Shown in pieces: positions 1-64,000 of a stretch of 64,000 nucleotides of DNA (within the stretch, counting starts at the first letter, position 1; the number at the start of each line of letters is the position of its first letter). The notes under the pieces are model-generated. The model was given only the letters and a program-made list of their open reading frames with translations. It searched no databases and had not been told where the DNA came from. The position numbers and the translations under genes are program-made. Origin of the DNA: Phytopythium helicoides (taxonomy: Eukaryota > Oomycota > Peronosporomycetes > Pythiales > Pythiaceae); contig JANFNE010000031.1 in NCBI GenBank assembly GCA_024867545.1, forward strand, positions 62,001-126,000, given 5' to 3'.

Positions 1-396
1 GTCGTCGACGTGACATCCTACCTGGCGAGCAAAGTTGGTGTCTAAGATCGAGACTTCCGCGCCGGAGTCGAAGAGAATCTGCGCTTTCTCGTTGTTGATC
101 TTCCCGGTAGCCTTCGCCTGTTTGAACCACTTATCAGGAGCGTGGTGCTTCCAGTAGCCGCGGGATTCTCCCGGCAGCAGCTCTACGGTCATCGTCGCGG
201 GCTGACGACTGAATTCATCATTCAACCGAAGACTGGATATGGCAGCCAAGTCGGGGGTATGTAGGTCACATGCATTACCATCCTTGGAAGTTAGCTCCAC
301 GCTAACTGCTTCTCGTGATGACCGTTCCACATATGCATAGATGCAAACTTCAGACCGCTCGTCCCGCACTGGTTTCCAACCCAGCGAGCGTCCTAG
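1..396 (-). CDS. Ty3/gypsy pol, 5' end: aspartic protease (partial)
   Basis: Partial, cut by the left edge of the window. The frame one step back (-1) from the upstream gag frame is open from the gag stop to base 1. Near 37-80 it encodes a retropepsin active site, read as LFDSGAEVSIL, with the catalytic Asp-Ser-Gly at about 61-69. Retropepsins cleave the Gag-Pol polyprotein inside the retroelement particle. The stretch before the active site (about 110 residues) is a linker with no motif I recognise. Reverse transcriptase, RNase H and integrase would lie beyond base 1 and are not seen. The -1 frame relation, the position directly after a zinc-knuckle gag and the DSG motif together support a gypsy-type pol. 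Integrity cannot be judged because only the start is visible. Confidence 0.75.
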
Positions 397-2687
397 TTTA
401 ACATTTTCTCCGCGTTGGCGGGCAGCATGCCGGCGTGCTTCGTAGGATCGTACCATTGACGGACGAGGTTGTAAAACTCCTCCATCGGGCAGCGCCCAAT
501 GTCATGAAGATCACCGCAACCGCGGCAGACGAAGAGGCAGCGGTCTGTCGGGTGGCCGCGCTTCCCACATTTCTGGCACGTGAGCCGTCTCCAACATCCC
601 AGGTCTGTATGTTTCTGGGATCCACAGTGAGAGCAGCGCTCCCGGCGGAACTTGTCGGGTCCTGAGTTCGGAGCAGCCTGCTTGTTCGTGAAGACTGGCT
701 GATTTTGACCATCCTCGGCCCACCCGCCTTGCGTCCGGTCCTCGTGGGCTGGCGTCAGGTTCTTGGACGCTTCGACCTCCTTCTGAGCATCCGTGGCAGT
801 CAGGTACACGCGACGAAGATCACCATCATCATCGGAAGACCCTGGATCACTTTCGGAGCTATCGTTATCGACCATTACTTTCACCGCCCGAGCTGCCCGT
901 GACGCAGCTGCCGGTTTTGGAGTTGGTGGCGGCGGGACTGGCCTCGGCCGATACTTGGGTCCCGGCTTCTTGTGTCTCGTTTCAGCTCGTTGCATGGCGC
1001 GCAAGGTTTCCTCTAGCACGTCTGCATCCTCAAGACGCAGAGGAATGAGACGGGCTCCTAGGTCCGGATCTTCGAGAGTATCGATAAAGTGCTCCACGTG
1101 TTCCCGCCGGACTTCCGCCGTACCGTCTTTGACCTTGATCTTCGCGCGGAGGGCTGCCACATTCAAGCGGAAGAGATACTCCAACGGTGTCTCATCAGGT
1201 CGGCGGCGCGCATGGTAGTATTGGCGAGCTACCGATGTGCCGCGCCCACAGTATTGCACCTGGAAAAGTTCGTACAAGTTCGGCCAGGATCTGCGCGTCG
1301 ATCGGCTCAGCTGCCGGTACCAGTTGCGAGCGGGGCCAGTCAGGAGATTGCCGAACACAAGGCAACGCTCATCTTCGTCCGCTTGATCTCGGCTGAAGGC
1401 TGACTGTGCCTTGCTTAGCCATGCTCTAGCTCCGTCTTCATCTCCATCCTTGCTGGAGAACTCTTTGAGGTCGGAGACCGCTGATGTCCTCATGCGAGGG
1501 GCTGTCATCGCTGGCGCGGTCGCAGTCGCTACGACGCGAGTCGTCATCGGGCCACTGTCGAGATCGTCAGGATCGTACTCATGGCTCGAGTCAGCAGATT
1601 CCATGTCTACGTCTGAGTGACCTGCCTTAGGCGTCGTCACAACCGGATCTTGGCGTCGAGATCCCAAGATCGCTGCAAATTGTTCCATCAGGGTGGCGAT
1701 CTGTGGGTCTCCTGCACTAATGTTCGCGAGTCTGCCAACGCCTGCCTGCTGTGTAGCCTGAGACTGCCTTGTCGGTTCCCAATGTTGGCCGGTGTAGACC
1801 AGTGGCGTTGGCCGTGATTGGAATGTGGATGCGACGGTGGTTCCAAGCGACATTCGCGCGGGTTCGGACGACGATCTAGAGCTGGAACCTGAGACTCCAG
1901 TCTGGTAAGGCGAAGACTCCGCTGACACTCTTCCAGCTGACGTCGCAGCCGGCTGTGTCTTGAGTTGACCGACCAGCGGTCGCAGCAGATCCTGGAGCTT
2001 GTAATAAGCCGTCTTGATCTCTTTCGTTGTCATCTCGAAGACTTCGTGCGCTTCGAACGGTCCTGCAACCAGTCCAGCATCCTCCAGGACGCGCAAGGTT
2101 GCTTTAACAAGATCTAGCTTCGATGTCCCGGTCGTTGGAGCAGGGATCGGGCCTTGAAGATCGCTGAGGAGTCTTAGCTGCAAGAGCTGCATCAACGGGT
2201 CTTGGTCTAGGAACTCGAACAGCTCATTGCGGTGAGCGGCGAATTCAAGCTCGGCATCACTTCTGGATCGCCACGTCGATCCTACGGCGGGCTGGGATTC
2301 CGGATCCGTCACGTCCGGGGCTCGCAGCTTCTTGCGGGTGCTGGCACCCTTGGTTGTCTTCTTCGACGTCGGCTTCGACGTCGACTTGGGTGCATCTTGA
2401 CGAGACTTTCTGCCTCGTTCGGGTCGAGTTAGACCCGAGGGCGGATCCTGCAAGGTAGCAGAACCCGCAATTGCCCCTTTCGGGGCTACAGGGGGGACTG
2501 GACTCTTCTCTTCAAGTTCGTCCTTAGTTATGTCGTCAGTAGTCCCCCCGGAGACCTGACCTTCACTGGGTCTGGTTGGTTCTTGATTCACCAGCGTCGA
2601 CCCTGAATCCGCTGGTGGAGGAGCCCCTGGCTCAGTCTTGACTGTTGCATCACTACCAGAGCTGGAAGATCCGGGCATGCGCACCAT
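393..2687 (-). CDS. gag: Ty3/gypsy-type Gag polyprotein with zinc knuckles
   Basis: Intact 764-residue ORF starting at an ATG (2685-2687). The N-terminal ~380 residues are Ser/Thr/Pro/Lys-rich and low in complexity. Residues ~400-560 match the retrotransposon gag fold by eye (acidic DGDEDGARAWL start, LTGPARNWYRQL core, a FRLN segment). The C-terminus carries three zinc knuckles: two CX2CX4HX4C (starting CSHCGSQKH and CQKCGKRGH) and a third shortened to CX2CX3HX4C (CRGCGDLH). Gag packages element RNA into cytoplasmic particles. The ORF ends in TAG right after a slippery heptamer, with the protease following in the -1 frame. The uninterrupted frame contrasts with the decayed elements at 4.7-7.3 kb and suggests a fairly young insertion. 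Confidence 0.85.
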   Translation of the reverse strand: MVRMPGSSSSGSDATVKTEPGAPPPADSGSTLVNQEPTRPSEGQVSGGTTDDITKDELEEKSPVPPVAPKGAIAGSATLQDPPSGLTRPERGRKSRQDAPKSTSKPTSKKTTKGASTRKKLRAPDVTDPESQPAVGSTWRSRSDAELEFAAHRNELFEFLDQDPLMQLLQLRLLSDLQGPIPAPTTGTSKLDLVKATLRVLEDAGLVAGPFEAHEVFEMTTKEIKTAYYKLQDLLRPLVGQLKTQPAATSAGRVSAESSPYQTGVSGSSSRSSSEPARMSLGTTVASTFQSRPTPLVYTGQHWEPTRQSQATQQAGVGRLANISAGDPQIATLMEQFAAILGSRRQDPVVTTPKAGHSDVDMESADSSHEYDPDDLDSGPMTTRVVATATAPAMTAPRMRTSAVSDLKEFSSKDGDEDGARAWLSKAQSAFSRDQADEDERCLVFGNLLTGPARNWYRQLSRSTRRSWPNLYELFQVQYCGRGTSVARQYYHARRRPDETPLEYLFRLNVAALRAKIKVKDGTAEVRREHVEHFIDTLEDPDLGARLIPLRLEDADVLEETLRAMQRAETRHKKPGPKYRPRPVPPPPTPKPAAASRAARAVKVMVDNDSSESDPGSSDDDGDLRRVYLTATDAQKEVEASKNLTPAHEDRTQGGWAEDGQNQPVFTNKQAAPNSGPDKFRRERCSHCGSQKHTDLGCWRRLTCQKCGKRGHPTDRCLFVCRGCGDLHDIGRCPMEEFYNLVRQWYDPTKHAGMLPANAEKMLN
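396..402 (-). promoter_or_regulatory. candidate -1 ribosomal frameshift heptamer at the gag/pol junction
   Basis: On the minus strand the last gag codons are ATG TTA AAC TAG. They contain G TTA AAC in gag phase, directly before the gag stop. GUUAAAC is an established -1 slippery heptamer (known from arterivirus ORF1a/1b). Slipping back one base moves the ribosome exactly into the open protease frame. A downstream stimulatory RNA structure was not modelled. Confidence 0.55.
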
Positions 2688-4689
2688 TGTGGTGGAGTGG
2701 TCCTCCGGAAAACGGAGAGGCCAGCCACCAGCGCGCCCGACACCGGCTGTCGGAGGGGTTACCCCGGTAGATGTAGGAAAGAGTCACGTTGTGTACCCGC
2801 CGGTGGGCGGTTGCGATCTTCACGGGTTCTGGTGGATGCGTGGAGGCAAGGCTGAGGGACTCGAAGCCGCGGCGTGGATGCTCTTCACTCCGCGGTGGTG
2901 GTTTGTGCGGTAGTCGATAAGCGATCGGCGGCCGCTGCGCAGGATCCTAGTCCTGGCGCGCCAAAGGATAGATGTGACTGGTGATCCTCGCCTAGCCACC
3001 CAAAGCGTAGTCCAAAGTCCTTTGTTAGTCTTCTAACCCTCTTATCGGGCGTGGAGCTGGGGGGAGTTGGTCGAGGAGAGGAGAACAAGGAAGACGTCTT
3101 GATGCCCCAAGGTGAATTCTCGACTCCCTGTTTACCTACATGTCTGTGCCTACCCATCCTTATACTGGCTCCTATACACGCATGTACCTGCTGTTTGCGA
3201 AGATCATCTGGTCCGAGTTGCGCAATCGCTTCCCAGGATGATGCCCGTGCCGTAATCAAGTGATCCTCAAATGGCCTATGAATGATGGTCGGATCCTTGG
3301 GTGTAAACCTGAGGTGGTCCACATTGCCAAGTGCGTGTGCCCTAGTTGCCGTGGTAGTAGTCGTTGCTGATCTTCCCGTCAGGAGCGCGCGGATCCTCGC
3401 TTTTCCACTGCGCACTCCACCACAGACACCTTAGCTGCGAAAAGGAGTATCTACCTCTGCTTCTGTTCGACAGCACCGCCATCGTTGCACCAAGAACTCC
3501 AAGTTCAAGGAAAATATGGAGAAATGGCGCAGCAAGGAGTGAGGAGAGCCCACGTGCGACTTGTATGACCCTCTGATTATGTTCAAGCACCACGGTGGTC
3601 TGCGCAAGCACAGATTCGTGAAGCACAAGTGATTTGCATGTGAAGCTCGAAGACACTGATAATTTCAGCCAATGATATCGTTTCATCGAATGATCTGGCC
3701 AAGCAGTAATGAGTATGCATGTATATTATTTGAACATGTCCTCTGTCATCTTGATGAATTGCCATTCGGTATTAACCTCCTTTCAAAATGTGAACCAGGT
3801 GCTCAAATCTGCTTCTCGATCCAAGTTTTTCGGCATTTCCTTTTTGTCGTACATTGTAGATATCCCTCGATGTCAAACTTAGATCAGAGCGTTCAGAACG
3901 CAGTCGTGCAAGAGTCTGGTCAGCTCATACTCCCACCTCTGCATCTACTGTGATGCTCCCACTACAAATTCGTCGTGGTCTTCACGACGATGCATTGGAT
4001 GCGATGATGGAGTTGTAGTAGGAGGGTAATTGTGCTTTGTCGCCATACCCCGGTGCTTTATCTTCCACGTCTCACTTAAACGATCTCGCATTAAATTTAC
4101 CACCATGGCGCACCCGCACCGCCTTGGAGCCGTGTTTAGGCGTCGGTTTGCATCAGGTCGACGTCCAACCGACTTCGCTCTGTTAAAGTGCGTCAAAATG
4201 CTGGTTAAAAAGCTTGAGCATCGCCTTATACTCCAAGCAGCGTTCTCAAGCACATGACGGTTAACCACTCTGCAGCTCCAGGCTGCGGTATCTTGACTTA
4301 CTCGTCCTTGAATTCTCTTCGACCTTGTGGAGACCTCAAATATAAAAAAACGAGAGTGCAGGTTGTAGTTGTATCATTCGCTGCAGCATATCCCAGCAAC
4401 TATTCCATCGGGTCTGGCAGTCAACCTTCACTGTTATCACATCCTTTGCCTGAATATCCATATGCTTAACTTGAATTTTTGCTAAACCATTGCGCGCTTT
4501 GGGTGATTTCTTGATGTCACAACTAGTGAACGAAATATCTGCACTACGCTTCGAACAGAGTCCATCTCATCATACTCAATGGACGACATAGTTAGGTCAA
4601 GATGTTAATCCATCTACTCAACAGCAAGATCACGATTATTCTCCAACTCAGCTCTGTCATCACAAGCCAGGTTGTCATCTCCATCATTC
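2688..4689. other. stretch without a supported gene: retroelement leader/LTR, then AT-rich DNA
   Basis: The bases just above 2687 should hold the gypsy leader, primer-binding site and 5' LTR. Only one end of the element is in the window, so an LTR cannot be recognised by its partner copy, and I could not place its borders. A 176-codon minus-strand frame at 2885-3415 lies here; it has biased composition and no recognisable domain, so I do not call it a gene. From about 3.6 kb the sequence is AT-richer and stop-rich, with no coding signal I can support. Confidence 0.5.
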
Positions 4690-5244
4690 TCAATCGCAAT
4701 CTTCGTCGTCAGGAACCATCGCTGTTCGTTGGTTCTGCTTTTGCTTTGACCGCTTTTTCTTGATTATACCACTCGACAAAACCAACTGAATTGAATGTGC
4801 GACGCATGACATGTGATCGACGCCCAACAAATCTGCTGCCTTGACCATATTAGAGCCTGCATCTCGTGCCAGTTTCTTGCAGTGTAGTTTTGGTAGTGAC
4901 CACTCCTGCATTAAATCATCCAATGCCTCTTCAATTGAGTCGCCGTCATGGATTCCCGGCAGCTCTTTCACCTCGATCGTCCAATTGCTTGGATAAAAGT
5001 TGTCATCAACGTAGTCTAGTGTACCCGATATGTAGCTGCGTGTGTTGCGAGCAATCCAAATATCACTAGTGAGCGAGTAGTAAAAGCAACCCAAGGCAAT
5101 TAAAGTCTTTAGCCGGACTCTCATCTCAGATCCCAGACTTTCGTTCTCAACCCGAATCATTGTGCGTCCAGGTAGAGACATGTTTTCACGAGCCAGATCT
5201 ACTGCAACGAAACACACGAACTCGATGAAGCCAGAGTCCTCCAA
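4690..5244 (-). pseudogene. hAT-family transposase fragment
   Basis: About 184 open codons without a proper ATG start. The central part matches the catalytic region of BED-type hAT transposases: a TSDIW-like stretch (SLTSDIWIAR), SYISGTLDYVDDNF, the LPGIHDGDSIEEAL block, LARDAGSNMVKAADLLG and the CVAHSIQLVL motif. These are the first catalytic Asp region and the conserved C-x2-H segment of the family. The N-terminal BED finger, the insertion domain and the C-terminal dimerisation domain are absent. The piece ends in a Lys/Gln-rich tail and a stop. No terminal inverted repeats or 8-bp duplication were found around it. It is best read as a dead fragment. Confidence 0.7.
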
Positions 5245-5579
5245 GATTATTATTGGCTAATAGTGCCGCGTTATCTATGTATCTAAGAGCCGTGGAACTT
5301 GGCGCTTTTCTTCTTGGGTCAGATCCCGCAACTGCTGACTTTTTATTTCGCCTTTTCTGTTTGCAGCTTTATCAAAATCAGTATTAAGATAACATTATCA
5401 ACAGTCAGTGACTTCTCGCCTTCACTTGACTCATCACTAAATCACCACCATGCAAACTGGAGAAATTGGAACGTCGGTGAAATACCAACAAATGAAAGGG
5501 TGTTCGTAGGGAGTGGAAAGCAACGACACTGCTTAGAAGGATAAAAAAATCGGGTGTCGGATAATGCGTCCAAAAACCA

Positions 5580-5716
5580 TCCTAAAGTGTCCGAAACGTC
5601 CTAAAATAACCAAGGAATATTCTCGGCTGCGTCCTAAGTTCACTCCTAATCCAGTCCTGAAGCGAACTAAACTTCCATCGAGAATCAACAAAATTTTGTC
5701 CTAAACCTGTCCTAAT
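5580..5716. repeat. cluster of TCCTAA motifs, possible subterminal repeat of a decayed MULE
   Basis: TCCTAA occurs six times within about 140 bp, in contexts such as ATCCTAAA, CGTCCTAAA and TGTCCTAA. A second group with the same word, partly inverted, lies at 7368-7434 on the other side of the decayed MULE transposase. Short repeated words near the ends of DNA transposons often bind the transposase; applying that here is inference. Confidence 0.4.
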
Positions 5717-5837
5717 GTTCAAACCTATGGAATAGAATATGTTAGTAACCCAAAAAGCGGCAATACAACAGATAATTTGACAAATAGTTCTAAATAACAC
5801 ACGTTAACAACAAAATAACGGTGATTACAGCTGTATT

Positions 5838-7303
5838 TTGCTAGTCTGGTTGCAGTCATTCATTTTCGATGGCGTGGCTTACTGCTCGATGGCCCCATCA
5901 CTTCCAATCAGTCTACACGTCGTCAGCATGGGGCACAATGGCTACTCGTCCATTATCAAGCGCTCAGTTCCCGAGACCGGGACTATCTACTACAGTTGCT
6001 CAAAGTTTAGGAAGGATTGCAAGGCCAGGCTCATCATTCGTCACGGCATGATCACTTCCGAGAAGGGGATGCACTCATGCATCGAAGTGGCTGCCAGTGC
6101 CGTCGTAGACGTGCGGGCGGAGATGCGTCTCGAGCTCCAGCACCGCAGCGTCGCCCAGCTTTCGGCGGCACCTGCAGTACTGTGGCAACAGTTGCGCGAC
6201 GAGATGAGTCAGCGATACCCTGTCTCTGTCCTACAGGACATCCCCCGCGGGCCCAGCGTCACCATCATCAAGAAGACTCGCAAGGACTGCACGGGTGGGG
6301 ATACTCTCGGGGCTATCCAAGTGGCCACAATGCGCTGCGTCAGCTCGACGGACCATCGCGCCTTCCTACAGTTTAGCGTGATTCACGCGGCGTGTGCTGG
6401 CTCTGGCACGAATCACATCATCGAGTTTGCACATCCTGATCTCATTCGTCTACTGCGCTATCCCAAGATTACGCTATTCATCGACGGGACGCTTGCAATC
6501 GCCCAGAAGCCGTTCACCCTGTGCCTTATGGTGATGGTGTATGACGCCGCGGACGACGTCTACGTCCCGGCGACCTACGTCTTGGCCGACAGCAAGACCT
6601 AAGAGACGTACGCTCGGGTGCTCTATGAGCTCTATCTCCTCAGCGGCAGGGTCCTAGACCCCGCCGCAATTACGTGCTGATGCTTGTAAGCGCCGTGCGC
6701 GAGCGTTTTCCCTGTGCTAACGTTGTCGGGTGCTTATTCCACTGGAAGCAAGCACTCCGACGCAAGATGATCGACCTACGTATACCTCGTGAGCAGATCA
6801 GCATGGCAATGACCCCCGGCAAACTCGATGTCCTCACTCTCATTCGGGAAGAAGAAATCGCCTCTAAGGTACATTATTTCGAAATTGTGACTATGTCGAA
6901 ATGATATTTGACACTCTGAAATTGGTCAGGGCATGCGATTTGTGCGTCATTCAGTTGACGAGACGGGGAGCAAGGTCAAGTGGAACACGTTATGGAAGTA
7001 TTTTCTGAGCACGTGGATGGGGCGGTACGATGTTTCTTCCTGGAACCTCAGTGCCAGCTCAGCCGCGGAGACGACATCGTAATTAGGACCATTAACCCCT
7101 TGGAAAAATACAATCGTGACTTTGCTTCTCGCTTGGGTCCACACCCAAGCCTTTTGGTGTTCGTGGAAGCCGCAAAATCGGAAGCCACTCGATACACCCG
7201 CCTCATCGACCACATCAAGCATGGATGTCAGCAGGCACCAGCTCACAGCTCTAGCGTGGTTGTGAGCGTTCCAGCTGATTACATCATGTTCGAGAGGGAG
7301 TAG
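5838..7303 (+). pseudogene. decayed MULE transposase with FLYWCH-like finger
   Basis: A chain of frames on one strand gives a broken Mutator-like transposase. 5926-6080 encodes a FLYWCH/WRKY-GCM1-type finger (YYSCSKFRKDCKARL followed by a distal His/Cys). 6330-6602 holds the start of the DDE domain with the first Asp in TLFIDGT and an LMVMVYDA block. 6674-6780 continues with ANVVGCLFHWKQALRRK, the C/H segment that follows the second Asp. 7080-7240 carries the C-terminal INPLEKYNRDFASRL element. The pieces are separated by a stop at 6601-6603, a second stop near 6678 and at least one frame change near 7030. No SWIM or zinc-knuckle end was seen. It differs in type from the neighbouring MULE at 7540-10505 (FLYWCH versus SWIM/knuckle) and is clearly older. 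Confidence 0.7.
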
Positions 7304-7365
7304 GTAGATCCAGTATAATAGATCAACCTGTTCATGTTGAAGTGAAGTTGTCCAATTTGGACACT

Positions 7366-7434
7366 GTCCTAACACTCTCTGTTTGGTCCTAAACGTATCT
7401 TGCATCATAGGTATGTTACACAGCAATTTTAGGA
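7366..7434. repeat. right-hand TCCTAA/TTAGGA motif group
   Basis: Two direct TCCTAA copies (about 7368 and 7387) and one inverted copy (about 7429) follow the end of the decayed MULE transposase. An 11-base word, CGTCCTAAAAT, is shared in inverted orientation with the left cluster near 5597. These may be remains of the element's terminal regions; the true ends could not be fixed. Confidence 0.35.
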
Positions 7435-7539
7435 CGGCTGCTCGATGCTTGTGGTGAGTGAGGATTGTTGATCTTTGGTCCCAAGAGCTACTTATCTCTC
7501 AATTTGAGTGCGCATAGGGGAAGCTTCGACATTTTTTTA

Positions 7540-7572
7540 GGACTTTTGACAAAAGGGGTGTACTACGAGATG
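7540..7572 (+). repeat. left terminal inverted repeat of the MULE
   Basis: 33 bp starting GGACTTTTGAC and ending CGAGATG, exactly reverse-complementary to 10473-10505. A 14-nt part (CAAAAGGGGTGTAC, 7550-7563) recurs inverted at 7664-7677, so the left end can also fold on itself. Confidence 0.9.
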
Positions 7573-7738
7573 ATATTGTCAAACTAAGATTAAATAGTCA
7601 GAAGAGGTGTACATACAGTACCGGGTGGGGTGTCGAGCCATATGTATTGCAAATGAACGGCTCGTACACCCCTTTTGGAATGAATGGTAGAAATTGATCC
7701 TATTTCGCCACACAAACAGAGCTCACAACCAAACCGAA

Positions 7739-8119
7739 ATGAGCGAGTTCATCTGCAAGAAATGCAAGGCAGCGTTTAAGACCAAGCGCAACATGAAGGT
7801 CCACCAGGGACGGCGTGTGTGTAGGGAGCGTCGGAACCCACGGCTCCATGCGGCTCGTCTGCGGGACACTGCCGCAAAAGCCCGAGCTCGCGATGCAGAG
7901 CGCAAGCGAGCCAAGAATGCCCGAAAGCTCGAAGAGTGCCACTTCTGCGGCGAGAGCGTGCGGGCATGGGTGCAGTCCGTCATTTGCGGGCATCGCATGC
8001 ACCGCGCATGCTACGCAACACTACTGGTGAAGAGCCAAGAACGTGATCCAGTCTACGGCGTCACCGAAGGTCCTCCACCGTGTCCATTTTGTCGAAAGTC
8101 ATTTGTTCTTGAACAGTAA
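7739..8119 (+). CDS. small C2H2 + RING-type zinc protein carried inside the MULE
   Basis: 126 residues from the ATG at 7739 (MSEFICKKC); the open frame continues upstream without another ATG. Residues ~5-30 form a C2H2-like finger (CKKC, then KVHQGRRVC). Residues ~35-65 are a basic, Arg/Ala-rich helix. Residues ~70-122 match a RING: CHFC, CGHRMHRAC, then CPFCRKSF, giving C2...CxH2C...C2 spacing with a long loop between the third and last ligand pairs. RING proteins usually act as ubiquitin E3 ligases, so an E3 role is inference. The gene is GC-rich with good codon structure, unlike the AT-rich flanks, and is convergent to the transposase. It could be a captured host gene or a regular second gene of this MULE lineage. 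Confidence 0.7.
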   Translation: MSEFICKKCKAAFKTKRNMKVHQGRRVCRERRNPRLHAARLRDTAAKARARDAERKRAKNARKLEECHFCGESVRAWVQSVICGHRMHRACYATLLVKSQERDPVYGVTEGPPPCPFCRKSFVLEQ

Positions 8120-8515
8120 ATACAGAATCGTGTTTACACAAATCAGTAATTATTTTATAAAACTATTAGCAACTTCAATGACAATCAGATTTGACAGGGT
8201 GGATTGAACACTCCGATCAATTCCCTTCTATGTCGGCTTCCCTATCCATGTGCATGTACGCGCATCGTGAACTCACGTGCTCAAAACTACAAGATACAGG
8301 CGCACAAGTAGTGGAGATTTTGCTCAAAATCACGAGAGATTTCACTCAAAACCTGTGGATATGAGCGCACAAGTACAAGATACTTGCCTAGAACTAGCAG
8401 ATATTTGCTCAAAACTTAGAGACAAGCCGCATCAAGGCACACTGCTTCTTCTATATATCTACAGCAACCCAACAGTTACACGTGGGAAACGCTCCGTTTG
8501 AGTTTTATGTCTAGG

Positions 8516-10242
8516 TTATGCATGTACACAAGAGCGCCGATTGTGGCCCACCTCACTGCATATCGTGCAGCGCCGTGTCGGTCGTGCAGTCGATGAGCTT
8601 GGGCGCTCACCTCGACTAGCAAAACGGCGGGTGCGCATGCGGCCCGTACCACTTAGATTGCTGACTGGTGGCAGGACCTGTCCTGGTGACAAGTCGGCCT
8701 CGATTGGGATCTCAATACCGCCTCGCTCTGCGTCATCCCCGCAGCCATACCCGACCAAATAATTCTCGACAAAGTAGCAGCTGTCTCATGCATCATGCAC
8801 TTTTTCTAAACACTTGAGTTTGTTCAACGAGGCGATGTAGTGACGGCAAGGCAATCCGTACTGCTGCATGAATTGGCATGTGCATGATCTCTCAGCAATC
8901 ACAACTCGATGCGTAGAGCGTACACCGCGCGTGCTCTGTACAAATGTTTTTCCGTTTGTTGAAGGACGGACCTCATAGAAGCCTGTTGCTTCAGTTTGCT
9001 CGGCCACGATTTGAGATGCATAAGGTGTCAGAACGCGTCCTTCTCGTTGCCACTTCATTGCTATATGCTGGCTTTGGAAAGCATTATCCATAAACTTTTG
9101 CATATACGAGAGAAAGAACTCGAATGGAAAGTTGTGGCGGTTTGGTACAGCAGCACCATTGCTTAATTCGACAAAGTTTGTAGTGCGCCAGCCGTAGATC
9201 TTGATAATTGCGACGCTACCTGGATGCATAGTCCATCGAGCAGGTCCAATGCCTTTGATGTAGTCTGCGATATGTTTGTGAGTAAGAGCTAGAGTCGACA
9301 GGATCGATTCGTAGAGTTCTGAGGTCTCAGCGGCTTGTAAACGATACACTAGACTCTCGATATCAACTGGAATTGCGCCTTTGAATGCTGATTTTATGTT
9401 GGAGATGATGTGACGGGTGCAAAATCGTACAACTGCCCCGAGAGATGCCACACTTAAGGCTGCAAAGAGACCACGACCACGATCGCTGAACACCGGAACG
9501 CCATCGAAATTAATACCAGCTACCCTGCAATGCCGAATGAACCGTGAGCAATTGTCGGCGTCTTCACTCTCACACAATGCAACTGCAAGGATGATGTTGT
9601 GATTGTCGCCGCCACGTCCCACCAATATTAGCATGACTTCAGTATACACTTGATGCTTCATGAATGCACCGTCAATACCGAGAATGCGCTGTCCATGCTC
9701 TTGATGGCGTTCACAAATGGATGAGACAAAATGGCTCGTCGGAATCGCCCGTTTCGGTCGAGATCGAAAGCACTGTGGCTTTCAGGATTTAAATCACAAA
9801 ACTTGGAGAGAAGTGAAAGTAGCATTCGAAAGTGCTGCTCGTAATCCCCTCTAGTTGTTGCGAGCGCACTGTCCCTTGCTCTGTACATCATTCGTTGAGA
9901 CACCGTGACCCCAGCCACAGCTGCTCGAGCAACTTCAATCTCACCAGCTTGACGAGCGGTAAGTCTCGCAATGCCGGTGCAACCATGACGATCAATGCAG
10001 AATGAGCTGATGTATAACCCTGACACGTTGCACTGCTTTTTCTTGTACGCAATGACGTAAAATGTGCAGGGTGTTGAGCTCGAACAGCTGTAGTATACGT
10101 TCCGACCACCACTTCGCTGTTTATCAATGACCGCACGCTTGGCCTGCGATAGTGCAAGATCCTGGACGAAGGCAGTACACGATTTACGGTCTGGGAATAT
10201 CAATCCAACCTTAATGTCATGCGCTGGATATGATGCAGCCAT
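8516..10242 (-). pseudogene. MuDR-type transposase with SWIM finger and zinc knuckle (two lesions)
   Basis: Transposase of the TIR-bounded element, about 575 codons from ATG 10240-10242. Residues 1-190 are the N-terminal region with a Cys-containing YYSCSSSTPC segment. The DDE domain starts at GQRILGIDGAFMKHQVY (first Asp) and continues through VPVFSDRGRGL (second Asp) and FCTRHIISNIK. A SWIM finger CTCQFMQQYGLPCRH lies near 8860-8920, and a CCHC knuckle CTICSEVGHNRRSC near 8530-8570. Lesion 1: the frame slips by one at about 9690-9705, where the first frame runs past the start of the DDE domain. Lesion 2: an in-frame TGA at 8786-8788 separates SWIM from knuckle although the same frame continues open to 8516. 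Either may be a real mutation, sequencing error or (lesion 1) a regulated shift. Confidence 0.8.
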
Positions 10243-10472
10243 TTGATTGGGGAGCAGCAGTAGGGATAGAACGAAAGTTTGCTTGGGGCAGTGCGAATTG
10301 TAGAATGAGCTCCATCGCGCCTTCCGGACGCCAAAGATACCATTTTAAAAGATACTTTTGCCTCCGTGAGATCGTGCTCCATTTTTGGAAATGTGAGGAA
10401 TGGTGGTTCAAATACCCCACCTTGCTAACAGTCCACTACTTTTGACAAGTCATTCATCATTTTGGAAAAAAA

Positions 10473-10505
10473 CATCTCGTAGTACACCCCTTTTGTCAAA
10501 AGTCC
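10473..10505 (-). repeat. right terminal inverted repeat of the MULE
   Basis: 33 bp, the exact reverse complement of 7540-7572. It is followed at 10506-10513 by TTTTTTTA, the same 8 bp that precede the left TIR. Confidence 0.9.
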
Positions 10506-10513
10506 TTTTTTTA

Positions 10514-11134
10514 TTTTACAAACAGCTCCGCTACAGCCAGCTTGAAAGCTTGTTTGCTATCTAGCGCATTGTGTCGCCTAATACAAGTTAAACTTGTTGT
10601 GAAAGGTTCCAACGTCACTTTAGCTATACATTTTACGACAAAATAGTTGGGTTATTGTTCAGATCGTAGGGTAATCTGATGTTTCAGAATCAGTATTCCA
10701 TAAAGGTACTCTTCTTTTTTATGTATCCTTCTTTATGTTGTTGCTGCCTATCCAAAAACGGCTCCACAATATTTCTAAAAGACAAACTAAAATGCCAGTT
10801 ATGTCTACGTTCTCCAAAGATTTCATTCGCAAAATCGAATCAAATCTGCCGTCTTAACACGGAGATAAATTGTTAAATGTTATTACATTTGGATACAGGC
10901 ATCAATTTCAAAGTTCATCAACAGAATTGAAGATACTCCGTCAAATATGATACTTTCCACTTTAAACAAGTCGAAGCGCTTACACAAAAAATACACCCTG
11001 TGAAATATGGTAGATTTCGTAGATGCTCATCACCAACGGTACAACCATGGCGTTCTGAATACTTGAGCTGAACTTTGCAATTTGAAGCTGTCAGGCGACT
11101 GCGGCAATATGACGGATCGACTGACCGATGCTAC
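10514..11134. other. AT-rich stretch, nothing recognised
   Basis: Strongly AT-rich with dense stops on both strands. No coding segment, repeat or structured RNA that I can support. It separates the MULE from the 3' end of the first GPCR gene. Confidence 0.5.
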
Positions 11135-14100
11135 CTAATAGACTATTATGGTCATCGGTTTGCATTCACCACACGCGGCTACAGCACACCGGATGGAACA
11201 ACGCTGTGCGAGTTCTGTAGGCTGGGACGCTTGTCGGTCGCTGGCGTCACGCGCGACGCGTGGTGCAGCATCGGACCATGCTTCTCGGGTAGTCCTGTTC
11301 GCCCGTCCGAGAGCCGCTTCGCCGGTTTCTCGGGTGGCGGCGGACCCTGTCTCAGTCTTTCGGTCGTGTGTGTCGTCCGAGTTGTTTGATGATCCGCTGT
11401 TAGTGCTTGCTTCCTCTTTATGCCGCATAATCTTGGGTACCAACATGAGCGCCACGATAGAAAGCACAGCGACCCACAGCACACCTGCGAAGAACGCGTA
11501 AAATGTCGCGGCGGCCAACGGTACGAGGTACGCGAGCGGGAGCACAAGAAGGCATGCAATTGCGACGACGACCGAGGAGGAGAATATCCAGACGGATTCC
11601 TGAAAGTCCACCGACACTTTCCGCACGAGGAACGACAGGTACAGTCCTGTGCCAAGCAGGATGGCCTTCCAGAAAATGAGTAGTGCACTGAAGATAAAGC
11701 TGGATGACACGCACTCGGCTCTCTCCACGATAGCACCAGAGGCGACCTCTTCAATGTCGTCGGCGACATGAGTTGCAACTGGGAAATCGGCGACGAACCA
11801 GCTGGTGATAACGACTGCATCGACCAACAGAAAGCATCCAAGTACCTTGAACATGGTCCGCGTTGGTAGGACGACTCGCTTGAGTTTCTTGGAGTTGAAA
11901 ATCCGATACACGCGCAGCGTCTTCACCACGAGTGAGCCAAAGACGAGCGTGAATCCCACGGAAACGATGACCTGGACGCGCTCCGCACAGCCCGTCGGTC
12001 GGCTTTCCAGCGTACAAGATGATGGCAGCGCAAACGAAGAGTGCTCCAATGAGCATAGTCTCGAGGAACTCGAACTGAGAGCGGCGGATGATCGGTACGT
12101 TGCGGTAGTGAAACACCAAGACCATGCTTGCGAGAATTCCAGACGCGAGAATCATGGTAAGCACCGCGATCGCCACATACAGTGATGAAATTTCGGGCAT
12201 ATACTCGCAGTCGACCAAGACTGTATCCGGTAGATTTCCTGTGCACTCACCGACACTGACGCGTTAGTCTCCAGCGGGAGGAGCCAATAGAACTCAATTC
12301 GCCGCTTGGCATCTGCTCCACAGTTGTTGACAACATAAGAGAAGAATGTTGCATCGCATTCCGGAGGCGTTGTGACCCATCCAAGCCACGTGTTGCTACT
12401 TTCATTAAGCCAGTCACAAGTGCGACTTGTCGTCAGGGGAGCTGGTAGCTCCATCACACCTCCGTCACACACATATGGCTTGGAACTATCAGTCGGATCT
12501 GGAAGTCCCCACTCAAATGAGATTGTCCTCGTATTGCTTTCACACCCACTAAAAGAGTACATCATGTGGTCTTCTACTGTACATAGCGGTAAAGGACTGA
12601 GCATCCAGTCTGTCCATATTGCATAGTTCTCTCTCATCCATCCGCAGGCTGCGTCGAAAAATGGATCTTGTGAGTCAATTGTGGACTCATTCGTCAACGC
12701 AACATATCGGCCGAGTACGTTCTCAAAATTGGCGTCTGGCAAACGAATTCGTGAGAAAACATTGTACACCGGGAGGTTGGCGCTCTCCATTAAAATGTTG
12801 TACGACACGACCTTGTCCAAAGTGTCATCGAATCGATCCACTGTCACCGGATCGCCAGTTTTGTTGCCGTACCCGTTCTCGCCAAACAAGGAGGTGAATT
12901 TGGCAATGTCCTCGGCCGTACCTTTGGGCATCGAAATTCGCTGAAATTGGTGAGGATATCGCATCACAAATTCGTCAGGGTAGTCCATGTACCAAACCAC
13001 TGCCTTCCGCTCGCTGAGTCTTTCTAACACGTACTCTTGGAGTTTATCCCGCCCAATATGACAGATATACGTCGGAAAGCCCAAATTCTCCATCAATGCT
13101 GGATAGTATGCACGAGTCGAGCTCGACTGCGTTGCGACCACCACCATGCACTCTTTGCCCGCAAGCTCTCGGAGCGTGCACGCGTAGTTCTTCGAACAAT
13201 TATCCAAGCATCCATAGACACCATCCGCGCAGTAAGTTGCACCCGGCGGGTAATAGTTGGGATTGCCACGCAGATCAGACTCCTTCAGTGCACCAATGAG
13301 CACTTCATTGCGCACGTAGTCGCGCCAAAAGTCGGCATCGAACGTGTGAGCGTAAAGTGTTGAGTCGTGTCCATCGTCGATGAGAGCATTGGTGGTGTAC
13401 AAACCTCGAATGAGGCGATTGCCGAGATCCCCCAGCACTGCCCATGACTTTTTGGAAAAAGACAGTTTGGTAGCAACACCAACGTTGGCGTGCACTGGAG
13501 TGCAAAGCGCTTGTGGGTCTGTGAACGTTAAACGCTTCTCAATTGTGTTCGATGCTGGTGCAAAGTAAATTGACACGTTGTATCCTATCTGTCAGACACG
13601 AATTAGCGATCCTCTGCAAATTATAGCAACATCAGATCCACGCACGAACCAGCTCTGACGCAATGATGGCGAAGATCATGGTATTGAGTCGATGCCCGGC
13701 TCCTTCGTTGATTTCGAGAACAAGAGAACCCGCGATTTGACCGATCGAGTCGACTGCACCTGTGTCTGGGTCTACCACAGCATCTGGACCATATACTTTC
13801 TCGCCGCGTGGGATGCATGCGCGTGAGTAAGCCGAAGAGTTGAAAGTCCGCGAGTCGATCAGCTGACAATAATCAAGTTTAAAGCCACGTAAGCACATGT
13901 GGTTCTCGCTTGACCTATTGAAGGCAACGTACGGTATATCGTGGCCCTGGTAGAGCGGCGTGAAGGAATGGGTTAAGAAGCGCCTTGGTGTCTGGATCTC
14001 GCGCTGAAGCTGAGAAATTAAGCTGGAGCTCCATTGCAGCAACCCATGATGGGGTCAGGCACGTCCCAAGGAAGTGGTTGGGAGCGTAATAGGCTGCTTG

Positions 14101-14160
14101 CACGTTGGAGATGGCCCAGACGAGCGCTAGAAAGCCTATTTGTCGAGCACCACGGACCAT
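11135..14160 (-). CDS. class C GPCR (GABA-B/glutamate-type), copy A, with frame breaks
   Basis: Three-exon model: 14160-13933, 13862-13650, 13588-11135. Introns of 70 and 61 bp have donors GTACGT and GTTCGT and sit at the same positions as in copies B and C. The ATG at 14158-14160 opens a signal peptide (QIGFLALVWAISNVQA). The ~650-residue extracellular part is a Cys-rich periplasmic-binding-like ligand domain, ending near a conserved VDCEYMP just before TM1. The 7TM part (PIIRRSQFEFLE, KTLRVYRIF, VDFQESVWIF blocks) matches 7tm_3 receptors, with a hydrophilic tail of ~80 residues. Aligned to B and C, it lacks one base near 12250 and has one extra near 11956-11978. The uncorrected frame from the ligand domain stops at 12152, before the membrane part. 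Copy A is clearly diverged from B and C. Confidence 0.75.
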
Positions 14161-14532
14161 GGGTCGGTATGCTAGCGATCCGAGACGGAAGGATTGCTCA
14201 AGGCTTGTGAAGATGAGGGTTAGAGCTCGAATGGAGCGACATTTCTTCGATTCTGCCTGAGTGTCAAAAACACGCTGTGTGAGCCAAAGGAGCCGTTTTA
14301 TTCCATCGGAGAATCGCAATCTGCAACGCTAAAAGTTGCAACGACAGAACACATGGCATCGCATAGTAATACCCAGTTTGTTAGTCCAAGTGAGATCAAG
14401 ATCAGGTCAAGCGTGTAGAACATGCATCGCTGACCAAAAAAGGTTTCAATGCGCAAGCTATTTTCAAGAGTAACGGCTCACATCAGCGAACCCAAGACAA
14501 GTGATCGAGTGCTCCAAGATGTGATGGTATTT

Positions 14533-17490
14533 TCAACTCACTATCTTTTTAGGGATGATACGGTGGTTGTTTGCTCTGGATTGATGTTGGGCCGGACTCG
14601 CTGACTCGTGACCGCGGCTCGACTCGGAACCGTAAGAGCTGGCACTGATTGTTGAGCCATTCGTAGTAGTGCTCGGTGCCTCTTTTTGCCGCAAAACCTT
14701 GGGAACCAACATAAACCCAATCACCATCAGCGTACAAACCAGGAGAACAAGCGCGAGAAACCAGTAGAATGTGGCAGCCGGCAACTCGACGAGGTATGCG
14801 AGTGGTAGGAGCAGTACGCAAGCAAAACCCACCACCACCGAGGACGCAAAGATCCAAATGGATTCCTGGAAATCGACAGACACGTGTCGAATCAGGAACG
14901 ACAGGTACAAACCTGAACCAAGTAGCACCGTCTTCCAAAACATGAGGATTGCGCTGAAAATGAAACTGGACGATGAGCATTTGGTCGCAGTGATAGTGCT
15001 TGGACCGCCTGGACCACCACCCATTCCTTGGACTGCATACTCGACCTGCGAGGCAGATGGGAAGTCGGCGACGAACCACACCACCAACACAACGGAGTCA
15101 ACCAGCAAGAATGCGCCAAGAATCTTGAACATCGTCGTCGTCGGTAGCACAATACGCTTGAGGTTTCTGGACAAGAACACTCGATACACACGCAGTGACT
15201 TGACGATCAGCGACCCAAACACCATGGTGAACCCAAACGCGACAACCGTCGGTCGAGCTCCACACAGAAAATCAGTCGGCTCGCCTGCGAAAAGCAACAC
15301 CGCGATACAAATAAGGAGAGCACCGACAAGCATGACTTCGAGGAACTCAAACTGTGAGCGGCGGATGATGGGGATGTTGCGATGCTTGGCGATGAGAATC
15401 ATTGCGACAACGATGACGAGCATCACTAGAGACGTGATCACAGCGATCGCAATGGAGGCAGTACTGTTGCTTGGCATGTACTCGCAATCAACGTACATGG
15501 GCTGCTGGAGTTGAGATCGTGGAGCAGTGCTGTCGCACTCGAGAGAGAGTGCTGGGTTGTTGGGGTCTGCAATCTTCCAGACGAACTCAATCAACCGTTT
15601 CCCGTTCGTGAGGCACTGTCTTCCCACTGGCATAGAGTCAGGGGGTGAGCATGGTGGCAGTGTGCGTTAATCTGCTAATCCAAATGCTCGGTTGGTCCGA
15701 AAGCTGCGTCACAAGACGAGCTCAGTCGGAGTGTCTTTGGGATCTCCAAATACCCTCCATCACATACATATGGGAGACTGGCGTTGGCTGGGTTCGGCAC
15801 CTTCCACTTGAACGAGATCTCTCGGAACTGAGAATCGCAGCCTGTGATGTTATAATCTATATGGTCGATAGTACACTCCGGTAGTGGAGACATCCATGCC
15901 TCCCATGCATTGTAGTTGTCACGAACCCACGAACACGCAGCATCGAAATACGGATATTCTGCCTCAGTCGATGAAGAATTGGTCAACACTACATACTTGT
16001 CAAGCAGATCCATCAGTTGGGAATCAATGATACGAAATCTCGACGTGAGACGGGCTACTGGGTCGTTGTTAGCATCGCCTTCGATGTTGATTGCAACCAT
16101 CTTCTGAAGTACGTCATCGGGTTTCTCGTGCAAGATTCCGAAGGTCCGATTGCTGGGCTCGCCGTACCCGTTCTCGCCAAAGTACTTTGCAGATTCAAAG
16201 GAATTATCCCCCATGCCCGCTCGAGGCAACAATACACGCTGCAGCAGGGCTGGATATCGCCGAAGGAATGCGTCTCGGATGCTCAAGAAGGCAAGTGCGC
16301 CGTTTCCATCTTGATGCATTGCGATTATGAACGCTTCCAGGGTCTCGCGGCCGACGAAGCAAAAGTACGCAGGGATGTCCAAATTCGACAGCAGTGATTC
16401 GATATACCCGAGCGTAGCGCGGTAACTTTCGATGACAACAACGACGCACTCTTTGCCGTTTTGCTCGCGTTGATAGCAGGCGTACGACCTGGAGCAATGA
16501 TTTTGGCAGCCGAACGCATCAACGTCACAGTAGGATGTGCTTGGAGGAAAGAACGTGGAGTTTGCTCGGAGATTCGACTCGGCGTGGGCAGTGATGAGGT
16601 CATCGTTGGAGCCGTAGTCGCGCCAATAGTCGGCAAAGAATGCTGGACTTGACGCCACTCCAGCATCGACAATGCTGACGGTCGTAAAGACGGTCTTGCT
16701 ATCTGTAAAACCGACACTGCCGAAACTTGTGCAATCTTCGCTTTCACAAACAAGACCGGAAGGCACTGCAAGACTAATGTGTGTCGGTGTGCATTCACCC
16801 TGTGAATGCGTAAATGATAATCGCTTTTGGGTGTCAAGCTCGTTCGAAGTGCTGTAGATGGACACGGAATAGCCCAGCTGTACACCTCTAGTTAGTCAGC
16901 GAGCCAGCCAGCTATCTCACCCCGACAATAATAACATCAACACACACCGTCTCGAACGCCAAGATGGCAAGCACCATCGCTATGAGCGTCTGTGCGTCGT
17001 TCCCCTGAACCATTTCGACGACAAGCGACCCACTGATCGGCCCAGAGCTCAACACTGAGGCTGCACTGGTTTCACTTGGGTCAACTGGAGCGAATATTTC
17101 GTCTCCTTCTGGCATGCAGCTAGATTCATACGCCTTGGAGCTTGATGTTCTTGTGTCTTCAACCTGCGAGGAAGCAATCTATATCGTCAGAGCGTGTCTG
17201 TTTGTCATCTGGAGCTACCTTGTGTCGCTCACAACCATGAGGCGTACCGAAAAGCGCGGGACCTGGACAGCTGAATGCAAGAACGGGTGCAACAGTGCTT
17301 GAGAGGGCGGAGCTGCTCTGTCGGATGCGGTTACGTGTAGCGTTTGCTCCATTTCCGCGACCCATTCATGTGTCAAGCAGCTTCCGAGCTTTTCTGTGGG
17401 CGAAGATGCGGCAGCTACCATGGCGCAGGACAACACTGCTACTGCTGTGGAGGCGGTGAGAAGAGAGGCAGGGTTCCATCCGAGCCTCAT
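14533..17490 (-). CDS. class C GPCR, copy B, frame broken at the ligand-domain/7TM hinge
   Basis: Exon model 17490-17248, 17163-16948, 16877-14533, with introns of 84 bp (GTACGC donor) and 70 bp (GTGTGT donor). The ATG at 17488-17490 starts MRLGWNPASLL and a hydrophobic signal peptide ending near AMVAAASS. The ligand domain runs to about 15720 and includes paired Cys clusters (YCDVDAFGCQNHC). The 7TM part (14.6-15.5 kb) has seven hydrophobic segments and the FPSASQ/VDFQES loops typical of the copies. A hydrophilic Ser-rich tail follows. Between about 15650 and 15700 the sequence homologous to copy C passes through three frames, and a TAG follows CDAAFGPTEHLD. As written, the ligand domain and the 7TM part are separate ORFs. 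It is otherwise almost identical to copy C. Family members bind amino-acid-like ligands; the ligand here is unknown. Confidence 0.78.
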
Positions 17491-20400
17491 TGTCGACTCG
17501 GTGTTCACGAGTTGCTCTTTGAGGTAAGAGACTAAATTGAGAGTTCGAAACGGGTACTTGAACTGGTCACAATGAGAGGCCATGTCCATTTCCACGGGTG
17601 ATCGTTAGCGTACACAGGTTTACAGTGCTATTTTCGCCCTGGAAGGGATTGAGTGAAGACTTCTGTTGTCCAGTTGGACTTGTAGATCAACCTCATCTCA
17701 CCAAAATCGAAGACTCTGATCGCTGCTCAAAAATCGAAGTTGTTCAATGTGTAATTTGAACCATTTTTACATGCTGAGGCCTCCAATTTTGCTTCGAGAC
17801 GCACCAAGCTACTTTTTTGGGGTGATGCGATAGTTGTTTGCTCTGGATTGATGTTGGGCTGAACTCGCTGACTCATGGCCGTGCCTCGACTCGGAACCAT
17901 AAGAGCTGGCACTGATTGTTGAGCCATTCGTAGTAGTGCTCGGTGTCTCTTTTTGCCGCAAAACCTTGGGGACCAACATAAACCCAATCACCATCAGCGT
18001 ACAAACCAGGAGCACAAGTGCGAGAAACCAGTAGAATGTGGCGGCCGGTAACTCGACGAGGTATGCGAGTGGTAGGAGCAGTACGCAAGCAAAACCCACC
18101 ACCACCGAGGACGCAAAGATCCAAATGGACTCCTGGAAATCGACAGACACGTGTCGAATCAGGAACGACAGGTACAAACCTGAGCCGAGTAGCACCGTCT
18201 TCCAAAACATGAGGATTGCGCTGAAAATGAAACTAGACGATGAGCATTTGGTCGCAGTGATAGTGCTTGGACCGCCTGGACCACCACCCATTCCTTGGAC
18301 TGCATACTCGACCTGCGAGGCAGATGGGAAGTCGGCGACGAACCACACCACCAACACAACGGAGTCAACCAGCAAGAATGCGCCAAGAATCTTGAACATC
18401 GTCGTCGTCGGTAGCACAATACGCTTGAGGTTTCTGGACAAGAACACTCGATACACACGCAGTGACTTGACGATCAGCGACCCAAACACCATGGTGAATC
18501 CAAACGCGACAACCGTCGGTCGAGCTCCACACAGAAAATCAGTCGGCTCGCCTGCGAAAAGCAACACCGCGATACAAATAAGAAGAGCACCGACAAGCAT
18601 GACTTCGAGGAACTCAAACTGTGAGCGGCGGATGATGGGGATGTTGCGATGCTTGGCGATGAGAATCATTGCGACAATGATGACGAGCATCACTAGACAT
18701 GTGATCACTGCGATCACAATGGAAGCAGTACTGTTGGTTGGCATGTACTCACAGTCAACGTACATGGGCTGCTGGAGTTGAGATCGCGGGGCAGTGCTGT
18801 CACACTCGAGGGAAAGTGCTGGGTTGTTGGGGTCTGCGATCTTCCAGACAAACTCAATCAATCGTTTCCCGTTTGTGAGGCACTGTCTTCCCACTGGCAT
18901 AGAGTCAGGGGGTGCGCACGGAGGCAACGATTTCATTCGACCAATCCAAAAGTCGGGATGATCGTTAAGAAGATCACACGGTGCACTGAGTCGGAGTGTC
19001 TTTGGGATCTCCAAATACCCTCCATCACATACATATGGGAGACTGGCGTTGGCTGGGTTCGGCACCTTCCACTTGAACGAGATCTCTCGAACTGAGAATC
19101 GCAGCCTGTGATGTTATAGTCCATATGGTCGATGGTACACTCTGGTAGTGGAGACATCCATGCCTCCCATGTATTGTAGTTGTCACGAACCCACGAGCAT
19201 GCAGCATCGAAATGCGGGTATTCTGCCTCGGTCGATGAAGAATTGGTTAATACTACATATTTGTCAAGTAGATCATTCAGATGGGAATCAATGATGCGAA
19301 ATCTCGACGTGAGACGGGCTACTGGGTCGTTGTTAGCATCGCCTTCGATGTTGATTGCAACCATCTTCTGAAGTACGTCATCGGGTTTCTCGTGCAAGAT
19401 TCCGAAGGTCCGATTGCTGGGCTCGCCGTACCCATTCTCACCAAAGTACTTTGCAGATTCAAAGGAATTATCCCCCATGCCGGCTCGAGGCAACAATACG
19501 CGCTGCAACAAAACTGGATATCGCCGAAGGAATGCGTCTCGGATGCTCAAGAAGGCAAGTGCGCCGTTGCCATCTTGATGCATTGCGATTATGAACGCCT
19601 CCAGGGTCTCGCGGCCAACGAAGCAAAAGTACGCAGGGATGTCCAAATTCGACAGCAGTGATTCGATATACCCGAGCGTAGCGCGGTAGCTTTCAATGAC
19701 GACGACGACGCACTCTTTGCCGTTTTGCTCGCGTTGGTCGCAGGCATACGACTTGGAGCAATGATTTTGGCAGCCGAACGCATCACCGTCACAGTAGGAC
19801 GTGCTTGGAGGAAAGAACGTGGAGTTTGCTCGGAGTTTGGACTCGGCGTGGGCTGCGACGAGGTCATCGTTGGAGCTGTAGTCGCGCCAATAGTCGGCAA
19901 AGAATGCTGGACTTGACTCCACTCCAGCATCGACAATACTGACGGTCGTAAAGACGGTCTTGCTATCTGTAAAACCGACGCTGCCGAAACTTGTGCAATC
20001 TTCGCTTTTACAGACGAGACCGGACGGCGCTGCAAGACTAATATGTGTGGGCGTGCATTCACCCTGTGAATGCGTAAATGATAATCGCTTTTGGGTGTTA
20101 AGCTCGTTCGAAGTGCTGTAGATGGACACGGAGTAGCCCAGCTGTACATCTCTTGTTAGTCAGCGAGCCAGCCAGCTATCTCACCCCGACAATAATAACA
20201 CCAAAACACACCGTCTCGGACGCCAAGATGGCAAGCACCATCGTTATGAGCGTCTGGGCGTCGTTCCCCTGAACCATTTCGACGACAAGCGACCCGCTGA
20301 TCGGCCCAGAGCTCAACACTGAGTCCGCACTGGTTTCATTTTGGTCAACAGGAGCGAATATTTCGTCTCCTTCTGGCATGCAGCTAGATTCAAACGCCTT

Positions 20401-20781
20401 GGAGCTTGATGTTCTCGTGTCTTCAACCTGTAAGGCAGCAATTTATATCGTCAGAGCGTGTCTGTTGATCATCTGGAGCTACCTTGTGTCGCTCGCAACC
20501 ATGAGGCGTACCGAAAAGCGCGGGACCTGGATAGCTGAATGCAAGAACGGGTACAACAGTGCTTGAGAGGGTGGCGCTGTTCTGTCGGACGCAGTTACGT
20601 GTAGCGTTTGCTCCATTTCCGCGACCCATTCGTGTGTCAAGCAGCTTCCGAGCTTTTCTGTGGGCGAAGATGCGGCAGCTACCATGGCGCAGGACAACAC
20701 TGCTACTGCTGTGGAGGCGGTGAGAAGAGAGGCAGGGTTCCATCCGAGCCTCATTGTCGACTCGGTGTTCACGAGTTGCAC
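14550..20781. repeat. recent tandem duplication of a ~3-kb receptor unit
   Basis: About 14550-17516 and 17817-20781 are near-identical in direct orientation, offset by 3,264-3,267 bp and separated by a ~300-bp unrelated spacer. The repeated block runs from just before the stop codon to just upstream of the start codon of GPCR copies B and C. Both introns are included and nearly unchanged. This points to a much younger event than the split from copy A. Confidence 0.85.
17809..20754 (-). CDS. class C GPCR, copy C, one-base frameshift before the 7TM part
   Basis: Exon model 20754-20512, 20427-20212, 20141-17809, with introns of 84 and 70 bp at the same places as in copy B. The signal peptide and the Cys-rich ligand-binding domain match B with few changes. 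A single base is missing near 19088-19090 (CTCGAACTG where B reads CTCGGAACTG). The ligand-domain frame therefore runs into unrelated residues after GCDSQF, while the correct frame resumes as NPANASLPYVCDGG and is open through all seven TM segments to the stop at 17809. Corrected, the protein would be about 930 residues. The missing base lies in a run of two G, so a sequencing error is as likely as a real mutation. The start is divergent to the PHD-AP2-HDAC gene. Confidence 0.8.
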
Positions 20782-21247
20782 TTGATCTCGAAGTCTGAAC
20801 TTGAAGAGGAAGTTTAGTGGTTTGCCGTGGAGTGTGAGCGCTATTTGTGATCGTATCTTTGGACAAATTCAAGTTGTCTATTATTGCGATCCTCATGGGC
20901 TCTGTGTGGTCTCTCTCGTCGTCCGACTGGACAGCATTCGTCACAGCGAAGCACAACTCCGTGCGTTCGACGTTGAAGCAGCGTCACACGTCGCAGAGCC
21001 CACCTCCTTCCCAAAGTACGATATCCCCTTACCCAGGTCGACTATTCCATACACGAGGTCTCTCCCTTTTCCCCCCTTTCCCCCATATACACAACCACCT
21101 CGGGCGAGAAAGGCGGCATCGGCCGGCGAGCGCGCGACTTGCGGCGGCTGCAGCGCGCTCCAGAGGCTCCGGACGCGCTCGAGAGCTGCGCGGGCGTGAC
21201 GAGCGGCGTCTGGCGCGTCTGCGGGTGTTTTTTTGGCCTCCGGGGGC
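20755..21247. promoter_or_regulatory. divergent promoter region between GPCR copy C and the HDAC fusion gene
   Basis: About 490 bp separate the two divergent starts. The half next to the HDAC gene is pyrimidine-rich (CTCTCCCTTTTCCCCCC near 21060-21085). No TATA box or clear oomycete initiator could be fixed by eye. Confidence 0.4.
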
Positions 21248-24200
21248 ATGTGGGGCGGCGACAAGGACGCCGCGAAGAAGGTGCGCGCGTTGAGGCTGCT
21301 GGCGGGGCGCGTGGCGCGGCGCTGACGGCGGCGCGGCAGTCCGCGGGCTGCGTGGTGTGCGGCCAGGGCGAGGACGGGTCCAGCATCCTGCTGTGCGACG
21401 GCTGCGACGACGAGTACCACACGTACTGCCTGGTGCCGCCGCTCGCGGAGATCCCCGCGGGCGAGTTTTACTGCAAGAAGTGCACGGCGGAGAACCTGGC
21501 GGCCAAGCGCAAGGAGGGCCAGGCGACTGGGGCGGCAGCGGCGGGAGCGAGCGCCCCGAAGGTGCCAGAGCCGCTCAGAGACTCCAAGTACCGCGGCGTG
21601 ACCAAGATCACCACCAAGGGCGTCAAGAAGCCCTTCATCGCCAAGCTATGGCAGGGCACGAAATACGTGCAACTCGGCGTATTTGGCAGCGAGATTGAGG
21701 CCGCGCACGCATACGACAAGGCCGCGCTGCAGCACTACGGCAAGGCCGCGCAGCTCAACTTCCCGCACCTGCACGACAGCTTCGTGCGGCCACAGGCGCC
21801 TTTCTCGGTGCGTACAGTGGCGACGCCGCAAACTGCACCAGCTACCGCTACAGCACCACCAGCAGCGGCGTCAGCAGCAACAGCGGTAGCACCAGCACCA
21901 ACATCAGCATCGGCAACAGCGCCAGCAGCAGCAACAGCCGCAACTTCAGCAACAGCTCCCCCACCATCTGCAGCTACACCAGCGCCAACTCTAGCGCCAG
22001 CACCAGCGCTGACACCGATTGCTCCTGCTGGGTCAGCTCCGCCCATGCACCATCCTGACGCAATGGCAGGACGGGGTAGAGGTCGTGGACGTGGGCGAGG
22101 GCGGGGGCGTGGGCGGGGCAAGCGCATGCCATCGCCAGAACGCACCACAACAACTGACCCTGCAGGAACCATGCCGACCTCATCAGGCACGCTTAAGCGT
22201 CGTAAAACAGACTCGCCAATGTTGGCGAAGAAGTACCTCGGTGTGGAGGTGCATCGCGTCTTCGCCCATGCGCAGATCGAAGTTGATGGAGAGATGATCA
22301 ATCTGGGCACGTTCCCGACAGCGAAGGAGGCAGCGTTAGCATATGACAAGGCTGCGCTAAGGTATTTTGGTGGCAAGCCCGGGACGCCTGGCGCAAGGTA
22401 CGACAACATACTTTTAAACTTCCCAGAGCAGCGCGACGTGCTTTTGAAGCAGGTTGCCGCTGACGAAGAGCGGAAAGCGGCGGGTCAACCGGCGGGAGCC
22501 GCTACCAATCGGAATGCACAGACCGCGAGGTACAATCTCTCCATAACAAAGCTCAACAACTGGGTTTCAAAGCTGCAGCGCTCGGTCAAGCTTGTAGAGG
22601 CATCGCAGCGCGTTCAGTGGCGACCAGATGCTTCCAGCATTAAAAATGAAGAGCAGGAACAGGAAAACGAGGCTTCCAGTGTTCCCTCTTTAGTGAAGAC
22701 AGAGGTTTTCGGCTCAGGGCCGGTGATCAAGAAGGAGTTCACCAAGCGCGATCAGAAACTTCGTGAGAGCGCTTCGCAGATCGAAGCTGCTGTCGCCATG
22801 CTTATCGACGAACTGCGGGTATATTCTGCAAACACTCCGACCGACCCGTTCTTTGAGCCTCCGCCGCGCTGCTCGGTTGTATGGGATCTAATGTCGACAT
22901 CTCGCCATCTGAAGCTTATCAGCTCAATTAGCGAGCTGGCAAACCTCAAAATCATGCCAGATGAAGATGCTAAAAGCGTGGATGGATTGTTTGAGTCGAA
23001 ACTCCAGAGCGTCGTAGACTTTCGTGCTCGCCTGCAAATGTCGAGTACGAATGAGAAACTGAAAATACTGACGCTAGCTACGGACATGGATGCTGCACCG
23101 GACAAAGTTAGCGGCGGCAAGGCTGTAAAATTGTTAGAGAAAACCAGGTATGTCAAGAGGAGGATTCAGGTGAAGAAGCCAACGCCCCCTCATTCCGAGC
23201 AAGGCTCCGATTCGGCAGATGAAGATGTAGCTGAGGAGAAGGAGTCATCTCCAGCAGTGGTTGAAGTCAGCGAGGCAAAAGACGACTCAAATGGTGTCTC
23301 GGTTTCAGAGCCATCTGCAGCGAAGGAAGCAGTAGCCGAGTCGAAATCTAATCCGGATGGCGAAGCCAAATCGACGACAGACGCTATAGAAGATGTGAAG
23401 ACTGAATCCGACAGCGGAGAGCAAGATTGGCGACGACCGAGGTTCTCAACGAGAATGACGATGCCAACGTCTCCACTTCGGAGGCACATGCAGAGTCTAA
23501 AGATATAGTTGAACCTGAGGCCTGATGCAAAAGATACTGCGGTTGACAGCGAAAGCAAAGGGGGTCGATTCCAAGGCTCCTACAACCACTATAGAAGCCA
23601 CCAGTGAGTTTGTTCAGACCGATGCTGTTGCACAAACCGGTGATGTCGAAATGACTGATGTTGAGATCAAGAAGGAGATTATTGAATCTGTAACAGCAAC
23701 TGCGCAACCTTCTCCGCCTGCCCAGCAGCAGGAACAGCCGGAAGAAGTGCCCGCAGAAGATGAGCAAATGGCTGATGCGGAGGAGACGGCATTACCTGAA
23801 GCATCATCCGAATATGTGTGGGAAGTCCAGATTTGCTTAGCTGTGCCTGTTTCTGAGTCCCAACCAGCTGGCGACGCGGAGAATGGTGAACAGTCAAAAG
23901 TGGTATGGCGATTGCTTCCTCTTGACAGCGAGACTGGCCAGTTTGTAGAGGATGTTGGACTCACGGATGAAGAAGTGGCAGAGATGGAGATTTCTGAAGA
24001 AGAAGTGTGTTCATCAAACCTCCCCGTGGATGGGAGAACTCCGTGGATGGAACACCTTCGTCAACTTCATGCGCAAGAGTCGGATGTTCGCCAGCGGATT
24101 CACCGAGAAACGAATCATCAACACGCGCTGCAAGGAATCATCAAGATTGAGCAGGAGCGACTCGAGAAATTCTCGGCTGTGTATCGTAAAGCAATGGCTG

Positions 24201-26595
24201 CAATCACCGAGAAGACCGTGGTCACGCGCAAAAATCATACCCGCGTCAGCCAGGACTCGGCACTTGTCGATCTCATGACTCGCACATTCGACCCGATTTT
24301 GACCAACCTGCTCCACAACTGCGAAAACGCGCTTCTGCACTGTTTCCACAAGCTCTCGAGCCGCTTTGAGGATTTTGAACAAGAGTTTAATTATTACCGC
24401 AGTGCTCTCATCAGCTTGACGCAGGCCGCCGATGCATCGAAGCTGAAGACTGAAGTTGTTGGTGCAGATACTAGCGACCGAGTTGCGAGCGATGAAGTGA
24501 GCATCAAGCGTGAACTCATCGCTGAAGCAACTGGTGATCCATCCGACGTATCAATGGAGCCCGTGGATGCAGGAGAAGGCGGCGATCTCCTAGACAGCGA
24601 TGGTCTGCGGCAAGCGTACATTTCTTTCTACATCGAAGAAATGGAGGCACTTTGGAAAGAGCGGAGCTCGTCTCTAGAGATGGTGCAGGCAATTCAACGC
24701 TCACTTGATCAGAATGTGCAGGCGTCTACTGGTACGAAAGAGGCTCCTACTGCGAAGAGGAGAGAAGCGTGGGGCAAGTTCGAGCACGAGAAGGAACTGC
24801 GCGCAGAGATCGACAAGTGCCTGCGCCAATGGAAGCAGATTGAGTGGCCAACAGAGCTGACAGCTACTTTCTTGGCCCCTATCTCCTCTACGACACCCTC
24901 GCATGACGTAAAGGAGGAGTCTGTGCTAGCAGATATTGTAGATATTGATGAAGATATGGGATCGGTGCCAGCAAACTCCGTCATGGCTGAGTTGCGCAAG
25001 GTTATGATTGACCTGACTCAAGAGCAGCAAGAGGCGCCGGTGCCACCACCGCAACAGACGACGCTGGTTGTTTACCACCCCGCCTTTATCGAGCACCAAA
25101 CGCCAAAGGATCACCCTGAGTGTCCTGAGCGCTTGACGGTAAGCATTTGCGCATGGGACTCTGATGTTGATCACAAACTTACACTGCGTGTTGTGATTTG
25201 CCTCCACCACAGCGTGTCATTAACATTTTGGCACACTTGAGCAAGAAACATCAAGAGACGCTGAAAATCGACCGGTTGACTGTTTCTCCCGAAGAACTCT
25301 GTCCACCGGAGACAACACTACTCATGGTGCATTCCCCCATGTACCTGCGGCAATTGAAGGAGCGTGCAGCGGAAGCGGCGTTGGCGATTTCTCCAAAGTC
25401 GTCGACGTCTCCAGTAAAGTCCCGATCCTTGGTGTTTGAGACGGACTCTGGAATTAGTGACGACAACTCCAAAAAGCGCAAGGACTCGACAAAGTCGCCC
25501 CTCACTGGTGCGTTCGGCGCGTCTAGCCTCGAGCAGAACGGCATCGCCATGGACACGTACGTCAGCGCCAGGTCGTGGGATGTCGCTCGTGCTGCTGCGG
25601 GTACTGTGTGCTTGGCAGTTGATCGTGTCGTTCGAAAGGAGTACCACAACGCTGTGTGCCTTGTGAGACCGCCCGGCCATCATGTTGGGCGTCACGGACG
25701 CACAGAGACGGCGCCGTCCTCCGGTTTTTGTCTTCTGAACAACGTCGTCATCGGCGCGACGCACGCGAGAATGTATCCGTGGATTCGGAAGGTGGCGGTG
25801 CTGGATTGGGATATTCATCACGGCAACGGCACGGAGGAGCTGCTCAAGGATGACCCGGACGCGTTTTTCGCGTCGATTCACCTGTACTCGGCGGGCCATT
25901 ACTTCCCCGGGACAGGTAAGGCTCGCGATGACGGGCGTCTGATCAACGTTGCGCTGGAGAACAGTGGCGCTGGCAGTGGCTCGCTCGCGTTCCGAGAAGC
26001 GATCACGAACAAAGTACTTCCGGCGATGAAGTCTTTCTCTCCGGACATTATCTTTATCTCGGCGGGCTTTGATGGGCATCGCGACGATATTCTCGGTGGC
26101 CTCGCAGCTGTCAAGGACCCAAATGTGCCTGCAGGCTACGTAGAGGAGGACTATGCGTGGGCGACGCAGCAGGTGCTCCAGCTCGCCGGCGAGGTCTGCG
26201 ACGGCCGCGTCGTGTCGGTGCTGGAGGGCGGCTACGACGTGCGGAAGGAGACGAACGCGCTGGCCAAATCGGTGGCGGCTCACATCTCGTCCATCGCGAC
26301 GTTCGAGCTGGAGCTGATGCAAGAAGCGGCCGAAGCCAAGGCGTCCGAGGCGAGCGCCAGCTCGGAGGTGTCAATCAAGCAGGAGCATGGGCTGCTGGCC
26401 AAGCTGCTGGCCACGAGTCTGGACGACGAGGGCGTGGTGATCATTGACGACGAGGAGGAGACGCCAGCGGACGCTGGAGCCGACCACGAGAGCGACAAGC
26501 CGCACGAGAAGGACGCGGGCGTGCACACGGAGGAGGAGGACGACACTGGCGAGGAGGACGACGACGCCGAGATGGAGGACGTGCTGGCCGCGTGA
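21248..26595 (+). CDS. PHD finger - AP2 - AP2 - class II histone deacetylase fusion protein
   Basis: One gene of about 1,700 codons with all domains on one strand. Near 21350-21480 is a PHD finger (CVVCGQGED, CDGCDDEYHTYC, CKKC; C4HC3). Near 21580-21770 and 22220-22430 are two AP2/ERF-like DNA-binding domains (YRGVTKITTKG...AHAYDKAAL; YLGVEVHR...ALAYDKAAL), separated by an Ala/Thr/Pro run and an RGRGRG tract. Helical and acidic linkers follow. The HDAC domain (about 25060-26280) keeps the HH dyad (RPPGHHVG), zinc ligands (DWDIHHGNG, SAGFDGHRDD) and the EGGYD Tyr. An intron at 25139-25212 (GTAAGC...CACAG) joins ECPERLT to RVINILAHL. Frame changes near 21320, 23440, 23520 and in GGGGG at 23560-23564 break the linkers. 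The ATG at 21248 (MWGGDKDAAKK) is the best start but needs the first break corrected. The likely role is targeted nuclear deacetylation. Confidence 0.75.
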
Positions 26596-26789
26596 GGAAG
26601 GTGTCGTCTCGCTCCCATTGGCGGAAATCGTGGCTGTATACATGCTGTAATAGGTGGAAAAAGCGCATTTCGAGTCGTCCAATGGGATCCCTCCAAATCC
26701 CCAATTTCCCCCAATCACATCCCTCCAATCCCCCCGCCGCGGGGCCGTTTCCTCGCAGTCGGGAAAAAGCAAATCCGCCCGCCGCCACC

Positions 26790-28237
26790 ATGAGCGACCC
26801 GTTCTACCTCGCCGACATCCTGCTGGGGCGCGTGGGCGTGCTGCGGTCCACGGCCGAGAGCATCCTGCTGGAGCTGTGCGAGGCGCAGGCCAAGCTCGAG
26901 GCGCCTGGCGACGACGACGCGCTGCGTTTGGCCATCAAGAGCAAGTTGGAGCGCGTGCAGACCAACCTCAAGCTGCTGCGGAAGCTCGTGCCAGAGTTCG
27001 GTGCGTGACGCGGGGCGTTGTGTGTGTTGTGTGTGTGGGGAGGGAGGGGCTGCTGCTAACGATTGTGGATGTGCAGATGGCAAGACGAAGCCCATCGAGG
27101 CCGTCAACCAGACGCACAGGTGCGCGAGATGGCGGCGAAGAAAAAAAAAAGCTGAGAGCTGATGACGCCCGTGGAGCGCAGGAACCTCATGCTCGAGTAC
27201 CACTGGAAGAACCAGGTGCAGGAAATGGGCTCCAAGGCGCAGAATGTGTTCCTGGAGCAGCTTGGAGGCGCCTTCCCCAGGCTCGAGATGCTCGGGGACG
27301 TGCGCTGCCCGCCACCGCCCAACACGCTGTTCGTCGCCAAGTCGCACAAGCGCGGCCGCGTGTTCGACCCCTTCGGCGAGAAGCAGCCCGGGTACGTGTC
27401 TACGGCAGTGGTGTGGAGCTCCGCGGTCGCTCAATAACCACCTGCTTGCTCCTGCGCAGCACGCTCAACGAGATGATGGACTACATGATGGCCAAGAACC
27501 GGAAACTCAAGTTCTTCAAGCACGCAGAGACGACGCGCGGCGGGCGCCGAGTGATCCGCGCCATCCGCTGCGAGATCAACAAGGAGGTCACGGTGCATGT
27601 GTCGTTCAACCCTCCGGTGCCCGAGAGCGGCCCGAACGGTGAGACCGGCGTGGCTGCCAGCCCCATGACGCCGTCCACGCCGACGTCCCCCGCGTTCACG
27701 GGCGGCCGGCTCCGCAGCACGCGTAACAAGCACAAGAAGCAGCAGCAACAGCAGCTCGTCAAAAAGAAGAAGGGCGACATGCTGACCAAGGCAAAGCTCG
27801 CCGCCGAGGAGGCCACCAAGATGGAGATGGAGGAGCTCAAGCTCCGCATCGCCGAGTCGCGAGAGGCGAGTCGCGAGCAGGAGCTGGCGCGCGCCGCGGG
27901 TGCCCAAGTCACCAAGTACATGCAGCGCATCTCGGTGCTGGCATTCAACGAGCCAGCCCCGCTTGGCGCCTGGTCGGAGTCGCAGCACCGCCTGTTCCAG
28001 CTCGTGACGCTCCACTCGCGCAACGCGCTCGAGTACTTTCGTCGACAACACCCCGAGACGAGCTTCTACCACCTCTTCACGTGGCTCGCGTTTTACGACA
28101 AGGTGTACCAGACACCATGCTCGCTGTGCAAGAAGCTGCTCGCCAAGGAGACTGATGACGCGCCGTTCCTGCCGCCGTCCTTCCGCGACTACAGCTCGGG
28201 CCAGGCGTTCCACGCCAAGTGTCTCCCAGTGGAATGA
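26790..28237 (+). CDS. MED27: Mediator complex subunit 27-like protein
   Basis: Start ATG 26790 (MSDPFYLADILLGRVG). Exons: 26790-27000; 27077-27119; about 27157 to 27391; 27460-28237. Introns 27001-27076 (GTGCGT...GTGCAG) and 27392-27459 (GTACGT...GCGCAG) are clear. The middle junction at 27120-27160 does not splice in frame as written; it contains a run of 10 A (27141-27150) and may hold an indel. The C-terminus has the MED27 signature: a FYHLFTWLAFYDKVYQTPC helix, CSLCKKLL, LPPSFRDY and a final FHAKC, a zinc-binding CxxC...H..C module. A charged KKQQQQQ/coiled-coil insert lies in the middle. MED27 belongs to the Mediator tail/upper module that links activators to RNA polymerase II. The identity rests on the C-terminal module. 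Confidence 0.7.
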
Positions 28238-28386
28238 GTAGGCTGGTGCTACCGGCGTGGCTGATCGCCGAGACTGCGCAGCAATGGACGACCCGCCTTC
28301 AAGATATGAACGTTTTTGACTTTTGTTCTAGGAGACGCTTCTAACGACTCGTAACACGGCCTTGGCACGGCGTCCGACGCCTCTCG

Positions 28387-29162
28387 CTACTCGAGTCGGA
28401 TGGGCAGCAGGCTGCCGAAGTGCGCGTCTCCGCGCAGCTGGAGCTTCTGCTTGGCCGCCAAGTCCCGCGGCGTCACGTTGCGCGTCGACAGCGAGGGTGC
28501 CAGCCGCTGCTTGTCCACAATCCCCATGGCGTCGTACGCCTCGGCCACGAATGCTGCAACAAATCCCCATGAGCCTCTCTCCACCGGTCAAGCCTCTCAA
28601 AACCCCACGAGCCTCACCGGCCGCCGGCGAGGCGAGCAGGTCGTCTCCGTCGTCGCGCTTGAGCGCCGCGGGGTCGGTCACAGCGGTCCAGAACTGGCGC
28701 AGCGAGACTCTGCTGGGCCTGTCGACCTCCTTGGTCACGAACGCGAGCGCGGCGTCCTGCAGCTGCTTGTCCCTGCGCGTCTTGAGCGGCAGCACGGCGA
28801 TCTCGCACGCCTCGGACGCCAAGATGCGCGCGCTGTAGGGCCGGCAGCGCACGCCTGCGAGCGTCTCCTCGACGACAAACTTGCGGCCCCAAGCGGTCCA
28901 CGAGCACCCAGCCGCAGTGGTCGAAGCGCGCGTCCAGCCGCCGCAGCGCCAGCGTGTGCAGCGCCGCCAGCGGCTGCAGCGCCGCCAGCTTGCGCCGGAA
29001 AAAGACCACGTCGCCCGTCTCAAGCGACTCCATGATCGCGTCGTCCATCGAGCCCGCCGAGAACTCGACGGCCGGCGCTCGCTGCGCGCGGATCAGCGCC
29101 GCCTGCGCGCTCCACGCGCCCAGCGCCACGGCCGGCAGCGCCGCCAGCGCCTTGGCCGCCAT
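28387..29162 (-). CDS. conserved small protein, possibly permuted papain-like fold
   Basis: ATG 29160-29162 (MAAKALAALPAVALGAW, a hydrophobic, possibly membrane or targeting N-terminus). Residues ~45-110 contain ETGDVVFFRRKL, RFDHCGWVLVD and, after a frame change, FVVEETLAGVRCRPY. After an intron at 28554-28617 (GTGAGG donor, TTGCAG acceptor) comes AFVAEAYDAMGIVD, with the C-terminus SLLPIRLE. The order (TGD-VVFF, H-x-G-x-V, VVEE, AEAY--MG) resembles the NlpC/P60-related permuted papain-like (YiiX/YaeF) family. The usual catalytic Cys before the last helix is an Ala, so it may be inactive or wrongly placed by me. The frame break sits at GGGG near 28890; one G fewer gives RLGRKFVVEE. The function is unknown. 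Confidence 0.5.
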
Positions 29163-29458
29163 CGAGCTGCGTAGTGCTAGTGATGGGCTGGCGCGGCGAT
29201 GGAGCTGCTGGAGTGGCGCACACCAAACGCCACGTGCGACTTGCCCACTTCAACTTGCCCCTGGAATAGATGGCTCACTGGACTTGACTTGATGTTCATG
29301 CTGCGGTGTGCGCGGTGAGCATGCAGGGCGTATTAATAGCTGCTTGCTGCGTGGCGAGCGAGGTCTGCTGCTGCTTGCTGCACAGAACCAGCGAGACGAC
29401 GTCGGACGACGGGAGAAGACAGACCAGAGACACCGGCCACCTCCGACGAGATCTGTTC

Positions 29459-31378
29459 ATGAAAGGATCCATGCTCAAGAGCGACACCAAGCGACCGGGG
29501 AAGAAGAAGAAGGCGGCGGTGTCTGCGCCGCCGGCGCCTGCACCAGCCAAGCTGCTGGGATCGCCGCCCAAGATCGCCTTCAAGGACCCAGTGGGACTCG
29601 ACCTGCCGCCGTCGCTGCAGAACTTCCGCTGGAACGTCGACAAGGTCGAGCGCAAGCTGCAAGAGAAGATTCAAGAGAAGACCAAGATCGCTGGGAACTT
29701 TGTCTACCAGCAAGCGTACCGCCTACTCGAGGGCTCGCGCGGAGAAGGCATCGACTTCCCGTCCTTCAAGGAGCAGCTGCGCATCAAGTTCGGCATCATC
29801 CTCGATGACAGTGAGCTACAGCTGCTATTCGACAAGTACGACGAAGACCGCAACGGCACGATCGATCTCAATGAATTCATCCGCCGCGTGCTTCCGCCCG
29901 ATTACAATTACGGACGCCAGTGGTTTGAGGTGAGCCAACAAGAGAGCGATGACCGCCAGGTGCGCCTCAAGCGCGAGTCTCGCGCCGACTTCCTCAGTGG
30001 TCGCCCGGGAGCCAACACACCAGCAAACGAAGAGTCTGAATTACCTGCTGACACGTCGAATTGGACGATGGAGAGACTGATGAAGCAGATCCAGGTCAAG
30101 GTGCAGCAAAAGACTCCGAGCGGTGACGACCAGTACAGACGAGCATTCAAAATGCTGCGCACTGGACGCGACCAAGGTATCACGATGGTTGGGCTGCAGT
30201 ATAACCTGCGCACCAAGTTTGGCATTCTAATCAGTGAAAAGCAGCTGCGCGAGCTCTTTTCTCGCTTTGACATCGACAGCAGCGGCGAGATAGACCTACA
30301 GGAGTTCCTCCAGCTCGTCGAGCCGCCAGCCTACACGATGGAGAGCAAAGTGCCGAACGGATTGTGGACTGTGGCACCTGCACCTGACGAATTGGAGGAT
30401 GATGATAGTGAGGGGGATGACGAACCAGCAGGAATTGAGAGGCCAGCGACGCCACTGAGCTGCGGGTCAGTCAAGAAAGAGCTCAGGTATGCTTCGACTA
30501 GGCTCACAGGAGGAGCGTCAACAAGCCAATTGCCTAGTGCCTCAAATGCAGAGATCAACGCTCGTCCAAACTCGGCGACTGCTGTTCGAACGAGAAAAGA
30601 GCGACCTCAAAGCGCGAACCCAAAGAAGACAGTGCAGCTGCAGCAGAGGCGCCAACAGCTCGAACAGCAATTGATGAAGGAGCTTGCACTGCAGCGCAAT
30701 CGAACCACCGAGGAACTCATGAACAAGGCTCGACAGCTTTTGCAACAGCAGCGACTATCCATGTCTCTAGCTGATATTCACAATCTGGAGGCCCTCGGTG
30801 TTGAGGGTGCCTCTCGTTCCAATCGACAATCCAAGACTGGCTATGACGCAGACATTACAGAGACTGACACCCCTGAGCGCGATGACGTGCAGCCGGCATC
30901 ATACTCAGTTCGTCCTCGAAGTGCCGGCGGTAGCGTTCGCTCTACTTCTTCCCGTAACTCCAGTGCAACTATATCAACTGCATCGAGCTCTGCCTCTACG
31001 ATCAAGAGTGCTGCTTACATGCGGCGACCGTCAACGCCCCAAAATCTGCGGCAAAAGTGTCTCGAGTCAAGAATAGATGACATGCAGTCCTTGTCATCAA
31101 CTGCGCGGGCGACAAAGGCGTCTTCAACACACAAGATGGAGAGGCGACACACCTTGGGAAATGCAGTGTCAATGACGAACCTAAGCACCACAGGAATATA
31201 TTCGACCTCAGAACACCGCCGAGAGCGCCGGGCGTCGCTTGAAAGCAACAACGACGTTTCCAATCAGCAGCCCCGGGTGGTGAAAGTGCACCCGAAGCAG
31301 TCTAGCTCTCGCCCATACACGCTAGAAGGCCGCGTGCTACACCCCAACAAGGCTTCATCCACCGCGTGTCGGCGGTGA
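29459..31378 (+). CDS. tandem EF-hand module protein
   Basis: About 640 residues from ATG 29459 (MKGSMLKSD); an in-frame ATG at 29321 is an alternative. Two homologous modules of ~75 residues each begin with a W-x-(V/M)-(D/E) helix (NFRWNVDKVERKL; NWTMERLMKQI), run through a (I/L)RIKFGI or LRTKFGI block and end in one canonical EF-hand: DEDRNGTIDLNE (~29840) and DIDSSGEIDLQE (~30275). Both loops keep the Ca2+ ligands at positions 1, 3, 5, 9 and 12. The C-terminal half is Ser/Arg-rich with Gln-rich coiled-coil (LQQRRQQLEQQLMKEL). The partner is unknown; a Ca2+-sensing cytoskeletal or flagellar role is only a guess. After the TGA at 31378 another frame continues open to 31494 with an acidic end (ISDDEEIGRATRSSS), so the true C-terminus may differ by one indel. 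Confidence 0.7.
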   Translation: MKGSMLKSDTKRPGKKKKAAVSAPPAPAPAKLLGSPPKIAFKDPVGLDLPPSLQNFRWNVDKVERKLQEKIQEKTKIAGNFVYQQAYRLLEGSRGEGIDFPSFKEQLRIKFGIILDDSELQLLFDKYDEDRNGTIDLNEFIRRVLPPDYNYGRQWFEVSQQESDDRQVRLKRESRADFLSGRPGANTPANEESELPADTSNWTMERLMKQIQVKVQQKTPSGDDQYRRAFKMLRTGRDQGITMVGLQYNLRTKFGILISEKQLRELFSRFDIDSSGEIDLQEFLQLVEPPAYTMESKVPNGLWTVAPAPDELEDDDSEGDDEPAGIERPATPLSCGSVKKELRYASTRLTGGASTSQLPSASNAEINARPNSATAVRTRKERPQSANPKKTVQLQQRRQQLEQQLMKELALQRNRTTEELMNKARQLLQQQRLSMSLADIHNLEALGVEGASRSNRQSKTGYDADITETDTPERDDVQPASYSVRPRSAGGSVRSTSSRNSSATISTASSSASTIKSAAYMRRPSTPQNLRQKCLESRIDDMQSLSSTARATKASSTHKMERRHTLGNAVSMTNLSTTGIYSTSEHRRERRASLESNNDVSNQQPRVVKVHPKQSSSRPYTLEGRVLHPNKASSTACRR

Positions 31379-31649
31379 TGTTGAAGATGCCACAGGTAGC
31401 AGGTACGTTCAAGTCATTTGACAGTGATATCAATGTCATTGCGATATCTGACGACGAGGAGATAGGCCGTGCAACGAGAAGCTCAAGCGCGTAGGCAGCT
31501 ACTGTATTATGAACCCTTTATCTAAATCACACGTACAGTATGCATTCTTCACAATCTCTGTTTGATTGTTTGCCGCACGGACAAAAGGCAAAGACGACCC
31601 TAGGTGACGGAACGAGATAACTTTGAATCTAACAACGAAGCTTGGGGAA

Positions 31650-33095
31650 GAACTTTCCGTAACTTGTTGAATCCGCTCCTCTAAAAGCGAAGAAAGCGAG
31701 GACAGACCACTTCGTTCTCAGTCGCGAACTTTCCAGGTGGAGAACGTCACCAAGATGGAGCTAAGGTGCGCGGTTTTCGGTAAAGCGGATGTGTTTCCCG
31801 TCCAGATTGCGCGCGATGCGACGGTGAGAGCACTGCAAGAAGCCATCTCGGACGTCTTGAGTACCGAGCAACAAAGAGTCCCGCCAAGATCGTTCGAGGT
31901 CTACTTGCCGAGGAAGGATGGAGTTTGGTTGATTGAATGTCGGAGTGCCGAGAGTTTGCTGCGACCAGATATTGACACCAGGTACACGAAGATGTGTTCG
32001 TCATGGAAGCTCGATAGAGAGGAGCTGTTTGGGGAGAACTTTCAGCCTGATGCCAAACAGATTCACGTGCTCGTGGATCTTTCACCACAGCAAGATGGCG
32101 CCACGAGCGAGGCTTCGCAAGGAACAAAAGTGGAAAAGCAAGTCGGTGAACTGCGAGAGCTCGTTCTGCCGACTAAGCGGAAGCGGCAATACCTCCTTTC
32201 GGAGATGAATCTGATCAAGGGAAGAGAGCTATTACAAGAACTGAATATCCGCACGCTGCCGGAAAGCTCTCTTCCATTCGACACTGGAGACCTAACTCAG
32301 GTGGAAGCATTCGTATGGGATAATGCGCGCGATGAACATGGTCAAGTCGTCGAGGTCACCGAGGAGCAGCAACGAGAACGATATCGCAAGTACATGGAAG
32401 ATAACATTGGCGATGTGCTTGCAAGCAAGAAGCTTTGCGTGCTTAGTTTGGAAAAAGACAGCAACCTCCTGAGTGCTATAGTTCCTGACCACGACGTCGA
32501 ATTCGTTGGAAGTACGAATATGCTCATTCTGAACTATCTTGCAAAGCAACACCCAAGTAATTTGTGCCTTTTGCCTGAGGCGAGGATGCTGATCGAAGTG
32601 AAGAGGGAGATGAACCAAGACGCCGTCTTTCAGGCTTTGTCGGAGCTGATTGCACTAGATGTTCTCGTTCCTGATCCAGTGATGGCGCTGCTGACGGACA
32701 TGACTGGTCATTGGCAGTTTTTCTGGGTTTCCGAGAGCAGCAGCACGCGTGTCATCATTCGAACGGTGACTATAACGGAAGCGAGTGCAGCGTTTGCAGT
32801 GATCAGGACTCTGTTAGCTCAGTCACCATCGTCTGAAGATGAAGAGATCAGTCTCCCGTGCTTTAAGAACCCTGTCAAGCGCCGCAAGTTAGTGACGGAG
32901 TTAGCATTGTTCAGCGAGGATGGTGGAGGTGGTGATGGCATTCGCGAAGCCCTCGAGCAGTACAACGACATCGCCAGTGAGTTGGGTCCTGATTTGGATA
33001 TGGCGCGTGCAGTGGCGAAGAAGATCATGGAATCGACCTCGATATTCGGGAATCGCCCACCGGGTTATTTCGACTGACTGATCCGACAAGAAAAC
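31650..33095 (+). repeat. left arm of a ~1.45-kb inverted duplication carrying a Crinkler gene
   Basis: Sequence from about 31650 (GAAGAACTTTCCGTAACTTG) to about 33095 recurs inverted at about 39890-41340, including ~100 bp of upstream sequence. Homology stops soon after the stop codon. The arms differ at scattered sites throughout. Confidence 0.85.
31755..33077 (+). CDS. Crinkler (CRN)-family effector with PD-(D/E)XK nuclease-like C-terminus
   Basis: 440 residues from ATG 31755 (MELRCAVFG). Residues 1-105 are the Crinkler header, a ubiquitin-like domain: VFPVQIARDA, ALQEAI, YLPRKDGVWL in the place of the LFLAK motif, and GENFQPDAKQIHVLVDL at its end (the HVLV boundary). The C-terminal part carries an acidic residue in HDVEFVGSTNML and an IEVKRE motif with a following helix (FQALSELIALDVL), the layout of restriction-endonuclease-like PD-(D/E)XK folds seen in other Crinklers. 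Crinklers act in host nuclei in plant-infecting oomycetes, and some kill host cells; whether this one does is unknown. No signal peptide is obvious. The frame is intact, with ~35 amino-acid differences from the inverted copy at 39908-41230. Confidence 0.82.
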   Translation: MELRCAVFGKADVFPVQIARDATVRALQEAISDVLSTEQQRVPPRSFEVYLPRKDGVWLIECRSAESLLRPDIDTRYTKMCSSWKLDREELFGENFQPDAKQIHVLVDLSPQQDGATSEASQGTKVEKQVGELRELVLPTKRKRQYLLSEMNLIKGRELLQELNIRTLPESSLPFDTGDLTQVEAFVWDNARDEHGQVVEVTEEQQRERYRKYMEDNIGDVLASKKLCVLSLEKDSNLLSAIVPDHDVEFVGSTNMLILNYLAKQHPSNLCLLPEARMLIEVKREMNQDAVFQALSELIALDVLVPDPVMALLTDMTGHWQFFWVSESSSTRVIIRTVTITEASAAFAVIRTLLAQSPSSEDEEISLPCFKNPVKRRKLVTELALFSEDGGGGDGIREALEQYNDIASELGPDLDMARAVAKKIMESTSIFGNRPPGYFD

Positions 33096-33227
33096 GCTAT
33101 CGAGAATGCGGTACATGGTGAAACATTTTCGTGAGTTCTCAATTGCGACTGTCATACGCACAGCTGGTGCATTGTTATTCGTGCGAACTCAAATAAACCC
33201 TTCATTTTCTCCTGCTTCGCTAACATT

Positions 33228-35303
33228 CTAATCGGTGCCAATGAATTCCTCCTCCTCCCCGTGATCATCGCCATCAGCATCTTCTTCCATCGCGCCATCG
33301 TCATGTTTGTCTTCTCCAGTGCCCTGAGGGGTATCGAATGCATGCGGCGCCAGGATTTCAGTCTCCTGGTCGATCATAGAAGCCCCTGAGAGCGAAAAGA
33401 AGACCGATGTCGCGTGGGCAAATGCACAGCGCAATTTTCCAAAGGATTTGCGCGTAAACAGCGCGCCGAGGTCACGGGTGACCTCGACAGGGTCCTCGAT
33501 ACTGAGAACTGCCTTCCACGACACTCGAGTCCACTTCTTGGCTGCCTTGGTAACAACAGTACTCGAGCGCAAACTCACAACCGTATCTTCGTAGTCGAAC
33601 TCGGTAGAGTAAAATTTAAAGAAGCGAGCGACCAGCGACCACCAGCACAGCTTGTCGTTGTTGTCCGCCACCCCCGTTGTCTTCACTGGCAGGGATTCAA
33701 CTGAAGCAAAGAATCGGTCGACAGTTTCGATGCTAAAGCTTCCGAGTGAGTCCTCACTTGCAGCTGCTGCCTTGCTACAATCCACAGCTGGGAGCAGTCC
33801 AAGTTGCTGAAGGAAGTAAAGAGCGAGTAGTAGAAGACCATACGAGCTGAGCGAAACACCAGCCGACCGTCTCTTGACCCGCCGCCAGTGCTTGAGCCAC
33901 AAGCAAAAGTTTCGGATACTGCTCTTTCTTTCAGTGATGGCGGTGCTGCTCAGTCCAACTGCAGCTACTTCGACGCCATGTGTAAGAAGCCAGTTGACCA
34001 AACGCGAGTTCCAGATAGCGGTCACATTGTTGATAGACAGCTCACACTTGAGGTTGTGCGAGGAGTCTACTGCCTGCACGATAGGGATACGCGCACCCTC
34101 GATGGCAATTGAGTCACTCAGCTCAGGAAGGTACAGCGCCAAGTGCTCCTTTGCCTCGACGACCAGTGGCGCTGAATCACGACGGGTTTGCGGTGACGAC
34201 GGCAGAACAACACACATGTCCAGGTCATCCTCTTGAAGTTTAGTTGTGTCTTCGTCCGGGCTAAGCTCCGTCTTACCAACAGCAGAGTGAGGTGAGAGTA
34301 GAAGACCAGTGGCCGATGACCCAAAGACGACGACGTGGCAGTCTGGCCAGATCGTCCGCAGAGCGTCTTCGATCCGGCGAGCGAGTTGTTTCCGGACCTC
34401 GATGGTGGCCTCGAGTGCTGTCTCAATTTGCACGTGCGGGCTTGAGCACTCGTGGTCCGTCAGCACTGCACAGTCAACTTCCCGGAAGCCGCTGGCAGCG
34501 TAGACCGGGGCGAGGAAGAGGAATCGTCCGCGGTCCAGACACTCTCGCGCCAGCAGTCGATGCAGCGCCTCCGTTCTCGTCCGCTTCTCAATCTGCGCGG
34601 GCTTGTGGTCCACCTGCATGTCCGCATGCGACGCCGCCGGCGTCGGGTGAAGCAGCAGCCTCGCCGCGGCGCGCAGCTCTGCCCTGCGCTTCTTGGCTGC
34701 CACCGTCTCCGGGTCGTCCTTGTCCTTGCCCTTGAGCATCCGCTGCGCGTCCGCGGCGCCTTGAATCCACCGCCAGAGCAGCTGCAGCCTCTTGGGCGTC
34801 GACACGACGCGCTCGCCCACCTCGACGAGGAACTTGGCCGAGCCCACGGGGCTGCCGTCCGCGTCCAGCAGCGCCAGCGCCTCGTCCTCACGCACGTCCA
34901 GCCGCTTGGCGTAGTGCGCGGCCGCCCTCGGCGCGTCCCTCGCGCGCAGCAGCGTCCCCACCAGCACCGCGCGCGCCTCGCGCGTCCCCAGGCGCAGCGC
35001 CGCGTTCTGCGCGCGGTCCCACTGGTCGCTGCCGCCGCCCGGCGCCTCGACGAGCGCGCGCACCAGCGCCAGCGACGGCGCGTCGTCGGCGACTTTGGCG
35101 GCCGCGGACGGCGCCAGCGCGCGCGCCAGGCGCTCCGCCTTGGACTTGCGGCGCCCGCGGCGCAGCCGGCGCTTCTTGCCGGCGTCGGCGGCGTCGGCGG
35201 CGGCGGTCGCGGGCTCCTGGTCGTCGCTGGAAGCTGCGCGCTTCATGCCTTTCTGGCAGGAATGGAAGATGGCGGACCTTGTATCCTTTGTGTTGACTAG
35301 CAT
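33228..35303 (-). CDS. Cid1-type nucleotidyltransferase (non-canonical poly(A) polymerase / TUTase)
   Basis: Single-exon, 691 residues. ATG at 35301-35303; a second ATG at 35244-35246 (MKRAASSDDQ) is possible. The N-terminus is Ala/Arg-rich with a KKRRLRRGRRKSK stretch that looks like a nuclear signal. The nucleotidyltransferase core starts at VVVFGSSATGL (hG[G/S]-x-G-like helix turn) and DDLDMCVVL, with the two metal-binding Asp. The third carboxylate position reads LKCELSINN, a Glu where family members usually have Asp. A PAP-associated region follows (IRNFCLWLKHWRR, SSYGLLLLALYFLQ). The C-terminus is very acidic. Such enzymes add A or U tails to RNA 3' ends. It lies between the two inverted Crinkler copies, tandem with the PPIP5K gene upstream of it. 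Confidence 0.75.
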   Translation of the reverse strand: MLVNTKDTRSAIFHSCQKGMKRAASSDDQEPATAAADAADAGKKRRLRRGRRKSKAERLARALAPSAAAKVADDAPSLALVRALVEAPGGGSDQWDRAQNAALRLGTREARAVLVGTLLRARDAPRAAAHYAKRLDVREDEALALLDADGSPVGSAKFLVEVGERVVSTPKRLQLLWRWIQGAADAQRMLKGKDKDDPETVAAKKRRAELRAAARLLLHPTPAASHADMQVDHKPAQIEKRTRTEALHRLLARECLDRGRFLFLAPVYAASGFREVDCAVLTDHECSSPHVQIETALEATIEVRKQLARRIEDALRTIWPDCHVVVFGSSATGLLLSPHSAVGKTELSPDEDTTKLQEDDLDMCVVLPSSPQTRRDSAPLVVEAKEHLALYLPELSDSIAIEGARIPIVQAVDSSHNLKCELSINNVTAIWNSRLVNWLLTHGVEVAAVGLSSTAITERKSSIRNFCLWLKHWRRVKRRSAGVSLSSYGLLLLALYFLQQLGLLPAVDCSKAAAASEDSLGSFSIETVDRFFASVESLPVKTTGVADNNDKLCWWSLVARFFKFYSTEFDYEDTVVSLRSSTVVTKAAKKWTRVSWKAVLSIEDPVEVTRDLGALFTRKSFGKLRCAFAHATSVFFSLSGASMIDQETEILAPHAFDTPQGTGEDKHDDGAMEEDADGDDHGEEEEFIGTD

Positions 35304-35332
35304 TGTGAATATGGATAGAGAGCGTTTTGTAT

Positions 35333-35881
35333 ATGTGTTTGTATGGAGACTGTCTTGAGAATGGATTACCTGTGGAGATTGGATTGCAAGAGGGGAGTGG
35401 CGGACGCTATGACGCCTTTCATGTCATGCAGCATGCAGCCACGATGGTGCTGCAAGTTGAAGTGGTCGAGCACGGAAGTTCACGACGAGATTTTGGATCT
35501 GAGAGATTTGACCATACGGTCGCACTGAACTCGGCCTACAAGCTGGTGGTAGTCGTAAGTGTTGTGGGGTTTGATGATGAAGGGCTCACCAAAACGTATC
35601 ACGAGTTTGTGGCTCATCCACTTGCATTCGACTCACAGCTCCCGTTTTCGTCAGGAGTGGACATTTGTGACCGAGAAGAATCGCAGACGGATACCAACGG
35701 GGGCGAGGTTGACAAGGAAACGGGAAATCGTGTCGTAAATCTATCACTGGACTCTACTGTACCCTTGCGGTTGTTGTCGAGATGCATGGGTGGAATTCGG
35801 ACTCTGCAGCGTGTTCGAGCGCAGACCTACACGAGAAAACTCACTCGTCGGTGCTGCTCGTGCTGCTGGCGTTGCTGGTGA
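35333..35881 (+). CDS. possible small hypothetical ORF
   Basis: About 182 open codons on the plus strand from ATG 35333, filling the gap between two minus-strand genes and overlapping the 3' end of PPIP5K by ~40 bp. No domain recognised. The last 30 residues are the antisense of PPIP5K and Cys/Arg-rich, so at least that part is unlikely to be functional. It may be chance. Confidence 0.2.
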   Translation: MCLYGDCLENGLPVEIGLQEGSGGRYDAFHVMQHAATMVLQVEVVEHGSSRRDFGSERFDHTVALNSAYKLVVVVSVVGFDDEGLTKTYHEFVAHPLAFDSQLPFSSGVDICDREESQTDTNGGEVDKETGNRVVNLSLDSTVPLRLLSRCMGGIRTLQRVRAQTYTRKLTRRCCSCCWRCW

Positions 35882-38800
35882 AGTACTCGGAGCGCTTGAG
35901 CGGCGGAGACGGAGCAGGGCTCGCGGCCTCGGGGCTCTCGCCACCGCTCGCCTTGCTGCTCAGCTCCTTGCGCTCGGCGAACGCGATCGTGTCGGCCAAG
36001 TAGTCAACGACTTCCTGGCACGTCAGGTCCTCGCGAGAGATGATCTTAAGCGGCGACACCTCCAGCTGCTTGTCCATGTCGAACGTCAGCGGGTCCTGGT
36101 CCGCGCCAGGAGACAGTGACACCTCCAGGCGGAACCGCTGCGGGTCCGTCTTGGCAAACTGGAAGCGCTCAAACACGCGCACCACAAAGTGCGTCATGTA
36201 GCAGAACTCGGGGATGCCCTCGATCCACTTCTTGGCCTCGTCGCCGACGGGAGACGGCACCGGGCAGTCGGCACGGCCGTACCGCAGCACGTTCAGCAGC
36301 GTGTGCAGATGCGACTCACTTGTAAAGTACAGCCGCGTGCGGACTGCACGGTGCGTCGACTTCACGCGGTGCTTGCTCTGCACGTACGAAGGGTTCAGGC
36401 GGTGCGTAGAGTGCAACTCAAGCCCACGGGCCAGGTCCAGGTCGTCCTTGATCTTCATCAGCAGCGTGCGGCACATGGCTGAGCCGATCGCGACCTTCTC
36501 GTCGACGTTGATCCCGTACTCCTGCGGCACGAGTGCGTGTGCGAGCGATGCCGCGATGTCGAGCAGCTCGCGCACACTACGAAGGTTCAGGTGTGAGTTG
36601 TGCAGTGCGTCGTACCGGATGCAGTCGTGGATGTCGGGGATTTTGGACAGGTCGTACGTGTCCGTCTTCTTGATGAAAAAGTCGCGGTAGAGCTTGGCCC
36701 AGCGCTCGCGCATGACCTCGAGCGACTCACGCCCACACGGCTCCGGGTATTTGAACTCCACCTCCGCATCGATGCCTCCACCGCGGCCACCAACACGCTG
36801 CTGTCGCCGTTTGGCTCGCTCCTCCTCCTCTTCTTGGCTGAGCGAATGCTTGTGGCGACGGCGCGGGTGGCTCGTTGTCATGCTGCTGACACTCAACGAT
36901 CGCTCCACTGTTGGCAAGTTCGCGCGCAAGTCGGTTTGGGCCGTCTGCGCCTGGCGCTTCGAAAGCTCGACACGAAGCTGAGCCTTCTCGTGAATCGTAC
37001 GAGTGAGCTGCTCCTTGAGCGACTTGAGCAGCTGGTGCATGATGGCCATCTTTTTGATGGGTTGGTCGACCTGCTGCAGCGCGAGCGCCACCGAACGAGT
37101 CAGCCGCGACTCCGAGTCCATGAGCTGGCTGCAGTGATCGTCTCGGTGGATGATCTTGTGGAGGCGTTGCTTGACCTTCATTATGATCTCCTGAGCAGAT
37201 GACCCCGACTGGTCCAACATCGAGTCAGCGTCCTTGGACTTAAGCACCAGACCCACAAGGATCGGAATTAAGTCACCCTCGAGCTCCAGCAAACCCTTTG
37301 CAAACGATGCCGCAGTTTTCTGGACGCGACCTTCGTCGCTTGTGTAGATCTTGAGGTCGTGGCGGTACGTCGAGTGTAGGCGGTTCAGCCCTCCCTCGCC
37401 GCCAGGGTACATCATGCGTCGGAATTTCTGTCCAAGAAGCTCTGCTTGCTCTTCGCCCATGTGCGTCAGGTCACCACCCCACTTGATAATAAGGAGTAGC
37501 TTCACAACGACCTGCGTGCCATCCTCCGCCGTCACAGTCTCCTTTGGCTTTAGCTGCACTTTGCGATTGATTCCCACCAGGCGCCAGCGCTGCAACACAT
37601 CACGGAGCGTTCGGTAGCCCTGCACTCGGTCCGACGCATCTTCTCCAAAACCTTCCTCTCGCTCACTGAGGAATTCCATGAACTCGGGGTCCCGAGCATC
37701 ATGCTTGGCGAGCAGTTGCTTGCTAACCTCTAGAAGTTTTTCGAGGTCTGACACAGCCTTAATCTTCAGATCCTTGCTTTTCTTCTTACCCGACCCAACA
37801 CGCGCCTTGTAGTATTCAAGGAAGAGTGGGTGGCAAACATGCATCTTCATCTTTTGCTTGGGCGTACGGTCGCCGTGACGAATAACTGCAAGCACGCATC
37901 GAAGTTCTTCCTCCTGGAAGTTGTCGGTCCCGTCAGTTAGGGAAAGTGAGCTCGATGACGAGTGAAGCGTCGAGCCCCTAGCAGCCATTGGTGGCTCGGC
38001 GAGTTCCGCGTGCGGATCCTCACTTGCAAAACGCAGAGTGAGCGAGCCAAATGCCGAGAAATCATCCGCGCCAAGAACCTTGCCGGTGGCAGTATTCTGC
38101 CCTGACAGCGCTCCCTCCAGAAACGTAGAGAGAAGCACCGCGCAGTCATCATAGTATTTGTCTGAGTTCTTGACGAAGCTCCACCCGTTGACGTCACACA
38201 CGTACGCTGCACCGCGCACACGGAGAATGTCAAATCCGCACACGGATTGACGGAATGCCCGGCATACTTGGCGCGCGATCTCTTTTTCACTGGGTGACAG
38301 CATGACAGGGTAGCGCACCTCCTTTCCGTCTTGGTCGCGAACGACTCGTCCGTCCAGTACAGGCGACTTGCGCGCTTCTGCGTGAGCATAGTTTGGGCCA
38401 ACCGTGTAAACTTTCACGTCCGTGCCCTGCGTTGACAAAAACTCCTCGTAAATGAACGATCCGTTGCGCCGCACTTGGTTGATCTTGGGGTCAAATTCGG
38501 ACGAGCGGTTGCCAATCTTGCGGAAGAGCTTCTTGCAGCCGCCGCCAGCGCTCATGGGGTAGTAAATGTTGATATTGTGGTCGTCGCCATCGACAGGCTT
38601 TTCGACAAACGGCTTGGAGATGCGCTCTCCATTCACCTCAAGATAGTCTTCACTCTCGATGACCTCGGGCTCTGGCGCATCGCCGTAGCCGTCGCGGCTG
38701 ACGATGATATGGCGTGGCGTGGGGACTCCGCGCTCCTCGAGCACACGGTAGACCTCTCTGCGGTCCTGCAGCCAATGCTGCGTGTCGAGATCGTTGACGA

Positions 38801-39218
38801 CGACTGGGTGGCGTAGCGCCACGTACTCGCGCGCCTTGTTGAGTGGGAACCCCTTGGAGAAGAAGGACACGAGCGCGTCGCACACAGGCCACTCCTCCAC
38901 AGGGTCCTCCAAGATGGTGCGGTCGCCAAAGAACTTGATGCTCACGAGACTCTTGGGCAGGCGCGAGAGGATCTCGAGCATCGGGTCCGACTTGGCCTTG
39001 CGGTCCAGCACGCAGATGCCCAGCGTGTAGCGCGCGCCATCACGGCCGAGCGCCAGCGCCGCCACGCGCCTCGCCGTCTCCTTGTCGGCCTCGGACTCCT
39101 CCACTGCTGGCTGTGGCTGGGCCTGGGGCTCGCACTGGCTGTTGTTGCTGCTTGCAGCCGGCGCCGGCGCGCGTGGGGGCTGCCAGCGCGGCACAGTCGA
39201 CGAGGACGCGAGCGTCAT
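35841..39218 (-). CDS. PPIP5K: VIP1/PPIP5K inositol hexakisphosphate and diphosphoinositol-pentakisphosphate kinase
   Basis: Intron-less, 1,125 residues from ATG 39216-39218 (MTLASSSTVP). The frame is open for 123 more codons to an ATG at 39587, but that part is Pro/Ala/Ser-rich and unlike the family, so the inner start is preferred. Residues ~75-410 are the ATP-grasp kinase: YTLGICVLDRKAKSDPM, IKFFGDRTIL, YEEFLSTQGTDVKVYTVG, VCDVNGWSFVK. Residues ~470-1,100 are the histidine acid phosphatase-like domain, starting at VLAVIRHGDRTPKQKMK (RHGxRxP motif). The enzyme makes inositol pyrophosphates (1-InsP7, InsP8) in the cytosol, and its phosphatase half can remove them. The length agrees with fungal and plant VIP1. 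It is complete and undamaged, and is enclosed by the inverted Crinkler pair. Confidence 0.93.
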   Translation of the reverse strand: MTLASSSTVPRWQPPRAPAPAASSNNSQCEPQAQPQPAVEESEADKETARRVAALALGRDGARYTLGICVLDRKAKSDPMLEILSRLPKSLVSIKFFGDRTILEDPVEEWPVCDALVSFFSKGFPLNKAREYVALRHPVVVNDLDTQHWLQDRREVYRVLEERGVPTPRHIIVSRDGYGDAPEPEVIESEDYLEVNGERISKPFVEKPVDGDDHNINIYYPMSAGGGCKKLFRKIGNRSSEFDPKINQVRRNGSFIYEEFLSTQGTDVKVYTVGPNYAHAEARKSPVLDGRVVRDQDGKEVRYPVMLSPSEKEIARQVCRAFRQSVCGFDILRVRGAAYVCDVNGWSFVKNSDKYYDDCAVLLSTFLEGALSGQNTATGKVLGADDFSAFGSLTLRFASEDPHAELAEPPMAARGSTLHSSSSSLSLTDGTDNFQEEELRCVLAVIRHGDRTPKQKMKMHVCHPLFLEYYKARVGSGKKKSKDLKIKAVSDLEKLLEVSKQLLAKHDARDPEFMEFLSEREEGFGEDASDRVQGYRTLRDVLQRWRLVGINRKVQLKPKETVTAEDGTQVVVKLLLIIKWGGDLTHMGEEQAELLGQKFRRMMYPGGEGGLNRLHSTYRHDLKIYTSDEGRVQKTAASFAKGLLELEGDLIPILVGLVLKSKDADSMLDQSGSSAQEIIMKVKQRLHKIIHRDDHCSQLMDSESRLTRSVALALQQVDQPIKKMAIMHQLLKSLKEQLTRTIHEKAQLRVELSKRQAQTAQTDLRANLPTVERSLSVSSMTTSHPRRRHKHSLSQEEEEERAKRRQQRVGGRGGGIDAEVEFKYPEPCGRESLEVMRERWAKLYRDFFIKKTDTYDLSKIPDIHDCIRYDALHNSHLNLRSVRELLDIAASLAHALVPQEYGINVDEKVAIGSAMCRTLLMKIKDDLDLARGLELHSTHRLNPSYVQSKHRVKSTHRAVRTRLYFTSESHLHTLLNVLRYGRADCPVPSPVGDEAKKWIEGIPEFCYMTHFVVRVFERFQFAKTDPQRFRLEVSLSPGADQDPLTFDMDKQLEVSPLKIISREDLTCQEVVDYLADTIAFAERKELSSKASGGESPEAASPAPSPPLKRSEYFTSNASSTSSTDE

Positions 39219-39889
39219 GTTCCCTGCACTTCCGGCTGCTTCAGAGGGCTCTAAAGGGTCGTTTAGAGCTCTACGCGAAGCTTGTGGGCTACTGGAGGCT
39301 GCTGGTGGCCGCAGAAGGCTGCAGAAGGCGCTGGGAGGCCGGGAAGCGTGCCGCAACGCCGAGAAAAGCCTGTAGACTCGTCGGAGGCCGTTTGTGGGGC
39401 TTCTGGGGCCGCTGGAGGGCCAAAAAGACACCTGGAGGACCGCGAGAAGCTGCGGAGAGCGCTGGTGGAGACCTGGAGGCGCTGCAGGCCGCGGAGGCGG
39501 CGGGGGAGCCGAGCACCGAGCGACTGGAGCGGAGCGGGGACGGCGACTCAACCGGACTGGGAGTTGCCCGCGCGATGGGGACGGCATAGAGAGGCCATGA
39601 TACTGGTTTTAGGAAGGTTATAGGATATAGAAGTTGATATGTATGCGTTGTCGAAGGGATGATGCCAATGGGGATGCTCTTGCGCGATAGTGACGCCTGC
39701 GTGTAGCCATGTTGACGTTTGCCATGTAGCCATATTTGTTGGTGGAGCCTCCTGCATCTGCGTGATAACGAGCGGACGTGACAAAGATGGACATTGACAG
39801 TTAACCGGGCAGACAGAGGAGTTCAAAAGAGCTTGCAGCCTTTGTCTCTCGATTCATCGCATCGTTCCATTTCCTTCTGTCGCCGCATG

Positions 39890-41340
39890 CTCCACTTGTC
39901 GATCCAGTCAGTCGAAATAACCCGGAGGGCGATTCCCGAAAATCGAGATCGATTCTATGATCTTCCTCGCCACTGCACGCGCCATATCCACGTCAGGACC
40001 CAACTCACTGGCGATGGCGTGGTACTGCTCGAGGGCTTCGCGAATGCCATCACCACCTCCACCATCCTCGCTGGACAATGCTAACTCTGTCACTAACTTG
40101 CGGCGCTTGACTGGGTTCTTGAAGCACGGAAGACTGATCTCTGTATCTTCAGACGATGGTGACTGAGCTAGTAGAGTCCTGATCACTGCAAACGCTGCGC
40201 TCGCTTCCGTTATAACCACCGTTCGAATGATAACACGCGTGCTGCTGCTCTCGGAAACCCAGAAAAACTGCCAATGACCAGTCATGTCTGTTAGTAGCGC
40301 CATCACTGGATCAGGAACGAGAACATCCAGGGCAATCAGCTCCGACAAAGTCTGAAAGACGGCGTCTTGGTTCATTTCCCTCTTCACTTCAATCAGCATC
40401 CTCACCTCAGGCAATAGGTCCAAATTATTTGGGTGCTTCTTTGCAAGATAGTTCAGAATAAGCATATCCGTGCCTCCAACGAATTCGACGTCGTGGTCAG
40501 GAACTATAGCGCTGAGGAGGTTGCTTTCTCTTTCCAAACTAAGCACGCAAAGCCTCTCGCTTCCAAGCACATCGCCAATGTTATCTTTCATGTACTTTCG
40601 ATATCGTTCTCGTTGCTGCTCCTCGGTGACCTCGACGATTTGACCATGTTCATCGCGCGCACTATCCCATACGAATGCTTCCACTGGCGGTGGGTCTCCA
40701 GTATCGAATGGAACAGAGCCTTCCGGCAGCGTGCGAATATTCAGCTCTTGTAATAGCTCTCTTCCCTTGATCAGATTCATCTCTGAAAGGAGGTATTGCC
40801 GCTTCCGCTTGGTCGGTAGAACGAGCTCTCGCAGTTCACCGACTTGCTTTCCCACTTTGTCCTCCTGCGATGTCTCGCTCGTGGCGCCATCTTGCTGTGG
40901 TGAAAGATCCACGAGCACGTGAATCTGTTTGGCATCAGGCTGAAAGTTCTCCCCAAACAGCTCCTCTCTATCGAGCTTCCATGATGAACACATCTTCGTG
41001 TACCCAGTGTCAATATCTGGTCGCAGCAAACTCTCGGCACTCCTACATTCAATCAACCAAACTCCATCCTTCCTCGCCAAGTAGACCTCGAACGATCTTG
41101 GCGGGACTCTTTGTTGCTCGGTACTCAAGACGTCCGAGATGGCTTCTTGCAGTGCTCTCACCGTCGCATCGCGCGCAATCTGGACGGGAAACACATCCGC
41201 TTTACCGAAAACCGCGCACCTTAGCTCCATCTTGGTGACGTTCTCCACCTGGAAAGTTCTCGACTGAGAACGAAGTGGTCTGTCTCCGCTTTCTTCGCTT
41301 TCAGAGGAGCGGATTCTACAAGTTACGGAAAGTTCTTCTC
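39890..41340 (-). repeat. right arm of the ~1.45-kb inverted duplication
   Basis: Reverse-complement partner of about 31650-33095. The arms enclose about 6.8 kb holding the nucleotidyltransferase and PPIP5K genes. The pair is far apart and diverged, but long enough to support recombination that would invert the interior. Confidence 0.85.
39908..41230 (-). CDS. Crinkler (CRN)-family effector, inverted paralogue
   Basis: 440 residues from ATG 41228-41230, intact. It has the same two-part layout as the copy at 31755: ubiquitin-like header with YLARKDGVWL (closer to the LFLAK consensus than the YLPRKD of the other copy) and the IHVLVDL boundary, then a PD-(D/E)XK-like part with the IEVKRE motif. 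About 35 residues differ; many lie between header and nuclease core (positions ~115-260) and at the C-terminus. The catalytic-type motifs are unchanged. Two diverged copies that both stay open suggest retained function. The expression pattern and the host target cannot be seen. Confidence 0.82.
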   Translation of the reverse strand: MELRCAVFGKADVFPVQIARDATVRALQEAISDVLSTEQQRVPPRSFEVYLARKDGVWLIECRSAESLLRPDIDTGYTKMCSSWKLDREELFGENFQPDAKQIHVLVDLSPQQDGATSETSQEDKVGKQVGELRELVLPTKRKRQYLLSEMNLIKGRELLQELNIRTLPEGSVPFDTGDPPPVEAFVWDSARDEHGQIVEVTEEQQRERYRKYMKDNIGDVLGSERLCVLSLERESNLLSAIVPDHDVEFVGGTDMLILNYLAKKHPNNLDLLPEVRMLIEVKREMNQDAVFQTLSELIALDVLVPDPVMALLTDMTGHWQFFWVSESSSTRVIIRTVVITEASAAFAVIRTLLAQSPSSEDTEISLPCFKNPVKRRKLVTELALSSEDGGGGDGIREALEQYHAIASELGPDVDMARAVARKIIESISIFGNRPPGYFD

Positions 41341-41583
41341 AATGCTTCATTCACTGTGCGCTCACAGTATCTTTTCTTCTGGAAACTGAATTCTCTTGGA
41401 AAGTTGAGCAGCTTCGATTCGCATGAGTCATTAGCGCCAAAGACGGTGCGAATAGTTCTTGCTTTCAAGTGGCAAGGAAACAAACTACTACAAGTATATT
41501 TTTGGCTTGATAAACGAGGAAATTGGCCTCCATTGAGCAGCACCCAGCTTCCAATTGTCAACGACAAAACCAGTGCAAAACCC

Positions 41584-42660
41584 ATGTCAGCTCAACAAGC
41601 CCGGGACGATCGGCGCCTGAAGCTGCAACAATTCCTCTTGGTGAAGGCATTCAACCTGCGGCGACAGAGGCAGACGCTGTACCAGCAATTCGGAGTGCTT
41701 CGGCGCCGTGCTCGCAATACTCAGGTTAGCATTCAGCAATTACAGACAACGTGTGGGATTGAGAATTGCAATGGACGGATCTGACTTTTGATGTAGAACC
41801 CAGAGGCGTGGGACGAATTCCTCGAACTGAATGAGCTGTGCTCGTACTTGAGTGTGCCTCCATTCCGTCGCCTTGTGCTCGTTGAAGTCTTTGGACTCTC
41901 ACCGCCGTTGGAGACACGCATCGACTTCAATCAGTTCGTTCGCTTCTTACAATCAGGTGCAACTCAGGCAGCCAAAGAGGAGCGAGAACTGCAGCGGCGA
42001 GCACGAGAGTTGCCCGTGCCACCACCGCGCACGTCCAACCAGCTGGTGGACGCAATGGTGTGCTTTCAGCCCACCTTACTATCCTCACAGCCTCGATTTT
42101 CTCACCCACCACCAGCGCCAGGACTCTGGAAGAAACGCGAGATTACTGTCCAGGAACGCACAACGGAGTACACTAAGATTGACGACCAAGGTCGACCGCA
42201 GCGGCTTGTCGAGAAGGAGCGGCACCAAACGGAGGTTATCCACATGGAATCGCTTTCAGGCGAGTTTGCGCATCGTGAAATCACGCAATTTGAGCAAACA
42301 GAGCACTTGAACGACGAGATGGTGCACTTTGATAGCGGTCGCGAGGAGTTCCTGCATCTCAAGTCACAACATGACGAGGTCTCGCGCTTTGAGTCAACGA
42401 CTCCAGGTGCAGGGGCCGGGTACACTGGAGGTGGTAACCGGCCGGAGGAGTGCGAGCAACCACCGCCTTCCCCGTCCATCAAGCGGGATCCATCTGCATT
42501 TGCGGGTTTCACTGGTGAAGGAGAATCTGCAGCCGAGTACTCGGATGCTCAAGGAGGTGAAAATTCAAACAGTTTTGATCCTGGTTACAACGGTGGGCAG
42601 GATGAGGCGCCGCAGTATGATGATGCCTGGCATTCGCAGCAGCCCGTCGACGCCATGTAG
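41584..42660 (+). CDS. unrecognised conserved-looking protein, two exons
   Basis: Exon 1 41584-41724 (ATG; MSAQQARDDRRLKL, basic helix), intron 41725-41796 (GTTAGC...GTAG), exon 2 41797-42660. In total about 335 residues. The N-terminal ~95 residues are helical (WDEFLELNELCSYL; RIDFNQFVRFLQ has an EF-hand-like look without a complete loop). The middle holds a striking charged block, ITVQERTTEYTKID...HMESLSGEFAHREIT, rich in T/E/H and probably beta-rich. The C-terminus is Pro/Gly/Ser/Asp-rich and disordered. I do not recognise the family. It is divergent to the inverted Crinkler copy, with ~350 bp between the starts. Confidence 0.65.
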
Positions 42661-42718
42661 CCAGTATACCCGAAACAAAATCTATTCGATCTATTGCATA
42701 GCACCCTCTGTCCGAATT

Positions 42719-44145
42719 TCATGCCGCGTCCTGACGCAATAATTCGTCCTCAACGCGTGCATCCAGCACCTCATCCGGAAGTACCCTCATCGCGGTCTCA
42801 ATCATTGTGCGCAAGTCGGGTCGTGGTCCCTTTCTGGCCCATTGCGCCGAGATCTCACGTTTGAACGCCTTTCCTCCGTGTTCTCCGCTGCAAATCGCAC
42901 AGCATCTGTTAACCCTTGTCAGAGCACAACACAATCGAAAGTAACGTACTTGAAGAGCGCAAGCAGCGGCTTCATCAGTGCCGAAGTTGGCATTGAGTAT
43001 GGCAGCGGACCAGTAGGCGTCGACACTCCCCACTTTGCCTGCAAGTCCTCGGCGTAGTCAAGATACCGCGCGATGATCTCGCGACGCGAGAAGTTTGGGT
43101 TTTGCTCCTCGCCAAAAATGAGCCGGTCGGCGTCGCGAAAGTTCCAGGGCGTGTTGTACGCCTGCACGGCCGACCATGACCCCGTCGATGTTGGTCGTGT
43201 CAAGAAGCTCCTTGGCGTGCTGGATGCTGTGCACGCCGCCGTTGAGCGTGAATAGCAGGTTCGGAAAGTCGGCTTTGAGGCGGCTCACGACCTCGTACTT
43301 GAGCGGCGGGATTGTGCGGTTCTCGTGCGTGCTCAAGCCCTTGAGTAAGCATTTGCGAGCATGCACAATGAAATGCTCTACGCCAGGCGCTCGCCACCGT
43401 CTCGACAAAGTGCTGTAGCTCCTCGTAGCTGTCGTGGTCGTCCACACCGATGCGGCACTTGACGGTCACATCGACGGCGGGTCGACGTCAGCCGTGCGGG
43501 CCATCATACTCGCGCAAATATCTCGCACTCGCTCAGGTTCGAGCATGAGCCGAGCGCCAAAGCAGCGACTCGACACCAACGCGCTCGGACAGCCAGTGTT
43601 GAGATTGATCTCGCAGAAGCCTCCATACTCGTGGCACAACCGCGCCGCCGCTACTCACATGCACACAACTCTCAGTTAGCATTACTCAATGTCATGTCGC
43701 TGTCATGGTGAACACACCGCCGAGGTCCTCGACGCTATTCCCGCCGAGCTGCACCGCAAGCGGAGCCTCAGCAGGGTCGTGGCCAAGGAAGTAGTCGAGA
43801 TTGCTCTGCTGGTGCAGGAGCTGCAGCGGTCTTTCAGGGATGGAGCAAACTGGAAATCTCAACGCAGCAAAAGACTAACGCACGGTCTGATCGACGAGCA
43901 TCTCGGTGTAGAGCAGCGTACGCTTGGTGATCATGCGCATCATGAAGCGGTAGTGGCGGTCCGTCCAGTCCATCTACAGCGCCATTTCATGAGTTCTAGA
44001 GCTCCAATCGAGCTGAAAATTCGATGACAGGCAGAAGACACGCGTGCGGAGCTGCTGCACGGGGTTTTGAGCTGTGAAAACGCACCATTGGGGCCACGGA
44101 GAGGCGCGCGACCGGCGCGTTGGCGGCCATTTTGCGCCACAGCAT
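42719..44145 (-). CDS. DusA-like tRNA dihydrouridine synthase, with several frame breaks
   Basis: Homology runs across the span in DusA order. ATG 44143-44145 or 44128-44130 leads to VARLSVAPM; an intron 43974-44085 (GTGCGT) joins it to [18 protein letters not shown]. Then come [27 protein letters not shown] (flavin-site Cys), [32 protein letters not shown] (the HARK motif), NGGVHS and GVMVGR. An intron 42888-42949 precedes the last exon, ending QDAA. Family members reduce specific uridines in tRNA D-loops using FMN and NADPH. At least four single-base shifts (near 43150, 43385, 43465, 43830) break the frame. They may be sequencing errors or mark a pseudogene. A second, different Dus gene lies 5 kb away. 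Confidence 0.7.
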
Positions 44146-44565
44146 TTGCAGAAGTGATGGCGACGAGAGTCTGAATCGATATTTAGCCAATTAAAACGCT
44201 AGTATCAATTTATAGCCAATTAGAAACGGTAATGACTGGAGTTCTCGAAATGACATTAATAGTCGACAAACATGTCATATTTACGGATATCGACGAGAGC
44301 TGAGAACTATAATAGTTGTCAGCTACACTAGGCGCGTTGTTTGGTCATTATGGCGTCCGTAGACGATCAACCAAGGCCCTACAACGGCCTAAGGTCTGAT
44401 ATTGATCCAGGGTTGGCACGGGGATTTCCTCGTTTTGGTTGAATCCATTTGTTCTGTCCAACCGGCCTACGGCAGCTGATTAAGAGATTGTTGAGGTCAA
44501 AAAGAAAACATCATCCAACCGGTGCCAATTTTGACCAACCAGTGGTGAGAGCTGTATATTTTTCG

Positions 44566-44784
44566 TTAACCAGCGCGACTTCTCCATGCCGGTTTTGGAG
44601 GCGGTTGCGGCAGACGCCGACCGCGAGTAGATTGAAAAATCCAAACCGAGTCGACATTGGCCTCCTCGAAATTCGCCTTCATACGCCAGTGCAGTTTTCG
44701 AGCTGGCTCCCATATAAGCTCATCATAACCACTCCACTTGACAAGGCAATTCACGTCCTCGTTGACCCACCGTTTGGACCACAC
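44566..44784 (-). pseudogene. chromodomain end of a Ty3/gypsy integrase (remnant)
   Basis: A 72-codon segment reads VNCLVKWSGYDELIWEPARKL, the core of a chromodomain (LVKWxGY...WEP) as found at the C-terminus of chromovirus integrases. No reverse transcriptase or integrase core was found upstream. The adjacent 44.2-44.55 kb could hold a 3' LTR, but no partner is present. This is a decayed piece, separate from the gag/pol element at the left edge. Confidence 0.65.
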
Positions 44785-46088
44785 TGCCCTGACAAAAACT
44801 CTCCATCATTCGCCCCATTAGCTATGTTCTTGAGCAAATAGTCCCCTAGTGGAACTAATATCCCGCTCCAACTCCTTTGGAGGAGATACTCGCTGTTGCC
44901 TCAGACGTAGCTGCCAGGGCGACCCGTCAAGAAAACGCTGGTGGTTGCGTGAAGGGCCATTGCCACAGGCGATCACGACGAAATTCTTGTTTTTCTAGCT
45001 TGGGCCAGGCATGGCTTCGGAGTTTTGAAGCGATGGTTGAAGCGATGTAGGGTCACTGTTTTTATTTACTCCGTTTTTTTTTGGCTTCATGTCCGGAGAA
45101 GTAAAAGTCTAACTTGTTAAATGGTGTCATCACTGTTCTGCTTTATCGCCGATGACAAAATTAGGCCCATTACATCGATCGTATGTGCTTGCTTAAACTC
45201 TATTTGCTGATGGCCTTTGCACCATTAATACCACCCGGAGAATTGACTAGACCCTAGAGTCTTTGATTTTTACGTCACATTGGGCAGTGTATACCCCAAG
45301 GCGGTACACATAAAGCCAGACACTTTTGTCAATGCATCTGGTACGGGCGTACAGGCATTGATTAACAATACCAATGAAGTTGTGTGGCCCAGTCTGACAT
45401 ATTTAACGCGATGCTTTATCTCGTGCAGTGCAGAATGGAAAGTGAGATTGATCTGGCTGTAGTTATTGCATGTCCTACGAGTGCCTACTACCTCTGCATC
45501 CTTCTAGAACACAACTGCGCCTGTCAACGTCAACACAATCCAGAACCTTCTGTGACAAACATTCTTGGGGCAAGTTGCCTTTGACTGTGGACCACATCGT
45601 GAGACATGGTACTGGAGCTACTGCTCTCGACAACATACGGGTTGCATCGTTTTTCAGACCGGTGTGCGTTCGTTCACGAGCTCGCAGAACCTTTCCACGG
45701 AGCAGATTCGACTCTTTTTGTGAACTACTGGAGCTGCAGTGGCGGGTCGTGGTACAACGGCTCGTCAGAGCCAATACCAACGTCAAGTGTGTCCTACCAC
45801 TGAGCTACTGCAGATCGCAGCTCCTGCCACGTCGGTGCCATCGGCATTTAGGACATCGATTGGCAAGGAACAATCAGTGAATTCGACTGGTTGCCGATCC
45901 ATAGGACCGTGCAGATAACTCGTTATCAAAATACCTTGGAGGGGCTGCAGACATCACTGGATGTTATTCCAAAAAGCACAGCCGAAGCCCCTCCTGCCTG
46001 CCTAGGCAACCTGTGCTGTGGATCTCTCTGTTACACTGCTGTCATTGCTCATGGCCAGAAGTCGGAGCAGCTAGAACCTTTCACACAT
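44785..46088. other. AT-rich stretch without a supported gene
   Basis: Several open frames of 60-140 codons exist on the plus strand (45.2-46.2 kb). They have no recognisable domains, no consistent codon pattern and no introns joining them. It is probably old transposon sequence. Confidence 0.45.
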
Positions 46089-46355
46089 TTAGATTGCAGC
46101 AACACATGCACATGTAATTACTCGTCGCTGCACCTCAGCCCGGTTGCGTCGCCACTCATAGATGAGTTTGCTCTTTGAAAGCTTTGCTGGCTTGTCAAGA
46201 CGACCGAAAAACGGTAAGCAGCGTGCTGGCATTCCGTGGGCGTCGAGATGGCATAGAATCTCGGCCTTCTTGCGGGCTGTGTAGCCTGTCCTGTTGTTCT
46301 TGGGGCTCTTGCGGCCATCGCCGGTAATGCGAGGTCGACCAGGCGGCCTCCCCAT
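46089..46355 (-). pseudogene. N-terminal DNA-binding part of a pogo/Tc1-like transposase (truncated)
   Basis: ATG 46353-46355 opens MGRPPGRPRITGDGRK, an AT-hook-like GRP-x-GRP start. A helix-turn-helix-like stretch follows (YTARKKAEILCHLDAHGM ... KSKLIYEWRRNRAEV). Oomycete pogo/Tc1-type transposases commonly begin this way. The frame ends after 88 codons and no DDE domain follows. The family call is by eye and moderate. Confidence 0.4.
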
Positions 46356-47485
46356 GCCGATAGAAGAAGTTATGAAGCACGATGGAGGACGTGGTCGCAG
46401 CTGAAGGCAACAGAATGGTTGGTTGCCCTCACTTGATACCGGTTATACCGGTTCGGTAATTTACCGCGGATTGCAATTGTCTGGAAGGTCATAAAATACG
46501 ACTGTACAACTCACAACGAGCACTGATTGGCTGAGCGAGGGTCTCTGGAATTGGCGACAGTTCGGAAGCACAAAGGTTTACGGTACGATAGAAAATGCAT
46601 TGCAGCAACACAACTTAAACAGTTACTGATTTCATCGTATATAATGTGGTCCACACGATACGTATCGAGTAATTTCGCGTGGCGACATTTGTACGAAATA
46701 TTTGTAGTGGGACACACTTGCTGACGACGGTCTCCGCAGGTACAGTGTACCGTCCAATGCCAGTCCGACGCGTGGATCATCGTGTGACAGAGGGGGGGAC
46801 CATCTAATTTTTTGGTGGGCATTCCACAAAATAGTCGTTGGACTCTCTTTTTCGCAGGTGATTTGAAGTGGATTTTAACATGATTTTACCATTAAATAGA
46901 CACATCTCATCTATATTGAAAGGTTTCGACTCGTGCCCCGGAACCTTCGTCATCCCATACAAACACCAAGACAAGTCGGGTCGCATCCACGATCCTCTAC
47001 GTTCAGAATACAGCTGGCGTGCGAGCTCCGGATCCAGCCGCGGGCGTTTGACTTGCGTTCACTATGTCATCCGGGGGGGCAACTGGACGTTCCCACTGTG
47101 TGTGGCTCGCACGAGTCGGCCCAGCCCTTTCCACGCGCGCGGCTGGCGTCTGGTACGGTACAAACCCGTCCAAAGCAGTCAGTTCCGGCTGTTACTCACT
47201 GCCGCCGGGTCGCGCCGCGCATAGTGAGCGCGAGTGAGGCTGGCAGCCAGGTCCTCTACACGGTGCCCTTTCCCGTATGGCCCCCAGTGCCGCCGCCACT
47301 TGGCGCTGTCCATTTCCCGAAATCGATCCCAGCCCCACACACGACCCGCCGCGGCGAGATCCTCGCGGAACGCCTGCGCTCGCGGACGCCCCGGCGGTCG
47401 TACCTTCTACCTCCTTCCTCTCTCTCTCTCTCTTCACTGCAGCTTTTCCCGCTCGGCAGTACGCAAAAAAGCTCCGCAGGTCGCC
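46356..47485. other. intergenic stretch, nothing firmly recognised
   Basis: Short frames on both strands. A minus-strand one at 46632-46990 has scattered Cys/His (CTCGDRRQQVC) that might be a transposase remnant, but I cannot support it. From about 47.2 kb the base composition becomes GC-rich. A CT repeat at about 47417-47435 precedes the ankyrin gene. Confidence 0.4.
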
Positions 47486-47540
47486 ATGACGCTCGGGCTG
47501 GTCAAGATGGACGCGCGGCTCGTCGTCGGCCATCGTGCCC

Positions 47541-48533
47541 ATGCACAAGAAGCACCAGTTCTTCGGCAAGGAGGGCGGCCGCATGCGCGAAAAGTCGGCG
47601 CGCGTGTGGCACTCGCTCGGACACAAGCTCGCCGCGCTCAAGTCGGTCAAGCGCAAGAAGTTCCTCGACGTCGTCGAGCGCGGCGCCGCAGGGGACGTCA
47701 TGGAGATGCTCGCCGCCGGCGCCGACGTGAATAGCAAGAACGCCAGCGGACAGTCGGCGCTCCACATCGCCGCCGCGCGCGGACACCACCACGTCGTGTC
47801 GGTGCTGCTCGACCGCGGAGCTAACATCAACGAGCTCGCCATGGACGGCAGCGCGCCGCTGCACGTCGCATGCGAGAACGGACACGACATCATCGTCGGA
47901 CTGCTGCTCAAGCACAAGGCGCGCTTGGACGCCGCTGGTGTGAACGGACTCACGCCGCTGCACATCGCGACCAAGAAGGGCTCGCTCTCGATCGTCGAGA
48001 TCCTGCTCAAGCACCGCGTGCGCTACGACCTTCCCGTCAAGGCCACGGGCATGACGGCACTCATGATGGCCTGTCTGCACAGCCACTCGGAGATTGTCGA
48101 GATGCTGCTCGACTCGGGTGCCGACCCGCACGCCGAAGACCAGGACGGCAACACGCCGTTGCACTTTGCGGTCGCCGACGGCAACTACCGCGCGACGTAC
48201 CTGCTGCTGACGGCGGGTGCCGACCCGGACATGCCGAACGCGCGCGAGGAGACGGCCTTCGACGTCGCCGACCAGAACGGCCACGCGCACATTCAGTATC
48301 TGCTCGAGACGAACGGCATGGGCGCTGGCAACCAGACCGTCGACGAGATGGACCAGGCCTTTGTCCAGGACAAGCAGCTGAGCGAGGCGCTGGCGCGCAA
48401 CCGCCCCGAGATCGCCGAGATCATCATGCGCAACCGCATGAAGTACGCGCAGTACTTTCGCGCTGGGGTCGCTGACGGAGGACGAGCAGGTGCTCGAGTT
48501 TCCCGAACCGCGAGCAGCAGGTGTACTAATTGA
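47541..48533 (+). CDS. ankyrin-repeat protein
   Basis: About 330 residues from ATG 47541 (MHKKHQFFGKEGG). An upstream ATG at 47486 (MTLGLVKMDAR) would join with one frame change. After a basic N-terminus come about seven ankyrin repeats in a row (ADVNSKNASGQSALHIAAARG, ANINELAMDGSAPLHVACENG and so on, to DPDMPNAREETAFDVADQNG). A short helical tail follows (IAEIIMRNRMKYAQYF). Ankyrin stacks bind other proteins; the partner is unknown. At GGGG near 48463 the frame appears to slip. With one G fewer the tail reads SLTEDEQVLEFPEP and continues to a stop at 48586-48588; as written it ends in an Arg/Ser tail at 48533. Confidence 0.75.
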   Translation: MHKKHQFFGKEGGRMREKSARVWHSLGHKLAALKSVKRKKFLDVVERGAAGDVMEMLAAGADVNSKNASGQSALHIAAARGHHHVVSVLLDRGANINELAMDGSAPLHVACENGHDIIVGLLLKHKARLDAAGVNGLTPLHIATKKGSLSIVEILLKHRVRYDLPVKATGMTALMMACLHSHSEIVEMLLDSGADPHAEDQDGNTPLHFAVADGNYRATYLLLTAGADPDMPNAREETAFDVADQNGHAHIQYLLETNGMGAGNQTVDEMDQAFVQDKQLSEALARNRPEIAEIIMRNRMKYAQYFRAGVADGGRAGARVSRTASSRCTN

Positions 48534-48930
48534 GCGGAGAGCTGGCGGTCGACCGCGGAGACGCTTGGCGAGTGAGCTGTATGAGTGAACCGGGGGACCT
48601 GGTGTACGTTCACCCCCGATCACATTTTCGCCCAAGTCGTCGTCGCCACCTGCGGAGGAAGCGGGGAGGCACCTCGGTCGACGCCTCAACAGCCCGCGGG
48701 TTCTACGCGGCGCTGTATCAAGACCGGAAAGAGGACAGAGAGCGCCATTGTATTATCTATCGGGCCAACTGCGGCCACTCCATGTCACTTTTTCCCCTCC
48801 CGGCGTCGCGAATCGCGCGTCTGGGTTGGTGTTGTGTGTGCTGATGCGTAGAGTGTGATAACAAACATACGAAAAACACGGTCGTTTGGACAAAGTGCAA
48901 CTCAACTTTCTGGTGCAGTGGCAGCTCTTC

Positions 48931-50059
48931 TCACCTGTGCGCGTCGTCCGCAGCTTCTAGATACTCGATACACCCGTCGAGCACGGCAAATGCTTCCTGC
49001 GCCGACTTGACGTTCGCCAGCTTTTCTCGAACGTAGCGCGCGTTCGGCACGCCCTTGAGGTAGCTGCCGTAGAACTTGCGCATCCGAGCGAACCCTGCGA
49101 GCTTGGGCTCCGCCAGCAGCTCGTCAAAGTACTGTGTGTGCCTTCGGATCACCTCAATCTTCTCGCGCACAGGAATGTGCGAGGTGTCAGCGTGGCCCTG
49201 GAACAGCCACGGGTTGCCAAACAGCGCGCGTCCTAGCATGACGCCATCGACACCATACTGCTCAACCTTCTCGCGCGCCTCAATCAGGTTCTTGACGTCT
49301 CCGTTGCCCAGGATGAGTGCCGGGGACCCCACCGACTTGGCGAGGTGCACGATCTCGCCGATCACGTCCCAGTGCGCCGGCACCTTGGACATTTCGTCGC
49401 GCGTGCGTCCGTGGATCGTCAGCACCTCCGGCTCGTGGTCCAGCAGCCGCAGCACCCAGTCGCGGTACTCGATCGAGTGGAAGCCGATGCGCGTCTTGAC
49501 CGACACGGGCAGGTCGCCGGCGCCGCGCTTGCACTCGTCAATGATGCGCTCGGCCAGCGTCGGCTGCAGGATGAGCGCTGCGCCGCTGCCCTGGTTGTTC
49601 ACGACCGCCTCCGGACAGCCCATGTTGATGTCAATGCCGTCAAAGCCGAGGTCGCGCACGATCATGGCCGACTGCAAGCAAGCAAGGGCTCCGCGTCAGC
49701 CTCGGTTCCATTTTCAAGCCAACAGACCAGCCGCACCTCGTAGAACTGCTCGGGCTTGGAGCCGAAGAGCTGCGCCACGACCGGCCGCTCCTGCTCGGCG
49801 TACTGGAGCGTCGTCATCATGCGCCGCCGCGAGTCGGCGTCGTGCGTCAGCGCCTCGCAGCTCACGAACTCGGTCCACATGACCTGCCGCCGCGTCAGCC
49901 CGCCGCCTGCGCTGGAAATATAAAGCCGTCCGGACGACGCACCGAGGGCTTGGCCAGGTCGCTGATGACGCGGCGGAAGGCCACGTCCGTCACGTTGGCC
50001 ATGGGCGCCACGCAGAACAGCGGACGCGCCAGCGCGCGCCAGAAGGTTGGCGCGCTCAT
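48931..50059 (-). CDS. tRNA dihydrouridine synthase (DusB-like)
   Basis: Start ATG 50057-50059 (MSAPTFWRALARP) leads directly to FCVAPMANVTDVAFRRVI, the flavin-binding start of Dus enzymes. Then come MWTEFVSCEAL and VAQLFGSKPEQFYE; an intron 49672-49736 (GTGCGG...TTGCAG) joins to SAMIVRDLGFDGIDINMGCPE (catalytic Cys). VKTRIGF, LTIHGRTR, ILGNGDV and DGVMLGR follow, and a C-terminal helical domain ends at DDAHR. It reduces uridine in tRNA. A frame irregularity at about 49905-49950, before MWTEF, is not solved: a donor-like GTGCGT is there, but the interval would be only ~40 bp. It is distinct in sequence from the DusA-like gene at 42.7 kb. Confidence 0.8.
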
Positions 50060-50171
50060 GCTCGGCGGTCACTGGCGGCGGCGCGCCAGGTTTCCCTACG
50101 CCTTTTGGCAAACATATCGTTGAAGTTGCCTTTCCCTTGACTGGCGCTCAGTATCGAGAAAGGCGGGAGAA

Positions 50172-50595
50172 ATGGAGCGGCGGGTCCAGCGCGTGCGAGG
50201 TGTTCGAGGGCTCATGGCGCTGTTCAACCCGCGGTCGGTGCCGCTGCAAGGTGCGGAGCTGGGCTGGAGCTGCTGGTGGCGACTTGGAGCGGCTGAGTTA
50301 GAGGCGTTGACAGTTGTGCAGGAGTTGGAGGGGTTCTACGGGTTTCAGCCTCGAGGTGAGAGCGTTTGTGGTGCTGGTAAAGGCGGAATGGAGAGCTGAA
50401 GCGGCTATCAAGAGGCTGGAGGGTGCCTTGCGGGTGCGGCTGTCTGGGATAATTGAGGAGACTAGTGATGCACTCATCTTTTTCGGTGCCAGACGTGATG
50501 TTCTCGCAGCGGAAGGGAGAGTTTCCGCCTGTAGCTTTCGCTGTAGGTGTCTGGCTGGCGGCGCAACTTCATCCGCCATCATGAATGCGTGCTGA
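50172..50595 (+). CDS. possible small hypothetical gene, divergent to the Dus gene
   Basis: ATG 50172 (MERRVQRVRGVRG) opens 75 codons. Near 50355 a GTGAGA donor-like site occurs, and another frame then runs to 50595 (LVKAEWRAEAAIKRLEGAL). No domain recognised. From 50600 to 51012 nothing could be assigned. Confidence 0.25.
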
Positions 50596-51012
50596 AGAGC
50601 TCTCTTACTGTATAGCTGGTGCATAAAGGCTCGCTGGAGGCGACTCCAACCGAGATCATCGACAAGCAAGTGAATGCGGTGAAATTTGAATTGTCATTGT
50701 AGGACTCACCCCTTACGCTACCAGGATCCTGCGAGTGGAGAAGGCATTTTCAAACGTGTTTGGAATTATCATCCTGCCACTTCCTCAGCATTCAAGTCTT
50801 CAGTTAGAACTCATCCGAGCCCCGGTCCGAGCACGGGTATTTACAAGTGTGACTCGAGGCTGCTCAATCCATCGGAATTGATACCAGAACCAACCATATT
50901 CGTGTATGGTGGATACTAGCATCATCGCTGACAGCTGCTGTTCATCTCATGGTAGGTGTGCTCCTCACTTGCAGCATTCTTGTTCTCGTATCATATAAAG
51001 CGACTATCATGA

Positions 51013-51516
51013 TCATAGGCTTCGATTCACGAGAAGCTCAGCATCGAAATCTCTACTCGCGCTGAGCGACTTTACGAAGATGTATGTATTCACATGTGAT
51101 TTGGAGGCAACAAAGGGAATTGTGAATACAGTACTCACTGCGCTTGCAGATGCACAACAACTTCTTGACTCGTCAGCGTGCAATGCAGTTCCTGCAGCTG
51201 AATCTACCGTTCCTGAAGTTGGACGAATGCGATATGCTTCTTGATCTATTTGGCGAGACTTTGCTTGGACGTTGGTATCGCGATCCTTAGCTGATGGTGG
51301 AAAAATGTTGTAGGCAGCATCGGACGGATCGCGCAAGCTTCTGCTTCCGAGATACTCGACGTCACGGTGCTTGACTCTGCTAGCGCTTTGGCCATCGAAG
51401 AGTTTTTCCGGACGGAGTATGCGATCGAGTAACAGCACTAGCAAAGCAGCACAATCCTCAATAACATGACTTTTTACCATTAGACAACTGCGGATACTAT
51501 ACATGCAAGCAAACAT
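51013..51516 (-). CDS. hypothetical ORF just downstream of the F-box/LRR gene
   Basis: 167 open codons with an ATG at 51514-51516. It starts within a few bases of the F-box/LRR stop on the same strand. No family recognised and the composition is ordinary. It could be 3' UTR sequence of the upstream gene. Confidence 0.25.
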   Translation of the reverse strand: MFACMYSIRSCLMVKSHVIEDCAALLVLLLDRILRPEKLFDGQSASRVKHRDVEYLGSRSLRDPSDAAYNIFPPSAKDRDTNVQAKSRQIDQEAYRIRPTSGTVDSAAGTALHADESRSCCASASAVSTVFTIPFVASKSHVNTYIFVKSLSASRDFDAELLVNRSL

Positions 51517-51520
51517 GTGC

Positions 51521-52591
51521 TCAGGAGACGCGCGCGGTACTACCGCGATCTACTCGAATCACCTTCAGCTGCGCACATTTGTCGACGACGTGAGAGACGT
51601 GCTCGTCCACGAGGCCACGATTGAATGACAGGTTCAGGTCACGCAACGCTGGCATTCCTCGGAGCGCGTCGGTCAGACCTAGCGGATTCGCCATGATGCC
51701 GCCACATCCACCGATATCGAGCTGCGTTAGTCGAGGACAGTGCTGCTGAAGCGCGTCCACGACTGCTTGCGTCAATCGTCCTTGACCTCCAAGTCCGACA
51801 TTCTCGAGGTGTTGACATTTAGAGATCAAGTGCACCATGGCTGCATCCGACACGCCACCGCGACCAAGGCCAAACGGGTTGCTACGAGAAATATCTAGCT
51901 CCACCAACTGCGGACACCCATCTGCCAGTGCCACGACCGCGGCGTCGGTGATGTTACCGGCGCCACCCACAAGCAGAGACTCTAGATTCGAGCAGTGGGC
52001 TGCAACTTCCTGAAGCGAGGCAGAATTGGCTGCTGGGCATCCTTTGAGCGCGAGTGAGCGAATGTTCCGGCACGAACTCGCAAGCGCCGACACCCCAGCG
52101 CTCGAGATCAGGCGGCAGCGACTCAAGTTGACGCTTTGGAGCGACTCGCTGTGGTGATCAGCGAGAGCCTTCAGCGTCACATCCGTGAGCAGTGGGCACT
52201 TGGCCACATGAATACTGGCGAGAGAGTTCTTCGACGTTCCCGTGATGAGCGCAACGAGCGCAGCGTCCGAAAGCTGCAGACTGCCTGGCAACGCGATGCT
52301 CTCCACATGTGCGAAAAGTCGGGCGACTCGAAGCAGCGCGGCCTCCGGCACATTGCAGTTGACGAGCGTCAGCGACCGCGCCTGGGCTCCATGACGAGCT
52401 GCGATCCGACTCAACAGCACCGCAGCTCGATGCGCATCCTGGTCATGGGCAATCTCAACCCTCGTCCACCGGCGAGAGGCGCCAACGACGCGCTTCCAAT
52501 GCCGATCGACCTCCTCCAGCGCCAGCAGCTCCGGCCACGACAGCAGCGGGAGCAGCGCCAGCTCCACGGCGGCCTCGGGCATCCGCTCCAT
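51521..52591 (-). CDS. F-box/leucine-rich-repeat protein (FBXL/AMN1 type)
   Basis: Single exon, 356 residues, ATG 52589-52591. Residues ~1-45 read as an F-box (ALLPLLSWPELLALEEVDRHWKRVV). The rest is a run of Cys-containing-type leucine-rich repeats (SLTLVNCNVPEAALLRVA, LASIHVAKCPLLTDVTLKAL, LQSVNLSRCRLISSAGVSAL, LTQLDIGGCGGI), about nine in all. FBXL proteins are substrate receptors of SCF ubiquitin ligases, binding Skp1 through the F-box and the target through the repeats. The short C-terminal end VDRGSTARVS has no motif. The target is unknown. Confidence 0.82.
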   Translation of the reverse strand: MERMPEAAVELALLPLLSWPELLALEEVDRHWKRVVGASRRWTRVEIAHDQDAHRAAVLLSRIAARHGAQARSLTLVNCNVPEAALLRVARLFAHVESIALPGSLQLSDAALVALITGTSKNSLASIHVAKCPLLTDVTLKALADHHSESLQSVNLSRCRLISSAGVSALASSCRNIRSLALKGCPAANSASLQEVAAHCSNLESLLVGGAGNITDAAVVALADGCPQLVELDISRSNPFGLGRGGVSDAAMVHLISKCQHLENVGLGGQGRLTQAVVDALQQHCPRLTQLDIGGCGGIMANPLGLTDALRGMPALRDLNLSFNRGLVDEHVSHVVDKCAQLKVIRVDRGSTARVS

Positions 52592-52946
52592 GGTCGATTG
52601 GCTTCTCAGCTTTCCGCCGTTGCGGCTTGGAGCTTGACGAGGACGCCGGCATCAGGTGCGAGGCGCGCCTTCCTCCTGCTTCGGCCGCATGCTGACAGCG
52701 CCAACTTTCGGCTGGTGATTGGGCGGTGCCGGACCAACCAGAGCGCTCGTAAAGCTAGCATCACCACCCACCGCGACTGGTGGAATGGCCACGCACTTCA
52801 ACACCATGGGGACTCGAGTTGGGCAAGTGAGTGTTTCGAGCATGTTCAATTGTTTGAGGTTAGCCTGCGGCTACACGACATCAAAAGAGCGCCTAGAATG
52901 CAGAGGAGCTGTGGCTGGGAGGCAGCACAACTCCATGCGTGGAAAC

Positions 52947-54230
52947 CTAGTCTGACTTGCTCGACGAGGGCGTGGGGAGCGTCTCGAGGTGGCGGAAGTA
53001 GTCATCGAGGAACTCAAAGTACCACGGCTGGTCGAACGTGCCGCGGAAAAAGTTGCACGAGATGTTGACCTCGAGCAGGAGCACGCCGAGGTTGGTGATG
53101 GCCACGTCCCAGCCGCAGAGCGGCACGTCCTTCATGAGCTTGAAGTGCGCCTCCTCGCACAGCTGCTTCATCTGCTTGATCTCCTGGATCACGTTGCCCG
53201 TGATAGGCACGCCCGTGTCCGGATGGTTCGTGATGTCGTGGCCGACGCTGAGCTTGCCGCGCGCGACGTGGTGCGGACCCAGACGGTACCAGTGGGTCGT
53301 GGTCGAGCCCTTCAAGATCTTGCCCGTCTCCATGTCCACGTCGAACATGATGGACTTGTGGTCCGTCGAGGCGCCCTCGAGACCCGCGCGGAAGACGCAG
53401 CTGAGCGACTTGACGCCGGCAATGCCGCCGAGCTCCTCCTCCGACTTGCCGAGGCCGTAGCGCGACGCCGTGATGATGCGGAACGTCGACAGCGGCGAGA
53501 CCTCGGGCAGCAGCCTCTTGATGACCGGCGCGTTCTCGAGCTTCTCCTGGATGATCCAGTCGCCGCCGTTGACGGCGTTCTCGAACATGTAGATACCCAT
53601 GCCGCCCTCCTCGTTGCGGTCCTTGATGACGAGCGCGCCGGGCGCCTTCATGTAGGGCGTGACGGCGATGCCTTGCTTCTCGCTCTCAATGAGGAAGTCC
53701 CACTTGTTCTCCATGAGGTAGCCGGGCGAGTCGGTCTTGAGCGAGTGCAGGCTGACGACGTGGCAGTTGACGCGCCAGAAGGCGAACCAGTTCTGCGGGC
53801 GCACGAGGATCTGCTCAAAGGTGCGCAGCCATCGCTCGATGAAGATGCCCTGCTTGTTCGAGTAGGGCTTGTTGAGCTCAAAGGCGGCGCCGATGGCGCA
53901 GAGCCACGGGTAGACGAAGAGCAGGAAGGGGAAGAGCACCAAGCGCGAGCTCGAGACGAACGAGAGCGGGACGCCCGTGCCCGGGATGGCCACGTTGCGC
54001 AGGTTCTTGACCAGGTCCACGTGGAAGCTCGGGTGGCGGTAGTGCGGCTCGTTCCAGAGCGAGTGCAGCAGCGCGATCGAGTACACGTACGTCTTGGCAT
54101 GCAGGTCGCCGGCGAAGAAGGGGCTGTCGGCGTACGAGCCGCCGCGCACCCAGTAGTGCAGCAGCGACCCGTAGAAGCCCAGCAGCGAGCGCGCGGACGT
54201 GGCGGCGGCGCTCACGAGGCCCAGCACCAT
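52947..54230 (-). CDS. sugar-transfer-associated ATP-grasp protein, membrane-linked
   Basis: 427 residues from ATG 54228-54230 (MVLGLVSAAATSAR). The frame is open for a further 111 codons upstream but with untypical composition. The N-terminal half has hydrophobic stretches (VLFPFLLFVYPWLCAIGAAF) fitting a membrane anchor. The C-terminal ~250 residues match the ATPgrasp_ST family: GALVIKDRNEEGGMGIY, GDWIIQEKLENAPVI, LSTFRIITASR, and the metal-binding LLLEVNISCNFF (ExN) near the end. The family is found next to polysaccharide genes in bacteria. The substrate here is unknown; a carboxylate-amine or carboxylate-thiol ligation is the usual ATP-grasp chemistry. Confidence 0.75.
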   Translation of the reverse strand: MVLGLVSAAATSARSLLGFYGSLLHYWVRGGSYADSPFFAGDLHAKTYVYSIALLHSLWNEPHYRHPSFHVDLVKNLRNVAIPGTGVPLSFVSSSRLVLFPFLLFVYPWLCAIGAAFELNKPYSNKQGIFIERWLRTFEQILVRPQNWFAFWRVNCHVVSLHSLKTDSPGYLMENKWDFLIESEKQGIAVTPYMKAPGALVIKDRNEEGGMGIYMFENAVNGGDWIIQEKLENAPVIKRLLPEVSPLSTFRIITASRYGLGKSEEELGGIAGVKSLSCVFRAGLEGASTDHKSIMFDVDMETGKILKGSTTTHWYRLGPHHVARGKLSVGHDITNHPDTGVPITGNVIQEIKQMKQLCEEAHFKLMKDVPLCGWDVAITNLGVLLLEVNISCNFFRGTFDQPWYFEFLDDYFRHLETLPTPSSSKSD

Positions 54231-55588
54231 GGCGGTCGTGGAGGGGAAGGAGCTCGGCTTGGGCTTGGGCTTGGAGAAAGTACGCAAGTGATCTTTGCCT
54301 CGTAGCGACGGGTGGCGGAAGAACGCCAAGGAAGGGCGGAAGGAATGTGTGCGCGGGTTTTTGGCCAATGGGAGCGACACGTAAAGACGGAGAGAGGCTG
54401 GGATTGGACAGAAAGAACGCGATTGGAGCGGAATGGAGCACGCGGATTGGACGAAATGTAGAGATTCGTGATCGGAGCAACCGGCTGACGGAGATGCGTC
54501 GAGTGACTCGTCGGCGTCCGCGACCAGACCAGTTTCATTCCTTGCTGGGCGGAGCGGGGCCACTCAACTCGATTGTCAAGTGGCTGGGTGACGTCACGCA
54601 CTCGCAGTGGGGCTTGGCTTGCTGGCTTTGCATCGAGTTGGGACTTGCGAGCGCTTCGACTTCGCGTCTCATCAATGTGGAGAGCGCATTTGGGAATTCG
54701 TCGTTGAAAACCAATGGGTCTGGTGCTTGGGATTGAAAAGCGGATTGCTCGACAAGCCCAGTAATCCATATTGTGGTACGGAGTTTGCAATTGCTCTCTG
54801 AAGCCTGCTGCGTCAGCAACTCCGCCACCTCCCCATCGTGTCTGTATCAGGACCTCCCAGCTCATGGGATTGGCTTGAGCCCTTCACTGCCGTCATCATA
54901 CTGTGCTTGCTCCTTGCGCAATGCTTCTTAACCAGCATTGGGTCTCGCTCCCTTTTGGTTATTGCGAGTGAAGATGAGACATCGCGTTCATACTGTGTCA
55001 CTTGCGGACGGAGCCAAGGCACCAACAACAGGCGTGGGCAATGAGCCACAGCCAAGCACATCCGTGGCAAGCATTGCCCAGTTGGGTATGCGGTGATCCA
55101 TGAGTCAGCACACAAGGGTGAGAGCGTACACTCGCAACGGAGCTTGGCGTCGACTTGGCGAGCAAGGCGCCCAGCACGATGGAGAGCGCTTTCGTGTTGA
55201 GTACAGTGACCAATCGAAACGCATCGAACGCATTTCCACATCAATGTCTGGCCGATCACGAGGTCCGCTCCTCCTCGATCAAGTTACTTCCCATTCCTCT
55301 CCTGCCCAAGGCGTCAGGAATCAATTCGAACCCCGCAACTCCATCGAGCTCGCTCGTTCTGGTGTTTCGCCCCCGCCCCTCCTAGCTCGTCGTCCCGACG
55401 ACAAGTTGAAGCGGTCCTGCAGTTCCACATCTCCGCGCTCCGCTCTCCAAACAATCACACATCTAACCCCACACCTCCCCATAAACCTCAAAAATACACT
55501 CCGCGGCGCCCCGCCTCGAGACAGACAGAGACAATCAGCCAAGCCGCAAGGGAAACTCGGTCGAGAAAGTGCAGCCGCAGCCATCTCC
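54231..55588. promoter_or_regulatory. 1.36-kb divergent intergenic region
   Basis: Lies between the divergent ATP-grasp and Sds3-like genes. Open frames extend over both start codons but have no domains, so I treat them as leader sequence. No TATA box or repeat was identified. Two short promoters plus 5' UTRs are expected here. Confidence 0.35.
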
Positions 55589-57097
55589 ATGCCCGCGCAG
55601 CGCGCCGACCCGAGCGAGCGCGCCAGCCGCCGCGCGCACGCGCCAAGCAGCAACGGCGGCGGCTCGGCGCTGAGCGGCAGGCGCCGGCGGCGCGAGGCGA
55701 GCGCCAGCCGCGCCGACGCGTCGCAGTCGGACGGCGCGGACGACACGGACTCGAGCTCGCTGGCCGCCGGCAAGCGCGCGCGCACGACGCGGCGCTCGGC
55801 CATGACGCAGGAGCCGCGCGACGAGGACGAGGAGGAGGAGGAGGAGGAGAAGGACGAGCCCGAGGACGGATCGTCCGCGAGCGACAAGCCGCAGCAGCGC
55901 GCGCGCTCGCTGTCGAACGTGTCGACCACCTCGTCCACCGACTCGGGCGTGTCCGAGGCCGTCACCGAGGGCGCGCGCCAGGCCAGGCACGAGCAGAAGC
56001 TCGCCGAGCTCGAGCAGAAGAAGAAGATGGTGGAGGACGGCACGCTCGCAGAGTACTGCCGCCGAGTCACCGAGTTCAAGGAGGACCGCAACCGACTCCT
56101 GCAGATGGCAGAGTGGCACAAGAACCTGCAGCTGCGCAACGGAAAACAGCTCTACGAGTTTGAGCTGCAGCGCGCGCTCGACCTCTGGAAGGTACGAGCG
56201 CACTTTAAGGATGCACTTAGTAGCATCCGATCTGACGCACTTGTGCAGCAAGGCAAGCAGGCGCTCAAGGATGACATGGTTGCCAAGCTGGATGCCGTGC
56301 GAGATAAACTGGAGAAGGAGCTCGCGGAACTGTCCAAGCCTGGCGCAACGCTGGCTCCGCAGGCGAGAAAACCGAAAGCCCTCGACCTCAAGCTGTCGGG
56401 ACCCAAGCTCGCCGCCCCCGCCAGCCAGCCGACGGTCGAAAACACTGGAGAAGCGAATGGATCTTCCACGCCATCTACAAACGGTACGGTCCTTTCGATG
56501 GTGCTGTTACAATGCGTTCTACTATTAATCGTATGTTTTCCACCTAGGTGAGACTGCCGCGAAAAAGCCCAAGTTCGAGCTTCCCGAGGACTTGATTCGC
56601 CTTCCATTCGACGACATTTCTGCCGATTTGGCGGCGATTGCAATTGATCGGAAACAGCGCGCAGAAGTCAGCATTGCATCCCTGCCAACAGAAATGGGTA
56701 AGCTCTGAGTAATCTGCCTCTGCACAGGAAACTCCACCTGTTCTGACCTTGGCGTGCGACTTGCAGATCCCATGCGTGTCGAGCGCCGCCGCTTGTTTTG
56801 CGGCAAGAATATCTTCCAGGATGGCGACGAAGTTGTAATTGCCTCGCCTGTTGTCAACGAGGATTATGTCGGCAAGATCTCTTCCGTCACCGATGACGCG
56901 GTACGAAGAGAGTCGGTTGCTCTCGTTTGCGTTGGATTGTTCAGCTTATGCCCGTGCATCGTAATCATTAGGTGTACATCAAACTGTCTTCGGGGCAAAA
57001 AGTGCGGATCTACCTGGAACTGATCAAGAGCAAGCGCTGTGAACTCAAGCCGCTGCTCCAGGGTCTGCCAGCCCTCGTCGAGTACGAGTCCTATTAG
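55589..57097 (+). CDS. Sds3/BRMS1-like subunit of the Sin3 histone deacetylase complex
   Basis: Four exons: 55589-56483, 56548-56697, 56767-56900, 56972-57097. The introns of 64, 69 and 71 bp have donors GTACGG, GTAAGC and GTACGA and keep frame (phases 1, 1, 0). About 434 residues. The N-terminus is Ser/Arg-rich and then acidic, with an EEEEEEEK run. Residues ~135-235 are the Sds3-like coiled coil (LAELEQKKKMVEDGTLAEYCRRVTEF... RALDLWK). The C-terminal part (FDDISADLAAI; DEVVIASPVVNEDYVGKISSV; VYIKLSSGQKVRIYLELIKSKRCELKP) matches the Tudor-like end of the family. In fungi and animals Sds3 holds Rpd3-type HDACs active in Sin3 complexes. All junctions splice cleanly. Confidence 0.82.
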
Positions 57098-57371
57098 CGA
57101 ACTCTAGGAGGCAGGGAATATGGCTGGTGCTCAATCGAATACTGGGCGTCGTCCGCGCGCTAGGTGAACGCTTCGGGCGCCGCAATATGTATTGATTGTT
57201 TCTCGGTTTCTCCTGAGTTTCTTTCTGACTGCTGTGCTCGACTTGGCACTTACTTGAAAAATTGACCCTCCGCCTTGCTTCGGCGCACTGTAACTTGGCT
57301 TGACTCCTTCCTACTCACTACTGGTTTTGTTTTTGCTTGATCCTGGCCCGGGTCCCGCTGTCTATCGCGTG

Positions 57372-58523
57372 TTACTTGGTCTTGCTGCCTTCCGGTTCGA
57401 GCGACAGCAGGCGTAACACCTCCGTCTGCTGCCGAAGACTCAGCACTCCTCTTGATCCAAAGGACGACGAGTTCCCATCGTCATCGCTGTCGCTCTCCAC
57501 GCTCTCGCCACTGGCCGTCGTGCTGCCCGTATTCAGCGCACCGTCGCCGGACTTTTGCTTGTAGATGGACGCCGTGATGCTCTCCTTTCGCTTCGACTTG
57601 TTCGGGTCTTCGTAGAGGTTGGCGAGCGCCACGCGCCTCCGCTTGGAGTCACCACGAGCGTCGGAACGCCTGACGGGTGCCGACTTGGGAGGAGCTGGCG
57701 TTTTGTTCGAGTGATTGAAGCGGATCTCGGGCGATTTGAGGTACGAGAGCGACACGTAGCCGCCCGTCGAGTTGACGCGGCCGACGCTGAGGTTGTTGAC
57801 GCTGACCATGCTGCTGTCCTGCTCGCCCGAGTTCTCGACGGTCGTCTTGAACGAGCCGCCGATGGTCGTGATCTCGTGCACGTCCGGTCGGAGGAAGTGC
57901 GTGAAGGCGTCGCACCACTTGAGCACGTCATGTGCGTCGACGGCGCGCAGGAACGCCTGCAGCTGTTCGCGGCGGTACTGCAGCAGCTTTGGGTCTCCTC
58001 CGCGGATGAAGGACAGCCATCCTCCGTCCGGGAACTCGGGCAGCATGTCGCGGACGCCGGCGCCGAACGTGTCGACGAGGTACACGTACAGCTGTCGGAA
58101 GTCGTTATAGCGCCGCAGCACCGTGTAGCGCACCATGGGCGGGAGTTCGGGGTAGCACGCGCCGCTCCTTCCCTTCTCGAGCGACGGCGGGGTCGACGGC
58201 GGCGTCGACGCCGGAGGCGGCGGCGGCAGCAGCGTGCTGCCGTTGGCGCGAATGTCCAGCGCCTCGATGTGGTACTGCCAGCTGGACCCGCGCTTGGTGA
58301 CGCCCGTGATGCGCAGGTCGCGCGTGACGGCGCTCATGCCCTCGCCCACGTGCACCGGCGCGCGGTCGCCGCGCTTGACGGGCCGCGGACTCGCGAGCGA
58401 CGACGCGCCGGACGCCGCGCGCTCGCGCGCGAACAGCTGCGAGCTTCCCGCGCTGCTCGGCCGGCGCCTGTGCGCGTGCTGCGCCTTGCGCTTGGCGGCC
58501 CTGGGCGGCCCCGCCGACGTCAT
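57372..58523 (-). CDS. PX-domain protein
   Basis: 383 residues from ATG 58521-58523 (MTSAGPPRAAKRKAQ). The N-terminal ~60 residues are basic and Ser-rich. The PX domain spans ~75-230: LRITGVTKRGSSWQYHIEAL, a Pro-rich loop (LPPPPPASTPP), the core VLRRYNDFRQLYVYL with the RRY-x-D/N-F phosphoinositide-binding Arg, LPEFPDGG and the final YRREQLQAFLRAV...HFLRPD. The C-terminal ~150 residues are Ser-rich, with a basic RRSDARGDSKRRR patch. PX domains bind PI3P or related lipids on endosomal membranes. No BAR or kinase domain follows, so it is a stand-alone PX protein. No breaks seen. Confidence 0.83.
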   Translation of the reverse strand: MTSAGPPRAAKRKAQHAHRRRPSSAGSSQLFARERAASGASSLASPRPVKRGDRAPVHVGEGMSAVTRDLRITGVTKRGSSWQYHIEALDIRANGSTLLPPPPPASTPPSTPPSLEKGRSGACYPELPPMVRYTVLRRYNDFRQLYVYLVDTFGAGVRDMLPEFPDGGWLSFIRGGDPKLLQYRREQLQAFLRAVDAHDVLKWCDAFTHFLRPDVHEITTIGGSFKTTVENSGEQDSSMVSVNNLSVGRVNSTGGYVSLSYLKSPEIRFNHSNKTPAPPKSAPVRRSDARGDSKRRRVALANLYEDPNKSKRKESITASIYKQKSGDGALNTGSTTASGESVESDSDDDGNSSSFGSRGVLSLRQQTEVLRLLSLEPEGSKTK

Positions 58524-59214
58524 TCTTCCGCCCTGTAGCTGCTTTGAAGCGCTCTGCCGCCGGTCTCGACGCTTGTCGGTCCGCCTGTCGCCTGGTCGGC
58601 GCGTCGCGCTCTGAATCCGCCGAGACGGCGCAGCGACGGGGACAGACGCGCGCTCGAGCCGCACGCGACGCCCGCAGTGATAGCGCGTGAGTATGCGGCG
58701 CCAGCGGCGAGCGGCGCGCGCTTCTTCCGGCCGGGAAGCAGCCGAGCGGCCGACCTGTCTGAGGCGCTGACGTCAAGCGCCGGCGCCGAGCGGATTGGTA
58801 TGGCGCTTTGTATGGGCCGCGACAGATGACGGCCGCGACGCGACCACCTAGGGTGGCCCACATCAGTGTGGATGCACCTCAAAACCTTGACAAATGCGAG
58901 CTGAACGGAAATTTTGAGTGCGGAACATGCAATAGTCGCAGGGAGAATTGACAAGCATTCTGATAACGGGATTTTTCGGCTCGCATGGGGACATTTCTGC
59001 AAGCTATGAGTGGGTGGAGAATGCGAGCAGGTGATGGACATGGCTTGAATCTGTTGACGAAAAATCTGTTTCCGAAGAGAAAGGAAAATGTGCTCGCACG
59101 CAAAGCAAAAAAGACTACCCTAGGGGTCACGTGAACACTCTTTTACGGTACATAAGAGTTTGCCCAGGGACAATTGATTATAAAGCCGAGATATTTGCAA
59201 AGGCCAACTGATTC
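58524..59214. other. intergenic stretch, GC-rich leader then AT-rich
   Basis: The first ~330 bases are GC-rich and probably the PX gene leader and promoter. Beyond 58.86 kb the sequence turns AT-rich. No further gene supported. Confidence 0.4.
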
Positions 59215-59830
59215 TGAAAATGTATTCCACACCAAATCTTGTCCAATGCCAAACCTATCCCAACTTTCGTGACTGCATTGGAGCGCTGGATGGTATGCAC
59301 ATCCTGTTTCTGTGCTGCTATCATACACCACTAACACCCCTGCTGCAGGCACACATGTTCCGGCCTGTGTACTAAGTGAAGACTCGGGATCATTTCGAAA
59401 TCGAATAAGGTTCATATCTCTTAACGTTCTCGGTGTGTGGGACTTTGACATGAAGTTTACATGCGTTCTTGCTGGTTGGGATTGGCTCGGTACATGGCGG
59501 GCGAGTGCCTAATGATGCCATCACTAACGGGTTTTCATTTGTTGACGGCAAGTATTATCTTGCTGATGCAAGCTATAGTTTGACGTCCTATACTCTGACA
59601 TCGTATCGCGGTGTGCGATATCATCTGAAAGAATGAGAGAAGGACGACTAAGACCACAGACTAAAGAGGTATTATTTAATCTCAGGCACTCTTCCGCGCG
59701 CAACGTGATTGAACGCGCATATGGAGTAGTGAAGCAGAAATTTCCGATAGTGAAAAGCATGACGCCTTACGCATTCGAGCGTCAAGTATCATTGTCACTC
59801 CACATCTGCATCAGCTTGCGGTAGGAACGA
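59215..59830 (+). pseudogene. PIF/Harbinger-type transposase remnant
   Basis: Scattered over three frames are family blocks in the correct order. FRDCIGALDGMHI (first catalytic Asp) lies near 59262-59305. DAITNGFSFVDGKYYLADASY (second Asp) is near 59517-59580, followed by YRGVRYHL near 59600. FNLRHSSARNVIERAYGVVKQKFPI, with the final Glu, is near 59676-59750. Stops and frame changes separate them, so it is dead. No terminal repeats or 3-bp TTA/TAA duplication could be assigned. Confidence 0.75.
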
Positions 59831-60787
59831 GAACTCAGGCGCTTGGAAGTCGAATGTGTTGTTTTTAAGTGGAACGTCCTGTTGCGTATAAAAATTCAGT
59901 GAACATGTGTTGAATCGTATGTTTATTTTGAATTTTTTGTTGAATGGCTGGACGTATGGTGTTGGTCAAGCAAGCTTTTTGAAAGCTTGCTCATTTCAGA
60001 TTTTGAAGGCAACCTGGCAACGCACACTTCGCACCGCCGCTCCCGCTGAGCGCCGCCCACGCTGAGCTCCGCCCACGATGCCAAGCGCCTACCACGATGC
60101 CGAGCGCCGCCCTCGCTGCCCGCGCATCGATTTGGTACGTAAGCGTTTCTGTTTGCATAAGGTGTTGAGCCTTATTCTAATGTGCTTCTATTGCGAACAT
60201 TCAAACAGGTAGTGGATAAACGGAAACACAAGGCTTTGACCAGCTTCTTTCATTTTGATTCGTTTGGATGACGACTTGGCGTTGCGGCGTGGTCTTTGGT
60301 GATTTGCTACTCTTTTGCGTGCGTAGCGGTGGGAAACCACTGCGTGCTGGAGCATTAGAAAACAAATCATCAAAACACCACGCGGACGCTAAGTCAAACC
60401 AGTATCTTGTAGTCTTGGTTAGGAACTGCTTGTCGTCTAATAATCAAACAATCGAGAAAGGCCAAGAGGATGGGTGGTGAGCAGTAGCTTTACGAGAACG
60501 GATGGCTGTGGAGTGCCCTAGCAGGCATGTAGGAGATCTAGGACCGCTAGCTTAGCTTTCGCGCTGGTAACTCACTCTTCAATCAACCACCGCAAGTAAC
60601 AACATCGTCACCACCACTTGCCGCGCCGAGCCCCGCGAGAAATTCAAATCAAAATCTAGAATGCTATTGGCGGAAATAGAAATAACTTTTGATTGGCTAA
60701 AAACCCATGGAAACCCCTCGCCAGCGTCCAAGTATCCATCAGGCGCTTTCCATACAAAGCGCAAGAGAAGCCGCCGCCAGTCCGAAG
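59831..60787. other. intergenic stretch upstream of AQR
   Basis: AT-rich, apart from a GC-rich patch at 60020-60125 holding an imperfect short direct repeat (GCTGAGCGCCGCCCACGCTGAGCTCCGCCCACGATGCC-type words, 60045-60115). No gene supported. The last ~150 bases should contain the AQR promoter. Confidence 0.4.
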
Positions 60788-63700
60788 ATGGCGCGTCCTG
60801 CAAAGCCGCGCGGGTTGGTGGAGCTCGCGGCTAGCGTCACGACCTCCAAGCCCACGAAGGAGGTGCGCGCGGCCTCCGCCGTCATTTTGAGCCGCTTTTG
60901 GTCGAAATTGGTCCCGAAACGCGCTCTAACGACTTGAAAATGTGCATTTGCAGGCTCTGGACAAAGTAGCGGAGGTGTTCAAGGCGCTAACGAGCGCGCA
61001 AGATCTCAAGGCGGAGCTCAAGGCGCTGCACGAGGCCGAGTATCTTCTCGTGGGCTCTGGAAGCTCGCGGATGTCGCGTTCAAGGCGCGCGACTGCCGCC
61101 ACCACGTGAAAAAGGCGTGGGTCGTCTCGGTGCTGCTGCTGCTGCACTTTGGGCGTCGCCATGGCGTCGAGTGGAAAAATTTGGTGGCAGTTGATGACGA
61201 AGGAAAGGCCCCCGAGTGGGAAAAGTTTGTGGCTACGCTGCTAGAAGTTGCTGAGGAGGGGTTGTCGAATCAAGAGGAGCAGTGGACGCTGCTTGAGAAG
61301 ACAGGTGCTGGCGCAGTTCCTGGCGCACTGCTTTTCCAGCCTTGATGAACCCTTCATTGCCTCATGCATTATGAAGCTGGTTTCTCTGGGCCTCTGGCGC
61401 GCTCTCTCCCCTTCTCAGCGCGCCGTCGAGTTCCAGGCGCACCCGAAGCTGGAGCGCCGGTGGAAAAAGCTGATGGGGTCTGAGACAGATGAAGACAACG
61501 CACCACCAGCTAGCAAGAAAAGGAAGGTTAGTGGCAAACCCAGCAAGAAGGCTCAGAAAAGTGAGACCGAGGCGGATCCCTCGGAGCTATTTCTCGTACA
61601 TCTCTGCGACGACTTCTTGACGACCATCGATGACGAATCTGCAGTGACCAAAGATGACGACCACGACGCGCTTCTACGATTCGTCGGGTTGTTTCTCATG
61701 CTTGTGACGGACCTCATGAGCCAGCTACCGTCGCGGCGATTCCTCCATGTCGTTCTTCGCCGACGTCGTTTCCTCCGTCGTGTTCGCTCCAGCACCTGGG
61801 TGCAACGCTTCCTCTCAGTTGACCAAGGCAAGCGGTCAGCTGACGAGATTTCTTCGTTAGAGAAGCAACTCGTTCTACTCGAGTCCTACATGTCATTCCC
61901 GATCGACGCTCATGCAGGCAACGGATCGTGGGATGCGCGTGAACACCGTGAGCGCCGCTCCACCAGCATTCAGGGCTTGCAACAGCTAGTGTTTCGCGAT
62001 TTCAGAGACACAAGTGTCGAAAAATTGGCAATCGTACCAGTATCCCATATTGCCGAGCGCGAGTCGTTTGCTGATCTCCTAGCAACAGCAATCACATCGT
62101 CTGATGATGGACAGGAAAACGTCGAAAAGCTTGCGATCACTGTTGGGCTCGTGGCTGACAAAGATGAAGCGCACACTCTTTCGGCCGCCAACGAACTCAT
62201 CGATACTTTCCTTGACGAGTATTCGGCTTCCCCACTGAACGCAATTGATTTCGATGCCGTGTGGAGTGAGACGCGAGTGTTCCAACGGAGGATGACATCT
62301 GGAGCAGCATTCTTGGTAGCAAAGAGAGCTCTGTTTACGGTGCAAGCGATGCTCACCTGTTCCCAGCTGCTTCCGATTCGCAAGCTTGAGTTGCAGTTCT
62401 TGGACCTAGCTGACTATCTGCAGCGAAACTACGATTTGTGTCGCCTCGAGGCTGCCCACGACATCCGTGTCGACCTGGAGACCTGCCATCAAGCGCGTTG
62501 ATGCTGTTCGTTCGCTTCAGCGAAGTGGAGACGTGCTCGATCCGACAATATTCCGTGGGTTTTCGCCAATGGCTGTACCACTTGCGGCACCTGCAAAGAT
62601 TGTCAAAGTATCCAAGCCAGCTCTGGGCAAGACATCGCCGGCTGAAGTTATCGCGCGGATTGAACTTGAGCTATCGTCCAGCTACAACTTTGATAAGTTC
62701 GACTCGTATCAGACACGGGAGGTTGTCTATCTGGTGACGGTGCGTGCGACTCGAGATGAAGCGGCGGAGCTCATGGGTTTTGAGAACGACAACGCTGGGG
62801 ATGACGGGATTCTTCCCCGAGGAGTTTGGTGTAATTCATGTTCGCGCTGGCGAGATTGTCGAAGTTACCGACAGTGCCGGGACTGTGGTGAATTGTGATG
62901 GCGGAAGTTCATCATTAGACAGTGAAGGCGCTAGTCGCCAGCCGCATGGACGCACCCGTGTCTTCAAGATTGCGCTCGACGGAAATCAGTATAAGAAGGA
63001 TCTCGAGAGCGGCAATTTGGAAGCTTATGAGCACGCCAACCTACTTATCCGACGGGAACCTAGCGCGAACAATTTCAAAGCCGTGCTGGACACAGTTATG
63101 CGCGCGTGGCAGCAAAGTCATCACGTCAACAAGCGGCCTTGGTCAACAGCAGGCTGATGAGGAAGAGCGCGGTGAGGTGAATGGCATCATGCCGTCCTGG
63201 CTACAGGACCTCGTGCTCGGCTACGGAGACCCTTCGGCTGCGCAATACACGAGTATCTACAAGACCCGAGGATACCCTCAAACGATAGATGTTTCCCTGT
63301 TCGAAGCGATTGCTGATGGAAAACATGCGAAAACTATCGTCGAAACGATATCGATGGCTGCAAGCTTGTTGATGCAGACGATATCCAGACTGAACTGTCT
63401 GAAAAGGACGCTGCCGCTCCATTCGTATTCTCCGAGAACATTTTCGACAACTCGAAAATCATCAAGGCTCACCGCCGCGATGGCTCCGCTTCCGAGGATG
63501 AACAGCAGTCACCTTTGCTGACTGGCGCTCAAGTAGCGGCTAGTCTGTTCAGGAATGTGTGACGGCCTTACATTGGTTGTCGGATCACCAGGATCCGGAA
63601 AGACAAATGTGGCAGTGCAACTTGCTCTGAATTTGCATCGAACTGTTCCTGCTGGCGAGAAGATTGTGGTGGTAGCAAACTCGAACATAGCACTTGATGA

Positions 63701-64000
63701 CTTCTTCCGCAAGGTCCGATCCCGCCAGATTGTCTCCGAGGCAGAAATCGTGCGTCTGGATCACAATGAATTCAAGAAGCACGAGGAAACAGACGGAGAC
63801 TTCAGCACCACTGGTCGCGTCGCTTTCCTTCTGCAGCGTCGACTGGAACTTTTGAGTGAAGTCAAGGTGATGGCATCTTGGGTCGAGCAACGCTCATTGT
63901 CAAATGGTGCTCAGGCTCAAGCTGGGCTCGGTGACTCGGCATCCTACTCTTGCGAGAATGCTTTGTATTTCTACCGTGTCCACATGAAGCGCTCGTAGAC
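60788..64000 (+). CDS. AQR: Aquarius/EMB-4-like spliceosomal RNA helicase (partial, several frame breaks)
   Basis: Start ATG 60788 (MARPAKPRGL), intron 60863-60953 (GTGCGC...TTGCAG), then coding to the window edge, so the C-terminal helicase half is missing. The AQR order is clear: armadillo-like part (VLAQFLAHCFSSLDEPFI; LMSQLPSRRFLHVVLRRRR), LQFLDLADYLQRNYDLCRLE, GRTRVFKIALDGNQYKKDL, NNFKAVLDTVMRAW, PSWLQDLVLGYGDPSAAQY, and the SF1 helicase start GLTLVVGSPGSGKT (Walker A) with VVANSNIALDDFF. AQR binds introns in the activated spliceosome and links splicing to snoRNP assembly. The frame changes near 61053 (GGG), 61302, 62488, 62812, 63340 and 63562. So many single-base shifts in a normally essential gene suggest sequence error, though a decayed duplicate cannot be excluded. 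Confidence 0.85.

Follow-up and report, generated by a model that had tools for sequence, protein, structure and literature searches.

Histone deacetylases are, as a rule, recruited by other proteins; for this reason, sequence-specific DNA-binding domains fused straight to a histone deacetylase are, to our knowledge, rare. One such arrangement has been described in oomycetes by Wang et al. 2016 (PMC5112689), who reported class II histone deacetylases (HDACs) with an N-terminal PHD finger, two AP2 domains, and a C-terminal Med27; the accessible portion of that paper lists the domains and gives the expression of the HDACs as a group, a functional test of the PHD-AP2-AP2-HDAC protein being absent from it. 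As for the single domains, the contact residues of the KDM5B PHD1 are D308, Y310, E321, L325, L326, D328, and W351 (PMC4225485), and four arginines of the plant AP2 domain are reported to contact the bases of the GCC box (PMC12249877).

The window analyzed here, i.e., a stretch of 64,000 nucleotides from Phytopythium helicoides, harbors a gene encoding the same domains in the same order as the HDAC of Wang et al. 2016 (PMC5112689) and belonging to the same group of organisms, from which it differs in that Med27 is a separate gene. The PHD-AP2-AP2-HDAC combination is real, unusual, and already known in oomycetes. The first-pass annotation, according to which this architecture was unknown in plants, animals, and fungi, was right but incomplete: since it has been described in oomycetes (PMC5112689), the architecture is not new. 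We assign a probability of roughly 0.72 to the reading that this gene encodes one nuclear protein of ~1,740 residues, most likely acting as a chromatin-bound co-repressor, and that the frame changes observed in its linker are somewhat more likely a sequence error.

The search of Pfam with the raw frames gave, on the plus strand, the order PHD, AP2, AP2, and zinc histone deacetylase. The gene probably starts at ATG 21248 with exon 1 (21248..21280, MWGGDKDAAKK), which is spliced in frame onto SAGCVVCG through a GT-AG intron of 59 nt (intron 1, 21281..21339, GTGCGC..GGCAG, with CTGAC close to the acceptor), accounting for the frame change just upstream of the PHD finger. Similar N-terminal beginnings are found in the oomycete models P0124 and P0139, and different ones in other models. 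A second GT-AG intron of 74 nt (intron 2, 25139..25212, GTAAGC..CACAG) lies within the deacetylase domain; the open frame of the relative P0121 stops just past this point (HPECPERLT). The coding sequence ends at the TGA at 26593..26595. The three long open stretches of 697, 526, and 460 codons are not due to chance: in DNA of the local base composition, stop-free runs of these lengths have probabilities of 7e-13, 7e-10, and 1e-8, respectively, and all three align to oomycete proteins. A genome search found one copy of the gene in the assembly.

The deacetylase domain (25058..26274, PF00850 E 4e-66), split by intron 2, contains insertions: in the Pfam match, 291 positions of the profile are stretched over 356 residues. 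The alignment to HDAC6 domains and the bacterial 5ji5 revealed the presence of the His-His dyad (25678-25683), of the Asp (25810-25812), His (25816-25818), and Asp (26071-26073) zinc ligands, and of the catalytic Tyr (26233-26235), according to the roles that we take these residues to have; the proposal of a class II HDAC with its catalytic residues is borne out. The four HDAC motifs occur in 17 of 19 relatives, the exceptions being P0121, which stops before the domain, and P0131, which ends early. In the PDB sequence search, the four best matches were to HDAC6, whose E-values sum two catalytic domains, followed by bacterial 5ji5 (the best over a single stretch, 166 bits), HDAC15, and others. 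The best 60 of 136 rows comprise HDAC4, 6, 7, 10, and 15, clr3, Hda1, and bacterial deacetylases/hydrolases, with no class I name; on the class labels that we assume for these matches, the domain appears closer to class II than to class I structures. In its catalytic domain, active-site residues, and best PDB matches, the protein is like an HDAC6-type class II deacetylase or a bacterial HDAH, whereas, unlike HDAC6, it has one catalytic domain together with DNA-binding and PHD domains. This C-terminal enzyme would strip acetyl groups from nearby histones.

The PHD finger (21349..21483, plus strand; PF00628 E 5e-12, 46.1 bits, cut-off 24) finds its nearest PDB sequences in the PHD1 of KDM5B/KDM5A (2mny E 1.3e-17; 7klo E 1.9e-17). 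In a hand alignment, it keeps the H3R2-binding Asp (D328) and the LL pair (L325, L326) of KDM5B, whereas D308, Y310, and E321 are not kept, which makes a specificity for H3K4me0 doubtful, and W351 is replaced by Phe. The Trp of the H3K4me3 cage, placed two residues before a zinc-ligand His by a rule derived from ING-type fingers, is absent from the window PHD, where a Glu occupies this position, as it does in 11 of 15 relatives, i.e., those with a PHD matching the search pattern. The PHD part of the predicted structure (mf87b98ac8a43) has low confidence. In the co-repressor reading, the finger would dock on the start of the H3 tail devoid of H3K4me3.

The two AP2 domains (21583..21765 and 22231..22425, plus strand) correspond to a Pfam AP2 match on the raw frames over two stretches (E 2e-9, 37.9 bits, cut-off 33.3). 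The fold of AP2-1 is supported; AP2-2 was retrieved with a four-sequence profile (7wq5 E 6e-10; 1gcc E 2e-7), and the residue blocks 301-380 of the predicted structure, corresponding to it, have a pLDDT of 84-95. Foldseek, run with model mf87b98ac8a43, gave no match at E <= 0.001, the best being 7wq5 (1.2e-3). The domains are separated by a GRGRGRG-rich basic linker (22068..22130), which many relatives have and which is missing in P0129 and in both Saprolegniales rows. The AP2 fold and the tandem arrangement are like those of WRINKLED1 (7wq5) and AtERF1 (1gcc), from which the window pair differs in the long basic linker, in the fusion to a deacetylase, and in the arginines for base contact: in a hand alignment that crosses small gaps and uses the residue numbers that we presume for AtERF1, none of the four GCC-box-reading sheet arginines is kept. 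The earlier idea of a self-targeting eraser operating without a separate recruiter is weakened by this result, even though the AP2 fold itself is supported.

The same alignment might suggest that targeting does not depend on the PHD and AP2 domains at all, that AP2-2 especially has a structural role or binds proteins, and that the deacetylase is recruited by a partner. Consistent with this, not even the RGV motif retains its Arg in AP2-2, the sheet of which is short and weakly basic, and Pfam AP2 matches at E <= 1 are found in only 10 of the 12 family members, the two without being taken to be Saprolegniales. We regard this as rather doubtful, in that a comparison of four sequences shows AP2-1 to retain several lysines along with the arginine of RGV, and in vitro DNA motifs, unlike the plant and human ones, were reported in 2024 for one or more Phytophthora infestans AP2 proteins (PMC11267843); the gene is not named in the part of that paper that is accessible and may belong to another family, but these motifs render DNA binding plausible. 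In the targeted co-repressor that we favor, AP2-1, perhaps with AP2-2, would hold the protein on DNA with a sequence preference of its own, different from that of plants. In the genome search, AP2 was found at this gene only; since the search missed the AP2-2 of the gene itself, this rarity is a lead rather than a result.

Past the AP2 domains lies a conserved helical region without a Pfam family (22507..23091, predicted structure and alignments), with predicted helices at residues 390-423, 469-498, 512-534, and 544-584 and with 28-53% identity to 12 of 19 proteins, the remaining seven being HDAC-only models. Further downstream, long predicted helices (24038..24730; residues 160-296 and 347-390, with blocks up to 96 pLDDT and the tract 295-343 below 50) probably form a coiled coil; the predicted coiled coils may serve in pairing or in joining a partner. 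The acidic linker at 23428..23560, which is poorly conserved, shows a changing coding frame, according to the codon-usage track and to inspection. The domains, their order, and the gene ends agree with the PHD-AP2-AP2-HDAC polypeptide originally proposed, and relatives carry them in one protein, but in the assembly the continuous frame is broken here by at least two, probably three, changes. Frame 1 is left near 23428 and frame 2 is reached between 23520 and about 23560; the path between them depends on the switch penalty (1-0-2 at 4, 5, 6, and 8; 1-2-0-1-2 at 3), sliding windows suggest frames 1-0-1-2, and no convincing intron was found in this interval.

The frame changes might be real, the gene having been recently broken, so that the product would end after the AP2 domains and the helical region (stop 23506-23508), with the HDAC part either lost or translated from an internal start. 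Two or three changes inside about 130 nt of the sole copy found are compatible with this, as are the few gaps at three of six paired loci of the same genome (0/3,135, 3/3,147, and 7/3,168 gaps/columns; 25/4,105, 25/3,391, and 146/3,744 at the others, non-coding DNA included), which suggest that the assembly is not obviously noisy. Nevertheless, we consider such a break the less likely case: the downstream stretches of 526 and 460 codons are still open and conserved, the coding signal persists across 23.43-23.56 kb, merely in other frames, and the breaks fall in a poorly conserved linker. A sequence error is somewhat more likely.

Very improbable is the possibility, also entertained in the first-pass annotation, that PHD-AP2-AP2 and HDAC are two genes meeting at 23.5 kb. 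Even though the stop at 23506-23508 is followed after 16 bases by an ATG (23525) that is in frame with the downstream part, and annotators drew separate models in Pythium insidiosum (P0128/P0017) and Peronosclerospora sorghi (P0139/P0014), P0121, P0122, P0124, P0125, P0126, and P0127 all run through this point. P0121 is one frame of 1,238 codons from the PHD to the HDAC start, crossing the doubtful interval; P0126, another P. insidiosum model, is one protein of 1,859 aa; P0127 (1,841 aa) leaves almost no space for introns, the longest contig being of 5,835 bases, and P0125 (1,890 aa) comes from a similarly unannotated source. Moreover, the P0128 split falls at the intron-2 position, and the spacing between the two frames is of only 16 bases.

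The deacetylase gene is followed on the same strand by a Mediator subunit 27 gene (26790..28237) with several exons and its own ATG in GCCGCCACCATGA; its open frame (26654-28237) matches PF11571 with E 1e-16 and 61.1 bits (cut-off 25). No C-terminal Med27 is present in the deacetylase protein, which stops at 26593-26595, Med27 beginning anew at 26790. That a fused HDAC-Med27 protein is made as well, as drawn by Wang et al. 2016, is hardly credible. In its favor, PF11571 occurs in three of the 12 listed family members, and a GTGAGG overlapping the HDAC stop is the donor in four of the five GT-AG choices found that would link this frame to Med27. Against it, the joins of the three fused models differ; P0138 has a stretch resembling an intergenic region translated into protein, and P0129, which comes from the same species, has no Med27 at its end; DPFYLADIL, the motif at which Med27 starts, is missing in 7/7 other models checked; and in the window a stop and 194 bases separate the two genes, the start of Med27 lying in a strong context. 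The fused models in the databases have the appearance of merged predictions, and we think that the published C-terminal Med27 feature stems from merged gene models; for this reason, the lack of Med27 was not counted against family membership.

Among 16 database matches, 12 belong to the family, the other four combining a PHD with other domains (PF02373, PF02375, PF01388, and more) without an HDAC. The precomputed Pfam annotation of the 12 members gives PHD+AP2+HDAC in five, PHD+HDAC in four, AP2+HDAC in one, and PHD+AP2 in two. The layout is conserved in Peronosporales and Saprolegniales; the AP2 domains of the latter were recovered by profile comparison (probability 98.8% and 95.5%, on segments cut by eye), the second also by profile search (7wq5 E 1e-11). 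The layout therefore predates the split between the two orders, and the AP2 domains of the family are now extended to Saprolegniales.

It would be a long shot to go further and propose that the AP2 domain has persisted in oomycetes mainly as a targeting tag built into one chromatin-erasing enzyme. Such an enzyme, older than this split, would unite reader, DNA binder, and deacetylase in one chain, would establish repression at the motif that it recognizes itself with no need to recruit a co-repressor complex, and would be kept beside a Mediator subunit, into which it would at times be spliced. With Med27 as a neighboring gene, the published domain layout would seem to need correction. With this family, targeted deacetylation by a single protein becomes testable in the oomycetes, among which there are crop pathogens.

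The genome holding this locus comprises 49 Mb in 100 contigs. Along the plus strand at 21248-26595, Pfam detects in turn a PHD finger, AP2 (in two stretches) and the domain of a histone deacetylase (HDAC). The gene starts with the ATG at 21248, whose short exon (11 codons) is joined in frame by the removal of intron 1 (21281-21339, 59 nt) to SAGCVVCG, the start of the PHD finger; intron 2 (25139-25212, 74 nt) lies early in the deacetylase domain, the stop codon TGA is at 26593-26595, and the open stretches far exceed chance length. The domains, their order and the gene ends proposed in the first-pass annotation are thus borne out. The architecture is not new, since the available text of Wang et al. 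(2016, PMC5112689) describes oomycete class II HDACs with an N-terminal PHD, two AP2 domains and a C-terminal Mediator subunit 27 (Med27); the statement that it is unknown in plants, animals or fungi may stand, but its novelty does not.

Here Med27 is a separate gene, whose start at 26790, in the context GCCGCCACCATGA, lies 194 bases past the HDAC stop; the Med27 start motif DPFYLADIL is absent from all seven other models checked. Med27 is attached in three of the 12 family matches (P0123, P0137 and P0138), whose HDAC-Med27 junctions are unlike one another; P0138 includes a tract resembling translated intergenic DNA, and in the same species the model P0129 stops with no Med27. We interpret the fusion as gene prediction having joined two conserved neighbouring genes. 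An HDAC-Med27 transcript, though improbable, might still be made, as five GT-AG choices would connect the two frames, four of them using a GTGAGG donor. Within 26581-26794 this donor overlaps the HDAC stop codon, and one of the five choices yields the junction residues DPFYLADIL, as in the fused Peronospora effusa model.

Other features of the window include two genes of the oomycete Crinkler effector family, recognised by its N-terminal domain PF20147 (31671-33077, plus strand; 39908-41338, minus strand), and, on the minus strand, two closely spaced genes for class C seven-transmembrane receptors (7tm_3; 14533-15666 and 17809-19113), a long open frame whose inositol pyrophosphate kinase/phosphatase domains are of PPIP5K type (35841-39608) and mobile-element traces with Retrotrans_gag and SWIM/MULE transposase domains (393-2783 and 8786-9781).

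From 23428 to about 23560 the coding signal departs from frame 1 and finally reaches frame 2; it changes at least twice and probably three times, a number varying with the switch penalty. The interval encodes an acidic linker, unconserved among relatives, and none of the 27 GT-AG pairs found makes a convincing intron. A sequence error would explain the changes, but this reading is weakened by six locus pairs elsewhere in the genome, whose gap counts give no sign of general assembly noise (three pairs have 0, 3 and 7 gaps over about 3.1 kb, two others 25 each over 4.1 and 3.4 kb, and the sixth, at 87% identity, 146 over 3.7 kb). Five pairs (L003/L005, L004/L006, L008/L009, L018/L019 and L023/L024) lie on different contigs and share 94-96% identity, the sixth being L012/L013; they would be either haplotypes left uncollapsed or a sign of a hybrid/duplicated genome. 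No partner of this kind exists for the HDAC locus, of which the searches found a single copy. That it is an old pseudogene is made less likely by the conservation of the downstream open stretches. For the family, relatives contradict two genes meeting at 23.4-23.6 kb, since they carry the domains in one protein: P0121 stays in a single frame (1,238 aa) between the PHD and the site equivalent to intron 2, P0127 has 1,841 aa and its contig is no longer than 5,835 bases, leaving almost no space for introns, and P0125 (1,890 aa) derives from the same kind of source. The single polypeptide first proposed is interrupted in this assembly and continuous in relatives, whose sequences speak for one protein in the family.

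Family members account for 12 of the 16 matches in the relative search; their precomputed Pfam domains are PHD+AP2+HDAC (five), PHD+HDAC (four), PHD+AP2 (two) and AP2+HDAC (one). The four HDAC motifs occur in 17 of 19 relatives; of the others, one frame stops before the domain and one model ends early. The catalytic residues align with those of HDAC6. The top four PDB sequence matches are HDAC6, the best E value (7e-67) being a sum over both of its catalytic domains; when stretches are scored singly, bacterial 5ji5 ranks top of the five aligned (166 bits).

PHD fingers reading H3K4me3 have a cage tryptophan. Its position is occupied by Glu here and in 11 of 15 relatives examined; in the other four the PHD pattern is unmatched because the PHD is absent or lacks its start. 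The closest PHD is PHD1 of KDM5B/KDM5A; of the KDM5B contacts given in the available text of PMC4225485, L325, L326 and D328 are kept, W351 is replaced by Phe, and D308, Y310 and E321 are lost. The middle part of the protein is predicted to form long helices, for which Foldseek found nothing in the PDB at E <= 0.001. The AP2 stretches match WRI1, AtERF1 and TEM1 in PDB by sequence, and the first AP2 domain is also matched by fold; Foldseek on its own returned 7wq5 at E 1.2e-3. In AP2 domains that recognise the GCC-box, four arginines read the bases (PMC12249877); the domains found here appear to lack them, in an uncertain hand alignment crossing small gaps. For P. infestans, the consulted portion of a 2024 study (PMC11267843) reports in vitro targets of AP2 protein(s) differing from plant and human ones, the gene being unnamed in the text.

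Members from Aphanomyces and Saprolegnia carry PHD and HDAC in precomputed Pfam; among 12 aligned members, 10 gave an AP2 match, and we take these to be the remaining two. When segments delimited by eye were compared as profiles, both AP2 domains were recovered in them, the second also by a profile search; thus the layout is older than the Saprolegniales-Peronosporales split. Two full-length searches, over a limited set of candidates, found no fused member outside oomycetes. The analysis shows which domains are present and in what order, the active-site residues and the fold of the first AP2 domain. In the simplest reading, which is plausible, the protein would be a co-repressor carrying its own DNA anchor and histone-tail anchor; we infer that, once targeted in this way, it would deacetylate nearby histones and repress.
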